This document shows, piece after piece, positions 1-47,683 of a stretch of DNA of 47,683 nucleotides. The stretch is taken from assembly GCA_016201275.1 (NCBI GenBank), contig JACQDB010000068.1:1-47683 (forward strand). Direction: 5' to 3'. Position numbers and translations under genes: made by a program. Source of the stretch: Acidobacteriota bacterium (GTDB lineage Bacteria; Acidobacteriota; Blastocatellia; UBA7656). The stretch's first letter is position 1. Each line of letters opens with the position of its first letter. A model generated the notes under the pieces. That model ran no database searches and was not told the origin of the DNA. It was given only the letters and a program-made list of their open reading frames with translations.

Positions 1-105
1 GAGTTCTATAATAGCGAGCGATTGCATCAATCATTAGACTATCAAACGCCGGAAGCGGTCTATCGGCAAGGACAAAAAGCAGCAGCCGAGACCACCTTAA
101 TTTGA
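1..105 (+). CDS. IS3-family transposase (OrfB), C-terminal end only
   Basis: Reading frame 1 is open from the window edge and ends at TGA (103-105), giving 34 residues. They begin EFYNSERLHQSLDYQTPEAVY, the C-terminal signature of IS3-family integrase-core transposases (pattern YN..R.H..L...TP...Y). The rest of the gene lies outside the window, so whether the element is complete cannot be judged. IS3-family enzymes are DDE transposases that move the element through a circular intermediate, and OrfB is normally made by frameshifting from OrfA. The group is probably IS150-like because an end-like sequence with GGGGAG follows the stop codon. The element ends just before the PaaK-like ligase at 191, so it could supply or disrupt that gene's promoter. 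Confident as a family call. Confidence 0.82.
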   Translation, partial: EFYNSERLHQSLDYQTPEAVYRQGQKAAAETTLI

Positions 106-110
106 CCGTT

Positions 111-139
111 TTGTGGTCTTGATTTTGGGGAGTACTATA
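111..139 (+). mobile_element. probable right terminal inverted repeat of the IS3/IS150-like element
   Basis: Six bases after the transposase stop codon comes a stretch containing TTTTGGGGAGTACTATA. This resembles the right ends of IS150-group elements, which typically carry a TTTTGGGGAGCAGTACA-like sequence. The matching left end is outside the window, so the exact boundary and target duplication cannot be set. A GTG at 113 that would extend the next gene falls inside this end, one reason for choosing the later start at 191. Confidence 0.45.
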
Positions 140-190
140 CCCTTTAACCGATACCTATACCTTAATAACGATAATGGCTATGGAGAATTT

Positions 191-1576
191 ATGAAGGGTG
201 TTCGTTTTCTAAATGAAGCAGAGAGAGCGCCGCTGCTGACCAATGACGGGCGGAAATTGCTCAAGTGGATGCAGGAACATCCTCACGCCCCGAAATATAA
301 TTACCAATGCGGCGATCAACTCACCGCCGCAATGCTTGAACGCGTCAGAGCCTATGCACAAGAGTTGGCGGAGGCCAAACCGCAAGGGGCGATGAATGAA
401 ACACCCGACTGGGTTTTGCACTTCGCGGAACGCTGTTTGATCGAGGTGCCGTTTTATCGGCGGCGTGGTGGCCGCGCCGATGATTTTTTCGCGCTGCCAA
501 CTTGTAGTCGCAAAGATTTGGAAAACGAGCAATGGGCTTTTGTGCCGGATTCACAAGCGCTCGACGATTTAATTATGTACTACACTTCGGGGACGACCGG
601 AAAACCGTTTTACATTTTGTCGCACCCGGAAGTATCGTCGAAGTATCTGGTCAAATTGCGCGCCGCGCTCGCGCACCTCGGCATCAGGCTTGAAGGCGGC
701 CAGGGGCGCGTCTCCATTCTTACGCCGTGCGCGCAGAAAACTTCTTTGACTTATGCGACGGTCTCTGCGTATCTGGATGGCGCAGGCTATGTGAAAGTGA
801 ATCTCAACCCGGCAGACTGGCGCAAGCAAAATGATGCGGCGCAGTTCATAGATGATTGCCAGCCGGAAATTTATACCGGCGACCCGATTTCATTTTTGGC
901 GCTGGCGCAATTGCCGCTGCACACCAGACCGAAAGCTCTGGTGTCATCGGCGATGACGTTGCTGCCGGCCTTGCGTAGCGATTTGGAAAAGCACTTTGAA
1001 TGCCCGGTGCTTGATGTCTATTCGTTGAACGAATCGCGGTTCGTAGCCGCGAGTTTCGGCGTGGAATCACGCATTATTCCGCACGATGTGTTTGTCGAAA
1101 TTCTGGATCCCGAAGGCCGCAATTGCCCAACCGGAGAGCGCGGCGAAATCGCTTTGACCTGCAACCGCAATCCGTTTTTGCCGCTGCTGCGCTATCGCAC
1201 CGGCGATTACGCGGCGTTGAAGGTTGCCGCAGGTTCGCCCGTTCTCAGCGCTTTTGAAGGGCGACAACCGGTGATGTTTCGTAACACCGAAGGGAAAATC
1301 ATCAACAACATAGAAGTCACTCAGGCGCTCGAAAATTTTCCGCTGACGCAATTTTCTCTGCATCAAAATGCCGATCACTCGCTGCTTTTTTGTAGGCGCG
1401 GCAACCGCGTTGAAGCGCGTTTCATTGAAGCCGCTTTGCAACATCTGTTCGGCGCTACGCAGCGCTTGACGATTGCCGAGTTACACGAAGATGACACCCG
1501 CAATGGCAAGCTGTTGTCCTACACCTCAGACTTGCCGGAACTTCCTTTCGCTGAAGTCGAGATGGCTTTTCCCTGA
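191..1576 (+). CDS. PaaK-like AMP-forming acyl/aryl ligase (phenylacetate-CoA ligase superfamily)
   Basis: A 461-residue member of the adenylate-forming superfamily, which activates a carboxylate as acyl-AMP and usually transfers it to CoA. The P-loop YYTSGTTGKP lies at about residues 130-139. DVYSLNESR near 275 stands where the (Y/G)xTE adenine motif is expected, and LLRYRTGDY near 334 matches the PaaK 'RYRTGD' motif. Length and order fit PaaK-type ligases (about 430-450 residues) better than FadD. The start at 191 is chosen because GGAG (182-185) sits six bases upstream. An upstream GTG at 113 lies inside the IS end. The C-terminal subdomain is short and lacks an obvious PxxxxGK lysine motif, so CoA ligation as opposed to adenylation only is uncertain. 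The next gene encodes a CmcI-like methyltransferase, so a role in modifying a secondary metabolite or glycan is possible. The substrate is unknown. Confidence 0.85.
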   Translation: MKGVRFLNEAERAPLLTNDGRKLLKWMQEHPHAPKYNYQCGDQLTAAMLERVRAYAQELAEAKPQGAMNETPDWVLHFAERCLIEVPFYRRRGGRADDFFALPTCSRKDLENEQWAFVPDSQALDDLIMYYTSGTTGKPFYILSHPEVSSKYLVKLRAALAHLGIRLEGGQGRVSILTPCAQKTSLTYATVSAYLDGAGYVKVNLNPADWRKQNDAAQFIDDCQPEIYTGDPISFLALAQLPLHTRPKALVSSAMTLLPALRSDLEKHFECPVLDVYSLNESRFVAASFGVESRIIPHDVFVEILDPEGRNCPTGERGEIALTCNRNPFLPLLRYRTGDYAALKVAAGSPVLSAFEGRQPVMFRNTEGKIINNIEVTQALENFPLTQFSLHQNADHSLLFCRRGNRVEARFIEAALQHLFGATQRLTIAELHEDDTRNGKLLSYTSDLPELPFAEVEMAFP

Positions 1577-2017
1577 AATCACAGGCTCGCTTGGTCGGGT
1601 CTTGTTATGCAGTGACGACAGTGTTTCAACTTTTGAGCCGTCTGCCAAAGCGTGTACGAGCAGTCAGGGTTAAGGGAAGCGGAAAGACATAGCATACGGT
1701 TGAGCAGCGGTCTGTGATCGCCAGTTCAGCGGTCACAGACCGCTGCTCAACGGGAATTATGGGAGGGATATTTTCTTCCCCTTCCTAAAAAAGAATTTCA
1801 ACGATGAAGAAAATTTCATAGTGAAAATACTCAACAGCTACAGCGGCGATGCCTGGTTCGCGTTGACAGAGGCCGCCAAAGGAATTTTATTCTTTGCCGC
1901 CTCAACGCAAGGCCGTTTCTTTTTCAGCTTGAATATACCCGACTTCTGGCCAGCGCCGGTCGGCTTGGTTGCTGAAAAATTATCGGTAGAAATAAACAGA
2001 TGAGGAAAAAAAACCCG
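1577..2017. other. intergenic region between the PaaK-like ligase and the methyltransferase
   Basis: About 440 bases hold one long palindrome (1699-1751, listed separately) and otherwise no convincing gene. Short open frames exist, for example from GTG 1821 to 2003. They lack a ribosome binding site, have no recognisable motif and overlap the following gene. No clear promoter was identified. Confidence 0.5.
1699..1751. repeat. palindromic repeat, family A copy 1
   Basis: Two 23-nt arms (1699-1721 and 1729-1751) beginning GTTGAGCAGCGGTCTGTGA pair with a single mismatch around a 7-nt loop. Related sequences with the GTTGAGC(A/G)GCGGTC end occur at 2885-2933 and 21468-21503, so this is a dispersed REP-like palindrome and not a gene-specific terminator. 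No T-run follows on either strand. Confidence 0.75.
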
Positions 2018-2665
2018 ATGACACCAGGGGAACAAACCAAGATAGAGCAATTTCACGATCTCTATTACAACGGTCTGGAAGGCAAAAATGCTATTCATCT
2101 GCACACCTACTGGCTAGGCGTGCAGGTGCTGAAATGTCCGCTGGATTTATGGATTTATCAGGAGATCATTGCCGAACTTCAGCCGGATGTGATTATTGAA
2201 ACCGGAACATACAAAGGAGGAAGCGCGTGGTTTATGGCGCATATCCTAGACCTTATCGGCAAGGGAGAGATTTTCACCATTGATGTCGCCGATGACCTGG
2301 CTAGACCCGCGCATCCGCGTATTCACTATGTAAAAGGGTCAAGCACGGATGAGCAACTGCTACATACGCTGATGAACCCGCGCCCAACAGACGAGACGCG
2401 CTTGATCATTCTGGATTCCCTGCACACCAAAGCTCATGTCTTGAAGGAGTTGCATCTCTGGTCGCCTTTCGTCAGCCCGAATAGTTACCTGATCGTTGAA
2501 GATACCAACATCAACGGTCATCCCACCTATCCCACTTTCGGCGCAGGCCCCTATGAAGCGGTAGAGGAGTTTTTCAAAATGAACTCTGATTTTATGGTTG
2601 ATACAAGCCGAGAGAAATTTCTGATGACCTTTAATCCGCGAGGCTTCTTGAAACGCTTGCCCTAA
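2018..2665 (+). CDS. CmcI / rhamnosyl O-methyltransferase-like SAM-dependent methyltransferase
   Basis: A 215-residue protein of the cephalosporin hydroxylase/CmcI family, which are class I SAM-binding enzymes often found in antibiotic, lipopolysaccharide or glycopeptidolipid pathways. IIETGTYKGGSAWFMA near residues 65-80 is the SAM-binding loop region. LDSLHTKAHVLKEL and LIVEDTNINGHP follow in the family order, ending with REKFLMTFNPRGFLKR. Length is near the family norm (200-250). ATG 2018 is preferred because GAGGAAA (2002-2008) precedes it. ATG 2000, in frame, is an alternative and would add six residues. The gene stands alone between repeats. A PaaK-like ligase precedes it at 440 bases, too far for a clear operon. 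The substrate cannot be inferred. Confidence 0.8.
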   Translation: MTPGEQTKIEQFHDLYYNGLEGKNAIHLHTYWLGVQVLKCPLDLWIYQEIIAELQPDVIIETGTYKGGSAWFMAHILDLIGKGEIFTIDVADDLARPAHPRIHYVKGSSTDEQLLHTLMNPRPTDETRLIILDSLHTKAHVLKELHLWSPFVSPNSYLIVEDTNINGHPTYPTFGAGPYEAVEEFFKMNSDFMVDTSREKFLMTFNPRGFLKRLP

Positions 2666-2727
2666 GCTCGACTTTGTACAATTTCAAATTGAACCACACC
2701 AATCAAGCGCTGACGTTGCGGTTCACG

Positions 2728-2778
2728 CCTGGAATGATTGAACCTCACCTCAACAATCTGAGGTTCAATCATTCCAGG
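2728..2778. repeat. perfect 20-bp inverted repeat downstream of the methyltransferase
   Basis: Arms 2728-2747 (CCTGGAATGATTGAACCTCA) and 2759-2778 are exact reverse complements with an 11-nt loop. The stem would be very stable and lies 62 bases after the methyltransferase stop. No T-run follows on the + strand, so a factor-independent terminator is not supported. It may be a mobile palindrome or a transcript-stabilising hairpin. Confidence 0.8.
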
Positions 2779-2884
2779 GGTTGAAAAAGCCAATGAAATC
2801 AGGCTGCTGCGCCTCTGAAAAATCTAGCAACGGAAAGCTGAGGCAGTTAGAGCGGTTTGCATATGTGTGTACTGCCCCCCTATC

Positions 2885-2933
2885 GTTGAGCAGCGGTCTT
2901 CGACCGTGCGAAGGTCTTCGACCGCCGCTCAAC
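2885..2933. repeat. palindromic repeat, family A copy 2
   Basis: Starts GTTGAGCAGCGGTC and ends GACCGCCGCTCAAC, so the outer 14 nt pair with one mismatch. The centre contains a direct duplication of GGTCTTCGACCG. It shares its ends with the palindrome at 1699-1751. Confidence 0.65.
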
Positions 2934-2940
2934 GGGTTTG

Positions 2941-3037
2941 AAGCATCCCCCGATTGCCATCGGGGGGATTCGTTTATCGTAGGCGGCGTTTCGTAGGTTG
3001 GGCTTTAAGCATCCCCCGATTGCCATCGGGGGGATTC
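2941..3037. repeat. two direct copies of a 31-nt hairpin unit (family C)
   Basis: The 31-nt unit AAGCATCCCCCGATTGCCAT(CGGGGGGATTC) occurs at 2941-2971 and 3007-3037, identical, with a period of 66. Each unit is a hairpin (CCCCCGAT / ATCGGGGG). The 35-nt segment between them (including GGCGGCGTTTCGTAGGTTGG) resembles the reverse complement of the right edge of the window (47624-47683), where a diverged unit occurs. This points to a dispersed repeat rather than a repeat-spacer array. Confidence 0.7.
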
Positions 3038-3312
3038 AGGCGAATAACCAAACCACCTAGGCTCTGCGTTGGTAAACTTCGCAGCGGTGCAGCACTCGAA
3101 GTGAGTCCGCTTTTTACTTTCACCCTGCCAATTTTGCCCGACGAAAACGATGTCAAGGTACGAGGGGACAGGTTGATGCCGTGGCCCAACTTTTCGTTTT
3201 CATTTGCGGTGCGGGTAGCGGGTTTTCGGTGGTCTCCGCGAAATCGTATGATGACTTTGTACAAGCAAAACCAGCGTCACGATTCCATCGGCAAACATTA
3301 TTGCCGGACGCC

Positions 3313-3342
3313 TTGACGATGCCCACATCAACGGCGTAACTT
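3313..3342 (+). promoter_or_regulatory. probable tetR promoter
   Basis: TTGACG (3313-3318) as -35 and TAACTT (3337-3342) as a weak -10 with an 18-nt spacer lie directly before the palindromic operator. The layout (operator just after the -10) matches the promoter at 29510-29538. The -10 match is poor, so this is tentative. Confidence 0.4.
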
Positions 3343-3360
3343 CTACCGAACGGTCAGTAG
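3343..3360. promoter_or_regulatory. predicted TetR operator, site 1 (autoregulatory)
   Basis: CTACCGAACGGTCAGTAG is an 18-nt near-perfect palindrome (arms CTACCGA / TCAGTAG, one mismatch). It lies 55 bases upstream of the tetR start codon, where binding would block its promoter. A copy differing at one base lies at 29543-29560 in front of the ETF operon. TetR-family dimers bind palindromes of this size, and ACCGAACGGTCGGT-like sites are typical of the family. Binding by the adjacent TetR is inferred. Confidence 0.7.
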
Positions 3361-3415
3361 CTTGAAAATAGACTGTAAAAACATCATTCGTAGAGAGCGG
3401 AAAAATTCAGATTCA

Positions 3416-4042
3416 ATGATGAGACCACAAAAGAGGATCGCCAGGAGCAGTGAGCCGGATCGCCGCGCTGAAATTTATGATGCTGCCGCAAAAATTATCT
3501 GCGACAAAGGCTTTGATGCGATGACCATGAATGAAATCGCTCAGGCCGTAGGCATGACCAAAGCGGGCATTTATCATTACATCGAAGGCAAACAGAATAT
3601 GCTCTTTGCCATCATGAACTACGGCATGGATATGCTGGATCAAAGCGTCATCGGTGTCGCCAGTCAGGTTGACGACGCTGAAAAACGTTTGATTGCCATC
3701 ATCCATAGTCACGCCAGGCTCATCACTCAGGGCAGCAACGCGGTCACCGTTCTGGTGGATGAAGTGGCGGGACTGTCGCCCGCCCAGCGCAAAAAAATTA
3801 TCCAGCGCAAGCGTGTCTATTTCGATTTTATACGCGACACCCTGGAGCAATTGAAACGCGATGGCAAGCTCAAGGACGTGGACACCACGGTTGCCGCGTT
3901 CAGCATTCTCGGTATGCTGTTGTGGATTTCGCGCTGGTATCGCCACGATGGCAAGTTGACCGGCGACCAGATCGCCGACGAGGTTTTGAAAGTCGCGCTG
4001 GGCGGTATGCTGCGCTCGCCTTTGCGGGCGCTGCGAAAATAA
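3416..4042 (+). CDS. TetR-family transcriptional regulator, likely of fatty acid degradation
   Basis: A 208-residue repressor-type protein. The N-terminal helix-turn-helix domain (residues about 14-60) carries the TetR signature: RRAEIYDAAAKIICDKGFDA, then MTMNEIAQAVGMTKAGIYHY. The rest is an alpha-helical ligand/dimer domain in which acyl-CoA often acts as inducer in relatives. ATG 3416 is chosen (3419 is equally possible) because it gives the usual short N-terminus. An in-frame TTG at 3362 would touch the operator. The gene leads a + strand run with fadD 97 bases downstream, then the fused beta-oxidation enzyme and thiolase. An operator-like palindrome sits in its promoter and again before etfBA, so I infer it represses both until long-chain acyl-CoA accumulates. 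The ligand is not shown by the sequence. Confidence 0.9.
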   Translation: MMRPQKRIARSSEPDRRAEIYDAAAKIICDKGFDAMTMNEIAQAVGMTKAGIYHYIEGKQNMLFAIMNYGMDMLDQSVIGVASQVDDAEKRLIAIIHSHARLITQGSNAVTVLVDEVAGLSPAQRKKIIQRKRVYFDFIRDTLEQLKRDGKLKDVDTTVAAFSILGMLLWISRWYRHDGKLTGDQIADEVLKVALGGMLRSPLRALRK

Positions 4043-4138
4043 GCGTCACAGTTTTTGCAAGTTGAAAAAATTTCGGCGCATGATTTTGTGATCGCCCTGT
4101 TGTAAGGCTTTTGACCCTGTGGCAGGAGGAAATCAGGA

Positions 4139-5860
4139 ATGGCTACAGCCAGTTTAGCAGATCAATCGCAGACCTATAACACCGGTCAACTTTCCGTTTA
4201 TGCCAGCAAGCCGTGGCTGGAAAATTATGACTATTGGGTTCCGGCCACGATCAACTACGCGCAGAGTTCGCTGTATCAAATACTGGCGCTGGCCGCCTCG
4301 TTGCAGGGCGACAAAGTTGCCACCGCCTTTCTGGGCGCGGAACTGACCTATGACCAAATCAAGCGGCAGGCCGATAAACTCGCCGCCGCGCTGTCGCACA
4401 TCGGCATCGCCAAAGGCGACCGCGTAGGCCTCATGCTGCCCAATTGTCCGCAGTATGTCATCAGCGTTTTTGCCATCCTGCGTTTGGGCGCTATCGTTGT
4501 CAACATCAATCCGATTTACACGCTCCGCGAAGTGGATTTAGTCGCCAACGATTCCGGCATGAAGGCGCTCATCGCCTTTGATATGGTCGCGCCGATTGGG
4601 CTGGGCGTAAAATCAAACTCGCAAATCGAAACCGTCATCATCACCAGCCTGCTCGATTATTCGGCCAATCCATCGGCAGCCAACCCTGCGCCTGCGGGGG
4701 CGCTGTCGTTCGTCGAATTTCTCAACGGCGCGGGCGACGCCAAACCGCCAAGCGTGGACATCAACGCCAAAGAAGACATCGCCATACTGCAATACACCGG
4801 CGGCACCACAGGCGTACCGAAAGGCGCGATGATTACCCACTTCAACGCCTTCGCCAATGTGTTGCAGATTCATATGTGGGGACGGGAGTTTCATAAACTT
4901 GGCGAAGGGCGCATCCTGATGGTCATTCCGCTCTATCACATCTATGCGTTGACCTGTGGAATGTTGTTGGGGACCTGGCAGGCGGCGATGATGATTTTGA
5001 TTCCCAAATACGATGTGAATATGGTCCTGGAGGCGATACAAAAATATGCGCCTACCTATTTTCCCGCCGTGCCTACGTTGTTCATATCGTTGTTGAATCA
5101 TCCCGAAGCAGCGAAATACGGACTCGATAAAGTGAAGCGGTTTAACAGCGGCTCTGCGCCTTTGCCGGTCGAAGTCATCGAGCAGTTTGAACACCTGAGC
5201 GGCGCGATGGTTTATGAAGGCTACGGCTTGACCGAAGCTTCGCCAACAACCCACTCAACGCCGACGCTTGCCAAGCGCAAGATCGGCAGCATAGGTTTGC
5301 CGATTACCGGAACCGATTGCAAAATCGTTGATCTGGAAACCGGCGACAAAGAAGTGCCGCTGGGCGAAGACGGCGAGTTGTGCATACGCGGCCCACAGGT
5401 GATGAAAGGCTATTGGAACAAACCCGAAGAGACGGCTTTGACATTGCGCGACGGCTGGTTGTACACCGGCGACATAGCGCGCATGGATGCAGACGGTTTC
5501 TTTTACATCGTGCAGCGCAAGAAAGACATGATTATCGTCAGCGGCTTTAACGTCTATCCCGGCGAAGTCGAAGACGTGTTGTTCACCCATCCGGCAGTGA
5601 TGGAGGCGGCAGTGATTGGCGTAGCCGATGAGTATCGCGGCGAGTCGGTGAAGGCGTTTGTGGTGTTGAAAGCCGACGTGCAAGCGACGGTTGAAGAGTT
5701 GTTGCAACATTGCCGCGAGCGACTGGCGAAGTTCAAAATTCCTGCGTCCATCGAAATCATAGAGAGTTTGCCCAAGACCAATGTCGGCAAAGTGCTGCGT
5801 CGCGTGCTGCGCGATCAGGAGGAAGAGAAGCGCCGACAGACAATCATCACTGACGAATAA
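4139..5860 (+). CDS. fadD: long-chain fatty acid--CoA ligase (FadD type)
   Basis: A 573-residue AMP-forming acyl-CoA synthetase that activates fatty acids with ATP and CoA. Motifs in order: [11 protein letters not shown] (219-229, phosphate binding), YGLTEASP (362-369, adenine binding), GWLYTGD (439-445, ribose binding), [11 protein letters not shown] near 470 (hinge and CoA side), and PKTNVGK with catalytic Lys551. Length matches FadD (about 560). ATG 4139 follows AGGAGG at about eleven bases. Thirty-two bases separate it from the fused hydratase/dehydrogenase gene, so they are probably co-transcribed behind tetR. An exact chain-length preference cannot be read from the sequence. FadD is the closest family, but a medium-chain or aryl acid ligase is possible. 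Confidence 0.93.
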
Positions 5861-5892
5861 AATCTTAAAAAAGCCAATAAAAAGGAGCTATT

Positions 5893-8028
5893 ATGAGCGA
5901 ACTGGTATCTTTGACCAAACAAGATGGCATCGGCATCATCACCATTAACAACCCGCCTGTGAACGCCTTGAGTCCGGGCGTGCCGGAAGGCATAGCCGCC
6001 GCGCTCGAGGAAATCGAAAACGACGAATCGCTCACAGGCGGCATCATCATCGGCGGCGGACAAACCTTCATCGCCGGAGCCGACATTAAAGAGTTCGGCA
6101 AAATCACCTCTGGCGAAAATAAACGCGGCGTGGCGTTTCTGCCCTTGCTCAAACGCATAGAAGATTCGCCCAAACCTTTGGTCGCAGCAATTCACGGCAC
6201 GGCTTTTGGCGGCGGCCTCGAAGTCGCTATGGCGTTTCATTATCGCGTCATCGCGCCGACGGCTCAGGTTGGACAACCGGAAGTCAATCTAGGCATCATC
6301 CCCGGCGCGGCTGGCACACAGCGTCTGCCGCGTCTTGCCGGTGTGGAAAAGGCCGTAGAGATGTGTGCCTTTGGTGCGCCGATTAAAGCAGGCGATGCGT
6401 TGAAGTACGGCATTGTGGATCGCGTCATCGAAGGCGATTTGCTGGCAGGCGCGATTGCATTTTTGCAGGAGAAGATTGCCAGCAACGAGCCGCCGCGCCG
6501 GACTTGTGATTTGACCGACAAGCTCGGCGATGAAGCAACCAATGCGCCTATTTTTGCGGCGGCGAAGAAACAAGCGGCGAAGGTCAGGCGCGGACAACCC
6601 GCCGCGTTAGCCGCGATTGATGCGGTCGAAGCGGCGACCAAATTATCTTTTGAAGAAGGCGTAAAACGCGAGCAGGAATTGTTTCTTGAGTGCCTCTACT
6701 CGACTGCATCGAAAGCCTTGATTCATGCGTTTTTCGGCGAACGTGCCGTGGCGAAAATTCCTGACATTCCCAAAGCCACGCCGGTTTACGAAATCAAAAA
6801 AGCCGCAGTCATCGGCGCGGGAACCATGGGCGGCGGCATCGCTATGAATTATGCCAACGCAGGCATTCCGGTGTTGTTGAAAGAGGCGTCGCAGGAATTG
6901 CTCGACAAAGGCTTGGCGGTGATTCGCAAGAACTATCAGAACTCGGTCAACAAAGGGCGTTTTCCGCAAGAGGTCATGGACAAACGCATGGCGTTGATTA
7001 CGCCGACGTTGACGTATGATGGATTTGCAGAAGCCGACATCGTTACCGAAGCGGTCTTTGAAGGCATGGCGTTAAAGAAGCAGGTCTTCGGCGAACTCGA
7101 TAAGGTTTGCAAAGCGACCTGCATTCTGGCGTCCAACACTTCGACGCTCGACATAGATGAAATCGCTGCGGCGACAACGCGCCCGGAGATGGTCATCGGG
7201 CATCATTACTTCAGCCCTGCAAACGTGATGCGACTGTTGGAGATTGTGCGCGGCAAAGCGACCCGCAAAGAGGTGATTGCGACATCGCTGGCGATAGCGA
7301 AAAAGTTGAAGAAGGTCGGCGTTGTGGTCGGCAACTGTCGCGGCTTTGTCGGCAATCGTATGCTGCATCCATACGGACGCGAAGCGATTTTTCTGGTCGA
7401 AGAAGGCGCTAGACCGCAGGATGTGGACGGCGCGTTGTACGAATTTGGCTTGGCGATGGGCTATCTTTCGATGAGCGATTTGGCGGGCATAGACGTAGGC
7501 TGGCGGGTGCGACAGGAAGCCAAACACCTTGAAAAACCGGGCATACGCCAACCTTTGATTGGCGACAAGCTCTACGAGATGGGACGCTATGGGCAGAAGA
7601 CCGGCGCGGGTTTTTATGACTACGATGAAAAACGCAACCGCATACCAAACCCGGAAATCGAAGCCTTGATTAAAGAGACGGCAAGCGAAGCAGGCATCGC
7701 GCAACGCGACATCAGCAAAGACGAAATCATCGAGCGCACCATGTACGCGCTGATTAACGAAGGCGCGAAGATTCTGGAAGAAGGCATCGCTTTGCGCGCC
7801 GTGGACATAGATATTATTTACTTGAACGGTTACGGCTATCCTTCGTGGCGTGGCGGTCCGATGTTTTACGCCGACACCGTGGGTTTGAAAAAAGTCTATG
7901 AGCGCATATGCGAATTTCAAGCGCAACACGGCGAGTTGTGGGAGCCTGCGCCTCTGTTGAAACGACTGGCGGAAGAAGGCAAAACTTTCGCTGATTTTGA
8001 TAAAGGCGGCCTGACGGTTACAGCTTGA
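5893..8028 (+). CDS. fadJ: fused enoyl-CoA hydratase / 3-hydroxyacyl-CoA dehydrogenase (FadB/FadJ type)
   Basis: A 711-residue two-domain enzyme catalysing hydration of enoyl-CoA and NAD-dependent oxidation of the 3-hydroxyacyl-CoA. The crotonase domain (about 1-190) keeps both hydratase glutamates, Glu110 in GGGLEVAM and Glu130 in GQPEVNLGI, spaced 20 as in E. coli FadB. The Rossmann motif GAGTMGGG is at 308-315. The dehydrogenase catalytic pair is His438 (GHHYFSP) and Glu450 (LLEIVRG), spaced 12 as in FadB. The C-terminal dehydrogenase repeat follows. Length equals FadJ (714) and FadB (729). ATG 5893 has AAGGAG eight bases upstream. In E. coli the partner thiolase is adjacent. Here an Rpn nuclease gene separates it from the thiolase at 9165. 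Whether FadB or FadJ is the better name cannot be decided by eye. Confidence 0.93.
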   Translation: MSELVSLTKQDGIGIITINNPPVNALSPGVPEGIAAALEEIENDESLTGGIIIGGGQTFIAGADIKEFGKITSGENKRGVAFLPLLKRIEDSPKPLVAAIHGTAFGGGLEVAMAFHYRVIAPTAQVGQPEVNLGIIPGAAGTQRLPRLAGVEKAVEMCAFGAPIKAGDALKYGIVDRVIEGDLLAGAIAFLQEKIASNEPPRRTCDLTDKLGDEATNAPIFAAAKKQAAKVRRGQPAALAAIDAVEAATKLSFEEGVKREQELFLECLYSTASKALIHAFFGERAVAKIPDIPKATPVYEIKKAAVIGAGTMGGGIAMNYANAGIPVLLKEASQELLDKGLAVIRKNYQNSVNKGRFPQEVMDKRMALITPTLTYDGFAEADIVTEAVFEGMALKKQVFGELDKVCKATCILASNTSTLDIDEIAAATTRPEMVIGHHYFSPANVMRLLEIVRGKATRKEVIATSLAIAKKLKKVGVVVGNCRGFVGNRMLHPYGREAIFLVEEGARPQDVDGALYEFGLAMGYLSMSDLAGIDVGWRVRQEAKHLEKPGIRQPLIGDKLYEMGRYGQKTGAGFYDYDEKRNRIPNPEIEALIKETASEAGIAQRDISKDEIIERTMYALINEGAKILEEGIALRAVDIDIIYLNGYGYPSWRGGPMFYADTVGLKKVYERICEFQAQHGELWEPAPLLKRLAEEGKTFADFDKGGLTVTA

Positions 8029-8035
8029 TTACGGC

Positions 8036-8076
8036 GCGGACGTTTTGACGAAGCGACCAAACGTGAAAACGTCCGC
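8036..8076. repeat. hairpin after the fused beta-oxidation gene
   Basis: Perfect 11-bp arms GCGGACGTTTT (8036-8046) and AAAACGTCCGC (8066-8076) enclose a 19-nt loop, eight bases after the stop codon. It is not followed by a T-run. It may attenuate or stabilise the transcript at the boundary with the Rpn gene. Confidence 0.6.
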
Positions 8077-8110
8077 ATTGTTCACCAATATGCGAGTGTG
8101 ACAATCGTTT

Positions 8111-9112
8111 ATGATTGACCACGACCAGTTATTCAAAGAGCTAATCAAGACCTTCTTTGTCGAGTTCATTGAATTATTTTTTGGCGCGATGCGCGCTTAT
8201 TTCGATGAAGCTTCGATAGAGTTTCTTGATAAGCAATACTTCACCGATCTGGTCGAAGGCGAACGACGCGAATCGGACATCATAGCCAAAGCTCGGTTCT
8301 GCAATGAGGAAGCGTTTTTCATCATTGCGCTGGAAAATCAGGGCGACGTTGAAAACCTCAAGAAGTTTCAGCAGCGCGTGTTCTTTTACTTTTCCTATTT
8401 TCATCAAAGCACGCGATTGCCGGTGTATCCGATAGTGGTGTTTTATGGGAGCAAGCCGAAACAGGCGGTCAGCGGCACGTATGTGGTGGCGTTCCCGGAC
8501 TGGAAGGTGTTGGAGTTTAACTATCGCGTGGTGCAGTTGAATCGGATGAACTGGCGCGATTTCGTCAGGCGCAAAAATCCGGTGGCTGTGGCGCTGATGG
8601 CAAAGATGAACTTCAAACCGGAAGAGCGCCCCTTTGTGCAGATGCAGATCCTGCGTTTATTGACGACGTTGAAACTGGATGCGGCGCGAATGCACCTGAT
8701 CGCTGGGTTTGTTCATACGTACTTGAAACTCAACGCCGAAGAGCAAAAGATTTTTCAAAGAGAAGTTGCTAAACTGGAACCACGAAGGAGGAAAAAAATC
8801 ATGGAACTGACCACCAGTTGGAAAGAAGAAGGCATCCAGATCGGTATCCAGAAAGGGCTGAAAGAAGGGCTGAAAGAAGGTATCCAGAAAGGGATGGTGT
8901 TGGGCGAACAGCGAGGAGTTGAAAAGGGCTTGAAACAAGCAACTTTAACGACGACTTTACGATTGCTGAATCATCGGCTGAAACCGATTTCTCCTCGGCT
9001 GCAAAAACGCATTGAAAAATTATCGCTTGCCCAACTGGAAGAGCTGAGTGTGGCGCTTCTGGATTTTTCAAGTATCAAAGATTTGACGGCTTGGCTGAAT
9101 CGAACACCTTAA
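8111..9112 (+). CDS. Rpn/PD-(D/E)XK nuclease family protein with C-terminal DUF4351
   Basis: A 333-residue protein of the recombination-promoting nuclease / PDDEXK_2 group. The N-terminal nuclease core shows RRESDII (Asp56) and ALENQ (Glu75, Gln77), which match the D..(E/Q)xQ metal-binding pattern. A linker near 240-275 consists of KEG/QKG-type repeats (KGLKEGLKEGIQKG) of probable helical character. The last 50 residues (TLRLLNHRLKPISPRLQKRI then LSLAQLEELSVALLDF) match the DUF4351 tail common in cyanobacteria. Such genes are usually multicopy and behave like selfish or defence-linked elements. It lies between the fused beta-oxidation enzyme and its thiolase, in the same direction, which is an unusual place and suggests insertion into the operon. 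No good ribosome binding site precedes ATG 8111. Activity on DNA is inferred only. Confidence 0.85.
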   Translation: MIDHDQLFKELIKTFFVEFIELFFGAMRAYFDEASIEFLDKQYFTDLVEGERRESDIIAKARFCNEEAFFIIALENQGDVENLKKFQQRVFFYFSYFHQSTRLPVYPIVVFYGSKPKQAVSGTYVVAFPDWKVLEFNYRVVQLNRMNWRDFVRRKNPVAVALMAKMNFKPEERPFVQMQILRLLTTLKLDAARMHLIAGFVHTYLKLNAEEQKIFQREVAKLEPRRRKKIMELTTSWKEEGIQIGIQKGLKEGLKEGIQKGMVLGEQRGVEKGLKQATLTTTLRLLNHRLKPISPRLQKRIEKLSLAQLEELSVALLDFSSIKDLTAWLNRTP

Positions 9113-9164
9113 AAAAATCGGTTATTCGTGAGACTGAAAAAGCATTCTTGAAAGGATAAACATT

Positions 9165-10352
9165 ATGAGAGAAGCAGTGGTGGTGGACAGCGCACGAACG
9201 GCGCTTTGTAAATCGTTTCGCGGCTCGTTTAATTTGACGCGCCCCGAAGACCTGGCGGCGCACGCCCTCAACAGCGTGATGGCAAAGGTGCCGCAATTAT
9301 CAAAGGCAGAAGTCGAAGACATCATCATCGGGTGCGGTCAACCGCACGGCAAACAGGGCAACAACGTGGCTCGCGTGGCAACCCTGCTGGCCGATTTCCC
9401 AGTGTCAACGGCGGCCATTACCGTCAATCGTTTTTGCTCGTCGGGCTTGCAGGCCGTGGCCATGGCGGCGCATCAAATCATCGTCGAAGGCGCAGACGCG
9501 GCTATCGGCGGCGGGCTTGAAAGCATCACCATGATGAGCCGCGATTTCGACCCGCACGCCGGCGTGCAGGAAAAATATCCCGGCATCTACATGGTCATGG
9601 GCGATACTGCCGAAGTCGTCGCCAAACGCTACAACGTCAGCCGCCAGGCGCAGGACGAATACGCTTTGTTGAGCCAACAGCGCACCGCTCGCGCTCAGGC
9701 CGAAGGCTTCTTCAAAGATGAAATCGCGCCCATGAAAGTCACTCGCGGCATCGTGGATAAAAAGACCGGCGAGATTGCCGAACGCCAAGAGTTCGTCGCC
9801 GATAAAGACGAATGCAATCGCCCGGATACTACGCTGGAAGGCTTGCTGTCATTGAAGCCGCACTTTGACCCGAACAGCGGCAAAGGCACGGTGACGGCGG
9901 GCAACACTTCGCAATTGTCCGATGGCGCGTCGGCCACGCTGTTGATGTCTAGCGAACGCGCCGCCGCGTTGGGTATCAAACCCAAATTGATTTTCCGAGG
10001 CTTTGCGGTTGCCGGTTGCGAACCCGACGAAATGGGCATAGGCCCGATTTACGCTGTGCCGAAATTGTTAAAGCGCCACGGCCTGACGGTCAATGACATA
10101 GACCTTTGGGAATTGAACGAAGCCTTTGCCGTGCAGGTGGTTTATTGTGGCGATTACTTGGGGATTGACCCAGAGAAGTTGAACGTCAACGGTGGCTCTA
10201 TCGCCATAGGCCATCCGTTCGGCATGACCGGCTCGCGCATGGTTGGCACCATCGCCAACGAAATGCAGCGTCGCAAAGCCAAACTCGGCGTCGTTACCAT
10301 GTGCATAGGCGGCGGACAAGGCGCAGCAGGATTGTTTGAAGCCGTTCTTTAG
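9165..10352 (+). CDS. fadA: acetyl-CoA C-acyltransferase (thiolase)
   Basis: A 395-residue thiolase that cleaves 3-ketoacyl-CoA (or makes acetoacetyl-CoA). The nucleophile Cys91 is in FCSSGLQAV, the activating His350 in IAIGHPFG, and the second cysteine Cys380 in TMCIGGGQG. NEAFA precedes GGSIAIGHP. The spacing agrees with E. coli AtoB (88/348/378). ATG 9165 follows GAAAGGA. It is most likely the degradative partner of the fused enzyme, which ends 1.1 kb upstream, but an acetoacetyl-CoA thiolase is possible. The TAG stop codon overlaps by one base the first base of a 104-nt palindromic element (10352-10455), so the repeat has moved into or up to the very end of the gene. Confidence 0.93.
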   Translation: MREAVVVDSARTALCKSFRGSFNLTRPEDLAAHALNSVMAKVPQLSKAEVEDIIIGCGQPHGKQGNNVARVATLLADFPVSTAAITVNRFCSSGLQAVAMAAHQIIVEGADAAIGGGLESITMMSRDFDPHAGVQEKYPGIYMVMGDTAEVVAKRYNVSRQAQDEYALLSQQRTARAQAEGFFKDEIAPMKVTRGIVDKKTGEIAERQEFVADKDECNRPDTTLEGLLSLKPHFDPNSGKGTVTAGNTSQLSDGASATLLMSSERAAALGIKPKLIFRGFAVAGCEPDEMGIGPIYAVPKLLKRHGLTVNDIDLWELNEAFAVQVVYCGDYLGIDPEKLNVNGGSIAIGHPFGMTGSRMVGTIANEMQRRKAKLGVVTMCIGGGQGAAGLFEAVL

Positions 10353-10455
10353 GATTATGGATGAAATAAAGAGCAACCTTGTACGGGCGACCACCGCAGG
10401 GTCGCCCGGCATGGGAAAATCACTCAAGTCTTGCAGGTTATTTCATCCACCATCC
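10352..10455. repeat. about 104-nt palindromic element, family B copy 1
   Basis: Outer arms GGATTATGGATGAAATAA and the reverse complement of GGATGGTGGATGAAATAA enclose the core GTACGGGCGACC-accgca-GGGTCGCCC. The core recurs at 19690-19775, 26036-26141 and 47487-47551, and the outer part recurs at 26036-26141. A partial second core (CAATCACCGCAGGGTCGCCC) follows near 10466-10490. No coding capacity, so it is a MITE- or REP-like element. Confidence 0.8.
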
Positions 10456-10571
10456 TTCGAGGAGCAATCACCGCAGGGTCGCCCGTACATTCAGGTGCAA
10501 AACGCCATAACTCGTATCAACAGGAAGTCACAGGATGAAGTCACGGAGAGAAAAATCTTTCAGTGGCTTCA

Positions 10572-10600
10572 GCGAAACTTGAATCTTATTCAAGTTTCGC
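10572..10600. repeat. perfect 12-bp hairpin upstream of the amidohydrolase gene
   Basis: GCGAAACTTGAA (10572-10583) and its exact reverse complement (10589-10600) enclose TCTTA, 85 bases before the ATG. It could be a regulator site or a leader hairpin. There is no T-run, so a terminator is unlikely. The rest of 10491-10684 shows nothing else. Confidence 0.55.
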
Positions 10601-10684
10601 GTAACGTACCAATCGCCTTCTCCGTATGAGGCAGCGCAGCAACCTTCACCAATGAAGCAATCAATTTGAAAAGGAGTCATCTCT

Positions 10685-12202
10685 ATGTGGATTAGAAAAG
10701 GAGATCGAGACGCGAAGAAGGGCGTGATTTCACCCGTCCCTACGCAGATTGTCTCGAACGAGGAATTTATTCCAAGACCGCAAACCGAAAAACAGAAGAA
10801 GGTCGAACATCTCATCGGCGAAATGTCCGACGTGCGCGCCAAAAAACTCGGCCTGTCGCGGCGCGCCTTCATGTCAACTTCGATGGGCATGGCGACCTGC
10901 TTTCTGGCGATGAACAAAACTTATGGCAAAGCCTTTGACGTGGAGGAAGTCGAGACTTGGGAAGCCGATTCATTTGAAAAGAAATTTCCCAAGAGCGAAT
11001 ACTTCATCATAGACGTGCAATCGCACTTCACCAACGGCTATGCCTTGCGCTTCCGCGAAATGGAATTCGCCAAAAACATGGGCTTTCAAAATTTGAAAGA
11101 CGATAAAGAATCCTACAGCTTCCACAACTTCGTCAAAGAGATGTACTTCGACAGCGAAACCGCTATGTGCGTGATCTCCGGCGTGCCGAGTATGGAAAAG
11201 AACAAGGACGCCAGCGGCAAAGTGTTGGAAGGCGCGGCGCGTGATAAAGGCGTGTTGCCCAGTTGGTTGATGGCGCAGAGCAAAAAGAAAATCAATGAAC
11301 TGGCCGGGTCGCAACGCGCTTTGAGTCAAGGCAACCTTGCGCCCAATCATTATTGGGACAAGGTCAACAACCGGATGGACAAGGCCGCGACGCTCGAACA
11401 AATGGAGCGCGAAGTGAAGCAGTACGGCATAAATTCATGGAAGTGGTATTGCCACTACGATCCCGGTCAATCGGGCGGCGGCTTTCAACTTGATGATGAC
11501 AATGCCATGTGGTTTTATGATCAGTCGCGCAAACTCGGTTTGAAACTCATCAGCACACACAAAGGTTTTTCGTATCAATCGGCGAAACTCGGTCATCTGG
11601 CCAATCCGAAAGATGTAGAGAAAGCGGCGCTGCAAAATCTCGATTTCAATTTCGTGGTCTATCATTCGGCGCTCAAACACGGGCCGAACGAAGGGGCGAA
11701 CTGGTTGGACAAAGATCACAACAACTATGACCCAACGACTGGCGATTTCGAGTGGCACCGCATACTGATGGACATGAAGAAACGCAATCCCAAGATGAAC
11801 AATGTCTATTGCGAAATCGGCAGTTTCTTCAATGTTTTGATTATTGCCGACCCGGTGTTGGCGATGCACGGCATAGGCAAGAACGTCAAAACCTATGGCT
11901 CCGATCACGTCGTCTGGGGCACCGATTGTTTGTGGTGGGGATCGCCGCAATGGGCGATTGAAGCCTTCAAGCGTTTTCAGATCAGCGACGAGTTGTGCGA
12001 AAAATTTGGTTATAAAAAACTCACCACCAAAGACAAAGCCAACATCTTCGGCTTGAACGCCGCACGGCTTTACAACGTAGATGTGAAAGCAAAACGCAAG
12101 GCCTTGCCGGGCGACACGCTGGAAAAATTGAAGGCCGAATACCTCGAGCGCGGCGGCCAACGCAGCAACGCCGCTTACGGCTGGGTGCGCGCCGACGATT
12201 AA
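10685..12202 (+). CDS. amidohydrolase-family metal-dependent hydrolase with a twin-arginine segment
   Basis: A 505-residue protein of the amidohydrolase (TIM-barrel, PF04909-type) family. [20 protein letters not shown] (residues 57-76) looks like a Tat signal, but it follows a 56-residue polar stretch containing [23 protein letters not shown] 10685 is backed by AAGGAG eight bases upstream. A start at Met47 would give a normal Tat N-region. The usual HxH of the barrel is Gln112-Ser-His114 (IIDVQSHF). Later ligand candidates are His292 (THKGF), His327 (VVYHSA) and Asp414 (WGTDCLWW). The reaction could be hydrolysis or decarboxylation, since the family includes decarboxylases. The next gene, 84 bases on, encodes a hexaheme cytochrome c, which suggests a shared extracytoplasmic role. 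The substrate is unknown. Confidence 0.85.
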
Positions 12203-12206
12203 TCGT

Positions 12207-12241
12207 GAGAAAGGGAGATGGGGAGAAAGGGAGAAGGGGAG
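12207..12241. repeat. purine 8-nt tandem repeat (GAGA..GG), left arm
   Basis: Four octamers and a partial one: GAGAAAGG, GAGATGGG, GAGAAAGG, GAGAAGGG, GAG. They start five bases after the amidohydrolase stop. The sequence is the complement of the pyrimidine octamers at 12347-12438, so the two tracts can pair across about 110 bases. Confidence 0.8.
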
Positions 12242-12286
12242 CGCCCAGACTCTTTGCCAGAATTTTTGCAGGTGTAATCAACGACT

Positions 12287-13480
12287 ATGGCGGTTAAAAA
12301 TATTTTCAAACAGAATCGTTCAGATGTTGATAAGCGAATCGGGAAATCTCCCCGTCTCCCTCACTCCCCATCTCCCCATCTCCCCGTCTCCCTCACTCCT
12401 CATCTCCCCGTCTCCCTCACTCCTCATCTCCCTTTCTCGACTGATCGCCTACGCGCCATCGTTCTCTGTGCGGCGGTTTTGCTTTTTACGTTTTTCGCGG
12501 TGAGCCGCATGGCTAGGGCGCAGCAAACGACATCATCGCCTACCGCAACGCCAGCGCCGCAACTCAATCCTGCCGCCTGGGGCAGCAATCACGCGGGCAA
12601 AGAGGTTCCCGAATTCGTCACTAGCGGCGAATGCTTGTTCTGTCATCGCAACGATGTCGGCACTACTTGGGGGAAGAATGCTCACGGCTTGACCATTGTG
12701 CAACGCGAAGACGCGCCGCAATTCAAAGAGATTCTACAAGGGCAATCGAAACTTGCGGCAACAGGCAAAGAGGTAGAATTTTTTTTCGGCAGTCGCCATC
12801 GCCTGCGCTTTTTGAAAAAGATCGGTTACGGCAAGTTCGCTCTTTTGAACGCGCAGGCAACGCTGGCGACGAACGCGAAAATCACTGGCTGGTTGAATGC
12901 CGACAATCCGACTTGGGACAAAGAGAAATTTGCTAATAGCTGTGCGGGTTGTCACACCACGGGCGTGGATGCCAAAACCAAAGCGTTCAGTTCATTCGGC
13001 CATGATTGTTATGCCTGTCACGGCGTCGTGGATTTGGAACACACCAACGATACGTCTTTGATTTGGCTTTCCAAAAAACGCAAGAGCGATGCGCTGGCGG
13101 TGACTTCGATTTGCGCGTCTTGTCATTTGCGCGAAGGGAAGTCGAAATCAACCGGCCTGCCGTACCCAAATAATTTTGTCGCCGGTGACAATCTGTTTCA
13201 AGATTTTCAAGTGGATTTTTCCCAAGCCGATAATGAATCTTTGAACCCCGGTGATCGTCACGTTTATCGCAATGTCCGTGACGTAGTGATGAATGGCAAG
13301 CAAGTGACTTGTTTGAATTGCCACGTCGTTCATGCCAATTCGAGTTCTAAACATCGGCTGACCGTGAAGACGCAAATCTGTAGCGATTGTCACGACACCG
13401 AAAAAAATATTTATAAACCCGCAACGCCTTACACCGTCAAAAGCGCGCTGTGCGAATACGACTCGGTAAAGATGAATTGA
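12287..13480 (+). CDS. hexaheme c-type cytochrome
   Basis: A 397-residue exported cytochrome with six CxxCH heme sites: CLFCH (116-120), CAGCH (219-223), CYACH (241-245), CASCH (276-280), CLNCH (342-346) and CSDCH (365-369). Residues about 57-77 (AIVLCAAVLLFTFFAV) form a signal or membrane anchor, so the hemes face the periplasm. The 50 residues before it are abnormal. They are translated from an 8-nt minisatellite and read as repeats of PHLPVSLT. No alternative start would keep the signal segment, so this extension is probably real protein or is trimmed. AGG of GCAGGTG upstream of ATG 12287 is only a weak ribosome binding site. It is paired with the exported amidohydrolase gene just upstream. 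Multiheme proteins of this kind carry electrons. The partner reaction is not visible. Confidence 0.9.
   Translation: MAVKNIFKQNRSDVDKRIGKSPRLPHSPSPHLPVSLTPHLPVSLTPHLPFSTDRLRAIVLCAAVLLFTFFAVSRMARAQQTTSSPTATPAPQLNPAAWGSNHAGKEVPEFVTSGECLFCHRNDVGTTWGKNAHGLTIVQREDAPQFKEILQGQSKLAATGKEVEFFFGSRHRLRFLKKIGYGKFALLNAQATLATNAKITGWLNADNPTWDKEKFANSCAGCHTTGVDAKTKAFSSFGHDCYACHGVVDLEHTNDTSLIWLSKKRKSDALAVTSICASCHLREGKSKSTGLPYPNNFVAGDNLFQDFQVDFSQADNESLNPGDRHVYRNVRDVVMNGKQVTCLNCHVVHANSSSKHRLTVKTQICSDCHDTEKNIYKPATPYTVKSALCEYDSVKMN
12347..12438. repeat. pyrimidine 8-nt tandem repeat inside the cytochrome N-terminus, right arm
   Basis: Eleven octamers plus four bases of the type TCTCCCCG, TCTCCCTC, ACTCCTCA. A 24-nt higher-order period (three octamers) keeps the reading frame and encodes LPVSLTPH twice. 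It is complementary to the purine octamers at 12207-12241, and ATCTCCCTTTCTC at its end exactly matches GAGAAAGGGAGAT at the start of the left arm. Confidence 0.85.
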
Positions 13481-13496
13481 TACCGAAGGCCAGCGG

Positions 13497-13844
13497 TTAT
13501 TCGGCGGCGGCGGTCTCTCGCGTTTGCGCCTTGACGCGCTGGCGGTATGCGATAGCCTGTTCGAGAACCTTGCGGTATTCGTCAATCTCTACGTCCCGAA
13601 AACAGCAGACCAACAGCAGATTGCCTTCGGCGGTGAAATTGTCATCCCATTGCATGACCTCTTCATCCGACCAGTCCGTTGCATACTGCTGGATTTTTTC
13701 ATCGGGCATCAAATCGAAATAGGTTCGTAGATTGATAATCGTGTCGTCAATCGGTTCGTTGGAAGGTTCCTGCTCGAAAAAATATTTTCTTTCCATATAG
13801 CGGCCTTGTGATAAATAAAATCGTAGGAGTTGAAAATTATCCAT
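13497..13844 (-). CDS. small acidic protein of unknown function
   Basis: A 115-residue protein on the minus strand, facing its + strand neighbours. The sequence is protein-like and acidic (FDLMPDEKIQQYATDWSDEE, then WDDNFTAEGNLLLVCCFRD) with a helical C-terminus (EYRKVLEQAIAYRQRVK). No signal peptide, membrane segment or known motif was recognised. ATG 13844 has no strong ribosome binding site. An internal ATG (MERKYFFEQE, residue 17) is an alternative start. It stands alone between the cytochrome and the TPR gene. Frames on the opposite strand here look random in comparison. Function unknown; it could be an immunity-type or regulatory small protein, but nothing supports that directly. Confidence 0.65.
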   Translation of the reverse strand: MDNFQLLRFYLSQGRYMERKYFFEQEPSNEPIDDTIINLRTYFDLMPDEKIQQYATDWSDEEVMQWDDNFTAEGNLLLVCCFRDVEIDEYRKVLEQAIAYRQRVKAQTRETAAAE

Positions 13845-13894
13845 AAACCAGTGAAAATCTCAAGCACCGGGCCTTCTCAAACAGGAGATGTCGA

Positions 13895-15934
13895 ATGAAA
13901 TTTTTAAAGCCTAGTTTTGTCAAAATTTTGCAATTCAATTTAATCAACCTCGTTTGCCTGGTACTTTGCCTGTCCTTGGTTAACCAATCGCGGCAAATCG
14001 TTTCAGCGAATCAATTGTCAAGTAAACCGCGAACCGTAAGCATTCCGCAAGCCGTTGATGAGTATCCATTCGATTGTGTCTTATCCCTGCGTGACCAGAA
14101 AAATAGCGAAGTGTCGCACCTGCCATTCAACCCTTCAGCAAATATGTTTTCCGATGAGATCGAGCTTGCAGCCATGTATGCTGTAGTAGGACAGCAGAGC
14201 AAAGCGCTGGAGATCTTAGCGCAAGCAGAAAAATCCCTGACCCAGAGCAATGATATTTATCTGTGTCTAACCTTAGTGAGCGCGGAACAATATGACAGAG
14301 CTATAGAACTTCTAACCAAAATTGAGAAGCTGGAAGATCGGGTAGAGACATCGGTGCGTATCACGAAGGCGCTTGCCGAACATAAACAAAACGAAAAAGC
14401 AGCAGGGTTATTGTCTCAAGTGATTGCAAATTTTAAGCCTGTTGCGAGTAAGGCATTTATTTTATCTAACATAGCTGTTACGTATGCGAAGATAGGGCAA
14501 TTTGAGAAGGCTTTAGAATTTGCCCGAAGAATAGAGAATAGATGGGCGCACGTTAAAACCGAAGCATTCAGTGAGATTGCCAATGAATACGCGAAAAATG
14601 GCAATAAAAGTGAGGCTTCTGCGATTCTCAAGCAAGCGCTTGACGCAGCAAGAATTGTCGGTAATGACGAAGTAAACTTGTTATTCAAAGCAGAAAACTT
14701 TGCCCAGATTGCGGCGGTTTATGTGAACAATGAGCAAAAAGCTGAAGCTTTAAAGGTATTGTCAGAAGGATTGGGGATTGCAAAAAAAACCGAAACTCAA
14801 AGTTTACCTTTGGAGAAACTTGCTGTCGTTTACGCGCAGGCGAAAGAGTATGACACCGCTCTCAATATCGCCAAATCAATAGACTATAAACCATCGGAGT
14901 TAGATGTTTATTTGGAAACCGCAAAGGAGATGCTCAAAGACGGTCAGTCGGCAAACGCTCTACCGATACTTGACCAAGCCTTTGAAGGAACTCGAAAACT
15001 CAAACGCGAAAACGATACCTTCAAAATTATCCGCTTGGCAGAAATCGCTATCGTCTATGCCAATGCCAACCAGACAGCCAGGGCTTATGATGCTCTGCAT
15101 TTTGCTTTGCAGACCATCCGATTGGAATACTCGTCCACACAGATCGGCCATCTAATTGAAACGGCAAAGGGGTTCTACAAAGCAAATCTGAAGATTGATG
15201 CCGAATCAAAAGAGCAGTTACGAAAAATCTGCGCTAAAGAGCCAATCCCGCCAACCTCTTATGAATTGGAAAAACGTCGTAAATGCGAAGCCGTCGCCGA
15301 CCACTTTATTCAACGATGGCACGAAACGCTCGACCTGAATGTGTTGTTCGATGAAATGTATATTGCCAATCCGCAACAGCGAAAGCGCAACGTAGCGATG
15401 TTTTATGGGGTCTATAAGTTTCTCGTTGGCTCGGCGGGGCCAGCAGTCGAACCAGGATTTAATGATGAGATTTTTCAAGCCGGTTTTTTTGCGTTCTGGA
15501 ATGAAGTTTACTTGAGTGATGAAGGGCAATTAGCCATTCCGAATGACCAAGAATTTGATCGGCATACACAATTACCCCCTGACGTTTTAAAAGAGGAAGA
15601 AGCCCTGAAAACAACTGCCTTGAATGACAAAGAAATGTCTGTGAAATCGGTGCAAAAATTCATAGAGGTTACCAACCTGAAGCTGGCTTTTTTGAGAAAG
15701 CAATTTCCTCGTGAAGTGTTTGAATCGGCAACCTATCGAGCAAGTCTGCAACAAAGATATGAAGAACAGAAGAAAAACGAGTTTGAAAAAGAGTTTCAGA
15801 TTATTCAGGGGTTCTCAGATTTTGGAGTAAAGGATGAGGTAGAAGTGTATCACCTGAAGCGCGGCGTTTTTGATTTTTACTTTATTGAAGAAGCCGGTAA
15901 ACTCAAAGTCCTTACATTAGGCTTTGAATTGTAA
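13895..15934 (+). CDS. exported TPR-like repeat protein
   Basis: A 679-residue protein with an N-terminal signal segment (ILQFNLINLVCLVLCLSLV, about residues 11-29). Residues about 85-425 contain many degenerate 34-residue helical repeats of TPR type, e.g. AVTYAKIGQFEKALEFARRI and AVVYAQAKEYDTALNIAKSI. These form binding scaffolds, so it probably mediates protein contacts in the periplasm or outer layer. The C-terminal 250 residues (from about ERRKCEAVADHFIQRW-like text) are non-repetitive, with no known domain recognised. AGGAG twelve bases before ATG 13895 supports the start. The gene is visibly richer in A and T than its neighbours, and its codons differ (many AAA, GAA, TTA), a possible sign of transfer. 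It is followed by an esterase gene in the same direction. Confidence 0.85.
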   Translation: MKFLKPSFVKILQFNLINLVCLVLCLSLVNQSRQIVSANQLSSKPRTVSIPQAVDEYPFDCVLSLRDQKNSEVSHLPFNPSANMFSDEIELAAMYAVVGQQSKALEILAQAEKSLTQSNDIYLCLTLVSAEQYDRAIELLTKIEKLEDRVETSVRITKALAEHKQNEKAAGLLSQVIANFKPVASKAFILSNIAVTYAKIGQFEKALEFARRIENRWAHVKTEAFSEIANEYAKNGNKSEASAILKQALDAARIVGNDEVNLLFKAENFAQIAAVYVNNEQKAEALKVLSEGLGIAKKTETQSLPLEKLAVVYAQAKEYDTALNIAKSIDYKPSELDVYLETAKEMLKDGQSANALPILDQAFEGTRKLKRENDTFKIIRLAEIAIVYANANQTARAYDALHFALQTIRLEYSSTQIGHLIETAKGFYKANLKIDAESKEQLRKICAKEPIPPTSYELEKRRKCEAVADHFIQRWHETLDLNVLFDEMYIANPQQRKRNVAMFYGVYKFLVGSAGPAVEPGFNDEIFQAGFFAFWNEVYLSDEGQLAIPNDQEFDRHTQLPPDVLKEEEALKTTALNDKEMSVKSVQKFIEVTNLKLAFLRKQFPREVFESATYRASLQQRYEEQKKNEFEKEFQIIQGFSDFGVKDEVEVYHLKRGVFDFYFIEEAGKLKVLTLGFEL

Positions 15935-15962
15935 CAACGCTAACGAAACAGGAGAACCGACA

Positions 15963-16847
15963 ATGGCAAGTCCGGATATTCAAACCGTGCGCGAGTTGTT
16001 GGCGAGCCGGCCACAAAGCGAAGAACTATCCATCGAAGAGACGCGCCTTTCTTTCGATCAACTGGGACAAAGTTTCCCTATGCCCGATGGCGTTTCGGTC
16101 TCTTCAGCAGCGGTGAGTGGCATCAATGCCGAATGGGTACGTGCCGCCAATGCCCGTGATGATGTGGTTATTTTATATCTTCATGGCGGCGGCTATATCG
16201 TCGGCTCGCTGGTCTCGCATCGGCATCTTTCGGCGGCGCTCAGTCAAGCCTCCGGCGCATCTGTGTTGGCTTTGGATTATCGGTTAGCTCCCGAAAACCC
16301 TTTTCCTGCGGCGGTCGAAGATGCCATAGCTGCTTATCAATGGCTGTTGCAGCAGCATAAAAAACCTAGTCAAATCGCCCTCGCCGGAGATTCGGCGGGC
16401 GGCGGTTTGACGCTTGCTACCCTCGTAGCCTTGCGCGATCAAGGTATCGCTTTACCGGCTTGCGGCGTCTGTCTTTCGCCTTGGGTTGATTTGACGAATT
16501 CATCGGAGAGCTATCAAACGGTTGCCGACCCGATGTTGCGAAAGGAAGGTTTGGACGAAATGGCGAAGGCGTATTTGCAGGGAGAGGACTTGCGGACGCC
16601 GCTGGCGTCGCCGCTCTATGCGGATTTACAGGGCTTGCCGCCGCTGCTCGTGCAGATCGGCACGGCGGATTTGTTATACGCCGAAGCGCTCGACCTGAAA
16701 GCGCGAGCCACTGCCGCAGGGGTGCAGGTTGAACTGGAAGTTTGGGACGAGATGATTCACGTCTGGCATCTCTTTTATCCGATGTTGCAGGAAGGTCGAG
16801 AGGCGATCACCAAAATCGGCGCATATGTGAAAGCACAAACCGCCTGA
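15963..16847 (+). CDS. alpha/beta hydrolase, hormone-sensitive-lipase type esterase
   Basis: A 294-residue serine hydrolase of the HSL (alpha/beta hydrolase 3) family, which splits short- to medium-chain esters. HGGGY (74-78) is the HSL oxyanion-hole signature. The nucleophile is Ser144 in AGDSAGGG. The acid is Asp236 in IGTADLLYAEA and the base His266 in EMIHVWH. The full catalytic triad is present and the length is normal. ATG 15963 has AGGAG eight bases upstream. A more upstream ATG at 15924 would overlap the TPR gene end and is less likely. No signal peptide is seen, so it is probably cytoplasmic. It converges on the minus-strand acyl-CoA cluster that ends at 16854, six bases away. Confidence 0.9.
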   Translation: MASPDIQTVRELLASRPQSEELSIEETRLSFDQLGQSFPMPDGVSVSSAAVSGINAEWVRAANARDDVVILYLHGGGYIVGSLVSHRHLSAALSQASGASVLALDYRLAPENPFPAAVEDAIAAYQWLLQQHKKPSQIALAGDSAGGGLTLATLVALRDQGIALPACGVCLSPWVDLTNSSESYQTVADPMLRKEGLDEMAKAYLQGEDLRTPLASPLYADLQGLPPLLVQIGTADLLYAEALDLKARATAAGVQVELEVWDEMIHVWHLFYPMLQEGREAITKIGAYVKAQTA

Positions 16848-16853
16848 CAGCGC

Positions 16854-17258
16854 TTAAACGGAGGGCTGGAAAAATGGCATGGCCAGATCTTCAGCCACGC
16901 GCTCGAACACGACTTCAACCGGCAATTCCAAACGGAGGTTTGCAAGCTTGCAATGCCGCAAACCGCTGATCATTCTCACCCCCTCTTCGAGTTCAACGAG
17001 GACGAGCGCGTAAGGAACCTCAGCGGCAAACAGCGGATGCAGCGGCGCGTGAGTCACTGTCCACGAAAAGATTTTTCCGCGCCCCGTTGATTGCACCCAC
17101 TCCCATTCCATAGAAGCGCAGCGAGCGCACATGGCTCGCGGGATATGCCGCCAGACACCGCAGCCCCTGCACCGTTGAAAGCACAATTTTTCCTCGGCAC
17201 ACCGCCGCCAGTATTGCTTATTCAATGCTTCAACAGGCTCTGGAATCGCTTTCATCAT
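16854..17258 (-). CDS. DUF35 / OB-fold acyl-CoA-associated protein with zinc ribbon
   Basis: A 134-residue protein of the DUF35 family. The N-terminal rubredoxin-like zinc ribbon is formed by Cys30-x2-Cys33 and Cys44-x2-Cys47 (CRGCGVWRHIPRAMCARC). An OB-fold follows (GKIFSWTVTHAPLHPLF, YALVLVELEEGVRMI). DUF35 proteins typically bind thiolase-like proteins or MaoC hydratases and complete their acyl-CoA site. Examples are the steroid side-chain aldolase pair Ltp2/ChsH2 and the archaeal HMG-CoA complex. The thiolase-like gene lies directly upstream, 20 bases away on the same strand, the canonical arrangement. ATG 17258 is followed at once by a second ATG. It very likely forms a complex with the product of 17279-18448. 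Confidence 0.9.
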   Translation of the reverse strand: MMKAIPEPVEALNKQYWRRCAEEKLCFQRCRGCGVWRHIPRAMCARCASMEWEWVQSTGRGKIFSWTVTHAPLHPLFAAEVPYALVLVELEEGVRMISGLRHCKLANLRLELPVEVVFERVAEDLAMPFFQPSV

Positions 17259-17278
17259 ATCCCGTCTCCCCTTCTTCG

Positions 17279-18448
17279 TTATGTTCTTGCCAAGATCGCC
17301 ACGCTGCCATCGCCTAGATCGCCCCAGCCGGTCACCAAGCCGAGTTCGGCGTCTATGACCTGCGCGGCTCCGGCTTCGCGTCGCAGTTGGCGCACCGCTT
17401 CAACGAGGTGATTCATTCCCCAGACGTGCGCTTGCGACAAAAGGCCACCGTGAGTGTTCAAAGGGAGTTCGCCGCCCAAGTTGATTTTTCCATCACTAAC
17501 AAAGTCGCCGCTTTCGCCGACGCCGCACAACCCCAACGCTTCAATCTGCAACAACACAACGTAGGTGAAGCAATCGTAGATTTGCATGAAATCCATATCG
17601 GTCGGATTTACTTCTGCCATAGCGAAGGCTCGCGGCGCGGCATTGGCCAAGCCAATTTTTAACAAGTCATGGCGTGAAGCGAGGTCGTCTGCCGGGAAGG
17701 GATGACCTTCGGCAACCCCAAGAATGGCTACAGGAGCCGGTTTCAAGTCTTTGGCTCGGTCGTGACTGGTAATCACCACAGCGCAAGCGCCATCGGTTTC
17801 CAGCGCACAATCGAACAGTCGAAAGGGTTCGGAAATCATCGGCGAGGCGAAATATTGCTCCCGTGTCATGGGCTTGCCACGCATCACTGCGCGTTCGTTC
17901 AACTGCGCGTGGCGGCGACAAGCCAGCGCGACCGCCGCTTGGTGTTCGTCCGTCAGGCCGTACAATTGTTTATGACGCATCGCCAAAAACGCATAGCCTT
18001 GAACGGGAGCGAGCAGGCCGTAAGGAAAAGCAAAGTCTCGCGTGTTGTTGGCGAACGGATTGACCAGCGCTTTGCCTTGCCGGGGCGCATCGGCTTTCGG
18101 GCGCAGCGCCGTGTAACCCAACCAGCCAAGCGTTAACAGCACATGATTTGCGAGGCCCGAACTCACAGCCATAGCGGCGCTCTGCAAAGCGGCAACCGGA
18201 CTCGCGCCGCCCATGTGAACGGTCGCAGCGTAGCGCAAATTTTCGATACCTAAATTGGCAGCGAGTTCTTCGGCGGTGGTGAACATCGGCGGCGGAATGA
18301 TGGCGTCAATCTCTTGCGGCAACAGCCCCGCATCAGCAATCGCTGTGCGTGAAGCCTGCAACATCAACTCAACTTCCGAATACGGCGAACCTTTCACATA
18401 ATCGGTTTCGCCTATGCCAACTATCGCCGCTTGGTTTTTCAAACTCAT
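17279..18448 (-). CDS. thiolase-like protein (SCP-x/Ltp type) lacking the nucleophilic cysteine
   Basis: A 389-residue thiolase-fold protein of the lipid-transfer/SCP-x branch. The N-terminus [20 protein letters not shown] and the C-terminal block [20 protein letters not shown] are typical. Where active thiolases have the nucleophile (NNNCSTGSTAL), this protein reads [12 protein letters not shown], so the cysteine is replaced by Gly at about residue 81. Family members of this kind paired with DUF35 include aldol-lyases (Ltp2/ChsH2), which cleave beta-hydroxyacyl-CoA instead of ketoacyl-CoA. An adjacent DUF35 gene 20 bases downstream supports this reading. A scaffold role in acyl transfer remains possible. 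It is part of the minus-strand acyl-CoA cluster with two crotonases. Confidence 0.88.
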
Positions 18449-18457
18449 TCCTGATCC

Positions 18458-18736
18458 TCATTTTTCTTCATGGGTTTGAACGACATTAACCAAGACCATT
18501 TTCTTCTGAACAGAAGAAGAAATACACCAAGTCTTGGAAATGCCTTCAATCGGTGTAGGCACCTCATCTGACAATTCTTGCTCTAATTCAATTTTTATTT
18601 TGGCGCTTAATTCCAGAGGTGAATCGTTGACCAAATTTTTTAACCATTTTTTTATAGCCGATTCTGGAGATTGTGACCTAACCTGAGAGATGTATGTGCC
18701 ACCGGCATATTCCATAATGAATGTGTACAAGGCCAT
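18458..18736 (-). CDS. small hypothetical protein
   Basis: A 92-residue protein starting MALYTFIMEYAGGTYISQV, with a middle rich in Lys/Ser/Glu (SPESAIKKWLKNLVNDSPLE) and a C-terminal beta-like stretch (MVLVNVVQTHEEK). No known domain was recognised. It lies between a crotonase gene and the thiolase-like gene on the same strand, nine bases before the latter, so it may be in the operon. Its base composition is more AT-rich than the genes around it, which may mean later insertion. The pattern of residues looks like a real small alpha/beta protein of the kind often annotated as hypothetical in Gram-negative genomes. Confidence 0.6.
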   Translation of the reverse strand: MALYTFIMEYAGGTYISQVRSQSPESAIKKWLKNLVNDSPLELSAKIKIELEQELSDEVPTPIEGISKTWCISSSVQKKMVLVNVVQTHEEK

Positions 18737-18763
18737 TGACTTCTACCTTCCAAAGTTTTGCGA

Positions 18764-19564
18764 TTATCGCCCTTTGAAATTCGGTTTGCGCTTTTCGTGA
18801 AAGGCTGCGATGCCTTCTTTCACGTCGTCGGTGTAATTAGTCACCATCACCGACAAAGCCGCATCTTCGAGGGCGTTTTCCAAATCCATCGTCTGCTGTT
18901 TGTACATCATGCGTTTGGCGATGCGTATGGCGATGGGTGGCCCTTCGGCCAGACGCTGCGCCCATTGCTGTGCGGTTGGCATCAATTCATCATCGGCGAC
19001 AACTTCGGTGACCAAGCCCAACTCTTGCGCTTGGCTTGCTGGATAGACTTCGGAAAATAAAGACATCTTCAAAGCCTTCTCCAAGCCCATGAATTTCGGA
19101 AACAGATACGCGCCGCCTTCGTCCGGGATGAGCGCAAATTTCAAACTGGTGTCGCCGAGTTTGGCGCTTGCGGCGGCGAGGCGAAAATCGCAACACAGCG
19201 CCAGCGTCAAACCTCCCGCCACCGCTGCACCGTTGATGGCGGCAATCGTCGGTTTATCAAAGCGCCGCAACAGCGTCACCAGCCGGTGCATATTTTCGCG
19301 CATCTCCAACAACGCCTCCATGCGGTGACCTTGATAACGTGCAGGATATTGGAAATCCCGCGAGATGTCGCCGCCCGAACAGAAGCCGCGCCCGGTGCCG
19401 GTGAGAATCACGGCACGAATTTGATCGTCGTCTCGCGCTTCATGCAAAGCGGCGATGATTTCATGCACCATCACTTCCGAATAAGCATTCAACTTTTCCG
19501 GGCGATTCAAGGTGATGGTCGCAATGTGTGCCTCTTTTGCGAAAATGATTTGACTGAATTCCAT
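18764..19564 (-). CDS. enoyl-CoA hydratase/isomerase family protein (PaaG-like)
   Basis: A 266-residue crotonase-fold enzyme acting on acyl-CoA. The CoA-binding and oxyanion segments are clear: TGTGRGFCSGGDI and GAAVAGGLTLALCCD. Both glutamates of true hydratases are missing: the first position is Thr in GGLTLAL and the second falls in LGDTSLKFALIPDEGG. The PDEGG aspartate matches the PaaG/isomerase branch, so isomerase or another crotonase chemistry is more likely than simple hydration. ATG 19564 is chosen because GGGGGG precedes it and MEFSQIIFAKEAHIATITLN is the usual crotonase start. A longer frame to 19606 adds an unrelated N-terminus. It lies in the minus-strand acyl-CoA cluster, 27 bases upstream of the small hypothetical gene. 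Confidence 0.88.
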   Translation of the reverse strand: MEFSQIIFAKEAHIATITLNRPEKLNAYSEVMVHEIIAALHEARDDDQIRAVILTGTGRGFCSGGDISRDFQYPARYQGHRMEALLEMRENMHRLVTLLRRFDKPTIAAINGAAVAGGLTLALCCDFRLAAASAKLGDTSLKFALIPDEGGAYLFPKFMGLEKALKMSLFSEVYPASQAQELGLVTEVVADDELMPTAQQWAQRLAEGPPIAIRIAKRMMYKQQTMDLENALEDAALSVMVTNYTDDVKEGIAAFHEKRKPNFKGR

Positions 19565-19613
19565 AGCCCCCCGGTGCGGCGAAACTCTGCCGGATGATTT
19601 CGGCAAGCACCTT

Positions 19614-19644
19614 GAAACGGGCTACCATAGCCACTTTCAAGGCG
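19614..19644. repeat. diverged partial copy of the 60-nt repeat (family D copy 3)
   Basis: GAAACGGGCTACCATAGCCA and the following bases to 19644 match 27 of 31 positions of the inner part of the direct repeats at 46174-46233 and 47250-47309. It lies in the gap between two crotonase genes. Confidence 0.55.
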
Positions 19645-19689
19645 CTATAGCTTTAAGGAATTGGTTTCCACGGAAATCATCAGCAGCCT

Positions 19690-19775
19690 TGTACGAGCGA
19701 CCCTGCGGTGGTCGCCCGTCGGTGAAAGCAACCTGATTTTCAGGAAGAAGCGACCACCGCAGGGTCGCCCGTACA
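19690..19775. repeat. palindromic element, family B copy 2
   Basis: Arms 19690-19715 (TGTACGAGCGACCCTGCGGT and onward) and 19750-19775 pair at 25 of 26 positions around a 34-nt loop. The arms are the family B core in the arrangement core - spacer - inverted core. It fills the gap between the two crotonase genes. Confidence 0.8.
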
Positions 19776-19789
19776 GGTCGAAAGCGCCA

Positions 19790-20587
19790 TTACTTGCCGG
19801 TAAATTTCGGAGCGCGTTTTTCCATAAACGCCCGCACGCCTTCTTGGTGGTCTGCGGTCTCGCCACAACGTATATGGGTTTCCGATTCGCGGTCGAGCAT
19901 AGTGCGGAAATCCACTGTTGCCGATAGATTCACGTTGGCTTTCATGTAGCGAAAACTCGTCAACGGGCCATTGGCGATTCTTGCGGCGACATCTGCAACC
20001 GTGGCTTGAAAATCTTCCGGCACGACGACGCGATTGACCAGTCCAAGTTGATGAGCCTCTCTGGCTTCGATGATGTCGCTCAAAAAGAACAGCTCTTTGG
20101 CTTTCGGCGCGCCGACGTATTGTGTCAACAACCACGTTGTCCCGAAGTCGCCGCCGAAGCCGACCTTCGCGTAAGCCGTGCCGAATTTCGCGGTGTCCAT
20201 TGCGATGCGTATATCACAGGACAAGGCGACGCCTAATCCTGCGCCCATCGCGTGACCGTTCACCGCAGCGATAGTCACTTTCGGCATATTGTAAATCGTC
20301 CATGACAACTCGTGGCCTTCGCGCAGCCAGTCTATTTTTTCTTCGAGCGTCTGTTGCGCGCCCTCGTTGCGCTGCGCCATCGCCGCCACATCGCCGCCAG
20401 CGCAGAACCCTCGCCCCGCGCCGGTGATGATGATTGCGCCAACCGTCTCGTCTTTGCTCCAACCCTTCAAGGTTTCGATGGCTTGAAAAATCAGGTCTCG
20501 ACTCAAGGCGTTGAGTTTATCGGGGCGGTTAAAGGTCAAGGTCGCAACTTTATTTTCGACGTTGGTCAAAATTACTTCTTCGCTCAT
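19790..20587 (-). CDS. enoyl-CoA hydratase/isomerase family protein
   Basis: A 265-residue crotonase-fold protein. TGAGRGFCAGGDV and GHAMGAGLGVALSCDIRIA supply the oxyanion hole and CoA site. The positions of the two hydratase glutamates hold Gly (GAGLGVAL) and a GFGGDFGTTW context whose Asp matches the PaaG/isomerase-type acid, so the exact reaction is open. ATG 20587 has GGGAGGA ten bases upstream, inside the end of ridA. Only one base separates it from the ridA stop codon, so the two are translationally coupled. It is similar to, but clearly distinct from, the other crotonase at 18764-19564. Family B and D repeats lie just downstream. Confidence 0.9.
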   Translation of the reverse strand: MSEEVILTNVENKVATLTFNRPDKLNALSRDLIFQAIETLKGWSKDETVGAIIITGAGRGFCAGGDVAAMAQRNEGAQQTLEEKIDWLREGHELSWTIYNMPKVTIAAVNGHAMGAGLGVALSCDIRIAMDTAKFGTAYAKVGFGGDFGTTWLLTQYVGAPKAKELFFLSDIIEAREAHQLGLVNRVVVPEDFQATVADVAARIANGPLTSFRYMKANVNLSATVDFRTMLDRESETHIRCGETADHQEGVRAFMEKRAPKFTGK

Positions 20588-20588
20588 T

Positions 20589-20975
20589 TTATGATTCCTC
20601 CCTGATGGCGGCTATGGCTTCGATTTCGATTTGAAAGCCGTAGTGCAAATCTTTTACCGGAATGATGGCGCGGGCCGGGCGATGGTCGCCAAAGACTTTG
20701 GCGTAAGCTTCATTAACGCGTCCCCATAAATCTATGTCGGTGATGTAAACCGTGGTCTTCAAAACGTGATGCAAATCGCTGCCTGCGGCTTCTAAGATTG
20801 CCGCGACATTGTTCAAAGCCTGCTCGGTCTGTTCTTCTATGGAAGCGAGTTTGCGCTCGCCGGTTGTCGGTTCTATAGCCAGTTGTCCGGCGACATAAAC
20901 CAGACCGTGATGAACGATGGCTTGTGAATAATGGCCTGCGGGTTGCGGCGCGTTGGTCGTAAATACTTTTTCCAT
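20589..20975 (-). CDS. RidA/YjgF/YER057c family enamine/imine deaminase-like protein
   Basis: A 128-residue protein of the Rid family, small trimeric proteins that hydrolyse reactive enamines/imines formed by PLP enzymes; some members take other roles in catabolic operons. Family landmarks are GLVYVAGQLAI, KTTVYITDIDLWGRVNEAY and the active-site block HRPARAIIPVKDL (Arg102), ending QIEIEAIA. The key arginine is present, so deaminase activity is plausible. AAGGAAA precedes ATG 20975. The stop codon TAA is one base before the ATG of the crotonase at 20587, so the pair is coupled. Its presence with crotonases and a thiolase-like protein suggests a role in the same catabolic route, perhaps on an aminated intermediate. 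This is inference. Confidence 0.92.
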   Translation of the reverse strand: MEKVFTTNAPQPAGHYSQAIVHHGLVYVAGQLAIEPTTGERKLASIEEQTEQALNNVAAILEAAGSDLHHVLKTTVYITDIDLWGRVNEAYAKVFGDHRPARAIIPVKDLHYGFQIEIEAIAAIREES

Positions 20976-21000
20976 GATGATTTCCTTTTGACGTTGAAGA

Positions 21001-21441
21001 TTATTTTCGCACCACCAAAATCAAGCCGATGATGCAAAGCGCGAGACCTATGCCTTGCGAAAACGACAATTTTTCTTTGAAGAAAAAAATGCCTATAGGA
21101 ATTAGCAGAACGGCTACGGCGATGCTGATGATGATCGAAGTGTTGCTGATATTCCAGCCGACTCGATAAGCCAGCAGGAAACCAATTTCGATAAATGCGG
21201 CTCCGATGCCTACACCAAACACCGCCCAATTCGATTCTTTGAAGGAGTTCAAAAAAGATGATTCAGTCGAATAGAACAGGGCGAAGATCGCGCATAGCAC
21301 AATTCCGGCAAGGTAAGCGATGATGATGGCGTGGAGCGGAAAAGCGGTTTTGGGAATGGCCTTCTGCGATACTTGATAAACCAGCCCACCAAAAATAATC
21401 ATCGCAATTGGCAGATAAAAAGATTTCATTTCCGTACCCAT
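21001..21441 (-). CDS. small multidrug/EamA-like membrane protein (four membrane segments)
   Basis: A 146-residue membrane protein of the drug/metabolite transporter superfamily, half-size type. Four hydrophobic segments are visible: LPIAMIIFGGLVYQV, AIIIAYLAGIVLCAIFAL, WAVFGVGIGAAFIEIGFLLA, and ISIAVAVLLIPIGIFFF followed by IGLALCIIGLILVV. The C-terminal FFKEKLSFSQGIGLALCIIG block is characteristic of EamA/DMT proteins. Half-size members work as dimers. ATG 21429 (residue 5) is an alternative start, with GGTACGGA upstream. The gene precedes ridA by 25 bases on the same strand. The substrate is unknown. It could export an intermediate of the neighbouring pathway, but nothing shows it. Confidence 0.85.
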   Translation of the reverse strand: MGTEMKSFYLPIAMIIFGGLVYQVSQKAIPKTAFPLHAIIIAYLAGIVLCAIFALFYSTESSFLNSFKESNWAVFGVGIGAAFIEIGFLLAYRVGWNISNTSIIISIAVAVLLIPIGIFFFKEKLSFSQGIGLALCIIGLILVVRK

Positions 21442-21467
21442 AAAATAGCGGCGGTCGATGATCGCCT

Positions 21468-21503
21468 CTCAACCAGCGGCGGTCAGTAGCCCGCCGCTCA
21501 ACC
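21468..21503. repeat. palindromic repeat, family A copy 3 (degenerate)
   Basis: On the minus strand it reads GTTGAGCGGCGGGC...GACCGCCGCTGGTTGAG, with the same GTTGAGC(A/G)GCGGTC ends as the copies at 1699 and 2885. It lies in the 100-base gap between the GNAT gene and the membrane protein gene. GATCGCC/GGCGATC-type bases nearby are further decay. Confidence 0.5.
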
Positions 21504-21541
21504 AATCGCGCACCTTTGCAAGGCGCTATATTACTTTTGCC

Positions 21542-22078
21542 TTATAAAGTGCGCTGCATCACTTTGTCGGTTTGCGGGTCGCTGCCCAGTTGAAAGATTT
21601 TTTCGCCGACCTCGTGGAAACCGCACTTGCGATAAAACGCACGCGCTCGCTCATTGTGTTCCCAAACGCCCAGCCATATGGTGTGATAACCGAGACGACT
21701 GGCTTCAAACAAACAAGTGTCCATCAAGGCTTGGCCGACGCCTTTGCCGAAAAATTCCGGCAAGGTGTAAAGGCGTTCAAGCTCGATGGTCTGCTGATCG
21801 GTGACGCCAGCGGGAAGCTGGCCTTTTTTCAACTTGGCATATCCGGCAGCGACTTGCTCCACTTCGGCGATGAAGAAAAAAGCGTCCACATCGGCAAGCT
21901 CTGCGGTCAATTTTTCGAGAGTGAAATTGGTCGTCAGATAAGCCGCCATGTCTTCCGGCGTGTTGGCATCGGCAAAGGCGCGTTCAAAGGTTCGCGCACC
22001 TAAATCAACCAGCAGTTTCACGTCTGCCAAGTCCGCGTGCCGTATGGTTACAGAATTTGATTGCGACATAAAACTCAT
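21542..22078 (-). CDS. GNAT-family N-acetyltransferase
   Basis: A 178-residue acetyl-CoA-dependent N-acyltransferase. VTIRHADLADVKLLVDLG is the usual N-terminal strand and helix. The acetyl-CoA pyrophosphate loop is LPEFFGKGVGQALMD, and the later block YHTIWLGVWEHNERARAFYR plus KCGFHEVGEK is typical for the family. The substrate may be a polyamine, an amino acid, an antibiotic or a protein N-terminus; the sequence does not decide. The start codon overlaps the stop codon of the SGNH-like gene by four bases (ATGA, 22075-22078), so the two are translationally coupled, suggesting a joint modification step such as acylation and deacylation. Confidence 0.9.
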   Translation of the reverse strand: MSFMSQSNSVTIRHADLADVKLLVDLGARTFERAFADANTPEDMAAYLTTNFTLEKLTAELADVDAFFFIAEVEQVAAGYAKLKKGQLPAGVTDQQTIELERLYTLPEFFGKGVGQALMDTCLFEASRLGYHTIWLGVWEHNERARAFYRKCGFHEVGEKIFQLGSDPQTDKVMQRTL

Positions 22079-22938
22079 CCAACCGTACTGAATTGTAAGC
22101 TGAGAATTTCGGCAGTGAAAACGGACGCAAGCTCACGCGCCATCACTTGATGACCGCTGGCGCTCCAGCGTTGATTGCCACGCAAAAATACGCTGCCATC
22201 GTTTTCCTGCATCAAGTCATTGGCGTTGATTACGGTGACGCCGCAGCGTTTTCCTAAATTGAGTATCCTGTCATTTAGTGAGCGGAATAATTCCGGCGTC
22301 AAAGCATTGCTATCTCTGGTGTCTTCGTTGAAGCCGCCGGGACCCATTAACACCAGGCGGCAGCGGCTGTTTTGTTGGCAAAAGAGCAGGGCTTCTTCGG
22401 TCAAGCGCTCATATTCATCGAGGCTAACGACAGGCATTGCCACCGTCGGCATCAGTACCGTTTTCTGTTTGAACGATTGCAATAATTTGGAATTTTTACC
22501 AATGGTCAATTCTATCTTTCGCACAAAATTGCGCGCCAGATTCATCACCTCCGGTGCGACTAGATACAGCGAATTGACGCGGTAAGGAAGGGCGGCAAAG
22601 ACCGCTGGTAAACTTAAAAAGATGATGTCAGGTTTCAACCCCAGCGACGCGCTCATCAAAGATTGCAAGCCCGTTGGGTGCAGCAACGGTTTGAAATCAA
22701 CCTCGAATTTCAGTTGGGGAAAGCGCGCTTGTAACAGCGATGTGGTCAACACCGGATAAGAGTATTGCGCGCCGACTTCAATGCCTGCAGCGATACATTG
22801 ACCAAGAAAGAGTATCTTGATCTTGTCACGTTGTTGCGTTGACGCTTTGACCCAATCTTTCAAGAGCAAGCTCCTTTGCCATTGCGCCCGCCGTTGTCGA
22901 AAAAAAACCTGAGCCAACGGCGGGCGCGACGACGGCAA
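22075..22938 (-). CDS. SGNH/GDSL-like hydrolase-fold protein with altered nucleophile block
   Basis: A protein of up to 287 residues. Near residue 41, KIKILFLGQCIAAGIEVG occupies the place of the SGNH block I (GDSxxxG), but reads GQC, so the nucleophile would be Cys48 or absent. LKPDIIFLSLP, LVLMGPGGFNEDTRDSN and the C-terminal RWSASGHQVMARELA (the block V His) follow in family order. The call is therefore fold-level; activity is uncertain. The frame begins with TTG at 22938. TTG 22863, preceded by AAGGAG, is a better supported start and would remove 25 residues. The stop overlaps the GNAT start by four bases. No signal peptide is obvious. It follows an SDR gene at 29 bases on the same strand. 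Confidence 0.6.
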   Translation of the reverse strand: MPSSRPPLAQVFFRQRRAQWQRSLLLKDWVKASTQQRDKIKILFLGQCIAAGIEVGAQYSYPVLTTSLLQARFPQLKFEVDFKPLLHPTGLQSLMSASLGLKPDIIFLSLPAVFAALPYRVNSLYLVAPEVMNLARNFVRKIELTIGKNSKLLQSFKQKTVLMPTVAMPVVSLDEYERLTEEALLFCQQNSRCRLVLMGPGGFNEDTRDSNALTPELFRSLNDRILNLGKRCGVTVINANDLMQENDGSVFLRGNQRWSASGHQVMARELASVFTAEILSLQFSTVG

Positions 22939-22967
22939 AAATCAACAGGCAAATTCTGTGTTGGAGG

Positions 22968-23753
22968 TTACGACTTATGCTTTGGCACAACGCTGGCGCT
23001 GAGGCGGCGCATACCGCGCAGCCAGCGGTCATAATCCTCGGCCTTGCGTTGGAAATAATCTTTTACTTCGGGGTGCGGCAAAATTAAGAAGCGCTCTTCG
23101 GCAAGGCCTTTGACGACACCCTCGGCCACGGCTTCGGGCGTCAACGAACCGGCGACGAGAAAATTATCGCCCTTCTTATCTTCGCCCCACAACATACGCG
23201 TTTGCACTCCTAGCGGACACAGGCAAGAGACTTTGATACCTTGATCGCCATGCGTTATCGCCAGCCATTCGGCGAACGCCAGCGCCGCGTGTTTGGTCAC
23301 CGAATACGGCGCGGCAGTGACCAACGTGAGCAAGCCCGCCGCCGATGCGGTGTTGAGCAAATAGCCTTCGCCGCGTGCCAGCATAGAGGGCAACACATGA
23401 CGCGCTGCAAAAATATGCGCCATCACATTTACTTCCCAAAGCAGTTGCCACTCTTCGTTAGCGATTTCCGCGCCGCCATTCGCGCCGCCGATGCCAGCAT
23501 TGGAGCAGAACAAATCAATCTGGCCAAATTGTGTGAGCGTCTGTTCGACCAGATTTTTTATATCGGCTTCCACGCCGACATTGGTTTTGATGGCGATGCC
23601 GTTGAGGGCTTGGGCCACCGCCTCGGCCTTCTCCATATCCAAATCGGCAACCACAACCGCACGCGCTTCTTCTGCCGCAAAGCGCTCACACAAGGCGCGC
23701 CCTATGCCTTGCGCCCCGCCAGTGACCACGACAACTTTATCTTTTAGATGCAT
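22968..23753 (-). CDS. short-chain dehydrogenase/reductase (SDR)
   Basis: A 261-residue NAD(P)-dependent oxidoreductase of the classical SDR type. TGGAQGIG (about residues 11-18) binds the cofactor, [12 protein letters not shown] with Asp after beta2 suggests NAD preference, CSNAGIGG is the NAG motif, and [11 protein letters not shown] holds the catalytic Tyr-x3-Lys. Such enzymes oxidise or reduce hydroxyl and keto groups, often at the acyl-CoA or alcohol level. The start ATG 23753 is preceded by AAGGAAC, which is itself the end of a heptamer repeat element. It is next to the acyl-CoA dehydrogenase gene upstream, so a shared operon is likely. The substrate is unknown. Confidence 0.9.
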
Positions 23754-23756
23754 CTT

Positions 23757-23831
23757 GTTCCTTGTTCCTAGTTATGGGTTACTGGCTCTGGGTCACCGAT
23801 AACCAAGAACCAGGAGCCAATAACCAGTACC
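23757..23831. repeat. heptamer-built imperfect inverted repeat filling a gene junction
   Basis: On the minus strand the sequence splits cleanly into 7-mers: ACTGGTT, ATTGGCT, CCTGGTT, CTTGGTT, ATCGGTG, then ACCCAGA, GCCAGTA, ACCCATA, ACTAGGA, ACAAGGA. The first group pairs imperfectly with the second. It spans nearly the whole gap from the acyl-CoA dehydrogenase stop to the SDR start, and its last heptamer gives the SDR ribosome binding site. Confidence 0.7.
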
Positions 23832-23835
23832 AAAA

Positions 23836-25038
23836 TTATTCATGCTTCGACAATTCAATTTTGGCAATGGCGGCGCGATGCACTTCATCGGGGCCGTCGG
23901 CCAAACGCAGCGTGCGAGCGCCAGCCCACGAAGCGGCCAGCGAAAAATCGTCGCATACGCCCGCGCCGCCGTGCGCCTGCAAAGCGCGGTCAATAACGCG
24001 CAAGGCCATATTCGGCGCAATCACTTTTATCATGGCGATTTCAGCGCGTGCGACTTTGTTGCCAACCGTGTCCATCATATAAGCGGCTTTCAAGGTCAGC
24101 AATCGCGCCTGCTCAATCTCCATTCTCGATTCGGCGATGTCGGCGCGAATGGTGCCTTGTTCGGCTAACCTCTTGCCAAAGGCGACGCGGGATTTGACGC
24201 GCTCGCACATCTGTTCCAAGGCGCGTTCGGCCACCCCGATCAAGCGCATACAATGATGTATGCGACCGGGGCCTAAACGCCCTTGAGCGATTTCAAAGCC
24301 GCGCCCTTCGCCCAGCAAAATGTTTGCCGCCGGGACGCGCACGTTGTCAAAATCCACTTCGCCGTGGCCGTGCGGCGCATGGTCATAGCCGAACACCGTG
24401 AGCATACGTTTAATCTTTACACCGGGCGCATCCATAGGCACTAAAATCATGGACTGCTGTTGATGGCGCGGCGCGTTGGGAGCGGTTTTCCCCATAAAAA
24501 TAGCGATTTTGCAGCGCGGATCGCCAGCCCCGGAACTCCACCACTTCTTGCCGTTGATAACATATTCATCGCCATCGCGCACGATGCTCGAATGAATATT
24601 GGTGGCGTCCGATGATGCGACATCCGGCTCGGTCATCGCAAAGCAGGAACGCATTTCACCGTCCAGCAGCGGTTTCAACCAACGCTCTTTCTGTGATGCC
24701 GAGCCGTAGCGCACCAACACTTCCATGTTGCCGGTGTCGGGAGCCGAGCAGTTGAAGACTTCGGGCGCGAACACCGAGCGCCCCATGATTTCGCACAGCG
24801 GCGCGTATTCGGTATTGGTCAGCCCCGCGCCATATTCGCTCTCCGGCAGAAACAGATTCCACAAGCCTTTGGCTCTGGCGACCGGTTTCAACTCTTCGAT
24901 GATGGGTACGGGTTGCCAGCGGTCGCCCTCGGCGATTTGCGCGTAGTAGGTTTTTTCATGCGGATAGATGTATTCCTCCATGAAATCCTGCACGCGCTTT
25001 TGTAAATCTTTGACCTTATCGGAAAATTCAAAAATCAT
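23836..25038 (-). CDS. acyl-CoA dehydrogenase (ACAD10/11-like)
   Basis: A 400-residue FAD enzyme that introduces the alpha,beta double bond into acyl-CoA and passes electrons to [18 protein letters not shown] is the FAD/substrate signature, [16 protein letters not shown] follows, and [13 protein letters not shown] with [15 protein letters not shown] closes the active site. The 'DGPDEVH' ending is the type seen in ACAD10/11 and related bacterial enzymes, instead of the EGTSxIQ of medium-chain enzymes. Residue order and length (400) are normal. GGAAAG precedes ATG 25038. It is one gene upstream of the SDR and downstream of the haloalkane dehalogenase gene on the same strand, so hydroxy-, branched or otherwise modified acyl chains are possible substrates. 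ETF genes lie at 29.8-31.7 kb. Confidence 0.92.
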
Positions 25039-25067
25039 GTTTTTCTTTCCTTTCCAATTTGAAATGG

Positions 25068-25970
25068 TTACTTGTGGTCATGCGTGTTGGCAATGAATTC
25101 TACCACCAAAGTCGCCAGTTCTTCGCCTTTGTCTTCCTGGAGAAAATGGCCAGCGCCGTTGATGGTGGTATGCGCCTGGTTTTGCGTACCGGGAATCAGT
25201 TTTTGAAAAGCGCGGTCGCCGCCTCTGGTAATCGGGTCGCTGTCGCTGAAGGCGGTCAAAAAAGGCTTCGTCCAATTTCGTAAAACTTCCCAGGCCCGCC
25301 GATTCGCCGGTGCGGCAGGGTCGTCCGGCGAGATTGGCACAAGCAGCGGAAAGGCTCTGGCTCCGGCCTTGTACGATTCATCGGGGAAGGGCGCATCGTA
25401 GGCGGCGACCACCGCTTCGGAAAGCGGCTTGACGACCGCGCCTCTGACGATCCCCCCGGCGTGAAATTCCTCTACGGCTTGCGAATAGGCTTGCCATTTC
25501 AAAAAGGCTTCGGAAGGCGGCGTGTCGCCGGTTGGCAAAAACGTATTGGCGGCAACGATGCGCGCAAAGCGTTGGGGATTTTCCGCCGCCACGCGCAAAC
25601 CGATCAAGCCGCCCCAGTCCTGGCCGAAGAGGGTGATCTCGGTCAAGTCGAGTTGGCGAAGCAAATCGCTAATCGCCTCCACATGAAATTGATATGAATA
25701 GTCCGATTGCTTGACCGGTTTATCCGACCGCCCGAAGCCGAACAGATCGGGAGCGATGGCACGATGACCTGCCTTGACGATGAGCGGAATCATCTGGCGA
25801 TAGAGGTACGACCACGAAGGCTCGCCGTGCAACAGCAAAACCACTGCGCCGGTAACACTGCCTTCGTCAAGGTAGTGCATTCGTAGGCCCTTGATTTCAA
25901 TATAGCGCGGCGCGAAATCATAACCCGGCAGCTTGTGAAAACGCTCGTCGGGGGTGCGTAAAAAATCCAT
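25068..25970 (-). CDS. haloalkane dehalogenase (HLD-I type)
   Basis: A 300-residue alpha/beta hydrolase. The nucleophile is Asp118 in GQDWGG, not Ser. Glu50 and Trp53 ([11 protein letters not shown]) and Trp119 give the HLD-I halide site. Spacing of Glu50 to Asp118 (68) equals that of Glu56-Asp124 in DhlA. The later acid DSDPITRG and base GAGHFLQED complete the triad. The known reaction is hydrolysis of a haloalkane to alcohol and halide, although many genomic members have no known halogenated substrate and some close relatives are epoxide hydrolases. ATG 25970 is chosen because AGGAG lies nine bases upstream; a longer frame begins at 25988. It is the gene before the acyl-CoA dehydrogenase on the same strand, 29 bases apart. 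Confidence 0.9.
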
Positions 25971-26035
25971 AAAGACTCCTTTCTTCAAAGCAACAGCAAA
26001 AGTGTGTACGCCAGCTCGGTACGCTTCAATACCTG

Positions 26036-26141
26036 CTGGTGGAGGAAATAAAGTGCGACCTTGTACGGGCGATCACCGCAGGGTCGCCCGTACAGGACCT
26101 GGGAAAATCGCTGACGTTTTGCAAGTTATTTCTTCCACCCT
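26036..26141. repeat. palindromic element, family B copy 3
   Basis: Outer arms GGTGGAGGAAATAA and the complement of GGTGGAAGAAATAA flank the core GTACGGGCGATC-accgca-GGGTCGCCCGTAC and the tail GGGAAAATCGCTGACGTTTT, which also occurs (diverged) in copy 1. It lies in the gap between the dehalogenase and the SDR gene and is followed after eight bases by the MITE candidate. Confidence 0.8.
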
Positions 26142-26149
26142 TCTTACTA

Positions 26150-26247
26150 GAGTGTGTCGCAAAATTCCAGCAACAGCCCATATGTTGTGGATAGTCAAAT
26201 CATCACATACAATATCTGGATAGAAAATCTATTGATGCGACACGCTC
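26150..26247. mobile_element. 98-bp MITE candidate flanked by TA
   Basis: Terminal inverted repeats GAGTGTGTCGCA (26150-26161) and TGCGACACGCTC (26236-26247) match at 11 of 12 positions. TA dinucleotides flank it at 26148-26149 and 26248-26249, as for IS630/Tc1-mariner insertions. There is no open frame. Its last base and the flanking TA form the TAG stop codon of the SDR gene that follows on the minus strand. Confidence 0.6.
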
Positions 26248-27014
26248 TATCTAGCGGTTGCGCCGCCATCAACGACGAAGTTTTGACCGGTTACAAAAGA
26301 GGATTCGTCGGAAGCCAGGTACAAGGCGATGCCGCCGATTTCATCGGGCAAGCCGACGCGTGGCAAAGGCTGCGTCGCTTCCAGATGTTTGACGTATTCT
26401 TCGTTCTTCCAGAAATATTCGCTGAAGTCGGTTTGAATTAAACCGGGCGCAATGGAATTGACGCGTATGTTGTGCTTGCCGTATTCCAAGGCGCAGGTGC
26501 GCGTCATCATCATCAACGCCGCTTTGGTGGCGCTGTAGAGCAAGCCGCCGGGTTGCGGTCGGAGTCCGGCTATCGAGACGATGTTGATAATCGAACCGCC
26601 CTGATGGCGTTCGATCATCTTCGGCACGACCAGTCGTATCAGGCGCAAGGCAGACAGCACATTAATTTCAAACATCTTGGTGAACATCTCGTCGGTGACT
26701 TCAAGCGACGGGCCTTGCCCGATATTGGTGGCGCTATTGTTGACCAGAATATCCACTGCGCCCACTTGTTTTTCGGTCTCTTTGACCAGGGTTGCGATGC
26801 TGTCGGCGCGGCCTATGTGACATTCCATCGGCACGATGGTTCCGGCCAGCGCAGCGAATTCTTGAGCCGTCGCGGCAAGATTTTCCATCTTGCGGCTGGC
26901 AATGACGACCTTGGCTCCGGCTTCGGCTAAACGATAGGCGATGGCTTTACCGATGCCGCGTCCGCCGCCGGTGACGATGGCTACCTTGCCGGTGAGATCG
27001 GCGTAATGGTTCAT
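26247..27014 (-). CDS. short-chain dehydrogenase/reductase, FabG-like
   Basis: A 255-residue classical [11 protein letters not shown] (cofactor binding), [11 protein letters not shown] with Ser-Arg after beta2 (NADP preference is likely), LVNNSATN (NNSA variant of NNAG), [12 protein letters not shown] (Tyr-x3-Lys) and [12 protein letters not shown] are seen in order. Typical reactions are 3-ketoacyl reduction or oxidation of secondary alcohols. ATG 27014 has GGGAGA eleven bases upstream. The gene's last Arg-TAG appears to be formed partly by the MITE end, so the native C-terminus may have been slightly longer. Its upstream neighbour on the strand is a serine hydrolase gene at 84 bases. Confidence 0.9.
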
Positions 27015-27098
27015 AAGTTGGTCTCCCTGGTTTATTGATTAAACGCTTGATTAATGAATTCGTTTGTCGCTGCTGCCAGCACTCCGCGCTGGGCTTCC

Positions 27099-28418
27099 TC
27101 AATCCGTGATCGCTTGATAGGCCAGCACTTTGAATTTGTCGTGAACGTCGAGTTGCTCATTCGGGCGCAATTGCACCAGCATGATGCCGATCATCTGTTC
27201 TTTCGGATCAACCCAGAAGGTCGTCGAAAAGAAGCCGCCCCAGGTGTATTCGCCCACCGAGCCGATTTTTGCAGAGGCCCCCAAATCGGTTCGCACCGCA
27301 AAGCCCAAACCAAAACGATAACCGTCAAACGGGCTGTTCCACATCACCAGATCGCCTATGTGATTGGCGGTCATGTACTCTACGGTTTTGCGGCTCAACA
27401 ATTTCACGTTGTCAAATTGTCCGCCGTTGAGCAGCATCTGCAAAAAGCGCCAGTAATCTTCTGCTGTGGACACCAGCCCCGCGCCGCCCGAATAATATTT
27501 CTTGTCACCTTTGTACGGATAGCTTGCCGAATATTTCATCAACCCTTGTTCGACAACCTCATCACCATATTTTTCCAAACCGTTTTTCGTTGGCTGGTAG
27601 AGCGCCGCCAGACGATAGAGTTTGTCTTCCGGTAAATAAAAACAGGTGTCTTTCATGCCCAGAGGTTTGAAGATGCGTTCGCGGAAAAATTCATCGAGGC
27701 TCAGGCCCGACAACACCTCGACCAAACGCCCCGCCACATCTATGCCCAAGCCGTAATCGAAACCTTCGCCGGGTTGAAAATGCAGCGGCATACGGGCCAG
27801 CCTGGCGACATTTTCCGCCAGCGTGTCCGAGGTTTGCGAAAGCCCGTCACAGACCCCAGCCTTCTTGTACATATCGGAGATATAGGGCGTCCCTTGAAAG
27901 GTGTACGTGATGCCCGAAGTATGCGTCAACAGATGATGAATGGTGATGGGCTTATTGGCGGGGACTAATTTATACGTGGATGAATTGCTGTCTTTGTCTT
28001 TGCTGATGACCAGAACCTGGGGGTTTTGAAACTCCGGCAGATATTTGGCAAGCGGGTCGGTCAGTAAAAATTTTCCTTCTTCCCAAAGCATCATCAAGGC
28101 GACCGTGGTAATCGGTTTGGTCATGGAAGCGATGCGAAAGAGGGTATCGGGTTGCATTGGTCTTTGCGCCTCGATGTCGGCCATACCAAAGGTTTGCAGA
28201 TAGGCGAGCTTGCCTTTGCGCGAAATCAGGGTTACGGCTCCGGCAATCTTCTGCTCATCCACATAGGCTTGCACGACCTGATTGATGCGGTTCAAGCGCT
28301 CGCCGGAAAAGCCTGCCTCTTTGGGATTGGCGGTTGGTAAACTTCTGACCGAGGTATCCGGCGTCAGAAAAATTAGCATGAAAAAAAGCGTCAAGAGCGG
28401 GCGAAGTTTGTATTTCAT
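27099..28418 (-). CDS. exported serine hydrolase of the beta-lactamase/class C PBP family
   Basis: A 439-residue protein with an N-terminal signal (LLTLFFMLIFLTPD, residues about 8-21) and the class C serine beta-lactamase fold. The nucleophile motif is Ser98-Met-Thr-Lys101 in RIASMTKPITT, FDYGLGIDVAG supplies the Tyr motif, and the third motif reads WGGFF instead of the HxG/KTG of true lactamases. Esterase EstB and D-aminopeptidase-type members have this form, so an esterase or peptidase is more likely than a beta-lactamase. It acts in the periplasm. AAGG precedes ATG 28418. It lies on the minus strand with SDR and quinone oxidoreductase genes; whether it belongs to the same operon is unclear. 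Confidence 0.88.
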   Translation of the reverse strand: MKYKLRPLLTLFFMLIFLTPDTSVRSLPTANPKEAGFSGERLNRINQVVQAYVDEQKIAGAVTLISRKGKLAYLQTFGMADIEAQRPMQPDTLFRIASMTKPITTVALMMLWEEGKFLLTDPLAKYLPEFQNPQVLVISKDKDSNSSTYKLVPANKPITIHHLLTHTSGITYTFQGTPYISDMYKKAGVCDGLSQTSDTLAENVARLARMPLHFQPGEGFDYGLGIDVAGRLVEVLSGLSLDEFFRERIFKPLGMKDTCFYLPEDKLYRLAALYQPTKNGLEKYGDEVVEQGLMKYSASYPYKGDKKYYSGGAGLVSTAEDYWRFLQMLLNGGQFDNVKLLSRKTVEYMTANHIGDLVMWNSPFDGYRFGLGFAVRTDLGASAKIGSVGEYTWGGFFSTTFWVDPKEQMIGIMLVQLRPNEQLDVHDKFKVLAYQAITD

Positions 28419-28482
28419 CGAGCCTTTTCCGAATCCTTTTCAGCGTATTGAAATCTCTTTCTCGGCGCTAATTATTTTCTCG

Positions 28483-29457
28483 CTATTCCATAGTCAAGAC
28501 AACCTTGCCGTAAGTTTTTCGGTCTGCCAAATCCCGCAATGCCTGCGCCGCCTGCGCCAGTGGATAGCGATAGGCGACCGCCGGTTTAATCAATCCGTCT
28601 TCATACATTTTGAAAAGCGCGGTTTGCGAAGCCGCCAGATACGGCGGCTGCGCTTCCAGATGGCCGCCCCAAAAACAGCCAACGACGGACATATTTTTCA
28701 GCAGGATGCGATTGGCGGCAATCGTGGGAATGCGCCCACCGGCAAAACCTATGACCAACAAACGCCCAGCCGAAGCGATGCACTTACTCGATAAATCAAA
28801 CACGTCGCCGCCCACAGGATCATAAATCACATCCGCACCGCGTCCGCCGGTGAGGGTTTTTACTGCCTGCACCCAACCGTCATCGTTGTAGTTCAGGGCG
28901 TGGTCTGCGCCTTGCGCTAAACAGAAATCCAACTTCTGCTGACTGCCTGCGGTGGCGATAATTTTTGCGCCGAAAGCTTTGCCCAGTTGCACTGCCGCAC
29001 TGCCGACGCCGCCTGCTCCCGAATGCACCAGCAACCACTCACCGGCGTGCAAGTGGGCGCGTTCGGTCAAGGCAAAGTAAGAGGTTTGATAAACGATGTA
29101 CATCGCGGCAGCTTCGTCGAAACTCATAGAAGCGGGCGTGACAAAAGTTCTGTCGGCTTTGGCGATGGTGTATTCGGCGAAGGCTCCAAGCGTGCTGGCG
29201 TGCACTGCATCGCCGATGGCAAGGTGCGAAACGCCTTCGCCGATGGCGTCAACCAGGCCCGCGACCTCGGCTCCGGGGATGAAGGGCAAAGGCGGTTTGG
29301 TTTGATATTTCCCTTGAATTTGCAGGATGTCGAAGAAGTTCAAGGCGGCAGCGCGATTGCGGATTCGCACCTCGCCGGGTTGCGGTTCGGGAAGCGCAAG
29401 CTCGGCGAATTGCAGCGCTTCGGGTTCGCACCATTGGTGTACTTGCCAGGCTTTCAT
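28483..29457 (-). CDS. quinone oxidoreductase / zinc-independent MDR-family reductase
   Basis: A 324-residue medium-chain dehydrogenase/reductase of the NADPH:quinone oxidoreductase group. LPFIPGAEVAGLVDAIGEGV (N-terminal catalytic domain), VHSGAGGVGSAAVQLGKAFG (nucleotide-binding AxxGVG block), and VIYDPVGGDVFDLSSKCI are diagnostic. No zinc cysteines are seen. Substrates are quinones or enoyl-thioesters. Start ATG 29457 (MKAWQVHQWCEP) is the family's usual beginning, with AAGGAT fourteen bases upstream. It diverges from the etf operon. The palindromic operator lies 86 bases upstream, so the same TetR might act on it too, but its promoter on this strand is not recognised. Confidence 0.9.
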   Translation of the reverse strand: MKAWQVHQWCEPEALQFAELALPEPQPGEVRIRNRAAALNFFDILQIQGKYQTKPPLPFIPGAEVAGLVDAIGEGVSHLAIGDAVHASTLGAFAEYTIAKADRTFVTPASMSFDEAAAMYIVYQTSYFALTERAHLHAGEWLLVHSGAGGVGSAAVQLGKAFGAKIIATAGSQQKLDFCLAQGADHALNYNDDGWVQAVKTLTGGRGADVIYDPVGGDVFDLSSKCIASAGRLLVIGFAGGRIPTIAANRILLKNMSVVGCFWGGHLEAQPPYLAASQTALFKMYEDGLIKPAVAYRYPLAQAAQALRDLADRKTYGKVVLTME

Positions 29458-29509
29458 AGGGCGAAACGATCCTTTTGAAATTTCGCTGTCGGACGCCAAC
29501 ACAATAGGC

Positions 29510-29538
29510 TTGACAGCCCGTCATTCGATTACTACTAT
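29510..29538 (+). promoter_or_regulatory. sigma70-type promoter of the etf operon
   Basis: TTGACA (29510-29515), a 17-nt spacer and TACTAT (29533-29538) give a consensus -35 and a 4/6 -10. Transcription would start about 29545, inside the palindromic operator, and read toward etfB. Confidence 0.7.
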
Positions 29539-29542
29539 TCAC

Positions 29543-29560
29543 CTACCGAACGGTCGGTAG
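29543..29560. promoter_or_regulatory. predicted TetR operator, site 2 (etf operon)
   Basis: CTACCGAACGGTCGGTAG is a palindrome with perfect 7-nt arms. It differs at one base from site 1 at 3343-3360. It lies five bases after the -10 hexamer, where repressor binding would block initiation. The match to a site 26 kb away is the basis for the shared-regulon inference. Confidence 0.72.
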
Positions 29561-29849
29561 CGCGATAGAGCGGAAGCATTATAAGCATCTGGTGGAGTCT
29601 GCACAACCCCTTCAAGAGAATTGCCGAGGGCGCAGACCGCAAGTTGAATGGATTGCTGGAAGCGAGCGCACCGGGAGACATGAAGGCGAAGCCGATGCGC
29701 GGTTGCCGTCAGCAGCAGATGACCAGTTGCAACCCCTTGAGGTTCATTCATCGTCGCTTCGTGGCGAAATTATGCAAGCCGGTTGGTGGCTTGATGACGG
29801 GTGGCAAGCCTGCCCATCATCAAGCGTTGGAATCAAAGATAGACTTACC
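29561..29849 (+). other. about 290-nt leader before etfB
   Basis: Between the predicted transcription start and the etfB ATG is an untranslated region. It is open in the etfB frame back to 29592, but the encoded residues do not resemble ETF or anything known. A hairpin (CTTGATGA at 29791-29798 with TCATCAAG at 29817-29824) stands near its 3' end. No known riboswitch was recognised. Confidence 0.4.
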
Positions 29850-30659
29850 ATGCCTGTAAACATCATCGTCTGTGTAAAGCAAATCCTCGACCCGGAAATC
29901 CCGTCGCGTGATTTTCGCGTGGACGCCGAACAGCGCGAAGCGGTGCGCGGCGCGGCCAATCTGGTCACCAATATTTTTTGTGAAAACGCTTTGGAAACCG
30001 CTTTGCAGTTGAAGGAAAAGAGCGGCGGCAAAATCACGGTCATCAGTTATGGCGCAGACAGCACCGAAGATGCGCTTCGCAAGGCGTTGGCGATGAAAGC
30101 TGACGCCGCCATTCATATATTGAATGACGGGCAAGCGCATCCCGACCCGTTGAGTGTGGCGCAGGTCTTGGCCGCAGCGATTCGCAAGCTCGGCGAATTC
30201 GATGTGGTGATGCTGGGGCGCGAGTCCGGCGACTGGGGCGTAGGCCAGACCGCTGGCTTGTTGGCTGAAGAGTTGGGCGTGGCGGCGGTCGCTTTCGTGG
30301 ACAAGGTTGAAATCGGCGCGGACGGTTTGCAACTCAAACGGCAAACCGATGTTGGCTATGAACGAGTGGCGGCGACCATGCCGCTGGTGATTTCGATCAC
30401 CAACGATGAACACAACGTGCCGCGCATACCCAAGACCCGCGACGTGATGATGTCGTTTCGTCAACCGTTGACCAAATGGACGCTGGAAGATTTGGGCGTC
30501 AACGCCGCCGAGGTGCGCGCTGGGAATCATTATTATGCAGTGGTGGATTTATTCATTCCGGTGCAAGAGTTGAATTGCGAATTCGTAGATGGCGACACCC
30601 TCGAAGCGCGCGTCGAGAAATTCGCCCAACGCATCATCGAAGTCACCGGCTCGATGTAA
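29850..30659 (+). CDS. etfB: electron transfer flavoprotein, beta subunit
   Basis: A 269-residue ETF beta subunit (FixA family). ETF is a soluble heterodimer with FAD and AMP that takes electrons from acyl-CoA dehydrogenases. MPVNIIVCVKQILDPE is the canonical start. The body has the ETF signature DVVMLGRESGDWGVGQTAGL and VISITNDEHNVPRIPKTRDV. Length fits (250-270). ATG 29850 is chosen on family grounds; the frame extends upstream but that part has no ETF similarity. Only a weak ribosome binding site is seen. A TTGACA/TACTAT promoter with a TetR operator lies 290 bases upstream. The alpha subunit follows after 89 bases. Confidence 0.95.
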   Translation: MPVNIIVCVKQILDPEIPSRDFRVDAEQREAVRGAANLVTNIFCENALETALQLKEKSGGKITVISYGADSTEDALRKALAMKADAAIHILNDGQAHPDPLSVAQVLAAAIRKLGEFDVVMLGRESGDWGVGQTAGLLAEELGVAAVAFVDKVEIGADGLQLKRQTDVGYERVAATMPLVISITNDEHNVPRIPKTRDVMMSFRQPLTKWTLEDLGVNAAEVRAGNHYYAVVDLFIPVQELNCEFVDGDTLEARVEKFAQRIIEVTGSM

Positions 30660-30748
30660 AGGGATAGGATTTGGGATTCGGGGACTTGATTTTCAAGAGA
30701 GCGAAAACCCTGCTTCCCAAATCCTTAATTTGAAACGCTGATTAATTT

Positions 30749-31711
30749 ATGAATGACGTAATCATTTCGCTTTTTGCCAGCGCTGGATATGACCGCGCCG
30801 CGCAAGGCGTGGCCGGAGCCGGTCGTCGTCTTGCTGCTGACTGCGGCGCTCAACTGCACGCCGTCATCATCGGCGCGCCCGATGCGGCGATGAAAGCGGC
30901 GGTCGCTGCGGTTGCTGATGCGGTGACGATTGCCGACATCGGCGACTATCAAACGGAAATTTGTTTGTCGGCGTTGACGCAAATCTGCAAAACCTTAGCG
31001 CCGCAAGCTGTCCTGTTGAGCAACGATTTTTACAGTCAAGAACTCGCGCCGCGACTGGCGCACCGTTTGGGCGGCAGCGCCGTTGCCGATGGCCTTGCTT
31101 TGAACCTTGTGGAGGGCAAAGTGCGCGTCAATCGCAGCGTCTATGGCGGCAAGGCGATGGCGACGATTGAACTGCAACGCTCGCCCGCCGTGGTCTGGTT
31201 GCGTGCACGCGCTTTTGACCCTGCGCCCTTGCGCCCCGAAGCGACGACCGCGATTCAACCGGCGACGCTGGATTTGCCGACCCGCGTCAGCACCACAATC
31301 ATCGAGCGCAAAGTCGAAGCGGGCGACGAAGCGCGTTTGGAAGATGCCAAAGTGATCGTCTCCGGCGGCAGAGGATTGGGCAGCCCTGAGCCGTTCAACG
31401 AACTGCAAAAGCTCGCCAATATTTTAGGCGCGCAGATGGCGGCTTCACGCGCCGCTTGCGATGCCGGTTGGGTGCCACCCTCGTGGCAGGTCGGCCAGAC
31501 TGGCAAAAAAGTTGCGCCCGGTCTGTATCTCGCCGTAGCGATTCACGGCGCGAGTCAACATCTGGCAGGCATCTCCGACGCGAAGAATATCGCCGCGATT
31601 AACATTGATAAAGACGCGCCGATTTTCAAACAATGCCGCTTCGGGATTGTCGAAGATTATCGCAAAGTCGTGCCGCTGTTGATTGCACGACTCAACGCTT
31701 TGAAGAAATAG
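30749..31711 (+). CDS. etfA: electron transfer flavoprotein, alpha subunit
   Basis: A 320-residue ETF alpha subunit (FixB family), which binds the FAD. The C-terminal FAD domain shows GGRGLGSPEPFNELQKLA, SRAACDAGWVPPSWQVGQTG, KKVAPGLYLAVAIHGASQHL and NIDKDAPIFKQCRFGIVEDY, the normal order. The usual GISGA is AIHGA here, a small deviation. The N-terminal domain begins MNDVIISLFASAGYDRAAQG. It follows etfB by 89 bases and precedes the membrane Fe-S protein by 135 bases on the same strand, so electrons probably go from dehydrogenase to ETF to this protein to quinone. No strong ribosome binding site is seen before ATG 30749. Confidence 0.95.
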   Translation: MNDVIISLFASAGYDRAAQGVAGAGRRLAADCGAQLHAVIIGAPDAAMKAAVAAVADAVTIADIGDYQTEICLSALTQICKTLAPQAVLLSNDFYSQELAPRLAHRLGGSAVADGLALNLVEGKVRVNRSVYGGKAMATIELQRSPAVVWLRARAFDPAPLRPEATTAIQPATLDLPTRVSTTIIERKVEAGDEARLEDAKVIVSGGRGLGSPEPFNELQKLANILGAQMAASRAACDAGWVPPSWQVGQTGKKVAPGLYLAVAIHGASQHLAGISDAKNIAAINIDKDAPIFKQCRFGIVEDYRKVVPLLIARLNALKK

Positions 31712-31846
31712 TTTTGAGAAGTCGAGCGCCGAATGCAGACGGAACAGGTTTGAGCCGCAAGGGTGAAGACGCCGGCACTAGCGTTTGCGGACGAGGTTGA
31801 TTGACGCCGCAAAATTCCACTTGCACACGCTACGCCAAACCGATTG

Positions 31847-33970
31847 ATGATGAATCCTGAACTTGCCACACGCGAAGTCTTTTGGAACATCCCGCATTCA
31901 CTGGTCTGGGTGATGTACTTGATGTTTGTCGCTTCGATGGCGGTGGCGGCTTATGGCATTTATCGGCGCGTGCAAATCTGGCGGCGCGGTTTGTCGGCGA
32001 AGCGGTTTGACCGTCCGCTGGAACGATTGAAGTTGTTGTTAAAACATTCCGCCGCGCAGCAGCGCACCGTCCGCGAAAAATACGCGGCCATCTTTCACAC
32101 CTTTATTTATACGGGTTTCATTGTGCTGGCGCTTGCCACAACGGTAGTGGCGATTGAATACGATTTGGGTTTGCCGGTAATGCAGGGGCGATTCTATCTG
32201 TATTTTCAATCGTTCATCGTGGACGTTTTCGGCGTGCTGGTGTTGATCGGCGTCGGCATCGCGCTCTATCGCCGCGCCATTGTGAAGCCCCGGAAACTGG
32301 TGTACACGGACGAAGCGACGTTGATTTTAACGGCGATATTTTTGATGGCGTTGACCGGCTTTCTAGTCGAAGGCTGGCGCATAGGTGCGACTGATGAGGT
32401 GTGGGGCAAGTGGTCGCCATTCGGCTACCTGTTGGCGCAGGCGTCGGCGGCGATGTTGAGTCGCAACGCCATGCGCGCCGCGCACTTCGGCGCTTGGTGG
32501 ACGCACGCGGTACTGGTGTTTGGTTTTATCGCCTGGTCCCCGTTTACCAAAATGGCGCACGTTGTATTCGCGCCGCTCAATATCTACACGGCGTCGTTGC
32601 GGCCTACGGGCGCGGCGTTGAAAAATTTGGACATCGAGAAAGCGATGGAATCGGGCGCGCCTCTGGGCGTGAAATCGCTGGCGCAATTCACTTGGAAAGA
32701 TTTAGCCGATTTCGATGCCTGCACCGAATGTGGGCGCTGCACGGGCGTCTGTCCGGCGCACACCGTCGGCAAAGAGTTGTCGCCGCGTGACATCATTTTG
32801 GATTTGCAAAAATTCATGCACGCCAACCCGCGCGCAGCTTTCGGCCTGCCAAATGGCAATTCATCAAACGGCAATAGCGCAAATGGCGGCGACCAAGCCG
32901 CAAGCCGCAAGCCGCAAGCCGCAAGCGAAGCGCTGCCCATCATTGGCGCGTTGGCGGCGACTTCGCCCGCAGCCTTGTGGCAATGCACGACCTGTGGCGC
33001 GTGCATGGAAGCCTGCCCGGTGTTCATCGAACAGATGCCGAAGATTGTGGATATGCGGCGCTTTCTGGTGATGGAAGAAGCAGACTTCCCGGACACCATG
33101 GCGGATGCTGTGACTTCTATGGAAACGCGAGGGCATCCGTTCAAAGGGACGCAATCAACCCGCGTGGATTGGACAGAGGGTTTGCAGGTGCAGACGATGG
33201 CCGAAGCCAAAGATGCAGAGGTGTTATTCTGGGTAGGTTGCGGCGGCGCTTTGATTGAGCGCAATCAAAAAACGGTGCGCGCCACTGCACAGTTGCTGCA
33301 CAAGGCCGGTGTGAAGTTTGCGATTTTAGGGCGCGAAGAAAAATGCACGGGCGACCCGGCGCGGCGCATCGGTAACGAATTTTTATTCGAGATGCTGGCC
33401 AAAGAGAACACCGAAAAGTTGAATCACTACGGCGTCAAAAAAATCATCACCTCGTGTCCGCATTGCTTCAATACTTTTCGTAACGAGTATCCGCAATACG
33501 GCGGCGAGTACGAAGTTTTTCATCACAGCGAATATCTGGCGAAGTTGGTTGACGAAGGCCGTCTTGCGCCGCTGGAAAAGAACGACAAGAAGATTACTTT
33601 TCATGACCCGTGTTATTTAGGTCGTCACAACGGCGTCTTTGATGCGCCGCGCCAACTGGTGCAAATCGCTGCGCGCAACGCCCCCATAGAGATGGCGCAG
33701 AGCCGCGAAAATGGCTTTTGTTGCGGCGGCGGCGGCGGCATGAGTTTCATAGACGAGCCGAAAGACCAGCGCGTGAATCAAGAACGCGCACGCCAGATTT
33801 TAGCGACCGGCGCGGACATCGTGGCGGTCGGCTGTCCGTTCTGCACGACGATGTTGGAAGACGGCATCAACGCACGCAAAGGCGACCGCGATGTGCGCGT
33901 GATGGACGTAGCCGAATTGCTCTGGCAAGCGGTGCAAGATTCAACGACGAATGGCGCGAATAAAAATTAG
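31847..33970 (+). CDS. membrane-bound (Fe-S) oxidoreductase, ETF:quinone reductase type (EtfD-like)
   Basis: A 707-residue protein with four or five membrane segments in the first 250 residues (e.g. WVMYLMFVASMAVAAYGIY and VLVLIGVGIALYRRAIV), then two [4Fe-4S] ferredoxin-type sites: Cys292/295/298/302 (CTECGRCTGVCP) and Cys380/383/386/390 (CTTCGACMEACP). The C-terminal half carries two CCG-type cysteine-rich modules (HDPCYLGRHNG and ENGFCCGGGGG). This layout matches the fused HdrD/NarI-like proteins encoded next to etfBA that pass electrons from ETF to menaquinone, like mycobacterial EtfD. It is a bacterial alternative to classical ETF-ubiquinone oxidoreductase. The codons at 31844-31852 are TTG ATG ATG; 31847 or 31850 is the start. 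The linker between the two clusters holds a 7-nt tandem repeat. Confidence 0.92.
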   Translation: MMNPELATREVFWNIPHSLVWVMYLMFVASMAVAAYGIYRRVQIWRRGLSAKRFDRPLERLKLLLKHSAAQQRTVREKYAAIFHTFIYTGFIVLALATTVVAIEYDLGLPVMQGRFYLYFQSFIVDVFGVLVLIGVGIALYRRAIVKPRKLVYTDEATLILTAIFLMALTGFLVEGWRIGATDEVWGKWSPFGYLLAQASAAMLSRNAMRAAHFGAWWTHAVLVFGFIAWSPFTKMAHVVFAPLNIYTASLRPTGAALKNLDIEKAMESGAPLGVKSLAQFTWKDLADFDACTECGRCTGVCPAHTVGKELSPRDIILDLQKFMHANPRAAFGLPNGNSSNGNSANGGDQAASRKPQAASEALPIIGALAATSPAALWQCTTCGACMEACPVFIEQMPKIVDMRRFLVMEEADFPDTMADAVTSMETRGHPFKGTQSTRVDWTEGLQVQTMAEAKDAEVLFWVGCGGALIERNQKTVRATAQLLHKAGVKFAILGREEKCTGDPARRIGNEFLFEMLAKENTEKLNHYGVKKIITSCPHCFNTFRNEYPQYGGEYEVFHHSEYLAKLVDEGRLAPLEKNDKKITFHDPCYLGRHNGVFDAPRQLVQIAARNAPIEMAQSRENGFCCGGGGGMSFIDEPKDQRVNQERARQILATGADIVAVGCPFCTTMLEDGINARKGDRDVRVMDVAELLWQAVQDSTTNGANKN
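32894..32928 (+). repeat. 7-nt tandem repeat (CAAGCCG) inside the EtfD-like gene
   Basis: Four exact CAAGCCG heptamers and a fifth with one change. The 35-nt tract is translated QAASRKPQAASE-like in the linker between the two ferredoxin clusters, where indels are tolerated. The unit length matches the intergenic heptamer elements, but the sequence differs. Confidence 0.8.
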
Positions 33971-33993
33971 TCATTTGGTAGAATGAAGTTATT

Positions 33994-34407
33994 ATGACGA
34001 AACTTCTTGAAAAGGCTTTCAAACAGGCATCTAAGCTCCCCCTTGAGGAACAAAGGGCGATTGCTAAACGTTGGTTGCAAGAATTAGGAGAAAGAGATGC
34101 CGCAAATAAATTAGACAGCATCTTTGATAAACAAATAAAAGAACTACAGCGGTTTTTTCATTTAAGCGAAATGGAATCGGCTCGATTGTGTGGGCATCAA
34201 TGGATGCCTAATCTTGGGATGATGACAAAACTTTATGACATCAAAAAGTCTCTGGAAGCTTTGCTGAAACCCGATAAGATTGGCGAATGGTTAGCAACGC
34301 CCAATCCCTCGCTCGAAGGAAAAACTCCGCGAGAGGTTATTGCAAGCGGTGATGCAGCGCGTGTTTTGGAAGAACTCGCGGCAGTCGAGTGGGGCGGACA
34401 TAATTGA
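33994..34407 (+). CDS. DUF2384 (Xre/MbcA/ParS-type) antitoxin with extra N-terminal helix module
   Basis: A 137-residue protein. Its C-terminal half (residues about 85-132, KPDKIGEWLATPNPSLEGKT and PREVIASGDAARVLEELA) is the DUF2384 toxin-binding domain that neutralises RES-domain toxins. The first 30 residues, MTKLLEKAFKQASKLPLEEQ and on, resemble a short helical module often seen as small stand-alone proteins with a pattern of acidic and basic residues. The middle has a helix-turn-helix-like stretch (LSEMESARLCGHQWMPNLGM). It overlaps the toxin gene by four bases (TTGA), the standard coupled order of antitoxin then toxin. The gene pair is visibly more AT-rich than its neighbours and may have been acquired. 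It probably autoregulates, as the family does. Confidence 0.85.
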   Translation: MTKLLEKAFKQASKLPLEEQRAIAKRWLQELGERDAANKLDSIFDKQIKELQRFFHLSEMESARLCGHQWMPNLGMMTKLYDIKKSLEALLKPDKIGEWLATPNPSLEGKTPREVIASGDAARVLEELAAVEWGGHN

Positions 34408-34976
34408 AGCCGACTCTTGAGCAATGCATAAAAAATGCTTTGAGTTTGGCGACCTCGTTTAAGGGCGTGTGCTTCAGAGTTCTTTCCCAGCGGTTTGCCA
34501 CGCAAAAAGATGCGCTTTCTGCTAAAGGCAGCATAATTAAGGGTGGGAGATTTAATTTCAAAGGCAACTTTGGCGTTCTCTACTTGTCTTGTGATTCGCA
34601 TACTTGCTTGGAAGAATCAACGCGCACTTCACAGAAACGCGCCATTACTGTTGCTAATGAATTGCCCAAAACTGTTGTAGGGATTGAGGTGAAATTATCC
34701 AAGGTGTTGGATTTAACGGACGCCAAGATGAGAAGAAGGCTTGGTATCAAGTATTCAGATTTGACAAAAACGGATTGGGAGAAGATTCAAAATAACGGGC
34801 AAGAAGCGATTACTCAAGTGATAGGAAGACTCGCAGGGCAATCAGGTTTTGAAGCCTTGCTAGTTCCTTCTTCAGTTTGGAGAGGAAAGAATCTGGATAT
34901 TTTCATAGATAGATTGAGAAAGACATCAAAACTGACCTTAATCAATTCACAAGCTTTCCCGAAAAGACGACGATGA
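34404..34976 (+). CDS. RES-domain toxin
   Basis: A 190-residue RES-family toxin. RES toxins of the MbcT/ParT type act on NAD+ or ADP-ribosylate targets, so free toxin stops growth. Conserved elements are CFRVLSQRFA, GGRFNFKGNFGVLYLS (the conserved Arg) and TCLEESTR (the conserved Glu), then a late Ser near ALLVPSSVWRG. The start is TTG at 34404, overlapping the antitoxin stop codon (TTGA). There is no ATG near, and a TTG may keep toxin synthesis below antitoxin. It is a Type II toxin-antitoxin system placed between the etf operon and the acyl-CoA dehydrogenase pair. Confidence 0.87.
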   Translation: MKPTLEQCIKNALSLATSFKGVCFRVLSQRFATQKDALSAKGSIIKGGRFNFKGNFGVLYLSCDSHTCLEESTRTSQKRAITVANELPKTVVGIEVKLSKVLDLTDAKMRRRLGIKYSDLTKTDWEKIQNNGQEAITQVIGRLAGQSGFEALLVPSSVWRGKNLDIFIDRLRKTSKLTLINSQAFPKRRR

Positions 34977-34992
34977 TGGATGTTGCCGAGAT

Positions 34993-35066
34993 GTAGAACA
35001 GGCTGCCAGCCTGTTTACGTTCTGAGACGAATGAAAACGCATCAGCAGGCTGCCAGCCTGCTCTAC
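34993..35066. repeat. inverted repeat of self-complementary CAGGCTGCCAGCCTG units
   Basis: GTAGAACAGGCTGCCAGCCT (arm 34993-35015) and its counterpart (35044-35066, ending CAGCCTGCTCTAC) pair with three mismatches. Each contains the inner palindrome CAGGCTG-CC-AGCCTG. It fills the 108-base gap between the toxin and the acyl-CoA dehydrogenase gene. Confidence 0.7.
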
Positions 35067-35084
35067 CTTTACAGAGGAGAAGAT

Positions 35085-36269
35085 ATGGATTTGAATTTAT
35101 CGCCTGAAGAAGAAAAATTTCGCGATGAATGTCGTGCGTGGCTGGCGGCCAATGTGCCGGAGCCGTTTGCTGGCAAGGGCTTGAACGAAGAAGAGAATGC
35201 CGAGGTCGTTGACTATTTGAAAGCCTGGCAGAAGAAAGTTTTTGATGGCGGCTGGGCGGGTATCTCGTGGCCGAAAGCCTATGGCGGACGCGGCGCAAAG
35301 CTGATCGAACAGGCTATCTTTCAAGAGGAATGGGCGAAAGCCGATGCGCCTATGTTAATCAACGTGCTGGGGCTTTCGTTGATTGGCCCGACGATTATTG
35401 CGGTTGGCACAGAAGCACAGAAGCAGCGCTTTCTGCCCAAGATTCTTTCCGGCGAAGAAATTTGGTGTCAGGGATTTTCTGAACCAAACGCTGGCAGCGA
35501 TGTGGCCGGACTGGGCACCAAAGCGATACGCGATGGCGATGACTTCATCATCAACGGCCAGAAAATTTGGACGAGCCTGGCGCACGTTTCCGATTGGTGT
35601 TTGTTGTTGGTTCGTACAGACTTTGAAGCGCCCAAACACAAAGGCATCACCGCGCTGTTGGTGGATATGCACAGCGCTGGCGTGGCGGTGCGTCCCTTGC
35701 GGCAAATGACCGGCGATTCAGGATTCAACGAAGTCTTCTTCTCGAACGTGCGCGTGCCAGTGGCCAACGTCTTGGGCGAAATCAATAAAGGCTGGCACAC
35801 GGCGATTGCCACCTTGATGAACGAGCGCGCCAATCTAGGCGCAGGCGTTTACGTAGGCATCAAGCGCGCTTTGGATGCGTTGATCGAGCGGTCGCACCAC
35901 ATCAATCGCGGCGGTCGTCCATCGGCGCAAGACCCGGTGATTCGTCAGAAAATCGCCCAGGCTTATCTGGAACTGGAAATCTTCAAACTCAACAGCAACC
36001 GCGCTCTGAGCAAGATGAGCAAGTCGGCAGTGCCGGGACCGGAAGGCTCGATCTTGAAAATTTTCTGGAGCGAGTTGAACCAGCGCGTGCAGCAAACCGC
36101 TATGGAAGCGCTAGGGACTTATGGTCAGTTGCAGGATTTCGACGAGGGCAAATGGGTGTACGGCTATTTGCGCTCTCGCGGCAATACCATTGAAGCCGGC
36201 ACCAGCGAAATTCAACGCAACATCGTGGCCGAGCGCGTTCTCGGTTTGCCCAAGAGTTATCAAAGTTAG
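35085..36269 (+). CDS. acyl-CoA dehydrogenase, catalytic-type subunit of an adjacent pair
   Basis: A 394-residue acyl-CoA dehydrogenase. Signature blocks: QGFSEPNAGSDVAGL (FAD contact), GQKIWTSLAHVSDWC, and at the C-terminus GNTIEAGTSEIQRNIVAERV with Glu370 at the catalytic-base position of medium-chain enzymes (YEGTSQIQ). Length is standard. ATG 35085 (MDLNLSPEEEKFRDECR) has AGAGGAGAAG upstream. A much longer frame from 34980 would be translated repeat sequence and is rejected. The next gene, 101 bases on, encodes a second dehydrogenase lacking this glutamate, so the two may form a heteromer. The TAG stop lies inside a heptamer repeat. Electrons would go to the ETF encoded 4 kb upstream. Confidence 0.93.
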   Translation: MDLNLSPEEEKFRDECRAWLAANVPEPFAGKGLNEEENAEVVDYLKAWQKKVFDGGWAGISWPKAYGGRGAKLIEQAIFQEEWAKADAPMLINVLGLSLIGPTIIAVGTEAQKQRFLPKILSGEEIWCQGFSEPNAGSDVAGLGTKAIRDGDDFIINGQKIWTSLAHVSDWCLLLVRTDFEAPKHKGITALLVDMHSAGVAVRPLRQMTGDSGFNEVFFSNVRVPVANVLGEINKGWHTAIATLMNERANLGAGVYVGIKRALDALIERSHHINRGGRPSAQDPVIRQKIAQAYLELEIFKLNSNRALSKMSKSAVPGPEGSILKIFWSELNQRVQQTAMEALGTYGQLQDFDEGKWVYGYLRSRGNTIEAGTSEIQRNIVAERVLGLPKSYQS

Positions 36270-36366
36270 TCCTTAGTCCCTAGTCCTTAGTCCTTGGTTT
36301 TGTTTGCGACAGAACTGGGCGACGGGGTTGGGGACTAGGGACTAAGGACTAGGGACTAAGGACTAA
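36266..36366. repeat. heptamer inverted repeat occupying the whole junction between two dehydrogenase genes
   Basis: Left arm 36266-36293 (TTAGTCCTTAGTCCCTAGTC and on) and right arm 36339-36366 are perfect 28-nt reverse complements made of 7-nt units (GGACTAA/GGACTAG). The TAG stop of the first gene (36267-36269) is in the left arm. The right arm ends four bases before the next ATG and contains AAGGA, the likely ribosome binding site. Confidence 0.88.
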
Positions 36367-36370
36367 AATT

Positions 36371-37489
36371 ATGGACTTCGATTTAAGTAAACCGCAAAAA
36401 CTATTGCAGGAATCTGCGAAAACCTTTTTTTCGCGAGAGTGTTCGCCGGAGCGCGTGCGCGAATTGATGGCGACCGAGACGGCGCACGATGAAGCGTTGT
36501 GGCGCGCCATGGCCGATCAGGGCTGGACGGGTTTGATTGTGCCGGAAGCATATGGTGGCCTGGGTTTGGGCTTGGTCGAGCTTGCCGTAGTGGTTGAAGA
36601 GATGGGGCGAGCCAATTTACCGGGCGCATTTATTTCGACTTTGTGGGCGGCGGCGTTGATGGAACGCGCCGGAAGCGAAGCGCAGAAAGCCGAATACCTC
36701 GATGCCATTTCGGCTGGCGAACTGAAAGCCACCGTAGCCTTGTTGGAAGCGAGCGCCGATTGGCATCCGGCGGCGGTGCAATTGCGCGCAGAGGTCGAAG
36801 GGCAAGGCTATCGTTTGAACGGGCGCAAAGAGTTTGTCACTGATGCGGCGATAGCCGATGTGATTTTGGTGGCGGCGCGAACGAGCGGCGGATTGATTAT
36901 CCTGGTGGTGAAAAAAGACAGCGCCGGAGTCACCATCACAGAGACACCGGCGATGGATGCGACGCGCAAACTTTACACCGTGGAATTTCAAGAGGCGCAC
37001 ATTGAAGCGGCGCTCACGAACAAGGTGAAAGACGCCTTGGAATATTCGATGGGCGTTGCCGCGATTGCTTTGTCAGCGGAGATGCTGGGCGGTATGCAGT
37101 GGACGCTGGACACCACGGTTGAATATGCCAAGACGCGTTTGCAATTCGGTCGCCCGATAGGCACCTATCAAGCCGTGCAACATCATTGCGCCGATATGTT
37201 ATTGATGACCGAGAGTTCGCGTTCGGCGGTTTATTATGCCGCGTATGCGTTATCCGAAAAAGATTCGATGGCGCGCCACGCGGTCTCTATCGCCAAGGCC
37301 TATTGTTCGGACGCGGCGCGTGAAGTTGGCAATCTGGGCATTCAATGTCACGGCGGCATAGGTTTTACCTGGGAACACAATCTGCACCTGTACTACAAAC
37401 GCGCCAAGTCTTCTGAAATCATGTTGGGCGACGCGACCTATCACCGCGAAGAACTGGCGCGTCTGGTGATTGACCGGGCGGCGGATTAA
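36371..37489 (+). CDS. acyl-CoA dehydrogenase, likely non-catalytic partner subunit
   Basis: A 372-residue acyl-CoA dehydrogenase homologue. The N-terminal helical domain begins MDFDLSKPQKLLQESAKTFF and the C-terminal domain has TRLQFGRPIGTYQAVQHHCA and GIQCHGGIGFTWEHNLHLYY. At the position of the catalytic Glu in YEGTSQIQ it reads SSEIMLGDATYHR, with Leu in that place. Pairs like this (one subunit with and one without the base) are known as alpha2beta2 heterotetramers for steroid side-chain oxidation in Actinobacteria. ATG 36371 is preceded by AAGGA located in the heptamer repeat. Together with 35085-36269 it is probably one enzyme; the assembly is inferred. Confidence 0.9.
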   Translation: MDFDLSKPQKLLQESAKTFFSRECSPERVRELMATETAHDEALWRAMADQGWTGLIVPEAYGGLGLGLVELAVVVEEMGRANLPGAFISTLWAAALMERAGSEAQKAEYLDAISAGELKATVALLEASADWHPAAVQLRAEVEGQGYRLNGRKEFVTDAAIADVILVAARTSGGLIILVVKKDSAGVTITETPAMDATRKLYTVEFQEAHIEAALTNKVKDALEYSMGVAAIALSAEMLGGMQWTLDTTVEYAKTRLQFGRPIGTYQAVQHHCADMLLMTESSRSAVYYAAYALSEKDSMARHAVSIAKAYCSDAAREVGNLGIQCHGGIGFTWEHNLHLYYKRAKSSEIMLGDATYHREELARLVIDRAAD

Positions 37490-37514
37490 GAATGGGAATG
37501 TAAATTCGTTTCCC

Positions 37515-37590
37515 CATCACGAAGAACCCCAAGAACACCAAAGCGATTAACATAATTTCTAGCTTCGTGTTTTTGGGGTTCTTCGTGGTG
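37515..37590. repeat. imperfect 24-bp inverted repeat with short-period units
   Basis: Left arm 37515-37538 (CATCACGAAGAACCCCAAGA and on) and right arm 37567-37590 match at 22 of 24 positions with a 28-nt loop. The text is of the AAGAACCCCAAGAACACCAA kind with about 7-nt spacing of the AA/CC steps. It fills most of the gap between the dehydrogenase and the ankyrin-like gene. Confidence 0.75.
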
Positions 37591-37621
37591 AAGGATTTTG
37601 GTTTTTGATCTTGAGGCTTTC

Positions 37622-38074
37622 ATGTCAACCTTCAACGTCACTCGCGCTCATCTCAAGACGGCTTGCGACGAAAAGAACTGGGATTTGCTCGACAAGCTGC
37701 TTGAGATAGATGCGTCGAAGATTAACGACAATGCGCTCTACACAGATACTTGGGGCGAATGGTGGGGAATGCTAATCGAAGCGGTGAAGGAAAATTCTGT
37801 CGAAGGGGTTAGCGTTCTGCTCAAGCATGGCGCGCAACCTGACGTAGCAAGCTGGGGCGATGGTATCCCGCATACTGCTATCGAAATTGCCGAAGACAAG
37901 CCCGAAATACTGGCATTATTGCAAGCGTCAGAGCCGGTGGAGTATCTGCGCCAGACCGACCCGCCGTTACCGCAAGGCGAGTCAGAAGAAGCAAGCGCCA
38001 TCAATCGGCAGGGCGAGATACGAGAAGCCACCGGCCTCGTCTTTCAAACCGATGCGTGGAAGCAATCCGACTAG
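37622..38074 (+). CDS. ankyrin-repeat-like small protein
   Basis: A 150-residue protein. LKTACDEKNWDLLDKLLEID and LIEAVKENSVEGVSVLLKHG resemble ankyrin helices (A-x4-N-x-E-x2-x2-L-L-x2-G-A), followed by a HTAIEIAEDKPEILALLQAS helix pair, so about three degenerate ankyrin units. The C-terminus (from EYLRQTDPPLPQGESEEASA) is proline- and charge-rich and unlike a repeat. Ankyrin proteins mediate protein binding, and the partner is unknown. ATG 37622 has GAGG seven bases upstream; an upstream start at 37598 would reach the repeat. It ends eleven bases from a convergent gene. The fit to ankyrin is by pattern only. Confidence 0.7.
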   Translation: MSTFNVTRAHLKTACDEKNWDLLDKLLEIDASKINDNALYTDTWGEWWGMLIEAVKENSVEGVSVLLKHGAQPDVASWGDGIPHTAIEIAEDKPEILALLQASEPVEYLRQTDPPLPQGESEEASAINRQGEIREATGLVFQTDAWKQSD

Positions 38075-38084
38075 CGCGTGAAGG

Positions 38085-38801
38085 CTACGAATCGGCGTTG
38101 ACGGCGTGGTACAAACTTCGCCAAGATTCGTGCAGCAGCGCTTCGATCTTCTGCCAATCGGCCTCAGAGACGCCTCCGGCTTCGGCTTTGTCATCGCGTA
38201 TGGTCATGGCTTCGGCGCGCAGGCGTGCGTGCGGCAACATTTTTTCAACCGGCATCTGATAGAGTTCGGCGGGCAATTCGGCAAGCGCCTTTTCCAAATC
38301 TCCGGCGGCGTGTTTCTTGCGCTCACGATGCACAATCCACCATTCCAGTTCCAGTTGCGCGGCGCGTTGCACATCGAAATTGACATCGCTGACTTTGCGA
38401 ATTTCACGATAAAAATTGACCAGATTCGGCAGCGCCTTTTCATAATCGGCGCGACTGCGACCGTCTTTGAAAACGAAGGCGGCTTTTGCGGCTTGATAAG
38501 CGACGGTGTTCGAGCGTATGAGCGGCAAGTTGTATTGGGTGCGGAGCAGTTCGGTCATCTGATTAAATAACTTCACGCGCTCTTTCTGATAATACGACCG
38601 CCACATAGCGGTTTCGAGGCGAGCGATTTCATCGGCGTCAAAACTTCGCATCTTGGAACTGCGAGGCGCGTATAAATCAATAACGACCCAGAGAGCGAGC
38701 GCGCCGACGAGGGCCAGCAAAATCCATTTTATCTTTGACCGTTTTTTCGGTTTAGTCGTGGGCGTAGTTTCCCTTTCGCTTACCGCTTCAGCTTTGCTCA
38801 T
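38085..38801 (-). CDS. single-pass membrane protein of unknown function
   Basis: A 238-residue protein with a charged cytoplasmic N-terminus (TTPTTKPKKRSKIK), one membrane segment (WILLALVGALALWVVIDLYA, residues about 26-45), and a mostly helical C-terminal domain facing outward. Helices include ARLETAMWRSYYQKERVKLF and AAQLELEWWIVHRERKKHAA. No known domain recognised. The start ATG 38801 has GGAG ten bases upstream; a frame extending to 38843 is less supported. It stands alone, convergent with the ankyrin-like gene. Function unknown. Confidence 0.8.
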   Translation of the reverse strand: MSKAEAVSERETTPTTKPKKRSKIKWILLALVGALALWVVIDLYAPRSSKMRSFDADEIARLETAMWRSYYQKERVKLFNQMTELLRTQYNLPLIRSNTVAYQAAKAAFVFKDGRSRADYEKALPNLVNFYREIRKVSDVNFDVQRAAQLELEWWIVHRERKKHAAGDLEKALAELPAELYQMPVEKMLPHARLRAEAMTIRDDKAEAGGVSEADWQKIEALLHESWRSLYHAVNADS

Positions 38802-39002
38802 GATGGTTCTCCGTTTGATTATGGTGATGCAATGCTGATTCATTGCACCACTCTTTACGACGCCTCGCGGATAGTGGTTTTGAAAAAGTCTGGGGTCGGG
38901 CGTTTCATCGCGCCGGTTGATTCTGATAGTGATGCGAGAAGGAAAGCGCAGGCGAATGAGAAGGCAAGAGGAATTGCAAAATTTCCTCTTGCCGCCTCAA
39001 CT

Positions 39003-40778
39003 TTACTCAACGATTTTGATATGCAGTTCGGCCAGTTGCTCAGGTGAAACTGGCCCCGGTGATTCAATCATCAAGTCGGTAGCGCTGGCGGTTTTTGGAA
39101 AGGCCATCACTTCACGTATAGAAGTTTCTCGCGCCAATAACATCACCAAGCGGTCGAAGCCGAAAGCGATGCCGCCGTGTGGCGGAGTGCCGTATTCCAG
39201 CGCGTCCATGAAGAAACCAAATTTCGCTCGCGCATCTTCATCCGATAATCCCAACGCTTGAAAGACGCGGCGCTGCACGTCACGCGAGTGTATTCGCACC
39301 GAGCCGCCGCCGATTTCGACGCCGTTCAACACCAGATCATAAGCCTTGGCGCGCACCGATGCCGGGTCGGATTCCAGACGGCTCAAATCTTCATCTCGCG
39401 GACTGGTGAATGGATGATGCATGGCGTAATAGCGCCCGTCTTCCTCGTGATACTCGAACATGGGGAAATCCGTCACCCACAGAAAACTGAACTTGTTGGG
39501 GTTGATCAAACCTTGGCGCTGGGCAACCTCTGAACGCAAGGCGTTGAGCGATGCCGCCACCACCGCAGGCTTTCCGGCGATGATGAGCAACGCATCGCCC
39601 GCCTTGGAACTGGCTGCAGTAGCCAGTTCTGTGACTTTCTCTTCACCCAGAGCTTTCGACAACGAAGAAGCGACTTCCCCCACCGAAGAGGTTTTGATAT
39701 AGGCCATGCCGCCTGCGCCGTAGCGTTTGGCGATTTCCGTCAAATCGTCCAAATCCTTGCGCGAATAATTGCCGCAGCCTTCGGCGTTGAGGGCTTTGAT
39801 TTCGCCGTCCGCCGCCAGCACATCTTTGTAGAGCGAAAATTCGGTGTCCGCAAGTTGCGCCGATAAATCAATCAACTCCAGCCCGTAGCGAGTGTCTGGT
39901 TTATCGGAACCGTAGCGCCGCATGGCTTCCGCATAAGTCATGCGCGGGAAGGGCAGTTCGACTTTGGGTTCGACGAGGCGAAAGATTTCGGCAATCATCG
40001 GCTCCAAAGTTTTGAACACATCTTCGGGGCGCACGAAACTCATCTCGATGTCTATCTGAGTAAATTCCGGTTGGCGGTCGGCGCGCAAATCTTCGTCGCG
40101 GAAACAGCGGACGATTTGAAAATATTTATCGAAACCGGAGATCATCAGCAGTTGTTTGAACATCTGTGGCGATTGCGGCAGGGCAAAGAAATTGCCTGGC
40201 GACAAACGACTAGGCACGATGTAATCCCGTGCCCCTTCGGGCGTGGATTTGATCAGCATAGGCGTTTCGATTTCCAGAAAACCGTTGTGATCCAGATAGC
40301 GCCGTATGGTCAACGCAGCGCGATGCCGCAGCCGTATGTTGTCCTGCATTTTGACGCGACGCAAATCGAGATAGCGATATTTCAAGCGCGTGTCTTCGTT
40401 GACACGGGTCTGGTCAATTTCAAAAGGCGGCGTCTTGGCTTCATTGAAGATGAAAATTTCTTTCGCCAGCACCTCGACTTTGCCGGTCTTGAGATTCGGG
40501 TTCATGGTGTCTTTGTCGCGCATCACCGCTTTGCCAGTGACAGCGATGACAAATTCGCTGCGGAGTTGTTTGGCTTTGGTGTGCGCTTCGCCATTTTTAT
40601 CGGCGTCGAACACCACTTGCACGATGCCTTCGCGGTCGCGCAAATCCACGAAAGTGAGTTTGCCGAATTCGCGGCGACGATGCACCCAGCCCATCAAAGT
40701 CACGGATTCTCCGGCGTGTTCAGGCCGCAGCTCTCCGCAATTATGCGTTCTTTTTAAGTTGTTCAAATTATCTAGCAT
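39003..40778 (-). CDS. aspS: aspartyl-tRNA synthetase
   Basis: A 591-residue class II synthetase that charges tRNA-Asp. The N-terminal OB-fold anticodon domain ([19 protein letters not shown]) is followed by motif 1, RYRYLDLRR then [17 protein letters not shown], motif 2 [20 protein letters not shown], the bacterial GAD insertion, and motif 3 [14 protein letters not shown]. Length (590) is the bacterial type with the GAD domain. ATG 40778 gives the family's usual [18 protein letters not shown]; a TTG five codons upstream is less likely. It follows hisS on the same strand after about 250 bases of hairpins; the hisS-aspS order is common in bacteria. Whether it also aspartylates tRNA-Asn cannot be decided here. 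Confidence 0.96.
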
Positions 40779-40870
40779 AAAATCTGTCGTCAACCGTTTC
40801 GTAGTACCAAATTAATCGTAGATAAGACTGCCGTGCGTTTCCGCCTGAATCTGATTGATAAAATCATGTG

Positions 40871-40964
40871 CCCCTTTGTGCGCCGGAGGCGCAAAGGAGA
40901 TTAGCCAGCGGTGAAGCCGCTGGAATCCATCACAGCGTGCGACCTTGCGCCCCAGCGGGGCGCG
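40871..40964. repeat. cluster of three hairpins between hisS and aspS
   Basis: CCTTTGTGCGCC/GGCGCAAAGG, then CCAGCGG/CCGCTGG near 40905-40923, and GCGCCCC-agc-GGGGCGC (40948-40964). None is followed by a T-run in the direction of transcription (minus). They fill the gap between hisS and aspS and could be mobile palindromes or processing sites. The remaining bases of 40779-41029 show nothing else. Confidence 0.5.
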
Positions 40965-41029
40965 GGATTTTACTTTGCACATTTTTTTTCAAGGAACCTC
41001 AGGCGCTACTCCGAAACCGAAACTTCAAC

Positions 41030-42316
41030 TCAGTCTTTTTTGAGTATCGCAATAATTTCGGCTTCACTGCACGTTTTCTGCGCGCTCTTCTGCATATCGC
41101 GCAGGGTGTAGCTCTGGCTCTGGATTTCATTGTCGCCGATAATCAGCGCGTAGTTTGCGCCGAGGTTGTCGGCCAGCGCCAGCGCTTTTTTCAACTTGCG
41201 GCCTTCTAGGTCAACCACCACGCTGACGCCTTCTTCGCGTAATCGTCGCGCCAGCGCGAAGGAATGTTTGCGCGCCGCGTCGCCCAGATAAGCGATAAAC
41301 AGCGCCGGTGATTCTTTAGCACGCGCTACACTGTCGTCGGGCAGGCTGATTAAAATTCGCTCAATGCCCGAAGCGAAGCCGAAGCCTTTGGTTGGCGGAC
41401 CGCCGAGAATTTCCGACAGACCGTCATAACGCCCACCGCCGACGATGGTATTTTGCGAACCGAGTTTGCCGCCGCCAACAATTTCAAAAGCCGTCTTCGT
41501 GTAATAATCCAACCCGCGCACCAGCCTGGGCGTGATGCGATAAGCGATAGCGCGTTCATCCAGCATCGCGCAAAGTTCTTTGAAGTGCGCGTCGCATTCT
41601 TCGCAGAGCATATCGGTGAGGCGCGGCAATTGGTTCAAATACGGCTGACACGATTCCACTTTGCAATCCAGCACGCGCAGCGGGTTGGTTTCGTAACGAC
41701 GATGGCAATTGCCACACAGATGCGGCAGTTTGTCTTTCAGGCTCTCTTTCAATTTCGCTATGAAATTCGGGCGGCATTTTTCATCGCCGACCGAATTCAG
41801 AAGCAACTGGGTGTCGCTGATGCCCAGTTCTTTGAAGAACCAAGTGAGCATCTCGAAGACTTCGGCTTCAATGGCGGGGCTGTCGCTTTGGCCTATGATC
41901 TCTACGCCGAGTTGCGCGAACTGGCGATAGCGCCCTTTCTGCGGGCGTTCGTGGCGAAACTGCGCGCCGATGTAGTAGAGCTTGGTCAACCCCGTATGAT
42001 TGAACAAGCCGTTTTGAATGTAGGCGCGCACCACCGAGGCGGTTGATTCGGGACGCAAGGCAATGCGCTCGCTGCCTTCTCTGGTTTCAAAGGTGAACAT
42101 CTCTTTGTTCACGTCGGTTTCCGTGCCGACGCCGCGTTCAAAGAGTTCCAGCTTTTCAATGATCGGCGTGCGAATCTCTTCTATGCCGTAACGCCGGAAC
42201 GCTTCACGCGCTGCGCTTTCGACCAGATGCCAGCGTTCGATTTGTTGATAAACCCGGTTGGGTTTGACGAATCGCGCCGGTAAAACATCAAATGTGCCTT
42301 CTACCGTTTCAATCAT
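41030..42316 (-). CDS. hisS: histidyl-tRNA synthetase
   Basis: A 428-residue class II synthetase that charges tRNA-His. Start MIETVEGTFDVLPARF, then FETREGSERIALRPESTASV (motif 1 side and ATP contact), YIGAQFRHERPQKGRYRQF (motif 2), the histidine-specific loop RGLDYYTKTAFEIV, and GGGRYDGLSEILGGPPTKGFGFASGIERILI (motif 3, quoted in full only in part here). The C-terminal anticodon domain ends with YTLRDMQKSAQK. The gene is eleven bases or fewer from the carbonic anhydrase gene upstream and precedes aspS, so these probably form a minus-strand operon. Length is normal. Confidence 0.96.
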   Translation of the reverse strand: MIETVEGTFDVLPARFVKPNRVYQQIERWHLVESAAREAFRRYGIEEIRTPIIEKLELFERGVGTETDVNKEMFTFETREGSERIALRPESTASVVRAYIQNGLFNHTGLTKLYYIGAQFRHERPQKGRYRQFAQLGVEIIGQSDSPAIEAEVFEMLTWFFKELGISDTQLLLNSVGDEKCRPNFIAKLKESLKDKLPHLCGNCHRRYETNPLRVLDCKVESCQPYLNQLPRLTDMLCEECDAHFKELCAMLDERAIAYRITPRLVRGLDYYTKTAFEIVGGGKLGSQNTIVGGGRYDGLSEILGGPPTKGFGFASGIERILISLPDDSVARAKESPALFIAYLGDAARKHSFALARRLREEGVSVVVDLEGRKLKKALALADNLGANYALIIGDNEIQSQSYTLRDMQKSAQKTCSEAEIIAILKKD

Positions 42317-42325
42317 TTTTTCAAT

Positions 42326-42838
42326 TCAAGCTTCGCTTAAATAAGCGTCTTTCAACTGCACGTAATGCTGCCAGTTTTCCTGTATATGTGCGACTTCATC
42401 GAGCCTCAATTGTCGCCGCACTTTTGCCGGTGCGCCCATCACCATCGAACGCGGTGGAATAATCGTTCCCGGCGTCACCAACGAGCCTGCGGCGACTAAT
42501 GACTCTTCGCCAATCACCGCTTCATCGAGGATGATCGAACCGATGCCAATCAACGCGCCATCCTGCACTTGGCAACCATGCAAGATCACGCCGTGGCCGA
42601 CCGTGACGCGATTGCCGATGATGGTTGGAAACGCGCCACTCGTCACATGAATAATCGTGCCGTCCTGTATGTTGGTGTGATCGCCTATGCGTATGTGAAA
42701 GACATCACCGCGCAGCACACAGTTGAACCAGACGCTGGAATGTTCGCCGATCTCCACATCGCCGATGATGTGAGCGCTGGCTTCTATGAATGCACTATCG
42801 GCTATCTTCGGCATTACGCCTTGGTACGATTTCCGCAT
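42326..42838 (-). CDS. gamma-type carbonic anhydrase-like protein (YrdA/PaaY family)
   Basis: A 170-residue left-handed beta-helix (hexapeptide) protein. Three histidines at His64 (TIIHVTSG), His82 and His87 (GHGVILHG) match the gamma carbonic anhydrase zinc ligands, with the same spacing of 5 for the last two. RGDVFHIRIGDHTNIQDG is the conserved core, and PAKVRRQL ends the helix. Members hydrate CO2, hydrolyse thioesters (PaaY), or have lost activity. Length is typical. ATG 42838 (MRKSYQGVMPKIADSAF) has AAGG five bases upstream. The frame extends further upstream but that part is atypical. It leads the carbonic anhydrase - hisS - aspS run on the minus strand. Confidence 0.92.
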   Translation of the reverse strand: MRKSYQGVMPKIADSAFIEASAHIIGDVEIGEHSSVWFNCVLRGDVFHIRIGDHTNIQDGTIIHVTSGAFPTIIGNRVTVGHGVILHGCQVQDGALIGIGSIILDEAVIGEESLVAAGSLVTPGTIIPPRSMVMGAPAKVRRQLRLDEVAHIQENWQHYVQLKDAYLSEA

Positions 42839-42989
42839 CACCTTCTCTCGATGATTCGCCAGTGAGGAATCCGGGTCAGAAACTAGCGGGCAGCTTGGCA
42901 GTTCACTGTGGGCAATACCTACGACTACAATCTGACGCACCCTATACAGAAAGAAAGAAAACTAGCACACCGCTTGCAGTCGTCGCAAG

Positions 42990-43019
42990 TTGACACTACT
43001 TTTGCCTATGTCATAGCAT
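42990..43019 (+). promoter_or_regulatory. possible promoter of the lipoprotein gene
   Basis: TTGACA (42990-42995) is a perfect -35, and TAGCAT (43014-43019) is a possible -10 with an 18-nt spacer. The start would lie very close to the ATG at 43028, giving almost no leader. Tentative. Confidence 0.3.
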
Positions 43020-43027
43020 CTTTCTTG

Positions 43028-43660
43028 ATGAAGCCGTTATTGACTGCGCCACCAAATTCGACTTCGCGGGTTGCTCTCCTGCTGCTGGTTTTGTTGCCGG
43101 TCTGCTTTGCCGCCTGCGGCAAGCCTTTCAATGTACAGCCCAAACCGACGATCATCGCCGCACCGCCTGATGCGTCCGCAACTTTGAAAGCGACAGCCGA
43201 GGCCAACGGCTTACAGGTGCAGGCTCACGCCATCACCGATGAAGATTATCTGTATGACACCTTCGATGCGAATCTGATTCTGGCGGGCGTGTTGCCGGTG
43301 CGCCTGCAATTTGGCAATACCCGCAGCGCAACGGTTGACTTGAGCCAAGCCAAACTGGAACTGGTCGCGCCGAACAAAACCTACAAGGTCATAGACTCGC
43401 ACAAGGCGTACAAAAAATTGATGTCCTATTACGGCATACGCATTTATAACAAACACGGCTTCAAAACCTCGCGCCAGGACTTTGACACCTACGCGCTTGA
43501 TTTGAAGAAGGCGTTAGCGCCGCATGAAACCCGCGAAGGCTTGATTTACTTTGCCGTTCCAGACGCCCTCATCAAGAGCAGCCGCTTGACCTTGTTGGCG
43601 CGGAAATTGGGCGCAACGCAGGCCCCAGGCGATTCCACGCTTGAACTGCTTTTGAAATAG
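43028..43660 (+). CDS. predicted lipoprotein of unknown function
   Basis: A 210-residue protein with a lipoprotein signal: hydrophobic segment VALLLLVLLPVCF followed by the lipobox FAAC with Cys30 as the acylated residue. The mature part starts GKPFNVQPKPTIIAAPPDAS, then TDEDYLYDTFDANLILAGVL and PVRLQFGNTRSATVDLSQAK, suggesting a beta-sandwich. No known domain recognised. It would be anchored in a membrane, facing the periplasm. ATG 43028 is chosen to give a normal signal peptide; a longer frame from 42908 adds 40 polar residues. It diverges from the carbonic anhydrase gene. Function unknown. Confidence 0.85.
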   Translation: MKPLLTAPPNSTSRVALLLLVLLPVCFAACGKPFNVQPKPTIIAAPPDASATLKATAEANGLQVQAHAITDEDYLYDTFDANLILAGVLPVRLQFGNTRSATVDLSQAKLELVAPNKTYKVIDSHKAYKKLMSYYGIRIYNKHGFKTSRQDFDTYALDLKKALAPHETREGLIYFAVPDALIKSSRLTLLARKLGATQAPGDSTLELLLK

Positions 43661-43736
43661 AGAGCATTGGAAAAGCCCTCAAGCCGTGCCGGTTATTTCG
43701 TTCCCAAGCCTTGGGAGTGGTTTTCACATTTTTCCA

Positions 43737-43756
43737 TATCGCCTCGCAAGGCGATA
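43737..43756. promoter_or_regulatory. 8-bp hairpin just before the TPR-thioredoxin gene
   Basis: TATCGCCT (43737-43744) and AGGCGATA (43749-43756) form a perfect stem with a CGCA loop. It stands 20 bases before the ATG and could affect ribosome access. A shorter pair (TCCCAAG/TTGGGA near 43701-43716) is nearby. No T-run follows. Confidence 0.45.
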
Positions 43757-43775
43757 AAATGAGGTGCAGGTTTTT

Positions 43776-44807
43776 ATGACTAATTTAATTCGCTTGTCTG
43801 GGTTTGCCCTGTTTTTATTGGGGTTTTCTTTCATTCCGCAATTCGCTCTGGCTCAGGAAAACGCCAGACCGGAAGCCCCGGACGAAGGCCAGCGATTGCT
43901 TGAGCAGGGAAGAGATTTTGCGAAGAACGGCAGAATTCAAGAAGCCATGCAAGCCTTCACGCGAGCGGCGGAAATCAAGAATGGGCGCTGTGCCGAATGT
44001 TTTCAAAGCATCGGCATGATCTATTTCCAAGTCTCGCAGTACCAAGAGGCGGCGACAGCTTGGCAAAAAGCCATCGCTCTCAAACCCGATAATGGAGGCG
44101 TGCTGTTGAACCTTCTCGGCGTAGCGCTCTATTTGCAGGACGACAAAAAAACGCTGCCGGAAGCGATTACGGTTTTTCGCCAGGCTATCGAAGCGAGCCA
44201 AGACAGTCTGCCCAAAGCGCATTACAATCTCGGTTTCGCCTTGATTAAAAGCGGCAAGGAAGCGGAAGGCGTCGCGGAGTTGAAAAAATACTTGGACTTG
44301 GAACCGAACTCGCCGACTGCCGAAAGCGCCCGCGAGGTAATCAAGCACCCGAAACTCGCCAGCGTTCAACCGGCGACCGATTTCAAAGTGAAAGGTACGG
44401 ATGGCAAAGAGCTATCGTTGAAAGCGCTGCGCGGCAAAGTGGTGTTGCTGGATTTCTGGGCGAGTTGGTGCGGCCCTTGTCGTCAAGAGATGCCCGCCGT
44501 CAAACAGGTGTGGCAAAAATACGGCGGCGAAAATTTTGTCATCATCGGCATCAACCTCGATGATAGTAAATCGGCATTCGCGTCGTATATGAAGAGCGAA
44601 GGCATCACCTGGCCGCAATATTTCGACGGCCAAGGATGGGAAAATAAAATCGCCAGACTCTACGGCGTCCACGCCATCCCGCACACCGTGTTGATTGATG
44701 AGGAGGGCATCGTGCGCGCTGTAGGTTTGCGCGGCACAACGCTCTATAACAAGATCGCCGATTTGTTAAAGCAGTTGAAGGAGCAGAAGAGCGCCGCAAC
44801 GAAATGA
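43776..44807 (+). CDS. exported TPR-thioredoxin (TlpA/ResA-like) fusion
   Basis: A 343-residue protein. The N-terminal signal (LIRLSGFALFLLGFSFIPQF) ends in ALA. TPR-like repeats follow at about 30-180, e.g. GRIQEAMQAFTRAAEIKNGR and VSQYQEAATAWQKAIALKPD, and a C-terminal thioredoxin domain has TlpA architecture. The redox motif is Cys232-Gly-Pro-Cys235 in FWASWCGPCRQEM, with the cis-Pro segment AIPHTVLIDEEG. TlpA/ResA proteins reduce disulfides in the periplasm, including apocytochrome c hemes. The TPR part may bind the client protein. A hexaheme cytochrome c is encoded in this window. ATG 43776 is preferred over GTG 43764, since GCAGG precedes it at five bases. Confidence 0.92.
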   Translation: MTNLIRLSGFALFLLGFSFIPQFALAQENARPEAPDEGQRLLEQGRDFAKNGRIQEAMQAFTRAAEIKNGRCAECFQSIGMIYFQVSQYQEAATAWQKAIALKPDNGGVLLNLLGVALYLQDDKKTLPEAITVFRQAIEASQDSLPKAHYNLGFALIKSGKEAEGVAELKKYLDLEPNSPTAESAREVIKHPKLASVQPATDFKVKGTDGKELSLKALRGKVVLLDFWASWCGPCRQEMPAVKQVWQKYGGENFVIIGINLDDSKSAFASYMKSEGITWPQYFDGQGWENKIARLYGVHAIPHTVLIDEEGIVRAVGLRGTTLYNKIADLLKQLKEQKSAATK

Positions 44808-45275
44808 CCGCGAGTCCACAAGGGTTGCCGCATCACGATTATGAACTGAACTTGATGCACCCAAGGTCATTTCGTTTTCGGAGAACAAGAAGAAACCACA
44901 GAGGGACACAGATAAACACGGATGGAAATAGCCAGAAAAGCCCAGTGTTTCCAGGTATCGGTGTTCATCGGTGGCTCCATTTTTTCCTTCAGTAACGAGA
45001 ACTAAATGACCTTGTATGCGCTGCAACGCGCAAGAAAAATGTGCCTCATCAACTTGCCCCAACGTCGGTCGGTGTGCAAGTTTGCGTCGTTCCAAATCGT
45101 AAGCAAGCCCGCTTCCGGGTACGGCTATGCGAATACCAAGCGGCTGAATCGAAAAGTGCTTTCACCAGAAGCGCACATAAACGTATCGCCTTCGGCAAGC
45201 ACGATAGCAATTTCGTTCTGTGTCACCGCATTCGCTCGAAAGTCGAATCCAGATGGTGCCTCGAGGTCATGAACT
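44808..45275. other. intergenic region, 468 bases
   Basis: The left part holds a short-period repeat (44890-44985, listed separately). In the right part (45000-45275) the minus strand has a coding-like stretch with a stop at 45127-45129 (see findings), and several + strand frames are open. No start signal or motif makes any of them a supportable gene. No clear promoter was found for the following lipoprotein. Confidence 0.45.
44890..44985. repeat. short-period imperfect inverted repeat (ACCACAGAGGGACACAG type)
   Basis: AACCACAGAGGGACACAGAT and AAACACGGATGG on the left face a right segment GGTATCGGTGTTCATCGGTG whose complement reads CACCGATGAACACCGATACC. The similarity is imperfect, but the 7-nt rhythm (CAGATAA, ACACGGA) is like the other intergenic repeats in this window. 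Confidence 0.55.
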
Positions 45276-46085
45276 ATGAAAACTATGAACGCGCTAATTT
45301 ATCGGCTCATCATTTTATGCGGTTTATTGTTTGCCGCAGCGTGCGCGCCAGCGCTTCAATCCAGCATTCCTATTTATGATTTTGTGATCGTGCATACGTT
45401 TCCACATGACTCCAAAGCCTTCACCCAAGGTCTCATTTTTCGAGACGGGTTCCTGTACGAAAGCACAGGGTTGAATGGCAGTTCATCAATTCGCAAGGTC
45501 AACATAGATAGCGGTCGCGTACTTCAACAAAGGGATTTGCCGCAGGAATATTTTGGTGAAGGGCTAACGGTGTGGAAAGATGAACTCTATGGGATTACCT
45601 GGAAATCTCACGTTGGCTTTGTTTTTGACCTAAGTACATTTTCTCTGAAGCGTCAATTCTCTTATGCCGGAGAAGGCTGGGGTCTTACGCATGATGATAG
45701 CCATCTGTTTTTGAGTGACGGCACCTCCGTGCTGCGCGTGCTTGCTCCACCGACGATGCAAGAAGTGCGGCGAATTCAGGTCACTGCCAATGGACACCCA
45801 GTGGATCAATTGAATGAGTTGGAATGGATTGAGGGAGAAATATTTGCCAATATTTGGCAGTCAGACTTGATTGCCCGAATTGACCCTTTATCAGGGCGAG
45901 TTGTTGGTTGGATAGACTTGACGGGCTTACTCCAATCCCAAGAAAGAACGACTACCCCTGCGGATGTGCTGAATGGTATTGCCTATGATTCCGACAAAAA
46001 GCGATTATTCGTAACCGGGAAACTGTGGCCCAAGCTGTTTGAAATAGCGCTTGTCCAACGCCAACTACGAAGAAAGCCAGCGTGA
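45276..46085 (+). CDS. glutaminyl-peptide cyclotransferase (bacterial Glu_cyclase_2 type), lipoprotein
   Basis: A 269-residue protein. The signal (ALIYRLIILCGLLFAAACAP) ends in a lipobox with Cys23. The mature part has the PF05096-type glutaminyl cyclase signature: VHTFPHDSKAFTQGLIF, LYESTGLNGSSSIRKVNID, DLPQEYFGEGLTVWKDELYG, ELEWIEGEIFANIWQSDLIA, ending VLNGIAYDSDKKRLFVTGKL. These are beta-propeller enzymes that form pyroglutamate at protein N-termini. All the conserved blocks are in order. ATG 45276 is used; the second Met (residue 4) is an alternative. It stands alone; the next gene is 390 bases on. Confidence 0.9.
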   Translation: MKTMNALIYRLIILCGLLFAAACAPALQSSIPIYDFVIVHTFPHDSKAFTQGLIFRDGFLYESTGLNGSSSIRKVNIDSGRVLQQRDLPQEYFGEGLTVWKDELYGITWKSHVGFVFDLSTFSLKRQFSYAGEGWGLTHDDSHLFLSDGTSVLRVLAPPTMQEVRRIQVTANGHPVDQLNELEWIEGEIFANIWQSDLIARIDPLSGRVVGWIDLTGLLQSQERTTTPADVLNGIAYDSDKKRLFVTGKLWPKLFEIALVQRQLRRKPA

Positions 46086-46476
46086 ATCAAGTCGCAGCGA
46101 CTCTAGCACCGACACCTAGCCCGGCCATAGCGTGGACTGCCCTTTGGTGCGCTGCATATGTCAAAGGATCTACAGGCGACAGCGCCGCGACACGAAACCG
46201 GCTGCCATAGCCAGTTTCAGGGCGTCACTTGGAGAGCCATCAGCTTCGCGGTTGCTCGAAGTGAATCGCCAGCACCAGCAGGAAATGAGGCGTGTGTGGC
46301 GGCTGCCGGTTAATGGAAAGCAGAATGAGTTTGGTAATCAAGCCTGATGCCTGCTTCTGCTTTCGATGCGAGCGCGGTAGTCGCCTTTTGGTATGGGTGG
46401 CGTTTTTCAAGGTTCGCCTTCAACGCACTGCGTCAATTTCGTGTTGGGCGACAAGTGTAGGTTTCCAGGAATGGCT
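46086..46476. other. intergenic region with repeat D copy 1
   Basis: The only structure seen is the 60-nt direct repeat at 46174-46233. From 46234 to 46476 several frames are open on both strands but have no recognisable protein content. The frame of the following oxygenase is open from 46393 without similarity to its family, so this part is taken as untranslated. Confidence 0.45.
46174..46233. repeat. 60-nt direct repeat, family D copy 1
   Basis: Begins AGGCGACAGCGCCGCGACAC and ends TTTCAGGGCGTCACTTGGA. It matches 47250-47309 at 56 of 60 positions in the same orientation, 1076 bases apart, bracketing the 2OG-Fe(II) oxygenase gene. Confidence 0.85.
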
Positions 46477-47244
46477 ATGAATATGCGATATCCGTTTATC
46501 ATCGAGGAACCATTTCGAGCGGATCGGGTTGACGAATGGGCGCAACAGTTCAAGACGGCCCAGCCGTTTTGCCATGTCGTCATGGATAACTTTTTGCCTG
46601 TTGATCACGCCCGATTCCTGGCGCACAAATTTCCGCCTCCCGAACATCCCGTGTGGCTGGATTGGCGAACGCGCGCTCCCAATCAATATGGAAAACAAGG
46701 GCCGGGAAACTCCAGCCGGTTCGATTTGCTGGATCCAGAGTTTCGCTTTGCGCTGCACGAATTCAATTCGTCTTCCTTCCTGCAGTTTTTGGAGAAGGTG
46801 ACCGGCGTCAGTCAGTTGTTGCCCGACCCTTACTACACCGGCGGCGGTATGCACCAAATATTGACCGGGGGAATTCTGGATATTCATACGGATTTCAACT
46901 ACTACAGCCGCCTACAACTGTATCGCCAACTCAATGTTTTAATCTACCTGAACGAGGACTGGAGGCCGGAATATGGTGGCGAACTCGAATTGTGGACTTC
47001 CAGTATAAAAACTGGAGGAAGTTGTGCAAAAGCGATCCCTCCATTATTTAACCGTGCGGTAATTTTTAAGACCGATAAATCAAGCTTTCATGGACACCCA
47101 CGGGAGTGGTCGGCACCGGAACCGCTTACCCGTCGGTCTATTGCGCTTTACTATTACACAGCGCAAAAGTTGGAAGGAACCCTATACGATGAAAGTACCG
47201 ATTTTCAGGGAGTCAGTTCAAAGCCGCTTCCTGAGGGGCGTTAA
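46477..47244 (+). CDS. 2OG-Fe(II) oxygenase family protein (prolyl hydroxylase type)
   Basis: A 255-residue iron- and 2-oxoglutarate-dependent dioxygenase. The metal triad is His137-x-Asp139 in LDIHTDFNYY and the distal His205 in SFHGHP; the 2-oxoglutarate-binding Arg is in TRRSIALYYYT. The jelly-roll core reads LNVLIYLNEDWRPEYGGELEL between them. This group hydroxylates proline or other residues and is often next to glycosylation or peptide genes; here no such gene is adjacent. ATG 46477 is preferred because AGGA lies six bases upstream; ATG 46471 is too close. Nearly identical 60-nt direct repeats on either side suggest it may have moved as a unit. Confidence 0.88.
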   Translation: MNMRYPFIIEEPFRADRVDEWAQQFKTAQPFCHVVMDNFLPVDHARFLAHKFPPPEHPVWLDWRTRAPNQYGKQGPGNSSRFDLLDPEFRFALHEFNSSSFLQFLEKVTGVSQLLPDPYYTGGGMHQILTGGILDIHTDFNYYSRLQLYRQLNVLIYLNEDWRPEYGGELELWTSSIKTGGSCAKAIPPLFNRAVIFKTDKSSFHGHPREWSAPEPLTRRSIALYYYTAQKLEGTLYDESTDFQGVSSKPLPEGR

Positions 47245-47249
47245 TGGAG

Positions 47250-47309
47250 AGGCAACAGCGCCGCGACACGAAACCGGCTACCAGAGCCAGTTTCAGGGCG
47301 TCACTCGGA
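47250..47309. repeat. 60-nt direct repeat, family D copy 2
   Basis: Begins AGGCAACAGCGCCGCGACAC, five bases after the oxygenase stop codon. Four differences from copy 1 at 46174-46233. A diverged partial copy is at 19614-19644. From 47310 to 47486 no gene or structure is seen. Confidence 0.85.
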
Positions 47310-47486
47310 AAGTGCTGACGACGAAAGCCAGACGCCGGCACTCGCCTTATGCAGCCGCCTAACCGCTATCTTGAAAGGACGCTTTTGGGATCGTCTAAAC
47401 CTCAATTTATCAGGCGGAGCGTTTATAAGTTCACGAGGTGCTGATAGGGAAGTAAAAGACGGGTGAACCGCTTAGGTTTGTGGAGC

Positions 47487-47551
47487 AAATAAAGTGCAAC
47501 CCTGTACGGGCGACCACCGCAGGGTCGCCCGTACAGGGTTGCACTTTATTT
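47487..47551. repeat. palindromic element, family B copy 4, perfect 29-bp stem
   Basis: Arms 47487-47515 (AAATAAAGTGCAACCCTGTA and on to CGGGCGACC) and 47523-47551 are exact reverse complements with a 7-nt loop ACCGCAG. TCATCCATAATCC follows, matching the outer arm of copy 1. This is the most intact copy in the window. Confidence 0.9.
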
Positions 47552-47571
47552 CATCCATAATCCTTAGAATA

Positions 47572-47591
47572 CCCCGCTGCTTGCGGCGGGG
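47572..47591. terminator. hairpin with T-rich tail, possible terminator or repeat
   Basis: CCCCGCTGC/GCGGCGGGG (one G-T pair, 2-nt loop) is followed by AACTTTATTTTTC. A terminator for + strand transcription is possible, but similar CCCCGC hairpins are common as dispersed repeats and no gene ends just before it. Confidence 0.35.
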
Positions 47592-47623
47592 AACTTTATT
47601 TTTCAGAGGCGAAGCAGCCTTGC

Positions 47624-47683
47624 TAATCCCGCCGACGGAAGTCGGTAGATGGTTAAAGTTCAGCCTACGCAACGCCGCGAAAG
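47624..47683. repeat. diverged family C unit at the window edge (reverse orientation)
   Basis: In reverse complement it reads GCGGCGTTGCGTAGGCTGAA CTTTAACCATCTACCGACTT, parallel to GGCGGCGTTTCGTAGGTTGG GCTTTAAGCATCCCCCGATT around 2980-3022. The hairpin part (CCGAC/GTCGG) differs in sequence but keeps its position. It is cut by the window edge. Confidence 0.55.

Follow-up and report, generated by a model that had tools for sequence, protein, structure and literature searches.

Repeats of heptamers are known from the gaps between bacterial genes, to our knowledge without an agreed function. The accessible text of one survey describes GGGAATC heptamers of Xanthomonas and GGGGA(C/T)T heptamers of Nostoc, which are tandem, intergenic and located mostly between aligned ORFs (Rehm 2015, PMC4692102). 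Two Xanthomonas genomes contained 70 and 75 inverted heptamer pairs; for the heptamers, a stop codon is frequently no more than 50 nt away. According to the same part of that paper, the repeats are on average 160 nt from the downstream ORF, with 16% of them in convergent and 7-8% in divergent arrangement, and quadruplexes are the focus. Heptamers are also found in Beggiatoaceae, where TAACTGA direct repeats end a few nucleotides before start codons and a translational role was proposed (MacGregor 2015, PMC4679880). In the available portion of the latter paper, these repeats have stops in all frames in one orientation, include one inverted case in 170 sets and are given no particular predicted RNA structure. 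REP doublets, as far as the available pages of Bertels and Rainey 2011 (PMC3116915) describe them, are randomly distributed in extragenic space.

Here, the copies of one heptamer family can be assigned to a defined location, where the stop of one gene meets the start of the next in the same direction. Its copy in the window (the whole stretch of 47,683 nt analysed here, from an Acidobacteriota bacterium of the Blastocatellia) separates two acyl-CoA dehydrogenase genes, ACAD1 and ACAD2.

Structure of the element in the window

The ACAD1-ACAD2 gap of 101 nt is nearly filled by the heptamers and the loop between them (Table 1). The products of both genes matched acyl-CoA dehydrogenase families in profile comparison. 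The true start of ACAD1 may lie further in, at 35031 according to the codon-usage caller; for ACAD2, the alignment with homologues of relatives begins at residue 1. The end motif of ACAD1 has a glutamate (IEAGTSEIQ) and its ACAD2 counterpart is RAKSSEIMFGD (34980-37489); ACAD2 may be the non-catalytic partner in a heteromer.

Table 1. Features of the ACAD1-ACAD2 junction in the window
Feature	Position	Strand	Basis or remark
ACAD1, upstream gene, acyl-CoA dehydrogenase	34980..36269	+	ORF; Pfam N, M and C domains
TAG stop of ACAD1, in first heptamer of left arm	36267..36269	+	sequence, ORF
Left arm, TTAGTCC-type heptamers	36266..36298	+	sequence, repeat finder
Loop between arms	36299..36333	+	sequence unlike loops of other copies displayed; no sigma-70-type promoter-like site
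Right arm, GGACTAR heptamers	36334..36366	+	sequence, repeat finder
AAGGA, SD-like, buried in predicted stem	36358..36362	+	sequence, fold
ACAD2, downstream gene, acyl-CoA dehydrogenase	36371..37489	+	ORF, family match

An earlier note on this DNA had placed the stop codon of ACAD1 in the left arm and AAGGA in the right arm, and had described 28-nt arms that pair perfectly; both descriptions were borne out. The outer 28 nt of the arms (36266-36293 and 36339-36366, 45 nt apart) match perfectly, and over their whole length of 33 nt each the repeat finder gave 94% complementarity. With the perfect arms paired, AAGGA is opposite 36270-36274, the bases directly 3' of the stop. Its location upstream of the next ATG (36371-36373) was confirmed, at a distance of 8 nt. 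The pattern GGACTARGGACTA with at most two mismatches had seven matches in the window, all at this junction, compared with 0.51 expected, and at least seven were reached in 0 of 100 shuffles. RNA folding of 36240-36400 gave -77.9 kcal/mol (z = -8.96), a stability equalled in 0 of 200 shuffles.

Several known types of element were rejected for this site. A known RNA family found no support in the window, where Rfam gave no match above the gathering score. The search for intrinsic terminators (a stem followed by a T run) returned two sites, both at 36392-36419 inside ACAD2, and none on the element. A sigma-70 promoter in the loop was also rejected: the search, limited to sigma-70-type promoter-like sites, found none at 36100-36500, so that no candidate of this type appeared for the separate loop promoter named by the earlier note as evidence against its model.

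Other structures of the window were noticed as well. Genes for an Xre/MbcA/ParS-type antitoxin and a RES-domain protein (33994-34976) directly precede ACAD1, the RES stop being at 34976 and the listed ACAD1 ORF start at 34980. A second stem is located behind the ACAD pair, as an inverted repeat beginning with CACGAAGAAC at 37518-37587, 28 nt past the ACAD2 stop. Octamer arrays in opposite orientation (GGGAGAAG and CTCCCCAT types; 12207-12241 and 12346-12432) start about 5 nt past a stop at 12202, and the next gene is called from 12509, beyond the second array. Further palindromes occur at 1699-1751, 2728-2778, 19690-19775 and 47474-47564; some have look-alikes in the genome sample, and they are not tied to stop-start junctions.

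A dispersed family with inverted architecture

The window element is one copy of a dispersed hairpin-forming repeat family. In the 6.84-Mb genome, GGACTARGGACTA occurred 133 times and the same pattern read backwards 0 times. In the common plan, TTAGTCC-type heptamers are followed by a short variable loop and then by GGACTAR-type heptamers, with about two to six units on each side; among the copies displayed, the arms are constant and the loops differ. Many inverted pairs are ordered TAGTC...GACTA (spacers of 15-75 nt), and none had the opposite order, GACTA...TAGTC, at spacers of 10-40 nt. As 7 is coprime to 3, any reading frame that enters a series of units comes to a stop codon within 21 nt; these stops are TAG on one strand and TAA on the other.

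We examined 57 arrays or array pairs from among the matches listed (50 from two listings and seven from inverted-pair searches), including nine one-sided arrays and a few with TGACTA or CGACTA units. Two of them at contig ends, L006 and L063:8894-8981, were unscorable, leaving 55 scored elements. The strict tandem scan undercounts arrays with varying units and misses, for example, the one at 12207. Second small palindromes (ttgaaactggctcctgtagccggtttcaag and variants) are present in the loops of L001, L017, L028, L058, L064, L068, L070 and L075, a repeat nested in a repeat. Some elements are clustered within a few kb, as in L063 (C82:24-32 kb), L058 (C62:63-71 kb) and L065 (C91:41-46 kb).

From the 55, we hand-picked 39 elements in which neither codon was more than about 25 nt away; L058:5874, L069:1543, L143 and L146 would also qualify but were left out, and the first ATG after the array was taken in place of the caller's start for L035, L050, L058:7279 and L070. 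The two arms of one element were more complementary to each other than swapped arms (0.775 versus 0.710, sd 0.012; 0 of 500 as high), which agrees with pairing being maintained, whether through selection or through copying. At the variable seventh base alone the signal was weak (0.547 for own and 0.454 for swapped arms; 19 of 2000 shuffles as high).

The unit is all but confined to this genome. Of 29 genomes, two contained its trimer, this one 55 times and G019 three times; in G019, the forward matches may be due to chance because the backwards control scores 12, and in G003 this control scores 1. A heptamer unit common to the whole family of relatives was rejected on the basis of this distribution. 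With respect to mobility, direct repeats of k = 3, 4 or 5 flank 0 of the 39 elements, and those of k = 2 flank seven (swapped mean 4.1, maximum 11); a mobile element with target-site duplication was therefore rejected. So was a RAYT-driven REPIN, since the loci of the eight Y1_Tnp matches in the genome contain no GGACTA dimers. The arms are heptamer arrays, not REP palindromes.

Location between co-directional genes

All 55 scorable elements, drawn from among the matches listed, lie between co-directional genes, compared with 186 of 225 neighbouring pairs (83%; p = 3e-5). Genes were called with a codon-usage caller made for this analysis, and the base rate comes from a 308-kb sample of the same genome. 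The stop codon is within -15 to +12 nt of the array in 44/55 elements and the start codon within -10 to +12 nt in 38/55; both are within 15 nt in 32/55, and the gap remaining without the element is at most 25 nt in 37/55. Co-directional gaps as short as this (<=25 nt) were 46 of 225 gaps in the 308-kb sample and 0.5% of its intergenic bases. Of the 17 non-periodic inverted repeats in co-directional gaps of the sample, none had both genes within 25 nt. Typed neighbours (20 in number) include release factor 1, aspartokinase with homoserine dehydrogenase, UvrC and an RND pump. The earlier note had suggested coupling of the two dehydrogenase subunits; a feature specific to this gene pair was not borne out, the same element being located at junctions of unrelated genes. 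A gene junction would be a tolerable place for this unit because it carries TAG on one strand and the SD-like AAGGA on the other.

G003 and G002 also have inverted repeats of short period, built from many different units. Among the 25 scored in G003, 16 were co-directional, six convergent, two divergent and one inside a gene; the 20 scored in G002 comprised 16 co-directional, two convergent and two divergent ones. Compared with random placement at given gap and repeat length, abutment showed no excess in three genomes (24 of 65 observed; random mean 21.0, maximum 26), and the stop side was within 10 nt in 30 of the 65 inverted repeats (random mean 22.6, maximum 32). Because of these exceptions and the random-placement result, the strict co-directional rule holds for the GGACTAR family of this genome and not for all such repeats.

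Predicted accessibility of the ribosome binding site

The earlier note had proposed that the ribosome binding site of the downstream gene is locked in the stem until ribosomes finishing the upstream gene open it. For the window element (L031), burial and a partial opening were predicted: the unpaired probability of the SD window rose from 0.01 in the free RNA to 0.44 with a ribosome over the stop. Burial was also predicted more widely, the SD window being less than 0.3 unpaired in 23 of 39 elements versus 10 of the 41 co-directional gaps (60-180 nt) that served as controls (p = 0.002). The mean over the 39 elements changed from 0.27 to 0.40 with the ribosome, compared with 0.42 in the 41 control gaps. 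However, a predicted gain of more than 0.3 upon placement of the ribosome was limited to 7/39 elements, which speaks against coupling; perhaps re-pairing in shifted heptamer registers is responsible. SD-like motifs were slightly commoner at the elements (26/39) than at control gaps (23/41), and GGA was present within SD range in 34/39.

The coupled expression suggested in the earlier note is thus consistent with the geometry, the predicted burial and the partial opening at this junction, but few similar elements gain accessibility and arms in relatives lack stop or SD. In the ACAD gap of relatives, arms occur without stop or SD, and several gaps have the SD-like stretch outside the stem or have none. 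The lock is possible at the ACAD junction, yet it is not the common denominator, because gains are few and the SD-like stretch is outside the stem or absent in several relatives. The common denominator is a stem with the stop and start codons at its feet, and the supply of stop and SD is a property of the unit of this genome.

Orthologous junctions in related genomes

Four junctions (ACAD, DUF1385-prfA, hom-lysC and DUF1844-MBL) were compared in up to 28 relatives, of which G003 and G001 belong to the family of the window. At the ACAD junction, 7 of 13 relatives have inverted repeats, of differing units, that are significant in comparison with shuffles. Their units are of the CCAAGTA type in G002 (extending to 33 nt before the start), the AAACTG type in G003 and the CTTTGCG type in G004 and G006, which are of one genus, as well as TATCAAC in G019, AACCACC in G027 and CAGCACT in G015. 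The other relatives have a one-sided array (G009), a weak tandem stretch (G013), gaps of 20 and 27 nt (G023 and G001, respectively) or a long gap without an array (G005 and G010). The remaining three junctions have either a tight gap or an inverted repeat that begins a few nucleotides past the stop and ends shortly before the start, in most cases built from units other than GGACTAR; long gaps with one-sided arrays or none were found as well. One-sided arrays at prfA occur in G006 and G019. The upstream partner at the MBL junction is only 28-51% identical outside this genome.

Spanning repeats, defined by a stop side of at most 15 nt and a start side of at most 25 nt, were present at 17 of 51 orthologous junctions (6/13, 4/15, 3/5 and 4/18) versus 24 of the 621 co-directional gaps sampled from three genomes; the Fisher p of 2e-10 is not to be taken literally because the junctions were picked for the element in this genome and the relatives share ancestry. 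For the base rate, only gaps of 45-250 nt were able to score, and orthologous gaps were scored up to 400 nt. The junction counts leave out the prfA gap of G005 (Ns), a second MBL match in G001 and both ACAD matches in G011.

ACAD pairs were also surveyed in the best 80 of 387 loci, some of them from the same genomes as the comparison of 13 relatives. Among these best 80, ACAD1 was upstream of ACAD2 in 79 and the gap was shorter than 45 nt in 52 (median 11 nt). A significant inverted repeat was found in 13, of which 11 were spanning and eight had tandem units; the others of the 80 were 12 long gaps with neither, one with a tandem repeat only, one gap above 400 nt and one locus without the upstream partner. 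Around 16 ACAD inverted repeats, the flanks left amounted to a median of 14 nt, compared with the median of 11 nt for the 52 short gaps; such sizes would fit insertion into a short ancestral gap. Comparison of 42 pairs of the ACAD stem between G004 and G006 gave 27 that were the same, five one-sided changes, three compensatory, four broken and three gapped, which may be read as mild support for structure. At L277, the ACAD gap holds a composite stem of two heptamer units in series (GTCAGTT type outside, CTTCGTA type inside). GACTA-containing units (CGACTAC and TGACTAC types) are present at the prfA loci L202, L204, L209 and L215, and these may reflect slow drift of one old array instead of independent insertions.

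Possible function and origin

The family, its position, its inverted architecture and the recurrence of stems at orthologous junctions are direct observations. Our preferred but tentative reading, to which we assign a probability of about 0.45, is that these operon-junction hairpins hold stop and start at the feet of one stem and so tie translation of the downstream gene to that of the upstream gene; insertion as the origin of the hairpins and translational coupling as their effect are both inferred. In the predicted fold, stop and start would stand at the two feet with about 100 nt between them looped out. The downstream gene would be translated mainly when the upstream gene is, through a terminating ribosome that opens the SD, termination-reinitiation across the stem foot, or both. 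The stem would keep stop and start near each other, and the resulting dependence of the downstream gene may be the reason that such repeats persist in operons. On the other hand, insertion into a gap that was short beforehand would produce equal geometry without function.

Nearly as likely as coupling is that the elements are tolerated selfish repeats, REPIN- or MITE-like and non-autonomous, which survive where they are least harmful and bring the host no benefit. Dispersed copies with constant arms and variable loops, a unit nearly confined to one genome (trimer in 2/29) and the presence of several unrelated families per genome would all be expected of such repeats, and the ACAD flank sums (median 14, 16 cases) match the short gaps elsewhere (median 11, n = 52), as plain insertion gives. 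Non-periodic inverted repeats at the prfA junction of G008 and the MBL junction of G028 and G019 point in the same direction. However, tight junctions make up 0.5% of intergenic bases and would yet be the site of 37/55 elements, 0/55 elements are in divergent or convergent gaps, stems recur at the same junctions in relatives, and no mobilising enzyme was linked to the copies (0 GGACTA dimers in the eight Y1 transposase loci). A rather unlikely alternative is an insulator, i.e. a ribosome termination structure that blocks re-initiation so that the downstream gene starts afresh from the SD of the arm. A very stable stem starting at the stop codon and GGA within SD range in 34/39 elements would suit this, and strong structure directly after stop codons is described, in the available part of Chemla 2020 (PMC7518266), as lowering re-initiation, a sign opposite to bridging. 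The same pages report such structures as depleted where re-initiation is useful, principally in operons, and here the stem that would insulate is also predicted to bury the SD (less than 0.3 unpaired in 23/39), which should impede fresh initiation too.

A role in transcript processing or REP-like 3'-end protection, with the stem either making the upstream message more stable or serving as a mark for cleavage, appears less probable still. The stop side abuts in 44/55 elements, and several arrays of G002 and G003 are close to the stop in convergent pairs too; but the start side abuts as well in 38/55, and the window element has no terminator-like site. We regard as very improbable the narrow form of the earlier proposal, a dedicated lock evolved to match expression of the two ACAD subunits. 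It would draw on the geometry with its predicted opening from 0.01 to 0.44 and on the gene order kept in 79 of the best 80 of 387 loci, whereas the gap is below 45 nt in 52 of these best 80, the SD is outside the arm in several relatives, and the same element stands at unrelated junctions such as those of release factor 1, aspartokinase and UvrC.

A wider form of the coupling reading, which we consider unlikely, is that tight operon junctions of Blastocatellia have been invaded repeatedly by hairpins of unrelated short-period arrays, which are kept since any stem between stop and start works. The same heptamer might have been added to both ends of a break by templated addition, and the constant arm order and random loops would thereby be explained. 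If repeated invasion were true, these hairpins would amount to a class of operon spacer that does not depend on sequence, with structure maintaining it and genome-specific heptamer families renewing it. The findings suggest a way for operon spacing to widen from about 10 to 100 nt with the genes kept together. Moreover, the same junction with no stem, one unit or an unrelated unit in relatives offers natural experiments on whether coupling is preserved, blocked or unaffected.

Comparison with known systems

The inverted form between co-directional genes recalls the attC sites of integrons, which have conserved core sites at both ends and form cassette arrays with an integrase. The ends here are heptamers, and the typed neighbours include housekeeping genes. 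With REPINs, as presented in the available part of Bertels and Rainey 2011 (PMC3116915), the family shares two inverted repeated arms with a spacer, dispersal and the ability to form hairpins; it differs in that the arms are heptamer arrays, no transposase was found beside the copies and the copies are at gene junctions.

The elements resemble the ribosome termination structures of Chemla 2020 (PMC7518266) in having a stable structure directly past the stop (array within -15 to +12 nt in 44/55). In the accessible text, the latter are defined by folding energy and not by repeats, and a stem reaching the next start is not required. Coupling by RNA unfolding, as treated in the available sections of Brown and Wade 2025 (PMC12548453), also involves a downstream RBS in a stem that an upstream ribosome can open, which is only predicted here, and the spacing of 101 nt exceeds that of most coupled pairs described there.

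Part of this pattern is already known from the accessible texts, namely inverted heptamers between aligned genes in Xanthomonas, heptamers before starts in Beggiatoaceae and coupling by RNA unfolding. Our literature search, which extended to few subscription papers, returned none that describes stop-start junctions filled by inverted heptamer arrays, or arrays of this kind in Acidobacteriota. Neither the placement from stop to start nor the repeated presence, at orthologous junctions, of stems with differing units was found in the literature searched.

The TAACTGA repeats of Beggiatoaceae, as far as the available part of their description goes, are like GGACTAR in being heptamers near start codons with stops in the frames, but they are direct repeats and the GGACTAR arrays are inverted. 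The closest class is that of Rehm 2015 (PMC4692102), which in its accessible text likewise has tandem 7-nt intergenic units, two arrays in convergent orientation and a preference for aligned ORFs. GGACTAR copies with R = G read GGGACTA and are close in kind to those units; by eye, they give GGG tracts, for example at L063 1503-1536, and most arms are mixed with GGACTAA. Compared with what that text describes, both sides of the element usually abut the neighbouring genes here, 0/55 elements are outside co-directional gaps, most arms mix GGACTAA and GGACTAG, and orthologous junctions repeatedly carry stems built from unrelated units.
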